A DNA stretch of 64,000 nt from Polychytrium aggregatum (Eukaryota > Chytridiomycota > Chytridiomycetes > Polychytriales), in the NCBI RefSeq assembly GCF_025602895.1, contig NW_026516208.1, positions 682,001-746,000 on the forward strand. The letters are read 5' to 3'. The translations under genes were made by a program, and so were the position numbers. Below are positions 1-64,000 of this stretch, in pieces. The notes under the pieces were generated by a model that was not told the DNA's origin, ran no database searches, and saw nothing but the letters and a program-made list of their open reading frames with translations. Positions within the stretch are counted from its first letter, which is position 1, and each line of letters starts with the position of its first letter.

Positions 1-1721
1 ACAGTCAAGGACGACGATAGCAGCGACAGCCGCCTGTCCGAGGAGTCGTTCCTGAAGCAACTCGAGTACATGATGCTCCACACCATCACCCTGTGTGGCG
101 TACCCGACATCAAGCGCGTCTTCATTTCGGAAAGCAAGTACAAGACCATCGACGACAGCGGCGTCTTCCAGAGTCTGACGGAGCAATATCTCGAGACGGA
201 TGGAAGTAACTTCAGGGAAGTGCTTTCCTTCCCCGGTGTCGACATGTCGCGCACGTACACCAACTTTACAGTCCAGGTCATGCAAGTCCTCGGTATCGAG
301 GCCACCCGTGCCGCTGTTCTGAAGGAGACCCGCAAAGTCATCGAGTTTGACGGCTCGTACGTCAACTACCGCCATCTTGCCCTGCTTTGCGATATCATGA
401 CTCACCGTGGCCATCTCATGGCCATCAGCCGACACGGTATCAACCGCACCGAGAAGGGCGTCCTGGCTCGCTGCTCTTTCGAAGAAACGGTGGAGCTGCT
501 CATGGACGCTGCTGCGGCAGGCGAACTCGATACTTGCCGTGGCGTCAGTGAAAACATTGTCCTCGGCCAGCTCGCGCCACTTGGAACCGGCGGGTTCTCG
601 GTTATCCTGAACGAAGAAATGCTCATGAATGCCTACGTTGCTCCTTCTTGGGGCTCGGCCCAGGAGCCAGGTATGATGGCCTCCATGGATGGCTCCAAGA
701 CACCGGCCCAGACGCCCTACTGGAACCACAGCCCCAGCCCGATGCCGATGACCCCTGGTGGCGGATACTCGCCTATCGCTCCCGAGTTCTCGCCCTTTGA
801 CAAGCGCGGTGGTGGATGGAGCCCGGCGGCTGGATACCTCCAGAACAGCCCCGTCTACTCGCCAACAAGCCCGCTGTACTCGCCAACGAGCCCAAGCTAC
901 TCGCCAACCAGCCCTTCGTACTCACCCACCAGCCCTAGTTACTCCCCAACGAGCCCGAGCTACTCGCCAACCAGTCCCAGCTACTCGCCAACCAGTCCCA
1001 GCTACTCGCCGACCAGTCCCAGCTACTCGCCAACGAGCCCAAGCTACTCGCCAACCAGCCCTTCGTACTCACCCACCAGCCCTAGTTACTCCCCAACGAG
1101 CCCGAGCTACTCGCCAACCAGTCCCAGCTACTCGCCAACCAGCCCATCGTACTCGCCGGCCAGCCCAAGCTACTCGCCCGCCAGCCCGAGCTATTCACCA
1201 GCATCGCCTTCATATTCACCGGCATCGCCTTCGTACTCGCCCGCCAGTCCGTCGTACTCACCTGCGTCGCCCTCGTACTCCCCCACCTCCCCATCGTACT
1301 CGCCAACAAGCCCGTCGTACTCGCCCACGTCTCCGTCGTACTCTCCAACATCACCCTCGTATTCGCCCACGTCGCCCTCCTACTCGCCTGCATCGCCTTC
1401 ATACTCTCCCACATCACCCTCCTATGCCCCCGCCTCCCAGATGTACTACAACTCTGGCATCAGCCACTCAACTTCTTCGCCGGCCTACGCCCCCTCATCT
1501 TCAACTCCCAGCTATGCGGCCGGAGGCTCAGCCTACCGTCCTCCTGGCCAGCCTGGCGGCTCTGGCACGTCCCAGAGCAACGGGAACCAGAACTACAGGT
1601 AACGTGTTGGCCCGCATCAGTTCGCTTGCCATGTTGGAGCTGCTTGGATCGATGATGCTGGATGTTGTGCTGAGGCTGACCCGTCCTTGCCCTCAGCCCT
1701 TCGTACTCGCCCGCACACTAG
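1..1721 (+). CDS. RPB1: RNA polymerase II largest subunit, C-terminal part with CTD (5' end outside window)
   Basis: This is the 3' end of the Pol II largest subunit. The frame is open from base 1. The first ~210 codons are the conserved C-terminal body (for example [31 protein letters not shown]). A linker leads into the C-terminal domain, which CDK kinases phosphorylate to coordinate capping, splicing and termination. The CTD has 27 heptads (856-1422), mostly YSPTSPS, with Ala at position 4 in seven of them (units 15-20 and 26). The open frame meets TAA at 1600-1602, but that stop lies inside a plausible intron: CAG/gtaacg at 1598/1599 to ccctcag at 1696, with a ctgac branch-like site. Splicing restores phase and gives a terminal exon 1697-1721 reading S-P-S-Y-S-P-A-H-stop, which is itself CTD-like. 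The preferred CDS is therefore join(1..1598,1697..1721). Gene identity is certain; the last exon is inferred from phase and sequence. Confidence 0.95.
856..1422 (+). repeat. CTD heptad array, 27 x 21 bp
   Basis: These are in-frame 21-bp units encoding YSPTSPS or YSPASPS. Units 2-6 (877-981) and 9-13 (1024-1128) are identical at the DNA level, a 147-bp (seven-heptad) offset. This indicates a recent block duplication. A degenerate unit (YAPASQ) follows at 1423-1440. Confidence 0.95.
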
Positions 1722-2410
1722 TGCTCGGTCGCTGAGGCTCGATGTGCCCGAGTCCTGCCAAGATATGAGCGTATGCGCTCGCCCCCGAGTGTACCGGCTC
1801 GCTCTCTTTTTTGTCTGTCTGTTTGTTTTGTTTGATTGAGACCCACCACCACCGATGCCGAGGGACGAGTAAAGTGTATGGGAGCGACTCTTTCTTGCGA
1901 GCATCGACAAAGCGCAATGTATTGCAGTCTACTCGTTGCTGTTGTGCCATGTTTGATGCTCGGCGAATCCGGCGCCAGTGGACAGATTTGGCAATATCAT
2001 TCCGTCCGTCCACATCCACCTCCACACCCATGTGTGCATCTTGGGCGTCTCCAGACCGACCGAGTGGTCTGCGTGTATTCGGGGCAGTGTGCTTGTTGCC
2101 TTGGTCACTTGCGCTGTGCTCGATTCGAGATCTCGCAAGATCCCTCCTCGCGCCACATCCAGCCGCCAAGTTGCCCAGCGGACAGCGGACGGATTCTCTC
2201 TCTCTTCTGATCTGCATCGACCGGCCACCGAGACCAACGACTGCTCTGCAATCGCCAGCCCACACCTTCAACTCTTTCGTCGATCGCCGAAACATCCTAT
2301 TTGCCTCGGCTGGGTGTCCCTGTGCCCTGGTGCTGCCCTCCTCGCTTCCTCACTCTCCCACGCACCACCACCACCCGCTCTCACTCCCCGCACGTCCACT
2401 CGCTCCGAGT
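1722..2410. other. Intergenic, RPB1 to PRP3
   Basis: This stretch holds the RPB1 3' flank and the PRP3 upstream region, which turns C/T-rich before the PRP3 start. Open frames on both strands here are of random type. No gene or clear core promoter motif was recognised. Confidence 0.5.
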
Positions 2411-5336
2411 ATGTCGGATAACAACAAGCGCCAAGGCGACCTCGACGGCGATCGGTCTGCCGCCAAAAAGCCCAAGCTCGACACCCTAGATCAGATCCAG
2501 CAGGCCCGAAATGAGATCCAGGCCAAGCTTGCGGCCATCAAAAAAATGGCTGGCCAGGGTGCAGCACAACCCGGCAGCGAGGCACCCTCTGCACCTCTCT
2601 TGGGGCAGACCGGCAGCGCAGCAGCAGCATTGCCGACGCCGCTGTCAGCATCAGCGCCATTGTCTACACCGTCGACATCGACATCGACATCGTCGCTGCC
2701 GGGGGGCATGACGGATGTAGCCAGGAAAATCGAGGAGGCCAAAGCTCGACTCAAAGCGACCATTGCGGCATCGTCGCAGGCCAGCGTAAGCTTGGGTGCA
2801 GGTGATGGGTCGGGTGAGGAGAGGAGAAAGACAGGAACGTATGAGGCGGGGGGGGGAGACGGAGGCAACTTCCACCAAGTGGCTCACGATCACTGCTGCC
2901 ATCCAGCATTTGGAGCCGACAGCCATTCTTGACGGCCGCGAATCCGGAATAGGAACGGATGCTCTGATGGCACTAACGACCTTCTCATCTGTTCGTCTTC
3001 TCATCTCCGGATGCTGCGACTTGTGGCATCAACGGCTTAGATTCTGTCGCCGGCCCCGCCCGCCGACAAAAGCAAGAGCGGCCTGAACTTCCAGCTCCCC
3101 GACTTTAACGACCCATCGGCGATGCCCAAACCCATCTTTGCGACCACCAAGGCCAACATGCGCATGATGGAGAAGAAGGCCGAAAAGGCCGCCGCGGTGG
3201 CTGCAGAGAAAAAGGAGATCAAGCTCTTGCCCCCACCGAGCAAGGAAGAAGTGTTTGATGTATCCTATTTTGACGAGAAGCTGGCTGTGGCATCGTCGCT
3301 GGCTCCGCGACCACGACCGTCTCGATCGCTGCGGTTTGCGCAAAAGGGCAAGTTTATCGAGCAGGCCAACCAGATGCGGGCCCAGGTGAAGATCGAGCGA
3401 GAGAGAAGTGAGGGCCCCAGAGGGCTCGAGGATGTGGTTGGGTGGAGAGATGGAAGGGAGCTCATGAGGCAGCCGCTTGTCTTTGTTTCAGCGAATCGGG
3501 TTGATCGTTGGTCATTGGCCAGGACGCCGTCGGTGATTTGATTTCGATCATATCGCCCACTGCTTATGCGATGCGATCGATCCTTGTCTTGCAGGCCCAG
3601 CTCGAACAGCTCAAGAAGCAGATCGCCGAAACAGTTAAAAAGACAGGCATGGACGAGAACCTGGATCTTGTCTCTGACGCCGCGATTCGAGTAAGCACCG
3701 ACATCCACTCACGCTGGGACGCTGCATTGGGGACATGAACTTTTGCAACTTGCTGCTACATTGACGAAGCCGAGCGCTTGGCATGGGAGGCGATGTCTTG
3801 CGACTACTCCGCTTCCCTCCTCGTTTCCCTTCTCCTTTCCCTCGCCGTCTCCTGTGTCCCGCTGGATCGGTTGCTGGGAATGTGCTAACGAGTTCGTCAC
3901 TTGGTCCATAAATTTCAGAAAGAGCCCCCGCCGGAAGTGGAATGGTGGGATGTCCAGCTTGTCCCTAATGTCAGCTACGACGAGTTTGATCCCAGCACGG
4001 ACTTTAACGATGAGGAGGATCCGCCAATTACCGAGCTTGTCCAGCATCCGATTCCCATCCCGCCTCCTGCCGAGCCGGATGCACCCGCACCGCGTCCTAT
4101 GATGCTCACGGCCAAGGTATGCAGAGCGATAGGATCGATGGAAGAACTCTTAGAGAGAGAAAAGGACAGTAGCCGAGCATATCTAATCGCTGCAGGGGGG
4201 GGGGCACTTGATAACTTGGCGTATGAGGAGAGGTGGCCATGCAGCTCTGCTCTGTGCTGGGCGGGGGGGCATACTCGCTACCAACGACCGAGTTTGTGGT
4301 GCTCTATCAAGCATCATGGCAGGTTGCACATAGAGGAGCCTAGGGCCACCAGTGCTCGTGTGCGGGTTTCTGTTGAGCTAATTCGTTTGTTCGGGGGGGG
4401 GCAACTCGGATGTACAGGAAAGGAAAAAGCTGCGACGACAGCGTCGACTCGAAGCCCAGCGCGAGAAGCGCGATAAGATCCGACTCGGACTGCTGCCACC
4501 AGACCAACCCAAGGTCAAGATATCCAATTTGATGAGGGTCCTGGGCACCGAGGCCGTGCAAGACCCCACTAAAGTCGAGGCTTATGTGCGAAAGCAAGTG
4601 GCCGATCGCCAACTGGCCCACAAACAGCATAACGAGGCCACAAAACTCTCGGAGGAGGCCCGGCGCGACAAGAAGGAGAAGAAGATGGCCGAGGACACGA
4701 GCAAGTTTGTCCATGTTGCGGTGTTCAAGTAAGCTGATGTCACTGCTTCTGTTGCTTCTACTATTGCGAATTGGGATCTGCAGAGCGCTCAGCAGAAGAA
4801 TGCATCGTCGCAATCAACTGGACAGCGCTGTTCTGATCGCATCTGCATCCATGCTCGCATCTGCATCCATGCTCGCATCCGCATCCTTGCTGGCGTCTGC
4901 ATGCATACCCCGTGATTCCGATAGGGTCGTGGATCTGGGCTGCAAACTACATATCACCAAGATCGACAAGAATGCCGAGCAAAACAAGCTGACGGGAGTA
5001 TGCATCATACATCAAGGTCTGAACCTTGTCATTGTCGAGGGCGGCCCCAAGGGAATCAAGCGATACAAGAAGCTGATGCTGCGCCGCATGGACTGGTCCG
5101 AAACCAGCCAAGACCGCGAGCGAGAAGACGACGACGACGCAGGCTCGGATGCCGAGGGCGACGACAAGCAAAACGGCTGCCAGTTGGTGTGGGAGGGGCA
5201 GGTCAAGGACAGGGTGTTCAAGGGATTCCGTATCCGGCCCTTCCCGACCGACTTTATGGTCCGGGAGTTTCTCGAACGGTTTGGAGTGGTGCACTACTGG
5301 GAGACAGCCAAGAACCTGGTCGAAGTAGGCGCTTAG
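2411..5336 (+). CDS. PRP3: U4/U6 small nuclear ribonucleoprotein PRP3
   Basis: PRP3 is a U4/U6 di-snRNP component needed for tri-snRNP assembly in the nucleus. Six exons, join(2411..2785,3041..3385,3595..3690,3919..4116,4418..4728,4925..5336), keep phase and give 578 aa (human PRPF3 is longer, yeast Prp3 shorter). The N-terminus is lysine-rich with low-complexity Ala/Ser/Thr. The middle carries the PRP3-type segment [14 protein letters not shown]. Next come [15 protein letters not shown] and [22 protein letters not shown], the family signature. The C-terminal domain includes [20 protein letters not shown] and [10 protein letters not shown], and the protein ends [14 protein letters not shown]. 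Intron 4 carries long G runs and intron 5 carries an 18-bp tandem repeat. The ATG at 2411 is chosen because it opens the lysine-rich N-terminus and follows a C/T-rich leader. A final intron after EVGA cannot be excluded but is not needed. Confidence 0.93.
4838..4891 (+). repeat. 18-bp tandem repeat in PRP3 intron 5
   Basis: Three copies of the unit cgcatctgcatccatgct (the last slightly diverged) lie just upstream of the acceptor at 4924. Confidence 0.85.
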
Positions 5337-7065
5337 ATTTCTGATGGCAGCGGTCACAACATGAAATGGGATTCACTTTCCCCTCTTGCCTGTGCGGGTT
5401 CCTTTCCCCAGAGCTCGCAAAATGAGACGGGGGCCTCGCTTAGCTTCCGGCCGTTGCTGCTTTGGATGGAAATACACAAAGCCATCCCCCTCTGTCAAGC
5501 CGGGGGGGGGCAAGGAATATGGCCCGATGTGAATACTCTGCTTTCCAGTACGCAAGAATTGCGTGTGGGATTGATGATCCAGTCATTGATTTGCTCGGCC
5601 CGTCGATTTGCCAACGCGGATGCTACTCAAGGCAGGGACCATAGCGCAGGGACGCTTACCGCAGGGGCATCTACCGTCGCCAACACACGGAGGCGGGCAT
5701 ATGATGCAGACTTGGCGCCCAAGGCCAAGTCCCGACTGCCGCAATTGCATCCGACCTTCTGGGGCGACGGAAAAATAGCGGGAGCAGCGCCGGACGACCT
5801 CTCGAGGCAACGACATGGCTGTCGGACAAGACAGTGCCGTTGAGGCACAACCTTGCCAGGTCGGTGCTGGAGACCCAAGGGCAGATTGGGCATTTTTCCG
5901 ACAGAAGGCGGCGGCAAGTAGCGGCGGCTGGGTCCGAAGCAGAAGTCGGCGGCGGTCGGTGGGAGCGACGAACAGGGCGGGAAGAATGCGGTGGCAGCAG
6001 CAGCCGGAGGCGGAGGAGGAGGATGCGGAAAGGTCAGGACGTTTGGCCAGCCGGGTCGGTGGGGGGGGGCGTTTCCGAGACAGGAACGCAACGACAGCGA
6101 TAGCACGCCCAACACCCCTTTCAACCTACTGCCTGTTGGACAAGCCGGTGGCTGCCACCCATCAAGGGAGGGCGCATGGCGCGGGAACAGAGATTCGGCC
6201 ATGGGCAGTCGCGCGGTCCGGTCTGGTGGGATTTCAAATGGCGGAGAAATGGCGGTTGTCGTCATGGCTCTTGCTCCAAAGACGACGCGACGGGGCTGGG
6301 GGTCACAGCCGACGAGAGTTGGGTGGGTGGAGGCGAATTGGGGGCGATGAGAGTTGGATGGGTGTGGGAGCGATGTGAACAGTGCCCATCGCAATCCAAG
6401 TGCACGCATTGAGTTGGGCCGATGGCCGCGATGCAACAGCGCTGATCGTATCGACAGCCGCTGGATCGGACAGATACATCTCCAACGGCACTCGCGCCAG
6501 CGCAGCCCCATTTGCTGGATGCCTCCACTCCCCCCTCGGCGGCCTCGCGGATCCCAATGCCGGAGCCAAGGCAATCCCGCGCTTGCCTCCCTCCTCCTGC
6601 CAAACTATGGCGTCAGCGATTGCTGCGATCTGCTGTCGACACGCTGTGCTCAGCCGGCCTGTTGATGCTCTCGATTCCCACCCAGCCACTTCCTTGATGC
6701 GACCGCCACTTCCTGTGCTTCCTCCCCCTCTTGCCACCCACCCCCTCGTCGGCGCAATTGACCCATTCGCCGCTCGTCGTCGCTGATCCGCCAGTCGTCT
6801 CGCCATCGCTGCGTCTCCCGCTGTCGTCGCTGCCCCTTGTTCGCGGCCGCTTCCCGCCATCGCAGCCGAGTCCATTTTTCCACGTCGCGCTCGAGCTCCG
6901 ACATGCTGCCGCCAGACCCGCGACTATAAAACCCACCCCTTCGCCGGCCTCCTCTCCATTCCCACCATCAACATCCCAGTCTCTTCTACCAGCCTCTCGC
7001 GGCAGCCTGCACTCCTCATCTCGCTTTGATCTCTTCCCCGCTCCTGCCCTTTCCCACCTCCCAAA
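5337..7065. other. Intergenic, PRP3 to FAS1 gene
   Basis: About 1.7 kb without a supported gene. It is G-rich on the plus strand with 9-base G runs at 5502-5510 and 6061-6069. Overlapping open frames on both strands are low-complexity and show no family signature. The last ~500 bp become C/T-rich and hold the FAS1 promoter. Confidence 0.5.
6924..6931 (+). promoter_or_regulatory. TATA box of the fasciclin gene
   Basis: ctataaaa lies about 140 bp upstream of the ATG at 7066 and is followed by a C/T-rich, ATG-poor leader. The position and context fit a TATA-driven, strongly expressed gene. Confidence 0.6.
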
Positions 7066-8377
7066 ATGAAGTTCTCTGGACTGATCGCCCTTGCCTCGGC
7101 CGCCCTCTTCGGTGCCGCCAACGCTCAGACCACCGACATTGTGTCGGCTCTGGTTGGATACACCAAGAACAACGCCTCCATCATCACTGGCCTGGCCGCC
7201 AGCTCTCCCCTCCTCAGCACCATCAAGAGTGCCAAGAACATCACTCTGTTCATCCCCACCAATGACGCTGTGGCCAAGCTCCCCGCCAGCGTCCTGGCCC
7301 AGCTCAGTGACCAGACCGTTGTCGATACCGTCCTGAGCTACCACGCCGTCCCCGGCATCTCGTTCGTGCCCTCGGCCGACGCCGATCTGTTTGTCCCCAC
7401 GGCCCTGGCCGACGCCAACCTCACCGTCTCGGGCGACGGCTACCAAGTTGTCAACGTCGTTGTCAGCGGCGGCAAGGTTGTCCTCAACCACGGTGTTGCC
7501 AACGGCCCTGCCAAGGTCATCGACTCGGTCGTTGCCACCAACGGTGTGATTCACATTGTCGACACCGTCCTGCTGCCTCCCGTCTCGGTCTCGCAGACTG
7601 CCACTGCTGCCGGACTCACCACCTTGGTTGACACCCTGGTCTCGGCCAAGCTGGCTTCCATTGACTCGCTCAAGGAGGTGGTAAGTAACTTGCCGCCCAG
7701 TCCAGTCCTCCCCAACGCCCTGCCCTGTCTGGTCCAACTGCGACACCTGTGTCCACGCGCCGCATCCCACGCTGTCCACTGACCCGCCTCGATGTCCTGC
7801 TCTTCCCTCCCAGACCATCTTTGCCCCCACCAACGCCGCCTTCAACACTACCCTGGCTGCCCTCAAGTCCGCCAACGTCTCCCTGAACCTTGCCCAGCTC
7901 CAGGCCACCCTTGGCATTCACGTTGTTCCCGGTGTCTATCACTCGACCGACCTGCTCAAGCTCGCCCCCGTTGCCCTTTCCATCGGCACCTACGGCGGCG
8001 AGAACATCACGATCGAGGTCGACACCACTGGCGTCTACGTCGCTGGTGCCGGTAACAGTGTCGCTGCTCGCGTTGTCACCGCCGATGTCCTGGTCAACAG
8101 CGGTGTCGTTCATGTCATCGACACCGTCCTGCTCCCCAGCACCAAGCTCCTGACCTCCCTGGCCTCCAACACCGACGGCCTCACCGTCTCCCAGCTGAAC
8201 CCTGTGACTCCTGCCGTCCTCGGCAAGACCTTCACTGTCCCCACCCCCTCGGCTGCTGCTCCCAGCCCCAGCACCACTGGCTCTGCCCCCGCCCCCAAGA
8301 GCGCTGCGGGCCGCACTGTTACCAGCGCCTCTCTCGTTCTGGGTTTCTCGGCCATTGCCGCCGTCCTGTTTTTGTAA
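7066..8377 (+). CDS. Secreted, probably GPI-anchored protein with two fasciclin (FAS1) domains
   Basis: The two exons, join(7066..7680,7814..8377), encode 392 aa. A signal peptide is clear (MKFSGLIALASAALFGAANA, residues 1-20). FAS1 domain 1 spans about residues 21-170, with an H1-like ITLFIPTNDAV and an H2-like IHIVDTVLLPP. Domain 2 spans about 180-335, with TIFAPTNAAF and VHVIDTVLLPS. A Pro/Ser/Thr-rich spacer follows, then a hydrophobic C-terminus (LVLGFSAIAAVLFL) with no charged tail, typical of a GPI signal. FAS1 proteins act in cell-surface adhesion or wall organisation. The codons are strongly biased to C-ending forms, which with the TATA box suggests high expression. The ligand is unknown. 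The gene is convergent with the NRPS-like gene. Confidence 0.92.
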
Positions 8378-9124
8378 ATTACCTTGCCGATTGAGCCCCT
8401 GATTGGGCCCGGCCTGGTTCGGCAAATACACGCAACTGCGTTCCCTCTCTCTTTCGACCGCTGCCTAATGCGCCTTCGATATCTTTGAATGTGTGTATTC
8501 CCTTCTATTTTCACGCTTGAACTCCTCTTGGTGCATGAATACAACAAATACTTTGATTTCCCAGTATTGCACCGACTCACGCTCACCAGCGACTGGACAG
8601 TACAATGCGCGGAATGAGGTTGGGCAGAAGGGGGGGGGATGGAATGACTTGATCGACAAGGCCGAAGGTGATCCAGATCAACATGCATGCGCCATCGATA
8701 GATCACTACAGAATCTCCACAATTGGGGATGGCTTGATCGTTCATCGAGCAAAATTGAGATCTGAGCAATTTGCCTGGTTGGTGACCAAAGCATGGCGAC
8801 TTTGGTTTCAATCACATACGCAGAAGAGCTTCGGCGTGTTGGAACAGCACCGGAACAGCCCATTGCCATCTTCGGCATGATCAAATGGATACTCAGCAAC
8901 TGCAGCATATGTCGCCAACGACCACATAACCACGTAGGTCCCAATGTGCCGGAGACAGCGCAATCAACCACCATCTTCATCACCATCCACCACACACCAC
9001 ACACCACACACATCTCCATGTTGGATCAATCGTGTTCAGTGTCTGGCAGTCAACAAGACTCGGCCGCAGAACGGAATGGCAACGAGACGACACTGATCGA
9101 TCGGTCAGCCCAGCCAGCACAACA
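8378..9124. other. Convergent intergenic, FAS1 gene / NRPS-like gene
   Basis: This stretch contains the 3' flanks of two convergent genes. It is more AT-rich than the coding DNA, with an 8-G run at 8631-8638 and a short ca-cac repeat near 8990-9015. No gene was seen. Confidence 0.5.
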
Positions 9125-12100
9125 TCAGTGGCGGCCGGTGCGGGTGAAGGGACGGACATCGGGATACTCCTCGTCCTTGAGCTCGGTCTCCGCCGCCGTG
9201 GGCTGGTCGAGATAGGACACCCGATCCAAGTGGAAGAGACTCTTCCTGACGACCAGCTCGGGCGAGGGACACGGCGTCGGGTAGATCGAGCGAGTGTTGG
9301 TGTTGTCGACCCTGAAGGACAGGTCCATCAGCATCCGCATGAACGCAAGCAGAGCGTGGTTATCGGGCGATGGGTTGCGCCAGATGACCGTCCTGAACTT
9401 TTCACGGGTATCCAACATGATGATCCAGCCAACGGAATTGGCGATCTCGAAGACACGCTTCTCGGTGATGACACTGTGAGTGAGTGTGTGAGTGAGTGAG
9501 TGAGTGAGGGGTGATTGCGATGGCCCACGATGTCCGCCATCAAACATGTCAATATGCAACCCACTCAATGCCAAGCACAACATCGACTGACACCCACACT
9601 CACACTCACCCTCCACTCCACTCCACACAATCCTCACCTGTGCTCCGAGTCGCTGATGTGGAACACAAACTTGGACAGCGCCTCCTCCGAGCTGACAATC
9701 TCGGCAATCACCTTGGCAACATGGTCGACGGGATCCATGGTCCAAGTGACGGGACTGGCGTTTGCCGGGCAAATGCCGAGCTTGATACATCCCTCGACGT
9801 ATCGCCAGATATAGTCGTCTGTGTTGCACACTGGAGGATGGAGTGAACAGGGTGAGAAACAGTGTCAGTCGATGGATGGGTGCCACTCGACAAACAAGAT
9901 CATCGGCTCATGGCCAAGTCGAGGGAACGAAGGAGGGAATCTCCACCACATCACCACATCACCACACCACTACACCACACATCATCACACCACCACAGCT
10001 CACCTCCGTATCCGCTGTCGCCAGCAATCATCGCTGGCCGAATGATGGTTGCAGGCACGCCCCTCGATCGTGCCTTGTTGATCAGCTGCTCAGAGACCCA
10101 CTTGGTCTGCGAGTAGCCGCCCGACAGGTTCCAGTTGGAGTACATTTTCTCCTCGAGCGGCTTGTCGGAGCCCTTGGCCATGGCAATCGTCCCGATGGTC
10201 GAGATGTAGTGCACCACCTTGAGATGGTGCGTCGTGGCCAGCTGCAGCACCGTCACCGTGCTGAGGACGTTTGTTGCCTTGAGCTCGTTGTAGTTGTAGA
10301 GCCAGTGCACCTCGGCGGCGTTGTGCACAATCATGTCGGTCTCTTCGCAAATCTCCTTCCATCGCTCGTCCGAGAGTGCCCATCGCTCCTTGGAAACGTC
10401 GCCGCGCAGACCAACCCACCGGTCTCGCACGTCATACCACGGATCGTTCTTGTTCCGCGATGCAATCACCAGCCTCGAGGCGTTGGAGTAGGTGCGGAGG
10501 AAGGCCAGTTTCTCGGTCTCGGTTCGTGCCAGACAGTAGATCTTGGCCCGAGGGAACTTGTGTGCCAGCTCAAAGATCAGGAATGCTCCGAGGAAGCTGG
10601 TTGCACCCGTCAGGACGATGCCGCGGACCTCCTTGGGATAGACAAACGGAGGGAAACCCTCGGCCGTCACACTCGCATCGTCGAGCTTGGCAGCCTCGGC
10701 AGCCAGATCGATTGTCGGCGGAATCACCAGCTTGTCGTCGAGAATGTCGACGACCAGCTGGGCGACATCCTTGGGACTCATGCTGTTCGACAGCAGGATC
10801 ATTGGCGAGATCTCGACACCGTACTCCTCCCTGATGGCGAGGGCCAGGCGGCCGATGCTCAGCGAGTCAAAGCCGACGCCGCCAATGTAAAAGTTGCGGC
10901 CGTAGAGACCAGGGTTGTCCAGGATCTGACTACTGAACTCGGAGATCTTGAAGGCAATCTTGGTCAAGAACGTTCTGGTGACGATGAGAGCCGGGTACTG
11001 GACCGCCTGGCCGTACTGCTCGACGTTCTCGGCGATGCGCTTGAGCTTCTTGAGATCGACCTTGCCCGAGTCGTTGAAGGGGAATGCGTCGAGCTTGAGG
11101 CAGTTGTGGACGGGGACCTTGGAGACGTTCAACAGCAAAAACATGTCCTCGACGACTCGGATGATATCGGCCGAGGTCAGGTTGGGGTTGTATCCTTCCT
11201 GAGGGATGTAGAGCAAGATGATCTTCCTCTCGGAGGTGTGGATGAAGTAGCAGTCGGCAATGACCTGGGACAGGTGCTTGTGGACAAGCTCCTTGAGGCC
11301 GTTGAGGTCGACATAGACACCGTTGACCTTGATCTTCTGGTCGAATCTGGAGGGTGAAGTGTGAGGTGAGGTGTGAGGTGTGAGGTGTGAGGTGTGAGGT
11401 GTGAGAATGAAAGTGATCAGTATCCAGCGAGCAAATGGATCGGTGTCCCAGATTGTGGATGGCAGTTCTCATGGATCAAGCACACAATAGTCTCCAGACT
11501 CACCTTCCAACAACACTGAACTCCTTGTCGCTGATCATCTCGACCCAGTCCATGGTGCAGACTCGGGGCGAGCCATCCACGAGGAAGCCGAAAGTCGACA
11601 GCTTGTCGTTGGGATCGGCGTTTACAAAGCTCGGATGGTCCTTGGCAGGATGTTCGGGATCGACGGCAAAGACCAGGATTCCGCTGTTGGAGTACCGTGG
11701 ATCGATGATTTCGCCTTTCTCGTCAAACAAGAGGCAGCGCACGCCAGGTTTGGCTTGCTTGTAGACCAGCTTCTCTGGGATGCGATCGTCCGTTTGGATT
11801 CTCAAATATGATATAGCACCAATGACTGTAGACTAGTACCAATGCTATGATTAGTGATTGCTCAATGAGATGACCATTTAGAATGAATGAATGTACTTTA
11901 CCTCGCTAGATCCATATATCGACTGAATTTCGGCATTTGGGAAAATATCCCTGATTTTGTGAATGATACTCATGGGAATATACTCTGAACCAGTTATAAC
12001 CTTCTTCGTGATTCCCCACAGGATGTCAGGCTTCAACGACACCGCAGTGTTGATTACCAGCTTCATGAACGAGGGAGTCTGAAAGGGGTGGATGACATTA

Positions 12101-13599
12101 GTGGTGAACAATTGGATTCAGGAATTCAAATTCACAGCATACCGACCAAATAGACATAATTAATACCGCTATCCAAAATTTGAATGATATTGTGGACTTT
12201 CTCAATCGTATTATATGTCGGCATCGGAATCCACAGAGATCCTCCGAGATTAACAATACAGAGGAGAAGAGTAAAAATTGCCACGAAAGATGGGGCCTGA
12301 ATGTAACCTATTGTTAGTATATGCAACTTTGTTAGTCCATCAGTTGAATATTCGATGATCAGAAATCTTACTTGGAAAAATCCAGCGCTACTTTTCAGCA
12401 TTCCGACTGAAAGTCGACCAGTGATAGCTCCAGCATGTGCAAACTTGAACCTGCAACAATCAACACCAAACACAAAAGGATTCAGTCAACGAGTGGTGAT
12501 GTGATCACTTGTGAGTGTGAACAAGTATCAGGTAGACACAGGATCAGAATCCACAGGATCAGAAGCCACAGCATCAGAAACCACAGTAGAACTCACGACT
12601 TGGGGATGCCTGTGGGAGCGACGAGGAACCAGGATGCAGGACGAAGGAGTCGGGTTGTGGGTTGGATATGCATCGTCAGCGCATCACTTTCCACATTCAC
12701 CACACTCACCATCTTACTCTATCCACCACTGCACCATCTGCTTTGCTGCTGGACCATCACGCTCGACCGTCCCACATACCCGTTGTTCCAGAGGTACACT
12801 GGATGGCGACATAATCATCAAGGGGTTCACAGACTTCGAGAGACGGGGGTGGGACGTTGTCCAGCACAGGGAACGTGGTGGCATCGACCAGCGTCACTCC
12901 AATGGTGCGGCCAGGCTTGGTGTGGTGGTAGAGGATGTACTTGATGGAGTGTCTGTTTCGATTGGAGTCAAGGTCGAGTCAGGTTGAGCACAGAGGTCTC
13001 TGGGATGTCAATCTCCTGAGACACATGCGAGACAAGCACAAGTACAAACCTCTCGCACAGAGCCTTGCGAACAGCGGCAGGGAAATTGAGAGCGAGGTTG
13101 AGTGTTTTCCTGGATGGCAACAAGGGACAGATGAGACTCGATCCTGGTCATGGCAGGGACAAAGACCGGTCATGTCATGCACAGGCAGCCAGACCAGACC
13201 AGACCAGACCAGAGATACTCACTTGCCAAGCATCCACACAGCAAACGAGTAGATCACCCAGCTGGCTTCGGCCTCGCAGAAGGTGCCGATGACCTCGTGG
13301 TCGTCGTCGTTCCAGCCAGGGAGAGCCTTGAGAGCCTGGGCGACCGAATACGCCTGCTTCCACACACGGAGATAGCTGAGTCGCTCCGAGGCGCCGCTCT
13401 CGTAGGTGTTGATCAGGAGGGCATCGGGCTCGTCGCGGGCAGTGTTGATGAGACACTCGACAGGATGGAGCCAGGGGCCAAAGGGATCGAGCGGAGAAGG
13501 GAATGTTGGCTGTTGGGAGACAGGGGTCTGCGAGGAGACATCTCGGTCGTCGACCGGGTCTGCGGACCCTCCAAAACAACAGGAGATGGCCCTGAGCAT
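9125..13599 (-). CDS. NRPS-like adenylation-thiolation-thioester reductase (A-T-R) enzyme
   Basis: Eleven exons keep phase and give 1080 aa: complement of 13599..13223, 13109..13050, 12952..12780, 12609..12597, 12450..12372, 12296..12147, 12078..11902, 11832..11504, 11346..10004, 9830..9638, 9473..9125. The A domain has the AMP-binding core CTSGTTGIPKS, YGSSE (A5), and GRFDQKIKVNG near its end. A carrier domain follows (GGVGFDSLSIG, phosphopantetheine Ser). The extended-SDR reductase has TGATSFLG for the nucleotide and YSQTK for catalysis. Such enzymes activate a carboxylic acid as AMP ester, load it on the carrier and release it by NADPH reduction as aldehyde or alcohol. There is no condensation domain. 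The substrate is unknown; alpha-aminoadipate reductase (Lys2) shares this layout but has a longer N-terminus. Exon 4 is only 13 nt, inside the A3 motif. Exons 5-7 are visibly AT-richer than the rest. Confidence 0.9.
11359..11405. repeat. 7-bp tandem repeat (gtgtgag) in an NRPS-like intron
   Basis: About six copies of gtgtgag, one of them shortened, occur in the intron between exons 8 and 9, close to the acceptor at 11347. A related gtga/gtgag repeat lies in another intron of the same gene at about 9476-9508. Confidence 0.8.
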
Positions 13600-14198
13600 G
13601 CCGGGGTTGGGATGGAAGCGACAAAGGTGCCGATGCCAAAGCCAGATGGGGGCAGGAGAGCGAGGAGGGAGCCGAAAGGGCGAAACGAGACAAATATGAC
13701 GAGGGGAAAGGGTGAGGGGAGTGCCTTTTGTCGGTCTGGGCAGCCAGGAGACGGCGGCTTGGTCTGGCTGCTTGCCAGATTGCATTGAGCGAATGCTCTT
13801 GCTTCCTCTCGAGCTGCTGAGTCTGCCAGCGTGACCGGCTCTGTGCTTGGGCGGTGGGTCTGGCTGGCTGCCCCTCGATGCTGTGCTGTTGCCTCGCGCA
13901 GCAAGCTGCTTGCAAATCCACTGTTCAGCCAGCGAACAGTTCACTCGGTGGGAACACATGGGCAAGTTTGACACTCGTATATCTTTGTTTGTGTCTGGCT
14001 GGGGGATATTCATTGTGGCCACCAGCAGTACATATCACACCACGGCACACAACGCACCACAGCACAAATCGCCCCCTCACCCAGACGAAGAATAATCCGT
14101 CCGCAGACCAGGGACAGGCTCGATTTGGTCTCTTGGACAGAGGTTGATGATGATCTCGGTATGAGGACGCACTCCTACTCGGCAGGGACTCTGATTCA
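13600..14198. other. Intergenic, upstream of NRPS-like gene / downstream of DONSON-like gene
   Basis: About 600 bp between two minus-strand genes. The frame of the NRPS-like gene stays open upstream of the chosen ATG to 14022, but the added residues look like random, basic, low-complexity sequence. The ATG at 13599 (M-L-R-A-I-S) is therefore preferred. No other gene was seen. Confidence 0.45.
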
Positions 14199-16915
14199 TC
14201 ATGCCCACGAATATCGGCCATGCTCGATCTTCACCCTGCTTATATCCCGCGAGTCACCGTATCTGCTTGGCACCGTCCGGAGCGATGGCTCCGCGTCATA
14301 CCCGTCCGAGTTCGTGCCTCCACCCAGATTCATGCCCTGCATATTGTCATAATTGGAGAACGTGCCCTCCAGCGGCCGCATCAAATGCGGATCGCTGCTG
14401 TGGGTCCCGCCGTGGTTCCCACTGTGTGTTCCTGTTGTCATCCCTGGCTTCTGGTGCTTTTTGAGCGATTCAACCAGGGCAAGAACGGACGTGGGTAGCA
14501 GCAGCCCGCGTATCTCGAGCCGATAGTACTCCGTCAGCCCGACAGCCGCATTTTGTCCTTTCAGACCACTGGCTTGCTGCACCTTGCCGTACTTGGATAC
14601 CTATTGGTAGATGGAGCGTGCGTACATGTGGGTTGCGATGATTCCAACTTCGGAGCGGAAGCATCTGCAGCCACTCGGATGCAGTCAACGAGCACCGGCC
14701 TTGCCACTGACCTGCGCGGATTTGAGACTAGCGTGAAGAAAAGGGTGGGGAGAGACAAGCATAGGGAACTGGCGCGCCTGACGCTCGAGTTGTGGGTCTC
14801 TCCAGTTGAGAAGAAAGTCAAATAGACCGTGCACTGCCTTTGGAGATGCGAAATAGAGCGGCACGCGCTTTCCAGCTCTGTCGCATGTAGTAACAGAATC
14901 AGTCCAACTGTTCCGCGACAATGGTGTGACGATCTCGATCCATCCGTGGGGATCTGCACTTACTCTTGCGACAGATCTCGAGTGGCCGGATCTGGAAGCA
15001 CGGCTTCAAAGGGAACTCCTGAATCATACGCCAATGTATGGATGCGCTTGGTTAGACAAACATCACGTCAGCTCTAGTATGATATCCAGGCGCGGACACC
15101 TTTCCGTTGTTGGCTGTACTCGGACCCAGGGAAGTGGCAGCGACGCACAGTTTAGTGGCCAAGCCAGACTTGCCTTGACTTTCAAGGATGCGCCTGAGAC
15201 CAGGTGTTGATGTCGACAAAACTGCTTTGGGTTTGGGTGACTCGCCTGCCACCACCTTTGGAGACAGAAACAACACCGAAAATTCCGGATTGAGGTAGTA
15301 AAAGTAGGATGACACGTCGTTCTTCATTGCAAAGTAGAGCGATCGGAAGGCCGACTTCCTGAGTTCAGTAAATGGGGTGGCCAAAGGTCCCAGATGGGGG
15401 AGGAGAAGTATGTTGGATGAGAGGACCACGAGACTACACCGCTGCCATCACAGCCTTGGAGGGTGGGGCGATGGCTGGGGGCGGCTACTTTGGAGTCGTG
15501 CACCCAACACGACCAGAGAAGTTGCATCTGGACATGATGCCGGGACCGAGTCTGCATCGTACCATTCCTCCTGTAGCGCTGCAAAATGCTTCATGTTTTC
15601 GTCGAGATGCACGGCTGATCTGCTCTCGGGCTCTCGCTTCAGATGCTGCAAGACAGCCTGGGATAATGCCGGCGCCAGTCGTTGGGAAGGATAAAGCCAG
15701 TGATACAGCGAGTGCTGAAACGCATACTTGTGATCTGTCTATCAACCCACGTGACAGTGTAAGAATCTTCAACTCGTTGGGGCTTGAAGGTGACATCATC
15801 GTGGAGATGGTGGCATGTCGCACGGCGGTCTCGCCAGGTCCGATCGAGGATGCGTTGGACAATGCAAGAGCCAGAGTCCAAACGGCGACCTACATCAATC
15901 TCGACAGTATTTCCGCGCTCAACAAAGGAGCCCAGGGCCTCGGACTCGTGGAGAGAATTGTGGACGTTGATGCTGCTGAAGGAATATGGGGAGTGGAAGA
16001 CCGCAGAGAATTTGAGGTTCCAGTCGATGGGAAGCCGAGTATCGGACCCGGAGAACTCGTCGTTTGTCGCACGCTCGGTTGCACCGACACCCTGGAAGCA
16101 CAGTTTATACGTCGGTCAGGGTGAGGCCAGCGTGGGGTCGAGTAAGCCGATTCCTCGGGAAGCAGGCAGATGCTCGGCTGCCAACGCCACATCGAGCCGA
16201 GACTTACTTGCTCGCTGGCCACAGTCCTGGCCACCGATGACTTGGCGAGTTCATCCGGCAGCGTCTGTCCGTCCAAATCTCCGGCAAACATGATGTCATA
16301 TGTGGCACCCTCTGAGGCAGGCGTTTGGACGACAGCATCCCGATAAAAATCGCTGGTCCATTCAATCACCTCTTCGTCACTGTCGCTGCTGTCGGTGTCA
16401 TGGCGAGCGGAGCTGCTGTTGATCGACAATATGCCCCCTGGTGAACAGATCTGAGCAACGATTTCCTCGGTGCTTCCTCCAGATTCGGCCGCTCGGGACT
16501 CGAAATCCTTCACCGTTTGCTGCGATGCACGAGACAGGGAATCGGTTGGGAATTACAACGTGATGGTCCGAGCCGAGGAAACGAAGGAAACAAAGGGATG
16601 GTCAGGGTGGAATAAATGAGCAAGAGAAGTGCTCACCGACTGCTTGTAGCCCCGGATTGCAGCAGCAACGAGGTGGCCGCGGTTGGACGGCACATCTTGG
16701 CTCTGGACAGAGTCCATGTCGAAGATGGACTCGATGGACTTGGACTCGCTTTCGGACGCCGATCGAATCTTCTCCAGCATCATGAACGGGTTGTGCGGCA
16801 CCGCGGAGTGCCCCTGCTTCGATTTCGAGAATGGATTTCGGGTGGCCGACTTGATTCGGGGGCTTGTGGAAGCTGCGCTGGCAAGATTGCTGGACGGGCG
16901 AGCAATCGATGGCAT
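14199..16915 (-). CDS. DONSON-like replication factor
   Basis: Conserved blocks on the minus strand, N to C, match the animal DONSON / fly Humpty Dumpty family: NPFMMLE near 16790; DWNLKFSAVF near 16010; FQHSLYHWLYP near 15700; SSYFYYLNPEFSVLFLSP near 15290, continuing to TPGLRRILESQG; LVSPHPFLHASLKSAQ near 14710; TEYYRLEIRGLLLP near 14520. The blocks are separated by GT-AG introns (for example 16637/16636, CAGTCG/gtgagc). In animals DONSON helps load the CMG helicase and protects replication forks in the nucleus. The N-terminal third is Ser/Pro-rich and acidic. The start is uncertain: ATG 16915 is the first in frame, yet coding-like Ser/Pro-rich sequence continues open to about 17150, so an upstream exon may exist. 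The C-terminus is shorter than in animals. The full exon chain was not resolved. Confidence 0.78.
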
Positions 16916-17154
16916 CCTGGCCGAGGGACCTGCAGGGTTTGGTGCCCGAGACCCATCGAGGGCAACAACTGGCGGCGTCGATCGACTCGACGATGGCCGT
17001 GGCGAGGACTTTGGCGAGGACCCTGGATCAGGGCGAGTCAGGGTCGGCTGTGAAGCTGACGATGGCGATTGCAGGCTAGATGACTGCGGGGCATCCTGGT
17101 GTGCCTTCTTGGCCAGCTGCCTTTGCTGAAGTAGCCGAGCGAGCAGTAGCGATA

Positions 17155-17706
17155 GTTCAAGGGGTTGTCAGGGCAGCATGGAGCGGCAATAGTACGCAAG
17201 TTTGTCGACATATTGATGGGCAAGACAGTGTCGGGGATGTTGTTTGGAGCATTAGCGAAGCGACGATGCAGATGCTGAAACCCGAGCCAGCGATCGCACC
17301 CTGATCGAGAAATCGATGAGCGACACAGAGCGAGACCAAGCCCGGATAGCGTATATGGCATGCATATGGCATGCTCACTCTGATCGCCAGCAGATCGATT
17401 GGACGCTTGGTTCCCCGGGGAGCGGGCTGGGATGTCGGTGTGCTGGTGGGATGCATGGCTGAGGAGCTGTGGGGAGTAAAGCTCAAGTATCAGAATGATC
17501 GCCGATACTGGACCAACGCACGGCTCTTCTCCACTCGAAGCGGGTGTGTTGGTTGTCTCCGGGCCCCTGCTGCTGTTGCTGGCGATGCAGATCACAGCTG
17601 CGAATGCTGTGATCACCCACAAAGCCGGCCCTGGTCCTGCACTTCGAGCCGCCGCGCTCTGGCTTGATCTGTCTCCGAACCTCTCTTTCCTCCTCCCTAC
17701 CGCAGC
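17155..17706. other. Divergent intergenic, DONSON-like / FNTA
   Basis: This is the shared upstream region of two divergent genes. It may hold the missing 5' exon of the DONSON-like gene. No strong core promoter motif was recognised. Confidence 0.45.
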
Positions 17707-20052
17707 ATGAGCATTGATTTCGCAAACGACCCTGTCTGGAGCGACATCACTCCAATCCCGCAGGACGACGGGCCAAACCCGGTTGTTCCGATTTCATATT
17801 ATCCAAGCTGTAAGCTCTGCTTTGAAGCCGATGGCTCGTGTGCAGCGACCCAAAGACACCTTCCCCCCTTTCCGTCTCGAGAGCGGCTGGGCTTATCCAC
17901 CCTGCTCTGATAGGGGCATCACACCCAACCGCTGCAGTCTTCCGCAGATACATATTCTTCACCGGTTGTCACGACACAGTCCCCGGAGCTGTGTCTCCTC
18001 AGAATGTTAACGCATCTGCGATGTTTGGCATAATCAGACAGGGTTGCCACCGGCTATTTCCGGGCGATCGTAGCCCGCAAAGAGTTCAGCCCCAGGGTGC
18101 TGGACCTGACGGATGCAATCCTGCAGGACAACCCGGCCCACTACACCGTGTGGTAAGCTAAGGGCTCCGTTGCCAAGCCTCAGCGAGGAACACTCTTGCG
18201 AGCCCTCGTCCCCCATACTCAATCCAATCAAAGAACTCAAGGAGTTTTGAGTATTTGACTCGGTTGCTGTTTGGGGCTCTAACCGGAGGATGATCGATGC
18301 GATACAGGAAGTATCGACAGGACACTCTCATGGCAATTAACCATGACCTCGAGGAAGAGCTCAAATACATTGATCAAATGGCCGAAGAAAACCCCAAGAA
18401 CTACCAGATCTGGTGGGTTAGGAGATGGGCCGAGCACTCTGGCCACTGATGCGGTCGCAGTGAGCGGTCGTAGATGGGGTCCCGATCTCGCAAAGGAGCT
18501 TGTTGGTAACGACTCACCGACTCGACGAACCAATGATACTGTCCAGGCATCACCGCCAGGTTGTCATCGAAAAGCTGAACGATCCAAGCCGTGAGATTGC
18601 ATTCATCAACGCATCGCTCGCTGGGGACTCCAAGAACTATCATGCGTGGACCTACAGGTACCGACGGTGACCATAGCCAAAATATCAGCAAATACCTTGG
18701 GAGCGTGATCTGGACGTGCGGTTGTTTGAATGCCTCGTTGACGGTGCAATGAGGGATTGTGGCTAGTTTGCTAGGTCGTGTAGGAGAAATGACGGGCGAC
18801 ACTGATGCCGATGCCGATGCCGATGCCGATGCCGATGCCGATGCCGATGCCGATGCCGATGCCGATGCCGATGCCGATGCCGATGCCGATGCCGATGCCG
18901 ATGCCGATGCCGATGCCGATGCCGATGCCGATGCCGATGCCGATGCCGATGCCGATGCCGATGCCGATGCCGATGCCGATGCCGATGCCGATGCCGATGC
19001 CGATGCCGATGCCGATGCCGATGCCGATGCCGATGCCGATGCCGATGCCGATGCCGATGCCGATGCCGATGCCGATGCCGATGCCGATGCCGATGATTCT
19101 ATCCATTTGTCGGTATCGCCCGTTTGCTCTACAGACAGTGGCTGGTCAAGCACTTTTCACTCTGGAATCGCGAGATCATCGACATGAACCGTTTCCTCGA
19201 CGAAGACGTATTCAACAACTCGGCCTGGAATCAGCGCTACTTTGTGTATTCGCAGCGACCAGAGAAATGGGTCCCTGACGAGATCCACGATGAAGTCAAG
19301 TAAGTGACCCAAGCGCATGCATCGAGTGGTCGTGAACCGGCTTGCGCTCCAACGATATGCATTGTTGGGTTTGATGCCCGTCGCCGGTGTCATGGCTCAT
19401 CTGGTGCATGGCGCTCATTCAAGCGAAATACTCTGAGGCTACCCTAGTCGCAAATCGCTAACACTTTGGCCCGCGATAGGTACACCCTAATGAAGATTGC
19501 GATTGCGCCAAACAACGAGAGTGCGTGGAGCTACTTGAAAGGGTAGGGCTACACTCCGTGCCGCACGCTCCTGTAGGGCTGCGAATACGCTGTCGACCAG
19601 TTAATTTGTGCTGGGAGGATGCGAGCTGTCTGTGTTCGTGGTGCTTACAGTGTTATCTCATGCGTATTCCCGACGGCATTCGAATGACTGGGACCGATGT
19701 GGCACAGCATTGTGGTACTTGCGGGTCAGAAGCTGTCGGATTATCCCGAGATTGTCGATGCCTCCGAGAAAGCGGCGCTTGAACTCAACTCCACATTTGG
19801 GCTCGTGGCACTTCTGGATATCCTGACAGAGCAAAACGATATCAGCAGAGCGAAGCAGGTTTGTGGCGTTGTGGGTGGCCCGGGTGCAGATTTCCCAACG
19901 AAAGCGCTTCGTCATCGAATATGCCTGACCAATGCAACTATCGCCTCTGACATCTGTGCTCGTCTGCGTGCGCACAGATCTGTCAGGTCCTGGAGCACCA
20001 AGACTCTGTCCGCCAGGCTTACTGGAAGTACCGAGCGGAGCAGCTCCCATGA
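17707..20052 (+). CDS. FNTA: Protein farnesyltransferase / geranylgeranyltransferase type I alpha subunit
   Basis: Eight exons, join(17707..17809,18038..18152,18308..18412,18547..18657,19135..19299,19480..19542,19708..19858,19978..20052), give 295 aa in uninterrupted phase. The protein is the shared alpha subunit of the CaaX prenyltransferases that modify Ras, Rho and other small GTPases in the cytosol; in yeast it is Ram2. The N-terminus [19 protein letters not shown] is diagnostic. Prenyltransferase alpha repeats follow: [45 protein letters not shown] and [11 protein letters not shown], spaced as in the family. The C-terminus [18 protein letters not shown] matches the family end. Intron 4 is mostly a GATGCC hexamer array. 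Introns often split the repeat Trp codons (TG/G), so the exon borders follow the helical repeats. Confidence 0.95.
18804..19091 (+). repeat. Hexanucleotide microsatellite (GATGCC)48 in FNTA intron 4
   Basis: Forty-eight perfect, uninterrupted copies fill 288 of the 477 bp of the intron 18658-19134. Because the unit is 6 bp, all frames stay open and give dipeptide polymers (Asp-Ala and Pro-Met on plus; Gly-Ile and Ala-Ser on minus). These are not genes. Confidence 0.98.
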
Positions 20053-21306
20053 GCACAGTAACCGAGAACCAAGTCTGTCCAGCGACATGAAGAAACACGA
20101 TTCAAGGCAGTTGCTGCTGCGCTGCGGTGACTTGCGATCCAGGAAGTGGTCGAGTGATTACAGCGTTCCAAGCGAATATGGGACACCCCGTTTTGAGCCA
20201 TGTTGCTTTTGCTGGGACCCGAATACACCCACCTAAATGGCAATCATGGCTAAACAGTGTGCTCGCAGTGCCGGGAAGCCAAGCGACTCGAGAAAGACGA
20301 GTATCTTGATATCGACACCATGGAACTGTCCAGAGGCTCAAGTGGATGCATCACACAAAGAGATTGCCAACCAGGACGGGATACAATTGCATAGCCTGCC
20401 CACTGGAGCCTACAGTCAGTCAGCGGGTTTCGGGATCCACCGTATACGAGAGTATGACGCATATACGAGACACCTCTACTCCCGGGATTGCAGCACCGCA
20501 ACGCAGCGGTTGATGGGCGGGAATTCGGAACCCGGCGAATATGGCGACCCTGGCACTCGGTCACAGCGGTCCACGTGGGACTGCGCGCAGCAGCACAGTG
20601 GCTGCCACAAACGTGCGCGCCTCCGCTTTCGGGCGCGGGCGGAGGAGCGCGGCGGTGGCTCGCTGTGTGACGCCACCGCGTGGGCTGTGCGCGGGCGCGT
20701 TGCCGCTCCTGTGCCACGGCGCGCCAGAGGCGGACAGTTTGTGTGGCTGCGGGGGCGGCGCGGCGCCGTTTCGCGCTTGGTCCGCGCGCTCGACGCGTTC
20801 GACGCGGCTGTCCCACCCTGTCCGGACGTTAATGGCATCGCTCAATCCGCGCCGATGTATTAACGCTGGCGCATCCGCGGGAATATCATTGACATCGTTA
20901 CGTCCGCAGGAGTGTGTGTTATCGCTTCGGGACTATTTGCACCGAGTCCCATATCGACTTTCGCTTCTTGTCCCCCGGCCTGCACTGCTCTTTCGTCCTC
21001 TCGTCGTCCCCGCCCACTGTTTGCACACCCCTTTGTCCGCAGCCGTCACCTGCCCGCTCGTTTTTGTTTCGTCGTCCATCCTTCGTCGTTTTCGTCGTCT
21101 TCGTCGCCGCTCGTCTGTCCGTGCGCTTGCGCTGCTCGATCGGCGCTTCCATCCGCTCTTCGCTATCAACCCGCAGCGTCCGCCCCGGGTCCTGCGCTCC
21201 GCCGCCGTCTTGCCGTGCATTTCCTGCGCCTGCCCTTGATTCCATCCGTATCCGCTCGCCTTCCATCGCATCCTCAGCTCCCCCCAGCATCCTCAGCATC
21301 CTCGCC
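20053..21306. other. Intergenic, FNTA to syntaxin
   Basis: This stretch contains the FNTA 3' flank, then a very GC- and CpG-rich block at about 20560-20830 with random open frames on both strands. A long C/T-rich tract (about 20960-21300) leads to the syntaxin start. No gene is supported. Confidence 0.5.
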
Positions 21307-23414
21307 ATGCCTCGCGACAGACTCGCCGATATCTCCAACGACAACGTCGAAATGGGTCGCATGGGCGGCCGCGGAACCTCCCGCTATCCTGACGACTCTC
21401 GCTCTCGAGACCGCTCTCGAGACCGTCCACGAGGCCCTGCCTCTCCGCCGCAAACCTACTCGACCTCCGACCAACGGCGCTACCGCGGCGACCAACCTGC
21501 CCGGGGCCGAGACGAGCCCCGAAGCAACGGCCGCGAAACCGACTACGGCAGCCGGGACGGGCGCCGAGACTATGACTCTCGGGGCCGCGAAGATCGCCGT
21601 GATGACCGTCGTGATGATCGTCGCGATGATCGTCGGGAGCCTTCGTCGGGTCGCCGTCCCAGCGCTGCATCGAGCCAGCCAAAGTATCGAGAGAATACCC
21701 GGGACCGCAGCGACTCGCCGCGAGAGGATATGAGCGCATTCATGGAAGAGGTGAGTGCCTCTGGGCCTTTTCAGACACCGCTGCTATTGCTGCTTGACCA
21801 TACCCCGCTGGATCCGGCAATCTTGGGTGCCGGTCGCTGCTGGATACGAAATATCGAGGTCATCAATCTACCTCGGCCGCATCTGCGTGGCAGTACTTTT
21901 GACCAGGAACGCCATTGATTGTCCCTCAGATCGAACGCATTACATCATCTGTCGACAAGATCCAGAGAAACCTCGGCCACATCGACAAGATGCACGCTCG
22001 TATCCTGCAGTCGACGAACCAGGACGAGACTTCAAGTAATCAGCTGCTCTAGTCCATCCCTCGTCGTTCGCTCCGCCATCCTCACAGGCCACCGATGCAC
22101 ACCGTCAAACTAACTCGCCTCCGCCACCGCTATCGTCCCACTAGACCTGTCGTATCGTCTGGACCAGTGCCAGGACGACACCAACCAGTTGATCCAGGAG
22201 GCTCGTGCGGCCCTCAAGAAGCTCGTCAACCAAACCAAACAGCTCGGCGGCTCGCCCAGCGTCGCTGTTCGGAAGACGCAGCAGTCAATGGTCGCCAAAA
22301 AGCTCGTGCAGGTCGCTCAGGACTACCAGGGCATCCAGCAGCGATACAAAAAAAAGTATCGTGACCGCATGGAGCGCGAGATCCGCATAGGTAACCAGTT
22401 TAGCCTACGCCAGGGAGCGGTGCCGGGTCCCAGTCGAAGGCTTCGTCGCCGTGCTGTCGCGACCGCCGCGACTGTCCTCAAGTAGAGGCAAAGGCTTGCA
22501 ATCCCACCAGTTACTGACGCAGTGCTGACCGGCTTGCCGATTGGTTTGCTGTTGGTCCTCTAGTCAAGCCCAATGCAACTGACGCTGAGATCGAGAAGGC
22601 TCTCAGCAGCAGCAGTGGCCAAGTGTTTGCCCAACAGATGATGAGCTCGCGGGTGGCCGCCCAGCGCCATGTGCTTGAGGAAATGCAGGGCCGTCACGAA
22701 GATCTAAAGAAGATCGAGCGATCGATTGAAGAGCTGTTTGCGCTGTTCCAGGAGATGCAGAGCATTCTGGAGGTCAGTCCAAGGGCGCCTGCTCGCGGGT
22801 CTGGGCATCGTCGCTCAACACTGGCGACGTTGATGAGAGCGCCACCCGCCTTCTGCGTGCTGCTCTGCCTGTTGGGGCGTGGTTCTATCGCCTCTATCTG
22901 TCTGCCACTGACTACTGACTCGCTGCTGCATCTCCACCAGGCCGAACAAGAGAAGATCAATACCATCGAGACCCACGTCGAAACCGCATACCGAGAAATC
23001 GAAGAGGGCAGCAGAGAAATGACCAAAGCCATCGTGTCTCGGAAGAGCAAACGGAAGACGACATGCATCGTCACCATCGTCATACTCGTGCTCATCCTCG
23101 GAATCGGCGCCTTTGTCACCGTTCAGGTGAGGCCTGTCAGATATAACTGTGTGCATTCATGGAGCTTCGACACATATCGTCGGCCGTGCATCGTCTGGAT
23201 GCCCCGCTCATCGACGTAGGCAGAATTTATTGCTGACATTATCAAATCCCACCTGCCTCGCTCCGCTCGACCCCAGTATATTCTGCCAATGATCCGACAG
23301 AACAGCGGCGACAGCAGCGGGCCCAGCACTTCTCCGTCAGGCTCATCACTGCCCGGCAACTCCACTGCGCCGACCAACAAGCTCCTTTTGGCGCTCGAGT
23401 CCGAGAAGTCGTGA
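21307..23414 (+). CDS. Plasma-membrane-type syntaxin (Qa-SNARE, Sso1-like) with long N-terminal extension
   Basis: Six exons, join(21307..21750,21930..22035,22145..22390,22564..22772,22941..23126,23277..23414), give 442 aa. The start M-P-R-D-R-L-A-D matches fungal exocytic syntaxins. Residues ~10-140 are Arg/Asp/Ser-rich and include a tandem RRDD run. The Habc domain follows (~142-260, SSVDKIQRNLGHIDKMHARIL, VRKTQQSMVAKKLVQ). Then come the SNARE helix (~300-370) and a TM segment (~375-397). Qa-SNAREs pair with SNAP25-type and VAMP-type partners to fuse secretory vesicles. The zero-layer position aligns to Glu337, with Gln338 next to it. A Ser/Thr-rich tail of about 45 aa follows the TM. The last acceptor is ambiguous: 23276 or 23219 both keep phase, and the second adds 19 aa. 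Confidence 0.9.
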
Positions 23415-24072
23415 AGGCGACCGGAGCCGTACCGAGCTTCGACCAAGCCGAGCCAATTCGAGCCAAACCAAGTCGAGTCAAGTCGGGCCGGGCTTCCCCA
23501 GAAAATCACCCACACATTGCCCTTTTCCCTCATTCGCCCTTCGCTCCCACTCGTTCCCGCTGACCTTCACACTCACCTCCCCTGATATGCTCCCCAACCA
23601 CCTATTTATCAGGTAGCTCGTCCTGGATATGCTACTGCTGAATCAGACCCCCCCCCAACCGTCGCACTCCAGTTGTGATCTCGCAAATGAAACGTGAATC
23701 ATTGTTTTGCGGCCAATGGCTGTTTTCTTTTCCTTATTTTTTGATCTTGAGTACACCCATGTCGATCCATCGCAGATGCTGTGGCCATCCGCAGACTCTG
23801 GTTTCTGTGTTGTTGCGATGGCTGTGAATCAACGGCGTCTATTCGTTTGCCTGCTCGAATGTGTTGGTGATGGCGACTAGGCACCCGGCGAGCAGTCACT
23901 GTGGGATCTTCATCAACTTTGCACAGAGCCAGATCATACAGTCGCCGTTTCTCTTCATACGTCACTTCTCTCTCGTCCGGAGCGGCGGTAGAGGGCTCAC
24001 TTTCGGCCTCTGATTCCTGCCCCTGATTCCTGCTCCCGATCTTGTCCCCCTCCACACCATCGGGGCTTTGGG
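23415..24072. other. Convergent intergenic, syntaxin / PSD
   Basis: These are the 3' flanks of two convergent genes. It includes a 9-C run near 23648 and one minus-strand open frame listed separately. Confidence 0.5.
23699..24055 (-). CDS. Possible small acidic protein (118 aa), weak
   Basis: This open frame starts 18 bases beyond the stop codon of the decarboxylase gene on the same strand. It begins with an acidic segment (QESEAESEPSTAAPDEREVTYEEKR) and ends in a basic region. The segment EREVTYEEKRRLYDLA loosely recalls SUZ-type RNA-binding motifs, but it is too short and imperfect to name. The frame may be 3' UTR of the decarboxylase transcript. No intron or promoter support was seen. Confidence 0.2.
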   Translation of the reverse strand: MEGDKIGSRNQGQESEAESEPSTAAPDEREVTYEEKRRLYDLALCKVDEDPTVTARRVPSRHHQHIRAGKRIDAVDSQPSQQHRNQSLRMATASAMDRHGCTQDQKIRKRKQPLAAKQ

Positions 24073-27000
24073 CTAGTCCGATGCAGCGGTACAGACGCCA
24101 AGCGAGGTGCCCACACGCACTAGGGTCTCCAGCTTCTGCTCGCTGTTGCTGACAAGGTCCGAGTCAAACTGGATGGCGCCCTTCTCGAACACGATGATCA
24201 CGGTTGATCCGCCAAAGGCAAAGTAGCTGCGTGCCGGCGAAGGCCCAACCAAGCAAAAGGGTCGGGTGTGTGCCGTTTGGAAGCAATAACATCAGCGCTA
24301 CGTTCCAGCACTCCGATAGGACATGCCCCAATTTGCGCGCATTCCATCACATTCCATCGCATGGCTGGAATACTTCCTCGCCGGGACTGCGACGGCCACT
24401 TACCCTAACTCGTCCAACCTCGAGACCTCTTGTCCTTCCTTGGTGGTATGAATGATCGAGCCCACAAGCATGGCTCCGACAGCCACAAAGGCCACCTTAC
24501 CGAACTGGGGCGAGTCAAAGACTGTCACCGTTCGCACATTCTCGGTAAAGACATCGACGCTTGTGCTGCTAGAAGCAAGTGGCGGCACATATACAGCCAC
24601 GCATTCACATCCCGTCGAGCAGGCGCGGTCAAGCAGCCGCATGAATAGAGGAGAAAAGTCAGTGACGTTGCAGTGTCCTCAGCCAACCGAGCGAGCGAGC
24701 GAGCGAGCTGACGGCTTCCAATGGAGGCGGAGTCAAGTGCTCAAGTGGGGGTGTGCAGGAAGGAAGCCATTGGCGAGCCGGGCTTTGGCTCCGAACGAGC
24801 TGCACACACCGGACAGCCATCGGGTTGACGGTAAAGTAGGTTCCTTCAATTTTTTTCGTTGGGCCCTGGAGGCCATCGATGGGGCTGGAATCGCAGAGCC
24901 CGAGCGGTCAGTGGATGGAATGCATGCGCTGTAATATACGACTGGGCAAAGCACGGTCGCCATGCCGTGGTGCACCCAGCGCAGACCATATATCGAGCCA
25001 AGTGTGAGCCCAAGTACGGCCCCATATGGCCCCAGCAACGTGACGGCCGACTCATCAGCGAGGGCCACGCTCTCGTATAGGAAACGAAGCGATCGCAAAG
25101 TCCGCCTTACCTGTGGAATCGATGGTAATCTTGAGGAGCCAGCCTGAATACGGCCGCAGAGCCATCTGACCGACCAAACAAATCATACATCCGGTCAGCT
25201 CCAGACTCGTCCACAAAACCTGAGCTTTCTGCAGATCCGTCCAAGGCATCACTCACCAGCAAAGTGCTCCTGATAAAGAGAGTCATGTTGGTACAAGTTC
25301 ACAGGACATCGTCAGCAATACAGGCATTTGACGGCACAGCGTCCCATCCGATATCGGCCCAGCACACCGCCAGCCTGACGGCTGTACTGCGAGCCAAGAG
25401 CCTCTACCTACCCCGAGCCGAGCGTCACCTAGGAGGTTCGACAGAGTGAAGCTCGAGCCTTTAATCCTGATGGCATAGGTTTCATTCACGATCAGCAACA
25501 GCGACGACCGAGCCGCTATCTCGGCTTTCTCCATCATCATCCATGTGCCTTCACACATTTACTGCCGTGCATTCATACCAAAGTCGTGTGGCGTCATCGA
25601 TGGTTGGGAACACCATGGTACGAGCATCGGCCGCGCAAACAGCAACATTCTGTCGGAATTGAGTGCTGTATGTCAGCGAGGTTGGTGCACATGGCCTCCT
25701 CCTGCACACTGTTCGCTGTCGACCAACCAATGCTCATTCCTGGGTCAACAAACACGGGACTCACCGAGTCTGGCGAGGCCAGAGTGCGGCTTCCGGGCTT
25801 CAGGGTACGGTAAAAGAACTCGTTGAAGTTCTTGAACTCAGACAGGGGAAGCTCGACTATGAAAGAATGATTCGTCTCAGCACTGCGTATCAAAGTGTCT
25901 CGATTACCAGGCTCTGGCACAATGTGGTGAGGTGGGAACAGCAATGGCACGGACTGTAGTGCCATTGCGCGAGTAACTCAGGCGTGCCGTAGTAGGGCAT
26001 TACATACCTTCTTCGAGAGAGAGGTTGTGGAAGGAGATGAAGCGACTAATCTCCTTGACAGAGTTCGGATCATCAAACTCCTTGCCCTGCTTGACACCTG
26101 GGAGCAGCGCAGAAACAGTGAGCATGAACATACAAGCATGCCGCTGTGTTTGGCTACTGTGCATAAGGCCCTAGATCCTGCGCGTGCACATACTCAGGCT
26201 CTTAAGCAAGCTCTTGATCGATCTGGCTTCGATGGCTGTCGATGATGATATTAGCACATTTACCTGACCTCAATCCCAACAACAACCAATCTGCGCTCTG
26301 CAACGCACGACACCATTCGCTCATGTGGCTGCATATTCCATTGCCGCTCAAGCACCAGCAGCGTACCTCCCCTGGATGCCGAGGCCTGATACAACAAGCG
26401 AATGCCAAGACGGATATAGGTGGGCATTTTCTCTTCGATCAGCTGGCCAGACTGGTGGGGTGCAGAGAGACTGGATCAGTGATCCGCGATCAGCCCCATT
26501 GGCTGTTGCGGGAAAGGTCAGTCCGAGCGTGACGAACCGTGCGGTCTTGCACCAGGATATTGGCTATACGTGTCAGCGAAGCGGAGGAAATGTGGTGGAT
26601 CAGAGATATGGACGCTGTACGTAGGATCAAAAGATGCTAATGAGAACGCACGAGGTGCGCGCCATTGCTTTGCAAACGCATCTCGACACCAAGTCGGCGT
26701 CTTCCCAGGCGAGCCTCGGTACCATTATTCTTGCCAACGGCGTAGCCGCCGAAAGTAACATAGGAAAAGATCTTGGTGAACCACTTCCGGGACGCATATG
26801 CCTCAGTCAAGAAGCCACTCATGAGGAAGGTTTCGACTTTGGACATGTCCTGATGGGCACAGAGCTAGCGGGGTTGTCGGTGCCGGAGAGGACATAGGGT
26901 GTGATTACAGTGCCAAGCTTTGCAGAGCCCATGCGACAGGCGATGGAGACAGGTACATCAACACCCCGGCGACTGTGCTCTCTCCGTCACTCATCAACGT

Positions 27001-29754
27001 ACTGCCACATGGGAGATGACGTCAAAGTCGGAGCGATTGCGAATGTTCTTGTTATGGCAGACCGGACACTCCTTCATCTGGATGAGATGCTCGTCGTCGT
27101 GGAGCATTCGCTTCTTCTTGGAGTCCCCAAAGCTAGGCTTGACGCGGGCCTCGAGTGCCTTGAAGACGTCCTCGAAAGAGAGATCCTCGTCCTGGGTCTT
27201 GTTGTTTTCCAAGAACTGGCACGGAGCGCGTGAAAGATATAGCGAAGGGGTAGCGTGAGGCGCCGGCATCATCTCTGGCGACACGAGTGTCTTGGCCATG
27301 CGATCGACCGATCACACAACCGATCCGAACCTTTGATTGTATGTGTGTCGATCGGATCGATGACACAAGGTTGCGCACACTCGCTCATGCCTCAGATGGC
27401 GACGGAGATGCATTTATCCTCACCATCATGTTGATCGTATCGTCCGAGAAGGTCGATCCCAGGTTGTCAAGTAGAGTCTGCAACTCGACGTAGTTGATGC
27501 TCTTATTGCCGTCACTATCGAATGTGTTGATGTAAGTGAGCCAAAAGTTGCGTCGGATCGACTCGTATGGAATAAAGCTCACACGAAGTCGGAGGGTGGC
27601 GTCTTGGGTGGCATCCTGGGGATTGCATCGGCGTACGGTGATACGAATGCCAGCGTCAATCAGGTGCAATCCAGCACGCATGCTGCCTCAGAACGACGCC
27701 CATATTGCGCCACATGCACCCATAACAGCCACAGCAGCCTACCAAATCCGGATTTATGATGATCTTGGGCTTGAGATCGACGACACGGAACACCGTAGGG
27801 ATGTTGGGCACGGGAGTGGGATGGTTGCCGCAGGTCTTGATGAGGTCAGACAGAAATAGCTCGCACGACCCCAGATGGTCGTTGCCCGAGTATGTGTCGT
27901 AGTCGTAGATACCAAAGGCAACCGAGTAGTTGTTGTTGAGGTCAACGTGCTTGATGTGCCTGAAGCATGTGGAGTACAATGGGTTTACGTCCAACTATGT
28001 CGCTATAATCATCAGCGCTCATCTCCCGAGCAACAAAAGCGAGTGCAGATGCGTATAGCTGAGCCTGTTACATACAGATAGACCTTTTCGCCCCAGGTAG
28101 GATCGCGGTTGTGTCGGACAACCCGAGTTCTGAAAGTTTTCTTGCTAGGAACAAATGCTGTAGATCAGAAATCGACTGGTGGAGCCGCGTATACAACCAG
28201 AAGCAAGGACGCGACCTTACTTGTAGCTAACTGTCACAAACGGATCACAGTCGAAGCCTCGGGTGCGGCTTGGAGTAGCAGGGAGGTTGCTGGCACTGTC
28301 AACTGGAGGTTCAGGGCCAAATGTTACCACATGCCACGATTCAACCGGGGCACACGGCACACGAAACGAGTGCAACACGGCCGAGCCGCTCACGAGCGAG
28401 TAGCCATGTCCACTGCAGCTTCGCTGTTGACAGCTAGAGCACACACACTTGTACATGCTGGATCAGGCGCGCTTACTTTCAATCGTCAGCAAGCCGAGCA
28501 GAGAGGTATGGTCGAGCGATGACTTTGTTGGTGTTCCCAGCTTGTCAAGCGAGTCGGTACTGTCACTGGGCTTGATATTGTCGCCGAGGGCATCGATGCT
28601 GTTCGACGAAAGCGTAAAGTTGAAGTAAAAGTCGTCGATCGGATCGTCCGTGGAGATGAGCTGGGCTGGAACACAAGATGGAATACCGGTCAACAACCCA
28701 ACGCCCGTTACCAGATGCCATCCATTCCAGACGCAACAGACCCTCTATCTGGACAGAGCGCCTGCACATCCCGTACTTGCTCAAAGGCACTATGCAACGT
28801 GTATGTGCAAGCAACCCGCACGCAGATTCCCCCCCCCACCATGTGCTTGAATACTGCACCTCTTGTCACACCGCCGCCAGGCTTGGCAGAGAGCAGCTTC
28901 TTGAGGTCTTCCTGGATTGGTCCAACGAACCCGACCTTGAGCTGGATGTCGCCCGTGATCTCTTCCTTGGGATCCCTAGGCAACAGCGGATGCCAGACCG
29001 GGATATTCTTGGGATCGTCAAAGGGCAAGACAGGAAAGTAGGACTGGAAATCGACGATGGGTATCGTGATCTGACCCAAAAAATCTCGGCCGATAAAGTC
29101 CTTGTCCCAGACTGTGATCTGGATAGTGCTGAAGTGGAGGACCGAGGTGACGATTCTGCATGCCGCGAGCGGAGGAAAGGGATGCCAGAGATTCGGGGTC
29201 AGATCGAGCTTCCACTGCCAACCGAAGGAGGTGGTAATCGCATGGATCAACATGGACAAAGCCGTCCCTCAGGCACGATGCATCTGGCACAAGTCCCCGA
29301 TCCTGGGTCCTGAGCCGACAGCACGAAGGCCTGTGTCTCGACGGACATCAGGGCCGAATGCCAGGCCATACAAGCATTCCCAGGGCTGTTTGAGCCAAGG
29401 CACACATACAAATCAAATGAGGCATTCCAAGTGGGCTGGACGGTCTTGTTAATGACTTGGGTCTTGTGGCTCTGGTCCCCGAGCTTCAGAATCGCATACG
29501 GGTCAGAGGTGCCGCCGCGGTCCTTGGCCATGAGATTCCTGCCCGAGATGACTATTGGATAGATACGATGGCCGCGTCAGCGATGCAGGCGACCCGGGGC
29601 CGTATACTCTGCGGACTCATGCCGAAGCTGGCCTATCGCGGCCGCGGGAACCATCACGCCGGGGCGGCAAGAACAACGCACTCTGAATCCGAAGGGTGGA
29701 CATGGGCGAGGCAGGCTTGGGCGTTCTGGGGCGGGCAAAGTTGGAGATGTTCAT
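24073..29754 (-). CDS. C2-domain phosphatidylserine decarboxylase (PSD2/Psd3 type)
   Basis: This enzyme decarboxylates phosphatidylserine to phosphatidylethanolamine on endomembranes. Many introns break the gene. The order N to C is: C2 domain 1 (STLRIQ joined to ISGRNLMAKDRGGTSDPYAIL; TVWDKDFIGRDFLG); linker; C2 domain 2 (GFDCDPFVTVSY, FGIYDYDTYSGNDHLGSCEL); EF-hand (DSDGNKSINYVELQTLL); Cys/His motif CPVCHNKNIRNRSDFDVISH; and the decarboxylase domain with SVKEISRFISFHNL, NFNEFFYRTLKPGSR, LAPQDYHRFH-SPIDG (the HRFH/SPIDG halves joined by splicing), DVFTENVRTV and the self-cleavage site FGGST at about 24200-24216. GGST rather than LGST fits the extramitochondrial PSD class. The ATG at 29754 is chosen because A/gtgcgt to ccaatag/TC splicing then joins MSTLRIQ to ISGRNL in phase. 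The full exon chain was not finished. Confidence 0.9.
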
Positions 29755-30243
29755 GGCGGCAGCAGAGCAGAGAGAGCGGACAGAGCAGACAGAGACGCAG
29801 ACGGCGCTGGGAGCCCTGCAGGAGCAGAGAAAACAAGCTGTTCGGATACACCCGTCGGGCTCCGGTCGGTGGGCAGGCCGATGGAAGCGGGCAACATCGA
29901 GGGGAACGGCAGCGACGGAATCCTTGCTTGAGGGCGGTGACACAGATGCTGGAGGCGCCGGTGCGTGATTCGACGGGCCACGGGCCAATGGGCAGCCGCT
30001 CTGTGGCGCACGGCGATTTTTTTGTTTCTGGGTTCGATGGTCGCCGCGACACCGATCGGCCCTGCGATTCAACAGCCGACGCCCAAGGGAGAGCATCCGC
30101 AGAGCAGCATCCGCAGAGCAGCATCCGCAGAGCAGCATCCGCAGAGCAGCGTCCAAGAACCAGTGCTCGAGAGCCAACCCCGAGGTCTTCCACCCAACTC
30201 GCAGCCTCTGTACTCGACGTCCTGCTGCAAACAGCGCATCACA
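29755..30243. promoter_or_regulatory. Bidirectional promoter region, PSD / BUD20
   Basis: About 490 bp separate the two divergent start codons. The region holds a CCAAT box at 29985-29989 in a GC-rich context and a 14-bp tandem repeat (unit gagcagcatccgca, about 3-4 copies) at about 30092-30150. No TATA box is obvious. Confidence 0.5.
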
Positions 30244-31172
30244 ATGGGCCGCGTGGGACGAAAGCGCCAGCACCACAGGTACTGCTCAAGGCCGGCTGCC
30301 CGGGTTGCAATATCGCTGCAGCCGACTCCAGATGCTCATCCCTCTGCTATTCTGTGCAGCATCCGTGACAACCAGCGAAGATGGAGAACACGGGCTCGCA
30401 CAAAGGACCTCGACCAAATCCAGGACGACCTGGAGACCCCCGAAAAGTTCGAGAACCAGCCCGTCGACGTTGACCTGCCGGGTCTTGGACAGCACTATTG
30501 CATTGAGGTACCGGCGATCAGAGCTGCATCGGCAGAGACAAAGGAACGGCCGAGGGTGATGTGCAGCAGAGGCAGCAGAGGCAGCAGAGGCAGCAGAGGC
30601 AGCAGAGGCAGCAGAGGCAGCAGAGGCAGCAGAGGCAAGGATCGTAGAGGCAAGGATCGTACAGGCAAGGATCGTACAGGCGTCCGAGTGCTTCCACTGA
30701 GCGAGATTCTTGCACAAATCCGCAGTGCTCAAAGTATTTTGTGACGGAGAACTCGCTGGCTGCTCATATCCAGAGCAAGATTCACAAGAAACGGTGAGTG
30801 CCTCGATCGCGGGCATCATGTGGGCATCGTGTGGGCTGCAGCCAAGGGCAAGGGCTTGATACAACGGCTGGCTTTTGAGAGAGCAAGGGCACTTCTTCGA
30901 GCTCAGCATGCTGGTCTATCGGCATAGTGCATGCGGTTCATTCATCCCCGCTAGTGGCGGACTGCGTCTGCGTCGGAACTGACGTATCGCCCGCGTGAAC
31001 GCATATCAACAGAGTCAAGTTGCTGAAGGAGCCAGCTTTCACCCAGAAGGAAGCCGAGGCGGCTGCCGGTCTCTTCACCGACAACGGCAAGGCCGGATCG
31101 ACTGGCCCCTCGAATCCCCTGCCAGCAAAGCCGAAATCGCAGACACAGGCCATGGAAGGCATGGAGTCATAG
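30244..31172 (+). CDS. BUD20: Bud20/ZNF593-type C2H2 zinc finger protein (60S ribosome export factor family)
   Basis: Four exons, join(30244..30278,30381..30507,30726..30793,31013..31172), give 129 aa. The basic N-terminus contains RTRARTKDLDQIQDDL. The central PGLGQHYCIECSKYFV begins a C-x2-C-x12-H-x5-H zinc finger ending HIQSKIHKKR. VKLLKEPAFTQKEAEAAAG then completes the Bud20/ZNF593 signature. In yeast Bud20 shuttles with pre-60S particles and aids their nuclear export. The first acceptor (gaag at 30380) is chosen because it keeps phase into WRTRARTKD. Intron 2 is filled by short tandem repeats. Confidence 0.92.
30562..30680 (+). repeat. 9-bp and 15-bp tandem repeats in BUD20 intron 2
   Basis: About eight copies of ggcagcaga are followed by three copies of a caaggatcgta(g/c)agg unit. 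They make up more than half of the 218-bp intron 30508-30725. Confidence 0.9.
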
Positions 31173-31559
31173 TCATCGTCGACCGCAAATGCAACCCCCG
31201 ATGTTTTGTTCCCACCACCTTCCAAACCATGCAACGTTCGCATCACGCCCAAACCCATCGACTCTCAATACACCTACAGCACTCGCCCAACGGGAGATTC
31301 CCCCTCTTTATTTCCTGAACCGTGAATACACCATGCTCATCCAGTGTATACACCATGCTCATCCAGCGTAATCGCCTTCCGCTTGGCACCGCTGCTCGAT
31401 CCGCCCCTGGGCCGTTCCAGGCTTGAGCCAGGCGCGACGCACGTGACGCGCCGCTGATTGCTTGGCTGGCGCCGCTCGGCGTCGTCCTCGTTTCATTCCA
31501 AGCCGAATCCCATCTCCCCAGCACCAGCATCCAGCTGCATGTCCAGGCCGACAGAGACG
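31173..31559. other. Intergenic, BUD20 to PTM1-like gene
   Basis: A short spacer with a direct duplication (acaccatgctcatccag, about 31328-31366). No gene was seen. Confidence 0.5.
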
Positions 31560-34500
31560 ATGCCACTCCGCTTCAGCACCAACCGCCTTTCCATGCTCGT
31601 GGCTGGGCTGCTTGTCTTGCTCGTCTTTCCATTCGCGCATGCCTTCACGGATTATCTGGTAACATTCTCCCCGGCGCTTTCACAGCGGCGGCAGCAGCAT
31701 CCGGCAGGCTCCGCGAGCACCGGCGATTTATGCTCCTTTTCCGTCGCCTGCAGCGTCTCAAGAGAGGCAGGGCTCACAGCGCTTTTGCTTCGGAGCGCAC
31801 CCAAGTCTACTGCGGCATCTGATCTGCGTGGGCAGTCACACTGGCGTGCAGGCCTTGGATGTTGTTCGCCCGTCACATATCAATGGCTGACCGAGCGACC
31901 TCACTTTCTCGACGACTTTCCCTCCCCGATTGCACCCTTCGACCCTCCAGAGTAACACCGACAACGACGTCTGCACCGGCGTCTTTGCACCTGCCGATAT
32001 CCCTGGCTATACGGCTCCATCCTATATATCCATCACCCTCACCACCGTCGCCACCCCGCTCAACGTCACCCTACTTGTGTACAACTATCTCGATGGTCCT
32101 GTTCTCAAGACGGCGAGAGGCGGTGTTTTGATCTGCGGCGAAGGCAGCACCATCTCCTCGAACCAGTGCACCGAAGCGCAACGGGGAACTTTCGTCATCA
32201 CCCACCCCGAAATCCCGCTGACATCCCCCATGATCAACCAGTTTTTCCAAGTTACCGGCGACTACTCGGCGCAGCCCCCGACCAAGGTCAAGTACTATGT
32301 CAACCAGACCGGATACTACTGTGCCGTAGCCTTCTCCGGCCACAACATGAACGCTGGCCCGGTGAACCCATGGCTTGCCGAAGTGCGGTTCGAGAATCCG
32401 TATGGCTCCCTCCCCGCGGTGGACTATCCCAAGCTCCCGGTGGGTCGAGTCCGACCAGAATATCTGTTGGTAGCTCGATGCGCTAGTGCAGAGCATTTGG
32501 AAGAGCATCTGGGCACTCGAGAAGCCAAACGGATGTGCCCAGAGGATCTACCACTTTGCTGCTGCTTGGCGCTTGGACAGCCACCCGATTCCGCACTGAC
32601 ACCGTTATGCGTGCTTGCGCCGTATGATCCTATGGTCTCGGCATCGATGCATCCGTCTCGACTGCCTTTAGTTCTTTGGTGCGCTGTCGATAGTATATTT
32701 TCTGGTTGCTGCCCTCTGGCTGTGGAAGTCGTTTTGCTATTGGCGCGATCTGCTGCCGCTGCAGCACATGATATCCGGAGTGATTATCTTCCTTATGGTC
32801 GAGATGGCGTTCAACTACGTAAGTGACACCGAGCCCCACATATATGCGTCTTATTGAGCGTCTCATCGGCTGTCACTTACACGGTCTGCATTGATCTCAA
32901 CAGGGCTATTACGAAAACTACAATATCTGGGGCAAGAGCTGTAAGTCTGCCGGCCTCCCTCAATGGGCCACATCATAGCTGCGGTCGCCAAGTATCGTCC
33001 GCATTATCCGGCATATGTATATCGATCGCTGACTCTGGCAACACACCCCTGTATATCCGATGCAACGCCGCCAGCCATCGCGCTTCTTATCATCGTCGCC
33101 GTCCTCAACGCCGGCAGAAACAGCATCTCATTCTTTATGCTCTTGATCGTCTCGCTCGGATACGGTGTCGTGAGGTATGATGGTTGTCTGTCACGCAATG
33201 TGCACCCGCCTCCCGAGTCTCAGTGACAACCGCTATCAAATCTGATGCACCTGGAGTCACGAGCGAACTAAGCCGTACGTTGTATTGCCAGACCAACCCT
33301 CGGCTCCACCATGAAGAAGTGCGTTACCCTGGCCCTGGCCCACTTTGCCTTTGGTGTCCTGTACACCGCCGGATCCATGGCCATAATCGACACAGACATC
33401 ACCGTCATCACCATCCTCATATTTGTATTGCCGCTGTCGATGGCAATGACGGTGTTTTACTTTTGGACTCTTGCGGGACTGCAGAGCACCATGCGCCACC
33501 TCGAAAGTCGGCGACAGATTGTCAAGCTCACCATGTATCGCCGTAAGCACCGGGTGTTCAGCTGTCCACGCACTGCTTGTGCAATCCATACCGCTGTCTC
33601 GATCGGTCACCCGGCTGACATTTACCCTTCTCCCGCCTTGACACCGGTACCTGCAGGGCTCTTCCGGATTCTTCTGTCCTCAGTCATTGTTCTCTTCGTT
33701 TTCTTTGTCGTAAATTCGGTATGTTGCCTCAAATGTGGACTTTATCGATCGCCACGTTTATTTGCTCACCTCCAGATTCAACGTCCGTCGCGATGTCAGC
33801 CACGAAGCTGCTTTAGGCGCAGCGCTGTGACTTTGGAGCCCTTCCTCACAGTAATTTCATTCCTTGCCGCAGTTGAGCTTTTCGGAACGCGACTCGGATG
33901 ATTGGATCGTCAAGCAGTGGCAATACCGATGGATCCTGCTCGATGGCTGGCTCAATCTGCTGTACCTCGTCGTGTTCCTCTCGATCGCTTACCTCTGGCG
34001 CCCGACCGAGAACAACCAGAGGTACGGCCTGGACGAAGTCATGCAGGACGACTACGACGACGATCTGATCGCCTCAATGGGTGGAGCCAACGGCGGGTAC
34101 AATGGCCAACAGATCAAGCTGCGGACCGTCCCGCGTGTCGGCGATCTCGAGTTCGGCCCCGACGATGATGACGACGATGACGACGACGGAGTGGGCTACG
34201 ACGTTGGGGTGCGGGAGAGCATCGACGAGGTTCTCCAGTGGGCCGAGGAAAACTTTGGACAGCCTGCCACCGAAGCCGTGACTCACGGCAACTTGGTCGC
34301 TGTCGAGGACGATGAGCACGCACACGGGTAAGCCTTTGTCTGTCTCGATGGCCTGCCCAAGCGCAGACTGTGGCTCAACCAGCCGACGACGCGGGCTTCT
34401 CTCTGTCTCGCCGGCTTGGTGCCGATTGATATATCTGAACCTGACTTGCTGCTCTCCTCGCTTCTGTTGTTGACCACATTCTACCTGGTTAATACCGCAC

Positions 34501-34592
34501 TCTCGCGTCGCCACCGTCCAACCACTGCGTGCCGAAGCAGGTCCTCGGAGATGGCCAGTCTGGTCCGTCCAGAGATCCCAAAAATGAACTAG
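31560..34592 (+). CDS. Ptm1/TMEM87-type seven-transmembrane Golgi protein (GOST family)
   Basis: Nine exons, join(31560..31658,31951..32439,32672..32818,32904..32940,33075..33174,33292..33542,33657..33718,33873..34327,34541..34592), keep phase and give 563 aa. A signal peptide (LVAGLLVLLVFPFAHA) precedes a luminal beta-rich domain of about 160 aa with paired Cys and N-glycosylation sites. Seven TM segments follow, including FFGALSIVYFLVAALWLW, MISGVIIFLMVEMAF and ILLSSVIVLFVFFVV. The motif YLWRPTENNQRYG after the last TM is characteristic. The cytosolic tail has a run of Asp at about 34159-34188. Family members act in Golgi-endosome trafficking. The last exon is inferred from a strong gtaagc donor at 34328; without it translation stops at 34331 (547 aa). 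It could also be called GPR107-like, but the WRPTxNNQR motif favours Ptm1/TMEM87. Confidence 0.9.
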
Positions 34593-35105
34593 AGCCTGCC
34601 GAAAACAACACTTGGCGCTCTGGGCAGCAAGACTGGCGATCGTTTGGCCCAAGCTATACAAGATTCGAAAGTGAAGCGGGGCACCATGTCATTCATGACA
34701 ATGGCCATTTTTCTTGATCCCAATACACACACGTCCATCCATCACAACTCTAGCAGCCCGCACACCAGTTTCGATCATCGTGTCGCCGAGCTGTGGCGTT
34801 GCAAAATTGATCCGCCACCCACTCGCGGTGAACTTCATATTCAGCGTGCGAAGAGCACCAAGAGCCACGGATGTAGATCCAAAGAGCCATGCTCAATGTA
34901 TTGCAAAGCTGACGGATGTCTTTGTTTGTGGAAGGCCTTCTGATGTTGATACTGGGCCCGGTACCTCAAAGCGATCTCTTTCTCAAGTAGCTGCGGAGAG
35001 CCAACAGCGCGCCTGTCCTGATACTCGGCGGACGCAGAGAGTTGGGCGCGGCGTTTCTGTGCTCGCTCTCAGGCCGAACTAATGCTCGCCGTGCGGAGTG
35101 GCATT
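34593..35105. other. Convergent intergenic, PTM1-like / PAAF1
   Basis: A plus-strand frame (34714-35082) is open but shows no family signature, intron support or start context. No gene was called. Confidence 0.4.
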
Positions 35106-37654
35106 TCACGACCACATGCGCAGGACGCCTTCGCGTCCGCCTGAGATCACCCGGCAGCCGGCGCTGCTGCAATTCACATCGAGGCTATACAGCGGCTCGA
35201 TATCGATGCCAGCGTACTCTTTGGCAACGTGTACTCTGACCGGGGCATCTGCAGAGTCACGACTGCATGAAGCAGATACCTCAGCGAGCGAGCCTTCCGC
35301 TGGGCGTGGTGAAACGATGGGTTTCGAAGGAACATAATTCAGGTCAGACGGATAGGTGTGCGGGTCGAACCAGAGCTTATGCAGGAACACATGAGAATAC
35401 TCTGGATGGAATCAAAGATCGCTCGCCAAATACATCGCAGCATAGTCGACGAAGACATCGACATACCCGTCGAGAACAGCAGTCGTATGGCATCGGTGGT
35501 ATGAGATGGCAAGATTCTCAGTCCAAGAACAGAGGCTTGATTACGTTGCAGCACCAAGATCGGCGTGCCCATGTTTCGCACATCGTAGGCTTCGATCCAT
35601 CCACTCGCCTGAAGGAGCCGGACCACGCCCGGTTGAATTGCGCATGTTAGAAAAGCTACGACAAAGAGCGGTAGGACCGGTCCCCGGTAGTTCGAAGGCT
35701 ATCACCGCACGCTGGTGGCCACCGACATCACTCGCATCACTACTCGTACCGATCCAGTTGCCACGATGTTGCTGTCGGCGCTGTAGTCACAGGAGCTCAG
35801 GCCAGCACCGCACGACGAGCGGACATGGCATATTTTTGATTTGCTGCCCAAGTCGTAGCCCTGGGCGGTTGATGGGACGGGTCAGTAAGACTGGATTCGG
35901 ATGTGTATACTTTACGGCCAAAGCTTACGTCGCCGAGTGTGAACTCACCACAATCGACCCGTTATCGGTTGCCATGTAAACGAGCTTGCCGATGGTTGCG
36001 ACTTCTCTCGGGTCAGCTATTGGACCATGGGGGTGCAGGTCAAGAGCATCAGCATCTGCGATCGGTAGCAGCACTCGCCTCCAAATCCGATGCCCTGGCC
36101 GTCGTCGTGGCAGCGCGGCGAGATAGATACGCAAATGGCGAGCACAGGTACCCTGCTAGCGAATCTGCGCTCGGATATACAGTTACTCTGTCAGCCGACC
36201 CGGCACTCGGTAGGAGTGACGATTGCCGCCGCGACGCTGCATACCATTCAGTCCAGCTTCACCAGACACATTTCCGCCGTCTCCGAGAGAAATCGCATTG
36301 ATCGAGTCGGCCTCCGGGGAGAGAGTCGTGATCGCAGAAGCCGAGGCACACTCCCAAAGTTTGACAGTCCCATCTCGGCTGCAGGCTGAGTCATTGCCCG
36401 GATGCATAAAGTCATTGTTAGTATTTGTGGATCAAGCGATGCAACGCAATAAACGGTAGTGACACACTTACACAGAACGTTTCGTCCGCGGTCGATTATG
36501 GCTGTGTCCAAGACTCCTATAGGCACATTGTGGTGTCAAGTTGGTGCGGATGTGTCTCGAGCAATGCTGCGGATGATCCATGACCTTACCGCCTCCATGG
36601 CCAGCCAAGGTCACTGGATTGCTTCCGTCGAGGCCCCAGATCTTGAGCCGCGAGTCCATCGAGCCGCTGAGAATAACTTTGGACGAGGGAAAGAATCGTA
36701 CCGAGCACACATCACCCACATGGCCCTCGAGATCGAGCTGTGGCAGAGAAATGGTTAGCCGGCATATCCGGGCGGGTACTATTCCCGTGGGCTGGGGTCG
36801 CCGTGCTCACCTTGTAGGTCCCATCAGAGCTATAAAGCTTCAAGACGCCGTTGCGGCCGCCAATGGCATGATAGGCTCCATCAGGCGACTCGGAAACAGA
36901 GAGAATCTGAATGTCACGTCCAGAGAGACGATCAGCCCAAGGATCAGAGTGTTGAGACAGAAGGCCACGACCCCAGAGTGCAGCTTTGTTGCCGGTACTC
37001 AACGCACAGGCTGGCCGTCGAATGGCGTGTAGACATGCTGAGGAGCCTCGATGACGGTTTCCGGACCATCAGGATGTGTTGCAGCGAAGGCTCGCTGTTG
37101 GACGCAAGTGTGGCAAGAGAGAATGAGAAGCCTTGGAGATACCAACGTTCACGATGAACGAATGCGCACCGATCCTTCTCCTGCCCGAGCGTCACCTGGC
37201 GGAGGCAGAGTCAATGCGCCAGCAAAGCCGAGTCGTACCTCGCTCACATACTTGACATGCAAAGAGTGGTCGTTCTCGAGAACAAGTCGCTGTGCGTCCT
37301 GGGGATCGGCGGAGACCCGGATCTTGGAGTGAAGCGAGCCTCCGGCTGATGGCGGAATCGAATTGGCACGAGCGAAGGCAGAATCGATTTAGATCCGACG
37401 ATTTCATCCTCGCTACGATGCATCATCCAACGGCCGACGGGGCCGCACCCTGTCTCCGACACCTCCTCCTCGTCGCAGCGAGCCGTTGCGTCACTGCTAC
37501 CTTGATCCAGTCTGTATGCCGAGAACCAAAATTGGGCAGATTTGGGAGTGCCGGCGCCAGCCGAGAGCACGTCTCGAAAGTCAGTATCAAAGTCTGGCTG
37601 GACGTTGAAATGCACAATGGGCACCGGCGCCAGGCCGGCACTGCAGGACATCAT
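35106..37654 (-). CDS. PAAF1/Rpn14-type WD40 proteasome assembly chaperone
   Basis: Many short exons encode a WD40 propeller. The N-terminus (start ATG-ATG at 37654) reads MMSCSAGLAPVPIVHFNVQPD and continues through SLHSKIRVSADPQDAQRLVL after the first intron (donor 37501/37500). The repeats then read ILSVSESPDGAYHAIGGRNGVLKLY, HVGDVCSVRFFPSSKVILSG, SRLKIWGLDGSNPVTLAGH, and TAIIDRGRNVLSCSRDGTVKLWEC. The last is nearly diagnostic for Rpn14/PAAF1. Later blades include YMATDNGSIV and IEAYDVRNMGTPILVLQRN, and the end is VISGGREGVLRMWS. The protein binds Rpt ATPases and helps assemble the 19S base. The intron chain in the 35.4-36.2 kb part was only partly resolved. Confidence 0.85.
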
Positions 37655-38334
37655 CTTGCTGTCGAGGTGTTTTGGGGAGAGGGCACAGAGCACCGACCAG
37701 GACGAGGGCCTTGGAAATGAGGCTGTACACGTGACACATGAAAGCAAAGACCAGCCAGGGTGCAAGGCCGGGAAGAGGTGCAAGGCGGGGAAGTGGTGCA
37801 AGGCGGGGAAGAGGTGCTAACCCAGCGCACCCAGAACGAAATGGGGCACCCGGGTTGATCATGATGAGCGACCAAATAACATGTTGCTCCAAAACAATGC
37901 GCGTTGGCCACATTCAGTATGTCCATGACCAGATAACCAAAGAACACAGCTGTTTCGTGATGTGGAATCGAGGCAGTTGCGGAGACCGGAAGGCAATATG
38001 CTGCCGTCACTCAGAGGCTGTCGTGGTGATCGGCTGCGTTTGCAAATGACTTTGCTATCGCAAACTACATGTTCGACTGGAACGATAGCGCCGCACATTT
38101 CTCCGAGTGTCGCTCATTTGGTGGTCGTAAACTCGGGAAAGCTTTTGGCTGTCTGCTGCATGCTCGCTTTGACCCTGGCATCGTACCATTCGCCACCCTG
38201 GGTGAAATGCCAAGCATGTGGCAAAATAAGTCCATCGAAGATGTAGTGTATGCGCCCGATCGCAGACATTCGAGGCCGTTGGGAGCCGATAGCCACCACA
38301 ACGGCCGTGGTCCTGAGAGTGAGTGTCCATGACC
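37655..38334. other. Intergenic between PAAF1 and EXO84 (both minus)
   Basis: This is the upstream region of PAAF1. It includes three 18-bp tandem units (aggtgcaaggcggggaag type) at 37758-37811. No gene is supported by the overlapping short frames. Confidence 0.5.
37758..37811 (+). repeat. 18-bp tandem repeat upstream of PAAF1
   Basis: Three nearly identical units, about 105-160 bp upstream of the PAAF1 start codon, lie in its probable promoter. Confidence 0.85.
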
Positions 38335-41300
38335 TTAGGTGCCTCTTACCTTCAGCGGAGCTGTAACGCCTGAGTTCTGGCTCACGAAGCTTCGAAGTGC
38401 CTTTTCGCAGATTTGATGGGCGCTGCTTGTGGACTTTTCCGATATAAATGGACGTGCGAGCTGGAGAAAAAAGTGCATGTCCAGTATGAACTGCTGCACG
38501 CCTCCGAATCCGAAGCGGCGTGGACCGCGGTCAGTTTCCCAACACGGCTCTGGCAAGTAAAAACATTCAAGGTACGATGTGAGGGCACCGCAGCCTATCC
38601 AATAACCAATCCTGCGAGGCCTCAGCAACCTCGAACCAGTCTCCAACAAGCCGCGATGTGCGTCTGGACATACTCTCGAGCATCAGCTCAAAGAGACCCT
38701 CGACAATGGCCTTCATGGTCTCTGACGCTTTGAAGGCTGGTGGAATGTGCTGTAGTATTTTGTGGGACTCTTCGCAGAGCTAACAGTCGATGTAGTGAGC
38801 GACCGGTCCCACGTCACCAGAGCCCGTACAACAGAAGACTACGGCGACATGGCTCTTACCTTGATCATGTCGCTGGAGGGCTTTGCTGTATCAAGAATGC
38901 CGCCTCCCTAAATCGCCAGTTTTAAAGAGAAAGTGAGCCAGACGACACCAGGCTCGGGAGCTTGAAAGCGTACTTGTCTGAGCACCCACGCTGGTGTAGT
39001 CCAAGACTTGGAACTTGAAGAACTCGCCAATGAGGCGAGCAATCATCTGCTTGATATATATTATGTTCATCTTGCGGATCACATCTGGATGTGCGGTGTA
39101 GAGTCGAATTCAGCACGACAGGCCGACAGCCCCATCCGCGTTTGCGCCTCACGCCAAGACCAACGGCATACTCTGTAGGTACTGCCGATGATTCTCGAGC
39201 TCTGGAATTGCTCGCTCAAAGCGCGCCTGAAAGGGCAGAAAGGTCAGATTAGCTTCAATCGGCTGTTGAGAGCGCTTTGGTCGGCTCGCCATATTATGGG
39301 ACATTGGCACTATTTCCGCATATCTGATCACTGCCGTAAGACTAGATAGATCCATACCGCAAGTTGGGTTGACACCCGCGGGACCAGGTCATTAACGACA
39401 AAGTCGGCATTGAACACCATGGTGTTGTACTGTTGCAGTTAGGAAAGCTCTCGTAAGCAAACAGGGCAAATCGGCGGATACAGATCCCACAGTTGTATAG
39501 AGCGCAACAGGAGCAAACTGAACCTGCGATGGTGTCCACTGGTTCTGAAAGAGCTCCAAGCTTCGGTCAAGATAGCATGAGAAGAAATCGGCCAAGGAGG
39601 TCACAATCTTGTCATAGAGCTGCGCCGGTACCACAGGCCATGGGAGGGGGGAAAAGCTCAGTAAGTATCATGGGATCAGCCATGTGAGCAGCTGCAACTT
39701 GCGCGATGTCATATGGTCCCCATGCCTACCGCAATCGACATCAAAACTCCGACATTTGAGCCAAAAGTCATGAGAATCTCGTAGAAATCACAGACGCTCT
39801 GGCTGATTGGCTTGCTTAACTCGGCTATCGGACATCGACCAGATGGATAAATGCCGTCACGCAGATATGATTAGCCTATGGTCTGTTGGACCAGCTCCTG
39901 ACCAGATACGGTTGGCTCTATGAGCGCGTCATGTTCGAAAACACAACCACACATCTGGTCGGGATAGCAAAGGGGTGTGTAGATCCATGTATGCACTGTG
40001 CAACGCACCATCTTCGAATAGCTTTGGATTCGAAACCTGTGAAAAGTTGTCTGTGTTGATGCACTCGATAATCTTGTCGCGACACAACTTGGAGTGGCGA
40101 TTGATCGCCTCCTTTACATCATCCAGGAGAAGCTGCTCGATCAAGAAGCTGAGATCCAGGCCGGCCTCGCGAAGCTGATCCCGCCCGAAACACGCGCGTG
40201 TGGCGGTTGGACAACATCGCTGTTAGTGTTGGGTCTATCGGGCTGGTTTGGGTGGGTAATGCACAAGAACCTCCCCCCCTCCTTCCTCCCAGAAACAACA
40301 GCCGGTCACTTTGTCGATCACGACTATAGGTACTCAAAATCAAATCATCCGACATACCAGCTCGCAGTTCTCCATGGTTCTGTGCAGACAGTCAGAGATC
40401 ACCGAAAACTCTTGTAACTCATAAAAGACATGTCTTCGAAAGATTTCCGAAAAGTAGATGATCTCGCCGCGCACCCATGTCATAAATCCTGGCAGAGAGA
40501 TGAGGTTATCGATCGATCCAAACAAGAACCGATGGCTTTGTGGACCTGGAGTCGTCATCGCTCTGCCACCAGCATGCTCGACAGAGTCAGATGGAGCCCG
40601 ATTTGCCCACACACATCCACATCGTGGCTCGTACCAGATGCCATCGTCGAGTCGTGGAAAGAGACCTTATACCAGTCACACGTGTTTCGAATCATCTGGA
40701 ATACCACATCGGCGAGATCCGAGACATAGGAGGCGACCTCGCCATCCATTTTGAGTAATCTGCATAGCGGATTGAGCATCAAGTACAAAACCGAGGCGTT
40801 GCATATGCATTCAGTTCGATTGCGAATACCAAGGGCTGTTCCCGCAATCGCCGCAGAAATACGCCACCTCAAGTGCGGACTGCCCCGACGAACGCCATTC
40901 GAGATGCTTACCGGATGTGGTGATGTATAGCCTTTGTCCTGGAAGTCAAAAATATATCACGGGCCTTGTGGCCCAAACGACGAGAGCAGCCGTGGTTACC
41001 GTGGCTGGTATGTATGCCTGAATACGTTGTGCGCGACGGTCCAACAGTAGCGATGATCCCTCCCACCCCCTCCCACAGTCAAACGGTACCTCTTTGCCGA
41101 AACCAAGCTTGACAAGCAGCGCAATGTTGGCCTGGCCCTGTTTCTTTGTACAAATCGGACTCGAAAGATCGCCACAGAGTGTGCTTGCGAGTCGCGAGAT
41201 ACGATCTTCGAGGTTGTATTTCATGATCTGGACTCGTGGCGTTTCGACAGAGTTGGAGACAAGGATAGACCGACCTGCGTCCGTTGATCAAAGGTTAGCT

Positions 41301-43663
41301 TGTACTGTTTGAATGCTTGGGACACCATCGACCCACCACCGTCATTGGCATCGCGCAGCGACAGCTGTTTCTCGAAAGTGGGCTGCACATACCCCTTTCC
41401 ATCAGCGCCACGGCATTATCAAACTCTCGATGGGCAATCAGGACATCGAGCTCGTCAGGCAGCTCAAACAGGAACTGTGCATCCGGCATTGATATACTAT
41501 CCTTGACGACGGCGATTTTGGTGGGAGCCGCAGCGACGGTCTCAGCGATAGCCTCGCTCTGTGCAGTCAGAAGAGGAGTGGATGACCTCAACTCCTAAAT
41601 GGTGACAGAGATGAGCAGCATCGGTGAGGATGTGGGGTCGAATGCATCATCGGAATGCGGTTGCCCAAAACTATCGCACGCTCTGCATATCGTACCTTGG
41701 TTTCTGTCGACTCCGCGAAAGGACACAAGCCATCGTGGCGGAGTCAGAATCGTCGGTTGTATCGCCAAGACCTCATGCACTCCAAAACTGGGCAGCTGTC
41801 GCCCCGTCGACATGTCGCCAGACTCGAGGCAGTCTCAGTCGGGGCTGAAATAAGCAGCGCACTACCTTTCTCGGGCTCCTTCTTGGGAACCAAAAACGCA
41901 TCCGTCACTCGTTTTATGGCAGCCAACAGACTGCGCTTGTCTTCGGGAGACTCTGCCCGATAGACGAACGTATTTGGGTGTCGCATAATCTTGAAAGCAT
42001 TCGTGATTTCTGGTGGGAAGTGTGATGGTGCCATGACGGACACATGTCTCGAGTCAGCAGCTGGCGTCGATGGCGTCATGAACCATGATCCGTTGTACTC
42101 GGAGTGGCTGGAGGGGAAGGTGCGCTCCCCTATTCGAACCACCATCTCGAGTAATCGCCTCAGGATTGCGAGTTTTCGGCCTCAAGTACGAACACTGGCC
42201 GATCACGAAGCAACAAACCTGAGTCCTTCATGTCGATAATGGCGATCTCGCTAAGCTTGAGACACTTGTCGACGGTCATCTTAGATTTGCCCGAAATGAG
42301 GCTCTTCTTCTTGGTCGTGACCAGCAGGTAGTCGCTGAGAACAAAGAAGTGGACGCATTGCTTCTTGCCGCCAATGTTGGACGGATTGACTTCCCAGTAC
42401 TGAGTCTTGGACCCGTCGCGGGCGAGATAGCGGCTGCTCGACTCGGGAATCATTTTCTTGCGGGTTCATCCAGGCCGCCAGCGAGACGAGGAGAGTGAGA
42501 CGATGGAGCAGATACGAGGCTGCGGGTGGCATGTCGGCTCAAGAGAGAACAATACATTGCCCAGCACATGGCCGATGAATGGCACAACGGACCAAACAAC
42601 GATGGCGTTCATACCTGGACGCCTTCGATAAGGTCAAAGAGCTTCTCCATCTGCATCTTTCTGAAATCCAGCATTTCCTGCGGACGCACAAACGGCATCC
42701 CTTCTTTCTTCTCCGTCGGAGACAGCTCGGTCGCAACGGGAGAGACATCCAAAGCAATCTCTGCAGAGAAGACGGAGGATGCAAACACACTTTCATCGTC
42801 AGAACGGCGGAACACGCGCTCATCCCACGGGCAGAGCAATGGTACGGATCTCAGCTGGAAGAACCAGATCATAAGAATGAGTGACTTACGCTCGACAGGC
42901 TCATCGGGTCTCAGGATCTCGTTGACGTCGCGCAGCTCGTTGAGCAATCCGCGCAAAGTAAGCATATCGCTCTCGAGCTGTAATGGCGATGCAACAGCAT
43001 TGAATCGCCCCACCCCCCAAGAAAGAGAAGCAGACGCAGCCGATCGATTTGTTAAGGATGATGCACAGACAGTCTAAAGAACCAGAGACTGAAGCTAACC
43101 AACACCAAGCACGATATCTCCTCGCCATTGTCACCGACACCAAAAGTATCAGCAACGCTCCGTGGGAACAGACACGATAGGAGTCCCTGGCCAGTCGAGT
43201 ATCGAGCAAGCGACAAAGGCTGTAGAGGAGGGGAAGTGGTAGCCGACCGAGCAAAAGGGCAGCGACACGAAAACGAGAGTATCGAATCTAGACCGGGATG
43301 TTGGGCCTGCACAAAACGATGCAGCATGGAAAGGATATTGGATATCTCCTTGGATATGGTGACGAACTCGGTGTAGTTGCGATAGACGTTTTTTTGCAGG
43401 ACAGAGGCGGCACTCTCGCGAGCGGCCTCGAGCAGAGTAAAGAAGTTCTTGATGTCATCCTCAGCATTGGTGGCCAGAATTCCGTAGACGTCTGCGAGAG
43501 GTCGAGTGTGTCAGTCGAATCTCAGAACCAAGGAGCGAGAGCATAGACAAGGCCCCTGGTCCTCGCATCCACGGCCGTTGGACCTACAAGAGTCTGAGTT
43601 GAACTCCTCGTCATCGAACTTGGTCATGTCCAAGGGAATTGGGGCAGCTTTAGATTTGGACAT
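38335..43663 (-). CDS. EXO84: Exocyst complex component EXO84
   Basis: A long intron-rich gene. The N-terminus MSKSKAAPIPLDMTKFDDEEF (ATG 43663) is followed by VYGILATNAEDDIKNFFTLL and NYTEFVTISKEISNILSMLH, the Vps51/EXO84-type helical start. A PH domain occupies about 41.8-42.5 kb (QCVHFFVLSDYLLVTTKKKS, SEIAIIDMKDSGLLLRDRP). ELPDELDVLIAHREFDNAVALMERG and LEDRISRLASTL open the C-terminal helical bundle. It continues with EIIYFSEIFRRHVFYELQEF, LLLDDVKEAINRHSKLCRDK and GVQQFILDMHFFLQL near the end, with the stop at 38335-38337. Exo84 is part of the octameric exocyst that tethers secretory vesicles to the plasma membrane. Exon borders were not all resolved. Confidence 0.9.
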
Positions 43664-44388
43664 GGCGCGGATTCTGCTCACAAGTGTTTAGATTGAACAG
43701 TCTCGGGAGCGGTCAAGGGAGGGTGTGGAGTGACGGTCGGGTTGGAAAGACAAATCAGCCCGAAGGAAACGATCCGGCCATTCGAACCGAACTGGGGCAT
43801 CCCACACATGAGGGGACCGATGATGATGATGGCGGTGACGACGATGGACTTGTGATTCGCAGCCGCATCCTGCAATCAGACTTGCTCGGTGGGACAGGAG
43901 CGGATCGACTGTCCGGCTCGGCTGTCCGGCTCGACTTTCTCAAGCAACACATGCGACAGCATCCACAGCGTTCAGTCGATCCGCTTGTCCTCGAGACGGT
44001 CGCACTCTATGGCAGAACGGAATGGCAATGAAGCAGCATTGGTCTGGCGCTTCCGCTCAGGATTGCAGTGCTGCTGCTTCGACCCGCACAACAGAGTCAC
44101 CCATCAGCGACTGTCGATAGCGACTATCGATAGCGGCATCCTCCTGCCATCCGGGTCGCATCCCTGGCGACGCAGGTTCCAGGCCGATGATGTCGCCAGT
44201 CCGGCCACGCGCGTCATTCTGCCCCAACGCCCGTCCTCCCTTCCCCCAACGGCTGCCCCAATCTGCCGCTCGCCCAAGCCGCTGTCGCCCCGTTTTCTGG
44301 CCAGCGATCTGCCTTTTCCCACATCCCGCATCCCGCACACCACACCCCCAACGCCGCAGTACGCCGTATCCCGATCCTCCTGCTCGCC
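43664..44388. other. Divergent intergenic, EXO84 / MPDU1
   Basis: About 725 bp form the shared upstream region. It becomes C-rich before the MPDU1 start. Overlapping frames of random type; no gene was seen. Confidence 0.5.
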
Positions 44389-45461
44389 ATGGCTCTCCAG
44401 GACGTCCTCGACATTGTGCAAGATACCGCCCTCACACCCCTCGTCGGTGAGGCCTGTGCCGCCTCGATCCTCAAGCTGGATCTCGCCCAGACAAAGTGCT
44501 TCAAGATCCTGCTCAGCAAGGTTCTCGGTATCGGCATCGTGGCCGGAGGAGCCATCGTCAAGATCCCCCAGCTCCTCAAGATTGTCAACGCCGGCAATGC
44601 CAAGGGAGTTAGCTTCACCAGCTATCTTCTGGAGACCCTGGCCATGGCCATCGGTCTCTCGTACAACTTCCGCGAGGGCAATCCCTTCTCGACCTATGGC
44701 GAAAGTAAGCTCGCTCGTCGCCACTGCAATGTCCTGTCCTATTTTGCACGGTTTCCTCCGGTCAAGCACATGCCGTCTCTCCGGTGTCTGTGCCGGCCCG
44801 AGAGGGAGGGAAGGGACGTTTGGGTCATCGGCCAGCCATTCGGATTGCCTCTCACCGCCAGCCATTCGGATCACCTCTCACAATATGTCCATTTTTCTGG
44901 CTTGGTCTGTCCTCAGGCGCCTTCATTGCCGTCAGCAACTTTTTCATCCTCATCCTCATCCTCACCTACTCGAAGCAGTTTGGTGGCCTTGGGCTCTTTG
45001 TCCTTGGCTCGGCTGCCCTGACCTACTCGCTTTACGAGCAGTCGGTCATCACCAACGAGATCCTCAAGACCCTGCAGTGGGGCACCATCTTCATCACCGT
45101 CGCTTCCAAGCTTCCCCAAGTGATTTCCAACTTTGCTGCGGGCTCCACCGGCCAGCTTTCGGCCGTCACCGTCTTCCTGACCTTCATCGGCAGCGCTGCG
45201 CGCATCTACACCACCCTCCAGGAGGTCGACGATCCCGTCATCCTCTACAGCATTCTGGCCGCCAGCACCCTGAACGGCATCATTGCGCTGCAGGTCGTGC
45301 TCTACTGGGGCAAGGTTGGTGTCCGAATGCGTGTTTCCCGCTGGAGAGTTGCGTTCACGTCCGCCCCCTCACCGTTCACTTGCTCAACTCACTCACTTGT
45401 ATCTGTCATCCCACGCTGCCATCACAGGGCTCCCAGAAGATCAAGGCCAAGAAGGAATAAA
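44389..45461 (+). CDS. MPDU1: Mannose-P-dolichol utilization defect 1 protein (PQ-loop)
   Basis: Three exons, join(44389..44704,44917..45314,45429..45461), give 248 aa, close to the 247 aa of human MPDU1. The two PQ loops are present (AIVKIPQLLKI near residue 65 and ASKLPQVISN in the second half), with about seven hydrophobic segments. The end GSQKIKAKKE is a lysine-rich, ER-retention-like tail. In animals MPDU1 is needed for use of dolichol-phosphate mannose and glucose in the ER lumen during N-glycan and GPI assembly. Codons are strongly biased to C-ending forms. The ATG at 44389 gives the usual N-terminal length. Confidence 0.95.
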
Positions 45462-45628
45462 CTGCGTTTGGCGATTGTCCTCGGCTGCCGCTGTTGCCCT
45501 GGTTCCTTCACTGAATATAATGATCTTGTACCGCATGGGACGTTGTGCTGGGCAGAGATGTTGCTGATCGGTTTCACCGGAATGGTCTCTGCTGCAATCC
45601 TGTGGCCGGATTGCCAGCGACTCGGAAC

Positions 45629-46591
45629 TTAGAGCGAAATGTTGCGTATGCCCTGGAGTCTGCCTCGCCCATTTGGCTCGGCCCCTATCCTGGGCTCGGG
45701 CGAGTGGAGAGCATGCTGGCTGCGGGTGACCGAGCTCTTGGAGAAGGACTTTTTGAGCCAGGCTGCAAACGACGGCCTCTGTCGTTGCTCATGCAAATCG
45801 ACATCCGAGACCAGCGTCTCTGACGAGATCATCACGGCCAGGGCATGCGGCGGCTGGCCGACGGGCTTGACCTCGCTTTCGCCTGATGAAGCAACAGGTG
45901 CTTCGACGATGATGCGCAAATCCTTGACGACGGCGGCAAGCTCCTCGACCTGGGTGGCCACGCTGGCGCGGATGCTATCGATTTGGGCGTCCTTGGCTCG
46001 CAGCTGGTTGTGGAGAGACTTGACTGTCCTCACCAAGGCGACCTGTGTGGGAATATGGGAGCCAGAGCGCAGGTCAGCCCAAAGGCCCGGAATAGCCCGG
46101 CGGCGTGAGAACGGAAGAACCTTCGCCTTTCCTGTGGGAGGAGCTCGTGAGCGCATGTGAATCGGCCTGGAGTCTGCTCCGCCAAGTGATGGGAGTGTCT
46201 ACTCATATTCTGGCACACCGGCACATCGGCACCATCAGGGCTGCAAACAGGACAAGCCAGAGCGCGAGCCTGACAACCAGACCTTGGCATCGACTTCTTC
46301 TCGCCATTTGCGCACGATCGATCGCGAGCGGATGGCCCCGCGGGTGATTTCGCGATGGTATCGCTGCAACTTTTTTTGTTCGTCTTGGAGGGTCGCCTCA
46401 AGCCGCTCGCGTTCCTGGCGCAGCTCGATGACCTGGACGGTGAGGTCGCCAAGCAGAGTAGCATGCGGGTCGGGCAGCGTTTGCTCGTCGGCGACGCCTT
46501 CCGACGACTCGGCGCCAGCCAGGGAAACCAGCGACGACGAGGGCGAGGCGGACGCTGAGGGCAGGGACGACTCGGGTGTTGGGCGGTCCAT
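45629..46591 (-). CDS. Coiled-coil protein of unknown function
   Basis: Two exons (complement of 46591..46283 and 46042..45629) keep phase and give 240 aa. Residues 1-35 are Ser/Pro-rich. Residues ~45-150 have strong coiled-coil character (VQVIELRQERERLEATLQDE, VKSLHNQLRAKDAQIDSI). The C-terminal part is polar with a basic end. The donor is gtctgg, weaker than most in this window. I recognise no family. It is convergent with MPDU1, with only about 170 bp between the stop codons. It could be a rapidly evolving cytoskeletal or centrosomal protein, but nothing shows this directly. Confidence 0.6.
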
Positions 46592-49103
46592 GCGCGGTGC
46601 TCGGAGAAGGAAAAAAAGCAAGGGTCGATGAGCATGTGGAAGGAAGCGACGATGGGGGTTGTGCTGGATGCCGATCGGGATAACGCCGAATGACAATGGC
46701 TCAATAGTAAGCCGGACCGAGCAGGGCCAAAACAGAGTATGATGATTGAATCGCAGCAGCAAGCGAGTCTGCATGTGCGATTGACCTCCAGGATTGCTTG
46801 CTGCTGTCACCTGCGGCCTGAATCCGTGACATTCGGCATCGCCGCGAAGAAATTTGCATGAATCCCTCCGGGGTCGAGCTGTGGTCTGCAATATCGATGC
46901 TGTGATGTGCTCGGCGCCTGGGCGGCTGGTTTCCCACGCGGGAACATCACCGATTCCTGCGGGTTGTGTCGCCGACCCAGACCCAGATCCAGCACGGGCC
47001 CACGCACGGCACCCGCACCGCCCCCATTTGGTCCACGGGGTTTGGTGAGTACATCGCCGGGCAACAGTACCAGCGATATCCGGCGGCGATGCAGCATCGG
47101 GCAACAACGGAGCGATATCGACAGGGCGATACCGACGATCGCAGTGCAGCGCCGGTCTGGGCCAGGTGGACGCGCGGGTCAGCTGCCGCGGCGCTTGTGC
47201 ATCCTGCGCAACCGCGTGCCGGTGGCGGTGGTGGCGGGTCCGCCCAATAAAAGTGTAGCGTGCGCCGGCCAATCGGCGGCGGCTGCGCGCGGCTGGTCGG
47301 GCTGGCCACCGTGGGGCTCGATTGGTGCGATGGACGGTCGGACAGCGCCGCTCGGCGGCCACAGAGCGGAGCGCCGGTGGTTGCGGGGGTCCGCAAGGGC
47401 GCGGGCAGGAACCAATGGCAGACGCGGACGGCGGTGTCCCCGGAGACGCGCTGCTGGATCGGTGCGCAGCGGTGTCACGGCGGGCAGCAAACAGGCAAGC
47501 GCCGAGCCAGTGCCGTGCCGAGGGGACTCTGGCGCCTGTGCCCTTGTTGCGGGAGCGGCCTTGTGCCGGGCCGAGTGCGAGTGGTGCGCTGGCGGAGCGG
47601 CGCCTGAGCGGTGTGCCTGGCGACAGTGTGTTCTGTGTCCGGCGGGTGGCCGGCCTTGTGGTGCAGTTGTGTCTGCAGCCGCGTGCTTGCTGTTCTGCGG
47701 TGTGGTGCGCGCTGCTGTGCACCCGGCGGCTGATTGTGCGGGCCCATGCAGCCGTCTCCGCCCCTGTTCCGGGCGCCTTGCTGGCGTCTGTGTGCGCCAC
47801 TTGTTTCCTGCCCGCCGCCTGTTGCTGATGTGGTGGTTGTGGTGCAGCCCTATCGATCCAATCGGGTGCGTGTGCTGGCTGCTGCCCTCATCCTCCGGCC
47901 TGTCGCGGCATTCTCCGGCGCTGTCGGCGATGGTTGCGCTGCTGCGTGCCTGTGGCCACGGGATGGATGCATCGGCCCGACGGATGTTGGCTGCCCAGCA
48001 GCAGCGCACAGCAGCAGTGCACTGTGCCAGCCAATGGCGGCAATGTATGGAGCTGATAGCGAGCCACTATCGACAGCACCAACCGACAGCATCAATCGAC
48101 AGCAGCAACCGACAGCACTCTATCGACAGCAGCAATCCGCAGCTGCGCAGAGTGGTCATGCGAATGCACTGCCAAGAACAACGGCGCTGGATGGTTCCCA
48201 TCCCAATCCATATTCGGTAAAGTCCATCGCCGACGATGCATCGCACTATTAATCTCATCCATCGCACCATCAGTCTCACTATCAGTCTCACTATCAGTCT
48301 CACTATCAGTCTCACTATCAGTCTCACTATCAGTCTCACTATCAGTCTCGCCCATCGCATTCACCATCACTTATCCCACTTAACTTCTTCACTTATCCAC
48401 CTCACCCATCATCCACCACACCCAGCACCCCATTCTTCCCACGACTCCCCACCCCGGCGGCCCACGCACCACCCTGCCCGCCACCCAAGACCCAAGCACC
48501 GGCCTTCACCCCCCAGCAATGCCTGTGCCGCCGATTCCCACCATCTGCTCTGTTCGTCCCTCGCGCAGCGCCCCGTCGCCGCTGGCCCTTCTCTCCCCCG
48601 CCTCGTGGGCTCTCGTCTGCTCTCGCTGCCTCAGTTGCTGTGGCGCTGTGTGCTCGTCCCCTCGTCCCGCTTGCCTCGCGCCGTCTCGGTGTCGTCCGTC
48701 ATTCCTTATGCCTCCCCCCCCCAGTGCTCTTGTTGTCTGTGGCTCCTTCGGATTTGGTGACTCCTTCTGCCTGCTTGCTGCCCCCCCTTTTTTTCAGGCC
48801 TTGTCGCCGGGTCGTTTCTCGCTCCCCTCTCCAAGCACTCCTCTTTCCCAGACCTCTTCTCATCTACCACCCTTGTGATTCTCGGCTCCAGCCTCCCTCA
48901 CCCCCCCCTCAGCCCTTCGTACCAAGGCGGACTCCTCATAGAGATCTTTGCTGCGATCTCCTCCTCCTCCTCCACCGCCTTCTCTCTTGAGCTGATACGT
49001 GCTCGCTTCCCTCGCTCTCGCTCGCTTGCTATTTCATCGCTTCCCTTGACACCGGACACCCCACGATTCCCTCGCAACTTTCACACGCAGCTCGGCCACA
49101 CCA
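46592..49103. other. Long GC-rich non-coding region upstream of the homeobox gene
   Basis: About 2.5 kb without a supported gene. From about 46900 to 47950 the sequence is very GC/CpG-rich, so long frames stay open in several frames on both strands with no signature. A CCAAT box sits at 47269-47273. From about 48050 onward it becomes repeat-rich (cgacagcagcaa units, then a 12-bp array) and then strongly C/T-rich up to the ATG at 49104. The region looks like a large regulatory upstream region with a long leader. Confidence 0.55.
48271..48349 (+). repeat. 12-bp tandem repeat (cagtctcactat)
   Basis: Six full copies plus a partial one, directly abutting with no spacers, so not a CRISPR array. 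It lies about 750 bp upstream of the homeobox start codon. Confidence 0.95.
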
Positions 49104-51588
49104 ATGTCCAGTCCGCTGCCATCGCAATTCCCGCCTCCCAACCAGGTCAGCGTCGTCTCGGAAGAAGAAACCCACACCGGATCCGAAGACGAGGCTGAAT
49201 TGCACTCTGGTCCCATCTCGACCGACCCAACAAACCAGGCCGATGCCTCCGCCGCATCGACCTCACCCGCCCCGGCCGCACCCAAGAAGCGCATCCGGAC
49301 AACCCCAGAGCAGCTCGCTGTCCTGGAAGAATCCTTTGCCGAGAACAGTTCTCCCGATCGGAGGGTGCGCCAAGCCCTCTCCACACAGCTCTCGATGACC
49401 GAACGGTCCATCCAGATCTGGTTCCAAAATCGAAGGGCAAAGGCCAAGCTGTGGCAGCGGCGCGCAAACGATGTCGCCATGAGGGCGGCGACGATGGGCT
49501 CTGCGGGCTCTGCAGGTTATCCTGTCGTGTCCCCGCACCCGGTCGGGACTCATCCCATGATGGCCGCCTCCATCCCACCGACTGCGTCGCTGCACAACCC
49601 ATCCGAATACGGCTACTACGATCAGCGACACGTTTACTCCAGCCCTCCTTTCAAAGGCAGCCCGTACGCTGCTCCAACTCCGGCTCAAACTCCCGTGGTC
49701 CTCAGCCCGCAAATAGCCTATGGCTCGCCCTACTCTGCCTCGGCAGCAGCTCCAGGTTCGATAGCGTTTCTCTGTTTCTCTGTCTCTCTGGTCCTCGGTT
49801 CCTTTCTTGCGTCGGCGTTGCCGTTGGCACGGGCTAGTCGACCGTGACGGAAGCAGCGGCTCGGATGGGTCCGCACAGAATCAGGCCCTGCTGCCCTCCC
49901 GTACACCGCCCGGTGGATCGCCCAGCAGACCGTCCGGTGGTGGGGTGGTGGGGTGACATGTGCTTTTGGCTGCTGTTTTTCGTTAAACTTGGATGCCTTC
50001 CTCCTTGGAGCTACCCAGTCAACTAACTGCATTCTCTCGACTGGTCCACGATCTCTTACCCGCTGCTGCTCATCAATTATGCATCACTCTGGGATATCGC
50101 CATGGCTGCCAACCGGTCATGCTCAACCACGATCGGCGTGTCTCGACTACTCGCCCACACCTTCCTTGAAACGCTCGCTCGCGGTCTCGCACGGTTGCGC
50201 TGGATCCGATCTCCCTATCCGATTCCGTCGTCGGCGGTCTCCACAACCTTCGCTCAATCTACGATACCTGCGATTGCACACGACCCGCACGACTGTGCCC
50301 TTCACCTGTACACACCCACCTCCCATTGATGCCTTTACAAACACGGTGTCTGAGCAGGCAGTACGCAGGACCATCTCATCCGGTTCGCGTGCCGGACCAT
50401 GTCCATCGGCTCGTGGGGTCGTCTCTTGTCGGTCAACAGCGAGCTGACCTGCAGCTTCGATCCCACCACAAAGTATCTCTCCTGGACGATCGGCGAAGGC
50501 AATCAGCGTTGGAAGATCCAGTTCTCCATTTCGCAAGTCTCGCAGATCCAGTTCGTCTCCACCGAGGACACTGTCATGGCCGACATGGTTTTCGAACTGA
50601 GCACGCCACCCTACGTAAGTCTCTGGGCCAGCACTGACACTGTCTGTCTGTTTTCCGAGCCCCTCCCCTCTCCTGCGCCAGCGCATCGGCTCAGTCGAGT
50701 ACAGCCTCCATGGCGGCGCAGGACCTGCTGCACTGGTCTGCACTGGTCTGCACTGGTCTGCACTCCCTCTGTCGTGGCTGTCAACCTGACCACACCACGG
50801 AGCAGTGCTCGGCGTGGATCCAGGCGGCCGCACGAGCGTGTGTGCTACTGGAGCACACCCGGTTGCAGCACCGTGCCGCTGCCTGGTTGCCCAACAGACG
50901 CATGGGCTCTGGCCCGGCCCATATGCATCCGTGGCAGCCGGGCGGGGTGCACTGGACCCACCCGGTCGCGTCGATGCCGTTGGTCTGGCAGATGTCGTCA
51001 CCGGCATTTTCCACTTTCGCTGTCGCCTGCCAACGGATTGCTGCAGCCCGTTTGTTCGTCGGAGAGGATGCTTTTGATGCAGCTGTTTGCAATGCAATGC
51101 AATGCAATGCGATGGGTTGTCCCTGCTTGCAGTCGGCTCCGCTATTGCTGGCAGTGCTTTCTTTTGCGCCGTTTCGTGCCATGGTCGGGTCTGCTGGCGG
51201 CTCTGTGCCCATCTCAAGTACCGCACAAGCCGCAACCTTGCCTGCTGCGCGTCAGGTCTCCACGGATCACTGCTGGCTCGTCCCTGACTCATCATTGCCG
51301 CATCTCTGCCTCTTCCCGCAGTTCTTCGTCGAGTCGATCCAGCCACATGGGCCCGCCTGGAATCCCTGTCACGACTTTACGGAGCATCGCCAGGCCACCA
51401 GCAATCCTCGGCACACACTTCGTGGCGAGGCACAGCTGTTGGCCACCCAGCTCGAGTGGATGATCCATCTCGACAGGCATCCCTGGACCCAGTTGGCAGG
51501 ATCGCTGCCTACTCAGGGACACGGAGCGAGCGGATCTGCTGTTTTCCAGCGGCAGGTTGTGCAGTCGCCTCAACCCGGGATCTACTCT

Positions 51589-51636
<48 letters not shown>

Positions 51637-51873
51637 TCGCCTGAAGCCATCATGGCCATTCCGGCCGGACAGAGCCACCGCAGACCCTCGACGCCGGCCA
51701 ACGCCGTCGAGTTTGGCTACTCAAATTCGCCTCAGATCGCCACGATGAGCAGCCCAGAGTTCTACTACCAGCAAAGTTCCACCCACGGGACGACCTCATC
51801 CTTGCCTCGCTACAACTCCCAAGCCAGCGGAAGCTTCCAGTACGACTCTGCCGGTCATGGACCTCTCAACTGA
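49104..51873 (+). CDS. Homeodomain transcription factor with poly-Gln
   Basis: The N-terminus is acidic and Ser/Thr-rich. A homeodomain spans about residues 61-120: KKRIRTTPEQLAVLEESFAE through SIQIWFQNRRAKAKLWQRR, with the helix-3 core WFQNRRAK. Exon 1 probably ends near 49756 (CCAG/gttcg). A second block has a conserved-looking C-terminal domain: exon about 50370..50614 (DHLIRFACRTMSIGSWGRLL to DMVFELSTPPY, donor gtaagt), then 51322..51873 (FFVESIQPHGPAW, RGEAQLLATQLEWMIHLD). The C-terminus has 15 consecutive Gln (51589-51633) and ends at TGA 51871. The pairing of homeodomain and this second domain resembles fungal homeobox regulators. The part between 49757 and 50370 was not resolved; one or two small exons are likely there. 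The 707-bp intron 50615-51321 is long for this genome. Confidence 0.82.
50728..50764 (+). repeat. 10-bp tandem repeat in the homeobox intron
   Basis: Nearly four copies of ctgcactggt lie inside the 707-bp intron. A short aatgc repeat follows at about 51090-51110. Confidence 0.85.
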
Positions 51874-53538
51874 GCAGAGACTTGCGGATGGATCGGCTTC
51901 TTATGGCTCTATCCGGCGCTGTGGTCTCGTGCCCTGTTCTCGCCCATGCCTCAGCCTCGTGTCTGACGAATGGCCTCATGCTTTCCTTTACGGCCCCGCC
52001 CCTTGATACACCCCCCTTCGTCCATACTCTCTTCGCCACGCTCGCCGATGCTTTCCATCCGGCCCCACCTGTCTCCGTTTTTGGTCCAACCGCGCTTTCT
52101 TGACACATTCGACCCCCTTGCGCCTCTGCCTATGTAACAGCTGCCTGTACATTAATTGACTACCCTCCCCCTTCCTCGTTTTTGATCCATCTTCTCCTTG
52201 ATCGATGTCGTCCCTGCTGTCGTCGGTCGAGCTCGCCTGTTACCCACTTACCGCTGCCCCTTCTCTCTTTCTCTCCCTTTCCGCCTCTCCATGATTCTGG
52301 ATTGGTAAGAGCCAACACCTATGCCGTCGTCACGTTATCCACCAGACTAGAGCCTTCACGAACCCATTGGCCTGCTCTGATCTGAGCTCACACTATGCTT
52401 CGCCTACTCACTCGCTAACTCACTCGCTCGCTCGCTCGCTCGTCCTCAAATGCAAATCCCATCGTTTGAACGGAAATATCGATTCGTTGAACCGGTCCCA
52501 TCGCTTGCTGTTCCCGGCTTCATTCACTCTTTTCTTCCCTTGCACGTTCTCTCTCTGGACTTTGCTTCCAAATGCTACTTGCCGGCCTCTCTGCTCCCAA
52601 CCGTCCTCGTGCCCTCCAATACCTCCCCTTCCCTCCAATACCTCCCCTTCCCTACATTTGCCCCTCCTGCGCTTACTTGAATCGCCCCCGTGTCTCTCCC
52701 TTGCTCAACCCCAAACCCCGACTGGGCGCTGCAACGGATACCTCGTCCTCCCTCCTTACTTCAATCCCCTCCGTCTCTTTCCTTTGCATCCCCACTCCCC
52801 AACTTTCTTCTTTTGACAACGCCTCATATAACTTGCCAATTTGATAAACCAACACAGGTAATATTTATCCTTCCTTTGTTCTGACAAACATCCCTCATCC
52901 GATCCTGCGTACGCGGCCTGGCGGTCGATTTGTGGCTCTGCTTCTCGCATGGTCGCGGTCGTGGCCCGCAGTTTGGGGCTGTTGGTATGAGCCCCGTTTT
53001 CCAAATAACCGATCGGGTGGGATCAGTCGGTCAACTCACGGCTTCTTCCGTGTGTGCAAACGAGTACGATATTCTTGTTCGATCCCATCACAGGCATTGT
53101 CGCACACAGTGTGCTTGGAAAAGTTGGCAGAATCCCATGATTGAGGAAACGGAATACGATGGATAAGGGCTCGTCGCGGCAGGGAAGCGGAGGTGCTCGT
53201 CTCCCACCAACGATAAAATCCTGGCGGACGAATGCAGCATCTCACCACCGAGCATATCACACGCGAACGTCGATGCCGGAGGAAGCTGCGTGCTCCCTCC
53301 GAGTACTTTCAGGAGCACCGGATCTCAGCCGTTGGACTGATCTGTCTCCCATTGCCCGCACAGTGCGCGCGGACAGAGTTACGCTTGTGTTTTGATGTAT
53401 TCGTTGTGACAAACACTGGTCAGGGACGGACCTGATGTGACGGCGACGCAGCCCTCCTCCTTCTCCTCTCTGCCCCCTCTGTCATTTGAGGGTATATGAC
53501 ATGGGCACTCCGCTTGCCACTGGATTCAAGCTGCTTGA
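51874..53538. other. Convergent intergenic, homeobox / MDR dehydrogenase
   Basis: About 1.7 kb, C/T-rich over most of its length on the plus strand, with a ctcg/ctaactcactcg simple repeat near 52405-52442. No gene, tRNA or domain signature was recognised. Confidence 0.5.
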
Positions 53539-55290
53539 TCACAGGGCGCAGTCCAACACGACCTTGATGACCTTGCTTCCGTCCTGGGCGACCCGACTCT
53601 GCGCCGTCTGGAATGCCTCGGGCAACTTTGAGAGCGGGAACTGGTGCGTCACCAAGCGCTCGAGGTTGCGGGCGACTTGGATGCCGTGCTCGGAGCTTGT
53701 GAGGGCCTCAATCGCCACCCGGAATTCGCCACAGCGGGACGAGCGAATGTTCAGGCGCTTCTCAGCCAGACGCTGCAGCAAGCTCGCCTCGGACGACAGC
53801 GATGGCGACGGCTCATCAGCGGACCGGGACGCAATCAGGAAGGCGCCTCGGGTCCGCAAGAGCGAACGGTCGTGAACCGGGTTGGGCCGCATGACAGCGT
53901 CGATCTCGGCCTCGTTGGTGACGACGACCAGATCAAACCGTGGGAACGGCGAGCCCGATTGCGCGAGGCGATCCCGGCCCTCGCCGCTCTCGATCCAACG
54001 GTCGTATTGGGCGACGCTGTCGGCCGAGCCATCCGCGAGCGCAAAGCGATACACCTTGCGGCCGGTCGACTCGATCTGCGCGACGACAGCGGCATCGACG
54101 GACGACGATACAAGGACATTGGGATTGCTGGGGGCCGTGTGGGTGGTGGACGGCAGGTTGGTGGCGCTGACGGCGTCGAGACGATGGCGACGGTCACCGG
54201 CATGCCCAGACCAGGCAAACTCGAGAGCGTCCAGGTCAAAGTTGACGACGGCCATTTCGTCCACAACGAGCTCGGTCAGATGCTGCAGGCCCAGCACGGG
54301 CTGGCCATGGGTGCTCTTGAGATGGACTTCGCGGCGGGCAAGACGGAGGGCGGCATCGAAGCCATCAGGGCTGCCAGAGGTGTCAAAGACGACATCGAAG
54401 GACTCGGCGATGGGCGAAGCTGAGCTCGAGAGGACGACGCGGTCGGCGCCAAGACGAGTTGCTTCGGCAGCATGAGCCATGGTGCGCACGATGGCGGTGA
54501 TGCTGAACGGCCGAGGGGAAGCCGAGCCGTATTGCTTGACCGGATCATCGCCGCCAGCCAAGGAGGACGCTGGTGATGCCTCCTGGGCAGAAGCAGAGCC
54601 CCGGAAGGCCACCAGAGCCGCGATGGTCAGCAGGCCAAGGCGGCCGGCCCCCAAGACAGCGACACTATCGCCTGCTCTGGGTTGCGAGCAGCGAACGCCA
54701 TGCAGGGCGGCAGCAAAGGGCTCGATCAGGACGGCCGAAGTCACCGAAAGAGTGTCCCTTGGAATCGGAATGAGGTTGCCGAGCGGCACGATAACGTACG
54801 GGGCCATGCCGCCGGGCCACTGGTTGATGCCAAAGGTGATGCGCTCGGGGCATTGCGACGGGATGCCGGTATCCGTGCGACAGTATGCGCATCCGCTCGA
54901 GGAGCCGCAGCCATGCGAGAGATGCGAGTCGTTGATTTCGACGACACCCAAGCGGGCGGTGCGCGAGCCGTCGACTCCAACATCGGCGGCATTCTCCTCC
55001 GAAGCATCGCCGCCGACTGCAGAGTCGCTGTCGACCAGGCTCACGACGACCTCATGGCCAATGATCTGCGGCAGCGGATAGGGCAAAAAGTGCCGGGCCA
55101 GATCGGTGCTGCAAATGCCGCACCGGAGCGTCTTGACGATGGCATAGTCGCCGTCGAGGGTCAGATGCAGTTCGCTGTTGCGCAGGACCTGGATCTGCTT
55201 CTCGGCCGATCGCACGTACTCGTACTGAGCTGTTCCAAAGGTGCCATCGGACAAGAGCTCGTGAGCAGTGAATGATACAGCCTTGGACAT
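53539..55290 (-). CDS. Zinc-binding MDR dehydrogenase (alcohol/threonine dehydrogenase-like), enlarged
   Basis: A single open exon of 583 aa, much longer than the ~350 aa usual for the family. The GroES-like part has TLRCGICSTDLARHFLPYPL and GHEVV, the catalytic zinc ligands Cys and His/Glu. A Cys-rich lobe (HGCGSSSGCAYCRTDTGI through SQC) resembles the structural zinc loop with altered spacing. The Rossmann part has VAVLGAGRLGLLT (GxGxxG). Acidic or Ser/Ala-rich inserts occur at about residues 87-110 and 235-262. After about residue 340 there is a long extension with EIDAVMRPNPVHDRSLLRTRG, ending PLSKLPEAFQTAQSR, a typical MDR C-terminal helix. The substrate cannot be told. It is the only long intronless gene in this intron-dense window, so a transferred or retroposed origin is possible. 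The ATG at 55290 is the first in frame. Confidence 0.85.
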   Translation of the reverse strand: MSKAVSFTAHELLSDGTFGTAQYEYVRSAEKQIQVLRNSELHLTLDGDYAIVKTLRCGICSTDLARHFLPYPLPQIIGHEVVVSLVDSDSAVGGDASEENAADVGVDGSRTARLGVVEINDSHLSHGCGSSSGCAYCRTDTGIPSQCPERITFGINQWPGGMAPYVIVPLGNLIPIPRDTLSVTSAVLIEPFAAALHGVRCSQPRAGDSVAVLGAGRLGLLTIAALVAFRGSASAQEASPASSLAGGDDPVKQYGSASPRPFSITAIVRTMAHAAEATRLGADRVVLSSSASPIAESFDVVFDTSGSPDGFDAALRLARREVHLKSTHGQPVLGLQHLTELVVDEMAVVNFDLDALEFAWSGHAGDRRHRLDAVSATNLPSTTHTAPSNPNVLVSSSVDAAVVAQIESTGRKVYRFALADGSADSVAQYDRWIESGEGRDRLAQSGSPFPRFDLVVVTNEAEIDAVMRPNPVHDRSLLRTRGAFLIASRSADEPSPSLSSEASLLQRLAEKRLNIRSSRCGEFRVAIEALTSSEHGIQVARNLERLVTHQFPLSKLPEAFQTAQSRVAQDGSKVIKVVLDCAL

Positions 55291-56205
55291 GGCGGAAACG
55301 ATGACGGCGATGACGGCGATGTGGCTGTTGAGATGGAGCTCAAGCTGGCGGCAGTGTGGCTGTTGAGATGGGTCGGGAGATGAGTCTGCAGATGGGCCTG
55401 GAGATGAGTCGAGATGTGGCGGAGCAGGCTGGCTGCGCGTTCGGATTCTGTGCTCGGCGACGGTGCACGGAACACATGTCCATTCCAGTCACGTGTAAAT
55501 GTGGCCACGTGATCGTCTCGCTGGGCGACAGAGAGCAGCCCGGCGAGACCGCTTCTCGGCCGCCGATGGCTGTCGTTGCCGGCCAGGGAGAAAAAAAAAG
55601 TGGTCGGTGTGCTGGCCGAGGATCGTGTGTCCGTTCTCCGCCTATCCTGATCCTGCGTGCTGGCAGCCGGACCTCCCGATCCAGGATCGCTCGCAGCGTA
55701 AGTGACTGCAACGAACAGAGTTGGCCTACATCGAGTCTAGGGGCGAGATCGACTCGGACAATCACCTCTTGCTTGGGAGAGGCTGGGGGCAACGCCGTGC
55801 TGCAGAGCCATGGGTTCTGAGGAGTCTTGGGTGGTGGTGGTATCTGTCGCCTGGAGAGCCATGCTGACTGTCTGCCACCTTGGCTCACTTCTTGACGCAA
55901 CCTGGCGAAATGCATCCGACTCGGAACCATCGATGGATCGACGGTCTGACTTGACCATTCGGCTGCACCACTTTACTGCACCACTCGACTGCATCTCTGG
56001 GACCGAACTGTGCGGCTGCGGACGACTGAAACGACCATCCTCCACGACACCGCCTGGGCAATCTGCTCAAATCATGATCCGATCGCACGCATTGCATCGC
56101 ATCGCATCGTATCGCATCGCGTCACATTACATCGTACCGCATCGCATTACATCGGATCGGCCATCCCGCAACGGTCAACAGTCAAGCACCGTTCGCCGCT
56201 CCGCC
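55291..56205. other. Divergent intergenic, MDR dehydrogenase / bL36m
   Basis: No supported gene. It contains a gagatg-type degenerate repeat (about 55330-55420) and, just before bL36m, a run of gcatc/cgtatc-like pentamers (about 56085-56160). Confidence 0.5.
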
Positions 56206-56526
56206 ATGATCTTGTCGACTCTCTCTGCCGTCGCCCAGCGCCTCGCCTCGCGCCCGCTGCTGCCGGTCTCGACCCCGATTCTCGCGCCCATCTCAAACTC
56301 ACTACTGGCAGCCGGCTCAGCCGCAGCCCCGTCTATCTGGGCCGGTGCAATGGCCATGCCATCGTTGTCGGCCCTGACGGCGCCGTGCACATGCATGCAG
56401 ACCCGAGGATACAAAGTCAAGACCTCGCTTAAGAAGCGATGCGAACACTGCTACTTTGCCAAGAGACGCGGACGTCTCTATGTCATTTGCAAGGAGCACC
56501 CCCGACACAAGCAGCGCTCCAAGTAA
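56206..56526 (+). CDS. Mitochondrial large-subunit ribosomal protein bL36m
   Basis: A single exon of 106 aa. The first ~65 residues are a Ser/Ala-rich presequence without acidic residues, fitting mitochondrial import. After [14 protein letters not shown] comes the bL36 zinc-binding core [26 protein letters not shown], with three Cys and one His in the bacterial spacing. In yeast the equivalent is Rtc6. The ATG at 56206 is chosen because it starts the presequence. The upstream frame is open but repeat-derived. Confidence 0.95.
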
Positions 56527-57918
56527 TCAATAACAATCTCTCATTCTCAAATGGCGTCCCAAATAACAGCTGCATATGGCAGTGACAATGTGGGCAAGGA
56601 AAGGCAAAGTTGCTGGAAACACATGGTGGATGGTGGTGAGAATCGTGGGGAGGTGCAGGGCAAGAGACGGGGAGGCACGGCAAGGGAAATCGCACAAGTA
56701 TCAATGGCACATGCGCGGTCAATCGAAACGGCATGGTCATGGTGCATAAGGGCCGCTTCATGATTCCTGTCAGAGATCGGAAGGATCTGGCTCATTGAAC
56801 TCGAATCAAGCAATGCTCATCATCGCCATCGAGACCCACACGAGCCACCAGGATTCCCATCCCAAAAGAGGAGGCCACGCTCTTCATTTTTATAGGAGAG
56901 CTGTATTATTGTGTGCATCGTGGGACAAGCTGCAACGATGATGCACCCAAAGTCCACAACAGATGGGCATGTCCTGAGTGAGGCAAGGTTGTCTATGTTC
57001 CCAAAAGAAACGGTACCGCTGCCATGTGTGCAGCGTGTCTCCCATCAGAGAAAGAGAGATAGAGAGGAAAGAAAGAAAGAAAGAAAGGGATGCTTGCGAG
57101 AGAAAGCCGGGAAAGTGGAGAGAATCGAGGGGGAGGGGAGGGCAAAACCAGCCGCGGTGTAGTATAGTCGACCGATCAGTCAAGGGCGGAGCGACCAAGC
57201 GAAGTAACCAACAGATGACCTCCCCTGCCCTTGCTTCAGCGCGCTATCTGGCATATAAATTAGTGCATGCCTCGAATGAAGCATGACCCAACGAAACGTC
57301 AAGGAGGAAACTCGAAAAAAAAAGGAGAGGAGCACAAGAGGCGAGATGATGTGGGATGGAAAAGGGGGGGGAGAGGAGAGGAGAGATACACGCAGCGGCT
57401 CTGGAGTGCATCAACAACACAAATACGCAAATAGAAGACCGAGAGAACGGCTGAGACACCAAAGAGCCAAGAGATGAGCGAGAGGGAGTGTGTACGCTGC
57501 CAAGTGCACAAACAGTGAGGAGGATGCGACGAGCACAGAAACGGCTACATCAAGAACATGCCAGGAGCATCATGCGCTCTGTTACTTGAGCAACCTAGCG
57601 GCGATATGAGCGCTTTCATATGCGGCGTCAGTGAGAAGGGTAAGAGGGAGGAAGGAGAGAATGTGAATGTGCACAACCTGCAGGTTGGGACTGCACAGAG
57701 AGAGTCGGGAGGGAGGGAAAAGTCGAGCGACGCAGTGACACACACTCTGTATGTTGACTAGCGAGGGAATAGTGGTCAACGGTGGTCTATAGCTGCGACG
57801 GAGACGGAGGTGGATGCGGAAGTGGTGGGAGGCTGCAAACTTGTGCTGGTGCGCGAGACCATCCTTCGGTGCAACGACAGCACACTCGGACACGAGAGCA
57901 CAGTCAGGGAGAGCTTGC
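56527..57918. other. Convergent intergenic, bL36m / HAS-like gene
   Basis: About 1.4 kb, purine-rich on the plus strand. It includes a gaaa microsatellite (about 57062-57090) and a G8 run followed by gagag repeats (about 57365-57385). No gene was recognised. Confidence 0.5.
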
Positions 57919-60900
57919 TTAAGCCTGAGCGGCAAAAGAGCCCACCACCCGCTTTCGCTTGGTGCACTTGTAGATGTTGTAGCCGAGGATGCCCAGGACG
58001 ATGGCGCCGCAGAAGGTTCCAAGGTAGACCCAGCGCAGGATGATTTGGTGCTCGGGGTGGGCAAGGTCGAGGGGGTCGACGGTGATGCCAAGGAAGAATC
58101 TAGCAATGTTGTAGCCGACACCGGCAAAGATGGCCAGGTTCCAGATAATCGGAAAGACGTACTGCTGCCACTTGGACATCTTGGCGCCGAAGCGGGAGGA
58201 CGTTCCCCATCCGTTATCCCAGAGGAAGAGGATGGCGTGGATTTTGGCTGCCGATGCGAAACCCAAATCATGTCAGTCGCGACAGCACGACAGTGGTGCA
58301 TTTGAGCAAGTGCGAATTGCGCACACGATAGCAGAGACGGGTGCGCACGTTTGTGGTGCATGGATATGGGGATGGGTATGGGAGGTCCAGCAGGTGAGGC
58401 CGCTGAGGCAGTGTTCCGCCAGAACCGAACAGCAGAAGCAAGATGCATGCATGAATGGCCTACCGAGCATGAGACCGTGCAAGTACAGGAATCCGTAAAA
58501 GGTCACCAGGAGGAACTTGACATTTTTGGTGATGACCACAGCATAGAGAGACTTGAGGAAGCCCATGAGCAGCAGGATGTTGGCCCAAGTGAGCAGCAGC
58601 CGAAGACTCGACTTGGGGTTGTAGAGGACAGTGAAGAAGGCGTACATCAGGATCCACGGGTAGATAAATTGGAAGAGCAGCTCGTATCTGGAAGGGACGG
58701 CGGATGCATTAGATTGGGAGCAAGTGGCAGAGGTGGCCCCACTTGTGTATTGGGACAGCCACTGATGGAGATGCGCTGTCACTTACGCCATCCACAAGCT
58801 ATGACGGTGGAACCAGCGAGCGTTGAAGAGGGCCTCTCGGTAGAAACTCTTGCTCCAACGGGTCTGCTGGACAATCCATCGGATGAACTGGGTCGGGGTT
58901 TCGGTCAGACACCAGGCATAGTGAGTGTAGACGACCTGCTGGCCAAGCTTCAGTGTGAGGTTGGTCCTGAAGGAGGAGATCGCAGGACAGAGGGATCAGT
59001 ATTCGACAGGCAGGCGACACCACACACGCCACCCAGATATCGATACATACAAGTGACGATCGTCTCCGTAGGTGCACTGAACTCCAAGGAACTTTTGGCT
59101 GACCCAGGGTTCGATGATCTCGCGGATGATCTCCGTTCGGTAGATACCGAGGGGTCCAGAGACACATCCAACACACTTGTGGAAGGACTGGCAGGCTCGC
59201 TCAACATTAAAGGCTCCCCAGTAGCGGAGTGCCGAGAGGAAGGAGATCCAGTTGTCGTCGTTCCAGATGCGGACGTCGCCGGTGGCAGCGCCGACCTTGG
59301 GGTCGTCGAGCATGAAGGCAAGCTCCTTGACGGCGTTGCAGTCCAGATAGGTGTCCGAATCGGTGACCATGATGGCGTCGGTGGGGATGCAGCTGAGGAA
59401 GACATGGAAGCCGCAGTACATGGCGTGGCGCTTGCCGCCGTGCTCTGGAGCGAGTGTGAGTGTGAGTGTGAGGATTGCACGAACGACAGTCAGTGGCCGG
59501 CAAGTTGGTTGATCACGGCGGTGGCAGCCACGGCCAGCAATCGGCAGCAGCGGATAGGGCCAGATCGCAGCACATACTCTGCAGAATGCAAATGGGGCCC
59601 TTGGCGCCACGCAGCTCGGTGTACAAGGCCTTGGCCTCTGGCGACTCTGAGCCGAGTTCAGGCATGTTGAAGCCAGGCACGATCACAGTGGCATCTGGGC
59701 CAAAGACCTCCTGGAAGATTGTGCCCATGTACTCGTCCTCCTTTTCGTCGCCGTCAACAACCATGATGATGCCTACGGGTGGCGGTAGCGCAGAAATGGG
59801 CAAGGATCAGCCGAGCGCTCGAGTGGACCAGAATTAACAAGCAGAGGATGGATGCGGGTTGAACAACTCACGGCGAAGGTTGTCATACTGCAGAGCCTTG
59901 CAACTCTCGAGACACTGGCGGTAGAGCTCGGGGTCCTCGCGGTAGCCGACAATCAGCACACCGGTTGCGAGACCTCTCCAGTTCGCAGGGCGGTTGCGGA
60001 CCAGCCGGTTGACACGGACTCGGTTGGCCTGAGCAAAACAGCCCTGCACAAAGTAGTGGAGGACGACAAACAGGCCGTAGAAGCCCAGGCCGAGGGCCAC
60101 AACGTTGCTGCTGATGATGGGAATGTGCAAGGCATATCCTGTGGAGCCATACAGCAAACAGCAAATCGTTCATGAGAGGGAGGACCGACAAGGATGTTGG
60201 GCAGGCGGAGCAGCGAAATAGAGTTCGTTAGTGTTTCGGCATTGGCGAGACAAAGCACAGCAGAGGCCAACGTGGCCAGTCCGCGACGGAGCGAAGAAAG
60301 TGATCGGAATGAAGAGGACGAGCCCCGCCGGCGAAACAAGGGCAGCCGCCGATAAGACAGTCCGCCCGGTACTGCCGACGGGGGAGCAAGACAGAGTCGC
60401 GAGGAGTCGGGAGGACAGGCTCGGCTGCGGAAGCGACAACACAGAGGCCAAGAGGGGCCAGCGAAAGCAGTCGGATGGTGGTCGGCGGCTGCGAATAGAT
60501 GCAGGAGGGCCGTGAATGGGACACAGAGGGGAGCGGGAAAGGAATGGGAGGAGACCGAGAGCGGCGGGAATGGACGGCAATACAGGAGGGGAGGGGAAGG
60601 CCGAGGCGGCAGTGTTCGAATCCTGTCCATCGGGGGGACTCACCGATGATGACGGGCAGAATGAGAGCAAAGCCGGCCGAGAAGGTGAAGAGGATCTTGA
60701 ACCACTTCTCGAGTCTGGGCTCCTTCTTTTTGTTGAACCTGCGGCTGCCGGTGCCGCCGAGCCGTGGTAGCGACAGCGTGCGGAAGCGGTGTGAGTGCTG
60801 GCGAGAGGCCGTTGGGTATTCGGTCATGTCTTTGGCGCCGTCGACGACACTGTCGGCGGCAACCATGGTCTGCTGGCTGGAGGACATGGAGCGGATGGAG

Positions 60901-60959
60901 GGGTCGAGAGATGGAGGAGAGTGCTTGACGTCCTTGAGCTCGACCGAGAACGGGTTCAT
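57919..60959 (-). CDS. Hyaluronan-synthase-like membrane glycosyltransferase (GT2)
   Basis: Seven exons (complement of 60959..60644, 60138..59872, 59772..59578, 59444..59051, 58966..58787, 58687..58464, 58247..57919) keep phase exactly and give 634 aa. A cytosolic N-terminus (~85 aa) precedes two TM helices. The catalytic region has YREDPELYRQCLESCK, VVDGDEKEDEYM, KHGGKRHAMYCGF, TDSDTYLD, SALRYWGAFNVERACQSF, CVSGPLGIYR, GDDRHLTN and CLTETPTQFIRWIVQQTRW. Five TM helices follow, with GWGTSSR after the fifth TM helix. QQTRW, VERACQSF, SGPLGxYR and GWGTSxR together mark the class I hyaluronan synthase family of vertebrates and Cryptococcus Cps1 rather than classical chitin synthases, which have QRRRW. 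Such enzymes polymerise UDP-GlcNAc and UDP-GlcA and export the chain. A chitin-like product cannot be excluded from sequence. Confidence 0.9.
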
Positions 60960-61199
60960 AGCGCGGCAGGCAAAGGAGGCGAGACGGCGGCGGTGGGAGG
61001 GGGCTTTGAGGATGTGTCCCGGTGATGCGCACGACAACCCAGGGGAGGGGAGGTGATGCCGATGGACGGGTCCACGGGAGACGAGGCACTGGGCGGGAGA
61101 GAGACGGCGACGAGCAGGCAGAGCCAAGAGCAAGTGCGAGTCCAAGGGCAAGTTCAGAACCAAATCCAAGACCGAGTCCAAGACCGAATCCAAGCCAAC

Positions 61200-61258
61200 G
61201 GCGACTTGAAAAGCGACTCCAAAAGCGACTTAAAAAGCGACTTAAAAAGCGACTCCAC
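61200..61258 (+). repeat. 12-bp repeat (gcgacttaaaaa type) upstream of the HAS-like gene
   Basis: Four to five units, gcgacttaaaaa or gcgactccaaaa, about 240-300 bp upstream of the HAS-like start codon. Confidence 0.85.
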
Positions 61259-62228
61259 AGCCCCGAACTGCCGATTCTCCCCCCCACACCCGCCGCCCAC
61301 TTTGCTTCCGAGAAGCAAGCGCGAGAAGGCTGTTGCCGACCCCGCCGCGCCGCGGGCCAATCGCCGTCGAGCCAGTGGCGCGTCGTGTCTTTGGATTGTT
61401 CCTGCCCGCGCTTGGCGTCACACATGTACCACCGCCCGCGCGGCACCTGAGCGCTCTGTCTGTGTGCCCCTGCCAGCCGCCGTGGCGCTGTGCGACGCGC
61501 TTCCCTGCTGCGCGCCGGCGACGCGTCGCGCAAAGACAAGCGGCATCCGCATTGGTTGCTCTTTGTCGGCCCGCTCGGCCGCCCATGGGATCCCTGGGTG
61601 GCCACAATACGGCTGGCCAGCGGCGTCGGGACTGTCGGCGAGCTGCGGTGTGCTGTACTGCGTTGCGCTGCGAGAGTGGCGGCGATGGACGGCATCGATG
61701 ATGGTGCTGCTACTCGCACGATGAACATGATACTTGCAATATGGTGCTGCTACTCGCAATATGAGGATGATACTTGCAAGATGAGGCAAAGAAGCTGGTG
61801 TTTCATGTCCTGGCAGCGGATGCTTCTGTTTGTCGCAAACAGGATCGCTCGCGCGTCTGTCCTTGTGGCCTGGGCCTTTGCCTGGGCCTTTGCCTCGGCC
61901 CTTGCCTCGGCCCGTGACCCGCCGCCCTGTTCCGCACAGTCAGCCTGTGCTGCCGTCTGTCTCAGCTTCCGCGTTGCACAGCGCTTCAGACTCCCCCCCC
62001 CACCCGCCGTGCGCCTCTGCGCCGTGATTGCTCGGGGTGCCTGGTGGCGTGGGATGTGTCCACCGCGACGGCACACCGGCTGGCCCTGTGTCGACTGTGC
62101 GCCAAACCTTGGCCGTTGCACACCTTGGCTCGGCAGACACAACCTTCCCCGCACATACGACAAGGCGCGGCCTTCCCCCTTCCGTTCCTTCCGCGCACGC
62201 AAGGCTTGGGCAGGTCAGGATTGGTGTC

Positions 62229-62277
62229 AGCATCGCCATCAGCATCGCCATCAGCATCGCCATCAGCATCGCCATCG
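62229..62277 (+). repeat. 12-bp tandem repeat (agcatcgccatc)
   Basis: Four copies, followed by diverged units (ggcattgccatc), in intergenic DNA downstream of ORC4. Confidence 0.9.
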
Positions 62278-62810
62278 GCATTGCCATCTGTGTCTTCATT
62301 GCCATCAACACCGCATTGGCGTTGTCTTCATGCCCCTCCCTTCCCCTCCCCAAAAAACCATGATCGAGCTGGCTTGCAGTCCGGCGAGCACACCCGCTGG
62401 GCCGTGTTCTCGGCGCTCATGTCGCTCTGCATATCTCCGCTCCTCTAGATCTCTTGCGGCTTGTCCGCCTTGCGCCGTCAGCTTCCCCAGATCTTGCCCC
62501 CGCCGCAGCGGCCGCATCCGCCGAGCTGAGCTTGCTTCTTCCTAACCGGCATTGACCCTGCGTGCATGCAGCCAGACATGAGCAAGGATCAGCATCGATG
62601 CTTCGTGCGTCAGAGATCCGGACAGACCCAGACTCGGATCCAAACGCTGCCCGCCGAGCGCAGAGGGCCCCGACTCGCGATCGGGAGAATGCCACCGCCG
62701 CCTCGCAGCGGGATGGAAGATCGCCGCCGCGGACCGCCAGACACGCGCGTGCATCGATCGGAATCTTGGGACAATCATGCCCCGTCACCGACGGTCTGCC
62801 GTCCACATCC

Positions 62811-64000
62811 TTACCAGTGCTTCAGAACAGAGTCTCCGAGCTCGTCGACGGCATCCTCGATCTGGCTGGGATCGAGTGCAAGTGCCATCAGACGGAACTC
62901 TTTCGGGCATTGCCCAAGGCTCTGCGTTGGCTTGATGAGTTCAATCGACTGCAGGTTCTCGAACGACTAAAACGGGCGAGCCCGAGCCATGCGGCAGAGT
63001 GCGGTGCAGTTCGGTCAGCGCGAGTCCCGTTATATGCTCCGACAAGGTGCGCACAGGCGGCAGGGCATTTCCAAGATCTTGTCCAAGATCGGACTCTGTC
63101 CGCCGCTGCCTGCCATCGACCTCGGTAGATACCGGCCAAGTCATCCTTTCCTTGATCGTATCCCAGCCCTCACATGTCACCCGGACTTGCCTTGAGGGCC
63201 ACGGGCTTCCGAAACAGCAGCTTGGACGCACCCGCCTGACTGCGGTTTCGATAGATGTAGGCTTTGAATTCGTCATACACCATCTCAAAATTGAACTTTG
63301 TCACTTCTCGGTAGACGAGCTTGCTGATCGCAACCAACAAACACAAATCCAGGGTTGATAGTCCTGTCGATGAACAGATACGATTGCCGGCGCGTCGGAT
63401 CAGAATGGAGCGACTTGGTGTGGATATTGGCTGATTGGTTGCGCCCTCCCCACTTACACACACATACCTTTCATCAGCTGCTTGGGCTGGTCAGCCAGCT
63501 GTGCTCGCACAGATTCAATAAAATCGCCGTGCGAAAGATACGGTGTTGCCTTTGAGAGATGCAACACCGGCGTCATCTAGAGCGTGAATCGGATGTAGCC
63601 ATGGAATCAGTATCTCGAATCGACAGAGTTCATGCGCCCGACTATCCAAACGTTGTCGTCTTTGCAAGCACCGTCAACATACACAAATCAAGTTCAAGAG
63701 CCGCGGATTGCGCGTGAACTCAAATACGCTCTTCAGCAAGCGAGTGAACTGGGTATTGGAGAATAGCGCCTGTACGAACGCACGAAGCAAGCATTTCAGT
63801 CATATCCGTCAGCCATTAGCCCTGTCCGATGGCTCAGTGATGTCGCTGCATCATGTTGGCATCGATGCAATTGTCCCGTTGTGCAGCGTAACGTACCTGA
63901 ACATACGAGTTGAACGAGTCGAGATACTCAGCACTGTGGATATCTTCTTGGCGCAGTGTGAGACAGTTTTGCATGATCGAAACAAAGCCTTCGTACTTTA
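62811..64000 (-). CDS. ORC4: Origin recognition complex subunit 4, C-terminal part (5' end outside window)
   Basis: The minus strand enters the window at 64000 inside the gene. Exons read KYEGFVSIMQNCLTLRQEDI and FTRLLKSVFEFTRNPRLLNL, then the winged-helix part LDLCLLVAISKLVYREVTKF, FNFEMVYDEFKAYIYR and FRKPVALKA. The end is FENLQSIELIKPTQSLG, EFRLMALALDPSQIEDAV and LKHW-stop (TAA at 62813-62811). NFEMVYxEF and the F-x-KPV helix are typical of ORC4. ORC4 is an AAA+ subunit of the complex that marks replication origins and loads MCM. Only the C-terminal part is present, so Walker motifs are not visible here. Confidence 0.88.

Follow-up and report, generated by a model that had tools for sequence, protein, structure and literature searches.

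A putative Class I-NR hyaluronan synthase and its two paralogues in a probably flagellate fungus

The window, a 64,000-nucleotide stretch of DNA, carries on its minus strand a seven-exon gene (57919-60959) whose 634 aa product, hereafter protein A, belongs by alignment and phylogeny with the hyaluronan synthases (HAS) of vertebrates and Chlorella viruses. We propose that it is a processive membrane polysaccharide synthase of this type (Class I-NR), and that it probably makes hyaluronan or a very similar polymer of GlcNAc and GlcA. A HAS gene family, together with a source of UDP-GlcA, in a fungus of this kind provides a specific enzyme for asking whether fungi make hyaluronan.

Gene structure and paralogues

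Splicing of the window sequence joins the seven exons in phase (Table 1), as had been proposed in an earlier sequence-only reading of this DNA. The six introns, of 505, 99, 133, 84, 99 and 216 bp, all have GT-AG borders. GC content is 0.79 at third codon positions and 0.47 at positions 1+2. Contig C22 carries a second allele (99.69% identity over 6,050 bp) in which the exon lengths and the encoded protein are identical and the first intron measures 501 bp in place of 505. The in-frame exons, GT-AG introns, GC-rich third positions and matching allele together argue that the gene model is not a chance reading.

Table 1. Coordinates of the synthase gene and adjoining features in the window.
Feature	Position	Strand	Content	Basis
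Exon 1	60644..60959	-	start codon, ~85-aa cytosolic N-terminus, first TM helix	splicing; same length in C22 allele
Exon 2	59872..60138	-	second hydrophobic N-terminal segment (by alignment), start of GT2 domain (VGYREDP)	splicing, allele, alignment
Exon 3	59578..59772	-	GT2 domain, VVDGD motif	splicing, allele, alignment
Exon 4	59051..59444	-	GGKR, DSD, RYW..VERACQSF, SGPLGIYR, CTYGDDRHL; catalytic core, acceptor and donor sites	splicing, site mapping
Exon 5	58787..58966	-	QQTRW motif	splicing, allele, alignment
Exon 6	58464..58687	-	two TM segments; interface-helix segment begins	splicing, allele
Exon 7	57919..58247	-	gating loop WGTSSR, last two TM segments, stop codon	splicing, site mapping
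Upstream region	60960..62810		five short tandem arrays: 61159-61194, 61201-61254, 61700-61786, 61868-61912, 62227-62288	
Ribosomal protein L36 gene, downstream neighbour	56206..56526	+		Pfam PF00444, E 1.4e-19

A search of the genome (64.7 Mb in 418 contigs) with the protein identified two further genes, giving three related genes in all. Paralogue B (C375:775036-777682, plus strand) lies ~32 kb from A, encodes 636 aa, is 69% identical to A by alignment and has an allele on C203. Paralogue C, on C168, has one net one-base frame break in exon 6 of the present assembly and is 63% identical to A over the 426 aa preceding the break. The intron borders of the three genes largely correspond, C being without the fourth intron. 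Recent acquisition of the gene from a virus is not supported: it has six introns, alleles and paralogues with common intron sites.

Comparison of A with B gave dN/dS ratios of 0.20 over aa 160-440 and 0.32 over aa 86-634, and of about 0.72 over 68 codons of the N-terminus (aa 1-85), where dS exceeds 1. Judged by these ratios, the enzyme core is under purifying selection and the N-terminus is weakly constrained.

Family placement

Among PDB chains, searched up to E 10, the sole matches to protein A were five distinct sequences, all named hyaluronan synthase, and the match covers aa 77-574. They comprise Xenopus HAS1 (XlHAS1; 3e-105) and four versions of Chlorella virus HAS (CvHAS; 2.7e-99 to 1.5e-98), the organisms behind the chains having been identified via PMC11750622 and PMC10939387; identity over the compared fragments is 40% with XlHAS1 and 38% with CvHAS. 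The Pfam models matched were Glyco_tranf_2_3 (50.3 bits), Chitin_synth_2 (44.7 bits, cut-off 27) and Glyco_trans_2_3 (37.9 bits), and the best NCBIfam model was NodC, at 148 bits against an equivalog cut-off of 550. Outside the genome, a scan of the genome-contig collection yielded only acidobacterial GT2s, 24-26% identical (17 of the 40 candidate stretches); the plasmid search did better, its best 25 of 269 records including a Lactococcus protein of 35% identity and NodCs of about 24-28%; and the single record from the phage search was 28.9% identical.

We aligned 31 sequences, comprising A, B, C, XlHAS1, CvHAS, viral and plasmid GT2s, three NodC proteins, the fungus's own chitin synthases and other GT2s, and acidobacterial GT2s (5 of the 17 loci); the labels division 1 and division 2 were assigned to the chitin synthases from Pfam match and motifs. 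The main IQ-TREE phylogeny used 27 of these rows and 265 columns; as L085, L074, L018 and L020 were omitted, it holds six of the eight aligned division-2 chitin synthases. A smaller tree used 17 of the 31 rows and left out the acidobacterial rows, the division-1 chitin synthase and the phage row L102.

Both trees unite A, B and C with XlHAS1 and CvHAS at 100/99, within a sampling of one vertebrate and one viral reference, both partial, and no Class I-R row. Forcing A, B and C with the six division-2 chitin synthases cost 77 log units (p-AU 6.5e-8), which, together with QQTRW rather than QRRRW and GDDR rather than GEDR, leads us to reject identity as a division-2 chitin synthase. Forcing them with the three NodC proteins cost 69 log units (p-AU 4.5e-15), and this result and the low NodC score speak against identity as a NodC chito-oligosaccharide synthase. 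The sequence-only reading had assigned the gene to the hyaluronan synthases and not to the chitin synthases, an assignment that would have failed had it fallen inside a chitin synthase clade; the PDB matches, trees, AU tests and mapped sites (below) agree with it, and support a grouping of the gene with Class I-NR hyaluronan synthases. Within that group, A, B and C were recovered together at only 84/86 in the 27-row tree, and in the 17-row tree C, XlHAS1 and A+B stand in an open fork in which the fungal genes are not separated from XlHAS1. The AU test settled no order among fungal, vertebrate and viral HAS (p-AU 0.22 with 27 rows; 0.389 and 0.392 with 17 rows).

Motifs, membrane layout and mapped residues

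Protein A has a single GT2 domain with the DxD, GDDR and QxxRW elements of Class I-NR hyaluronan synthases. The four motifs named in the sequence-only reading are all present in the spliced protein, at aa 340 (VERACQSF), 355 (SGPLGIYR), 424 (QQTRW) and 538 (GWGTSSR), and the N-terminal extension of ~85 aa is likewise real, the first TM segment beginning at aa 87. A hydropathy scan marked one segment on the N-side (87-105), one within the GT domain (268-286) and five in the C-terminal part; the second N-terminal hydrophobic segment is seen by alignment and has no separate row in the hydropathy output. The same reading had proposed a layout of 2 TM, catalytic domain and 5 TM, which holds as a hydropathy count of five C-terminal segments. 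The segment at 516-534, however, directly precedes the WGTSSR loop, where solved HAS structures are described as having interface helix 3, just before the gating loop (PMC11750622). Because of this coincidence, a layout of 2 + 4 TM plus an interface helix appears to fit better. The hydropathy is compatible with two N-terminal and four C-terminal TM helices, with the WGTSSR gating loop in place after the putative interface helix.

In the published structures of XlHAS1 and CvHAS, residues are named that surround the acceptor GlcNAc, the donor GlcA and the growing chain (PMC11750622). By alignment we mapped 18 donor, acceptor and channel sites onto these structures, D203 and C297 being additions of the present analysis, with numbering offsets chosen to place each named residue on its stated letter; all 31 aligned rows were counted. 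A, B and C equal CvHAS at 18/18 sites and XlHAS1 at 17/18. The counts were lower for the three NodC rows (13/18 each), the eight division-2 chitin synthases and the three other GT2s of the fungus (12/18 each), the phage row (11/18), the five acidobacterial rows (8/18) and the two division-1 chitin synthase rows (8/18 and 7/17). Five sites are unlike in both NodC and the division-2 chitin synthases: R247 of CvHAS (Glu there), C297, T298, Y299 and D301 (Glu there). In motif terms these differences concern the RYW arginine, the Cys-Thr before GDDR, and the second position of GDDR. The equivalents in protein A of XlHAS1 R287 and R296, two residues mutated in the structure paper's study of product length (PMC11750622), are R333 and R342.

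Outside the known HAS and A, B and C, the full set of 18 was found in one protein, encoded on a Lactococcus plasmid. Its gene adjoins one annotated as a nucleotide sugar dehydrogenase, for which the best NCBIfam model is UDP-glucose 6-dehydrogenase (499.5 bits, below the cut-off of 757). This adjacency suggests that the residue set goes with UDP-GlcA use. It is no proof of hyaluronan, since three uncharacterized proteins of the viral collection match at 17/18 sites.

Proposed mechanism and alternative products

Activity, substrates, alternation, product and site of deposition are inferred here from solved homologues at about 40% identity. In the mechanism that we propose, one cytosolic GT2 domain (DSD, the GDDR base and QQTRW) would take UDP-GlcNAc and UDP-GlcA by turns, with a GlcNAc primer stacking at the acceptor site, GlcA and GlcNAc being added alternately and the WGTSSR loop closing over the donor. 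The growing chain would exit via the enzyme's own transmembrane channel, held in part by R333 and R342, and the polymer would be deposited outside the plasma membrane. UDP-GlcA would be supplied by the cell's UDP-glucose dehydrogenase (UGDH).

The genome contains UGDH domains at one locus (C223:1372257-1373542), so that the lack of any route to UDP-GlcA, which the sequence-only reading had named as fatal to its proposal, does not apply. The top match of the joined exon pieces of this locus is UDP-glucose 6-dehydrogenase 5w4x (2.1e-158); the other UGDH-type chains drop to 220 bits or less after the first 14 rows. The chain 5w4x is presumably the human enzyme. The locus lends weak support to a hyaluronan product, since UDP-xylose too is derived from UGDH activity and the Chytridiomycota as a whole are predicted to synthesize UDP-GlcA (PMC8092308). 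Chlorovirus PBCV-1, by description, pairs its own HAS with its own UDP-glucose dehydrogenase (PMC5408694). Family searches for proteins that degrade or bind hyaluronan gave no match to GH88, with a working control; searches for hyaluronidase GH56 and Xlink also gave none, but their controls were silent too.

Among the other products that could be envisaged, the most serious is a different GlcA-containing wall heteropolymer, with another linkage or partner sugar, made by an enzyme of HAS-family fold. Product specificity of GT2 synthases is unreadable from sequence alone, the nucleotide sugars predicted for Chytridiomycota are many (PMC8092308), and the product of Cryptococcus Cps1 itself is described as still not fully proven (PMC10939387). 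We nevertheless regard this alternative as unlikely, given that all 18 mapped sites, the GlcNAc acceptor contacts included, match those of proven hyaluronan makers.

A product of GlcNAc only is possible, since UDP-GlcNAc is the substrate of the fungus's many chitin synthases, and the matches to NodC and Chitin_synth_2 point the same way. The Chitin_synth_2 model, however, is reported to match hyaluronan synthases as well (PMC5122149), and the AU tests reject a clade with either NodC or the division-2 chitin synthases. Given a GDDR in the place of GEDR, an arginine (R333) where both groups have Glu, and C383 and T384 unlike either, a NodC-like chitin or chito-oligosaccharide synthase using UDP-GlcNAc only seems to us very improbable.

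The least probable of the alternatives is membership in another HAS-like group of fungi, either Cps1/ZtGT2, with an outer-wall role in surface growth, or the recCHS class. The domain cd06434 is, we take it, NCBI's GT2_HAS. It is the domain by which ZtGT2/Cps1-like proteins were found in some chytrids (King 2017; PMC5653360), and these chytrid relatives may include the present family. Both groups are set apart from protein A by description: the review of DeAngelis and Zimmer likens Cps1 to pneumococcal Cps3S and less so to streptococcal HAS, and files it as a Class I-R candidate, whereas protein A groups with Class I-NR, listed there from vertebrates and PBCV-1 (PMC10939387). The likeness to Cps1 that the sequence-only reading drew from the motif set finds no support in this classification. 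The recCHS class, reported from one chytrid, Batrachochytrium dendrobatidis, has an N-terminal part nearer to HAS but a C-terminal part like that of chitin synthases (PMC5122149), whereas protein A is HAS-like in both halves.

Relation to known synthases

Hyaluronan, the product that we favour for protein A, is usually described as a polymer of vertebrates or chordates. A few bacteria and the chloroviruses make it too, Cryptococcus perhaps does, and there are some accounts of it in mussels and tubeworms (PMC10939387, PMC12383584). A close counterpart of protein A is Xenopus laevis HAS1 (PDB 8SMM/8SMN/8SMP, Class I-NR), which is alike in the GT2 core, QQTRW, the WGTS-R gating loop and the two conserved arginines; protein A differs in its N-terminal extension, in WGTSSRFG for WGTSGRK and in Y385 for a Xenopus Leu. 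PBCV-1 HAS (e.g. PDB 7SP6-7SPA, 8SNC-8SNE, Class I-NR) has all 18 sites in common with A, which is in contrast a cellular seven-exon gene with paralogues, alleles and a long N-terminus. Rhizobial NodC is a GT2 synthase of the common superfamily, but is set apart by its site count, GEDR and the Glu at the RYW position. Cps1 and Zymoseptoria ZtGT2 share with protein A a fungal origin and the GT2 family, and are surface-polysaccharide synthases.

Fungal proteins near enough to vertebrate HAS to prompt a claim of fungus-to-chordate transfer have been described before (PMC4358723, PMC5422933). Crisp 2015 claimed a fungal origin for chordate HAS, with a HAS1 tree (PMC4358723); Salzberg 2017 gave Lichtheimia ramosa as the best non-metazoan match, at 333 bits, and explained the case by rate variation (PMC5422933). 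The issue is disputed between these two papers. The present lineage is needed in a proper family tree. A 2025 paper describes hyaluronan from mussels and, for the protostome O. fusiformis, four possible HAS orthologues (PMC12383584), so that a non-chordate origin has already entered the debate. Among the literature matches listed, none reported hyaluronan, or a synthase for it, from a zoosporic fungus, a negative that does not prove absence.

The sequence-only reading had raised the prospect of a capsule or surface glycan not usually expected of this lineage. With fungal HAS relatives and chytrid ZtGT2/Cps1 types already in print, such a glycan is less unexpected than was supposed, and hyaluronan is its predicted identity. 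Since these fungal relatives have been published, the gene adds to a known kind; notable here are the probably flagellate host and the three copies. A broader proposal would be that in zoosporic fungi up to three versions of a vertebrate-type synthase produce true hyaluronan, that polymer and enzyme predate chordates in the opisthokont line (or were passed among fungi, algal viruses and chordates), and that chytrid-like cells may wear a hyaluronan coat; we offer it tentatively, as an idea that may well not hold.

Genomic surroundings and host

The host is probably an early-diverging zoosporic, flagellate fungus, in keeping with the earlier suggestion of an early-diverging fungus, as judged from its many chitin synthase matches and from DM10-domain proteins at C1 and at C112/C360. 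DM10 proteins are axonemal or flagellar. The matches to Chitin_synth_2 amount to 71 frames in the genome, a count in which alleles, separate exons, further GT2 genes and the HAS genes are all included.

The repeat-rich region upstream of the gene had been taken, with the N-terminal extension, as a sign of its own regulation. The five arrays there (Table 1) total 284 bp, and tandem arrays are common across the window (48 overlapping TRF rows), so that these modest repeats imply no special regulation. A Pfam scan covered 7 of the 11 candidate frames and the L36 frame. The L36 gene, a downstream neighbour, is not part of the synthase system, and its N-terminal extension gives it a mitochondrial look.

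HAS-like synthases on plasmid and viral-collection sequences, and a phage GT2 synthase

The glycosyltransferase encoded on Lactococcus plasmid pUCCL637C aligns with all 18 mapped HAS residues (donor, acceptor and channel positions of solved hyaluronan synthases, scored against the Chlorella virus enzyme), and the top NCBIfam model for the dehydrogenase encoded beside it is UDP-glucose 6-dehydrogenase, with a score below the model cut-off. Judged from sequence, this gene pair is a candidate plasmid-borne locus for hyaluronan or a GlcA polymer.

The L076 synthase, from the viral collection, shows 35% identity, retains 17 of the 18 mapped sites and is placed in the tree adjacent to the clade formed by the window's HAS-type gene, its paralogues B and C, and the Xenopus and Chlorella virus synthases. 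Judged by eye, frames near this gene resemble an exonuclease of the phage type and an HNH endonuclease. The L077 and L078 synthases share the motif QQTRW[ST]K, carry 17/18 sites each and define a group of their own in the tree. The GT2 synthase of phage GX15bay is not HAS-like, since it has only 11/18 of these sites.

Coordinates of compared loci and of further features in the window
Locus	Source	Position	Feature
L098	Lactococcus plasmid pUCCL637C, NZ_PP589723.1	1105-3522	Nucleotide sugar dehydrogenase gene, then HAS-like glycosyltransferase gene
L076	IMG/VR contig of 22.8 kb, filed as viral	1426-2577	HAS-like synthase, 383 aa
L077	Viral collection	1150-2616	Synthase
L078	Viral collection	1423-2838	Synthase
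L102	Phage GX15bay, MK557849.1	1165-3636	GT2 synthase gene adjoining annotated endoglucanase gene
L075	Own genome, C146	528010-528968	Small GT2 group
L096	Own genome, C372	50412-51367	Small GT2 group
	Window	7030-7779	Frame with fasciclin domain
	Window	9954-11468	Frame with PP-binding and NAD_binding_4 domains
	Window	18804-19095	GATGCC array, 48.7 copies, perfect

Other genes of the genome and features of the window

Paralogue C is conserved apart from one net one-base frame break in exon 6 (contig C168, about 150175-150395), which may reflect a slip in assembly or a broken gene. The L075/L096 GT2 group has QRRRW and SWGGPR ends and is separate in the tree from both HAS and chitin synthases.

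Within the window, the GATGCC array can be read in an open frame as a long Met-Pro repeat, and the PP-binding/NAD_binding_4 frame may encode a Lys2-kind reductase.
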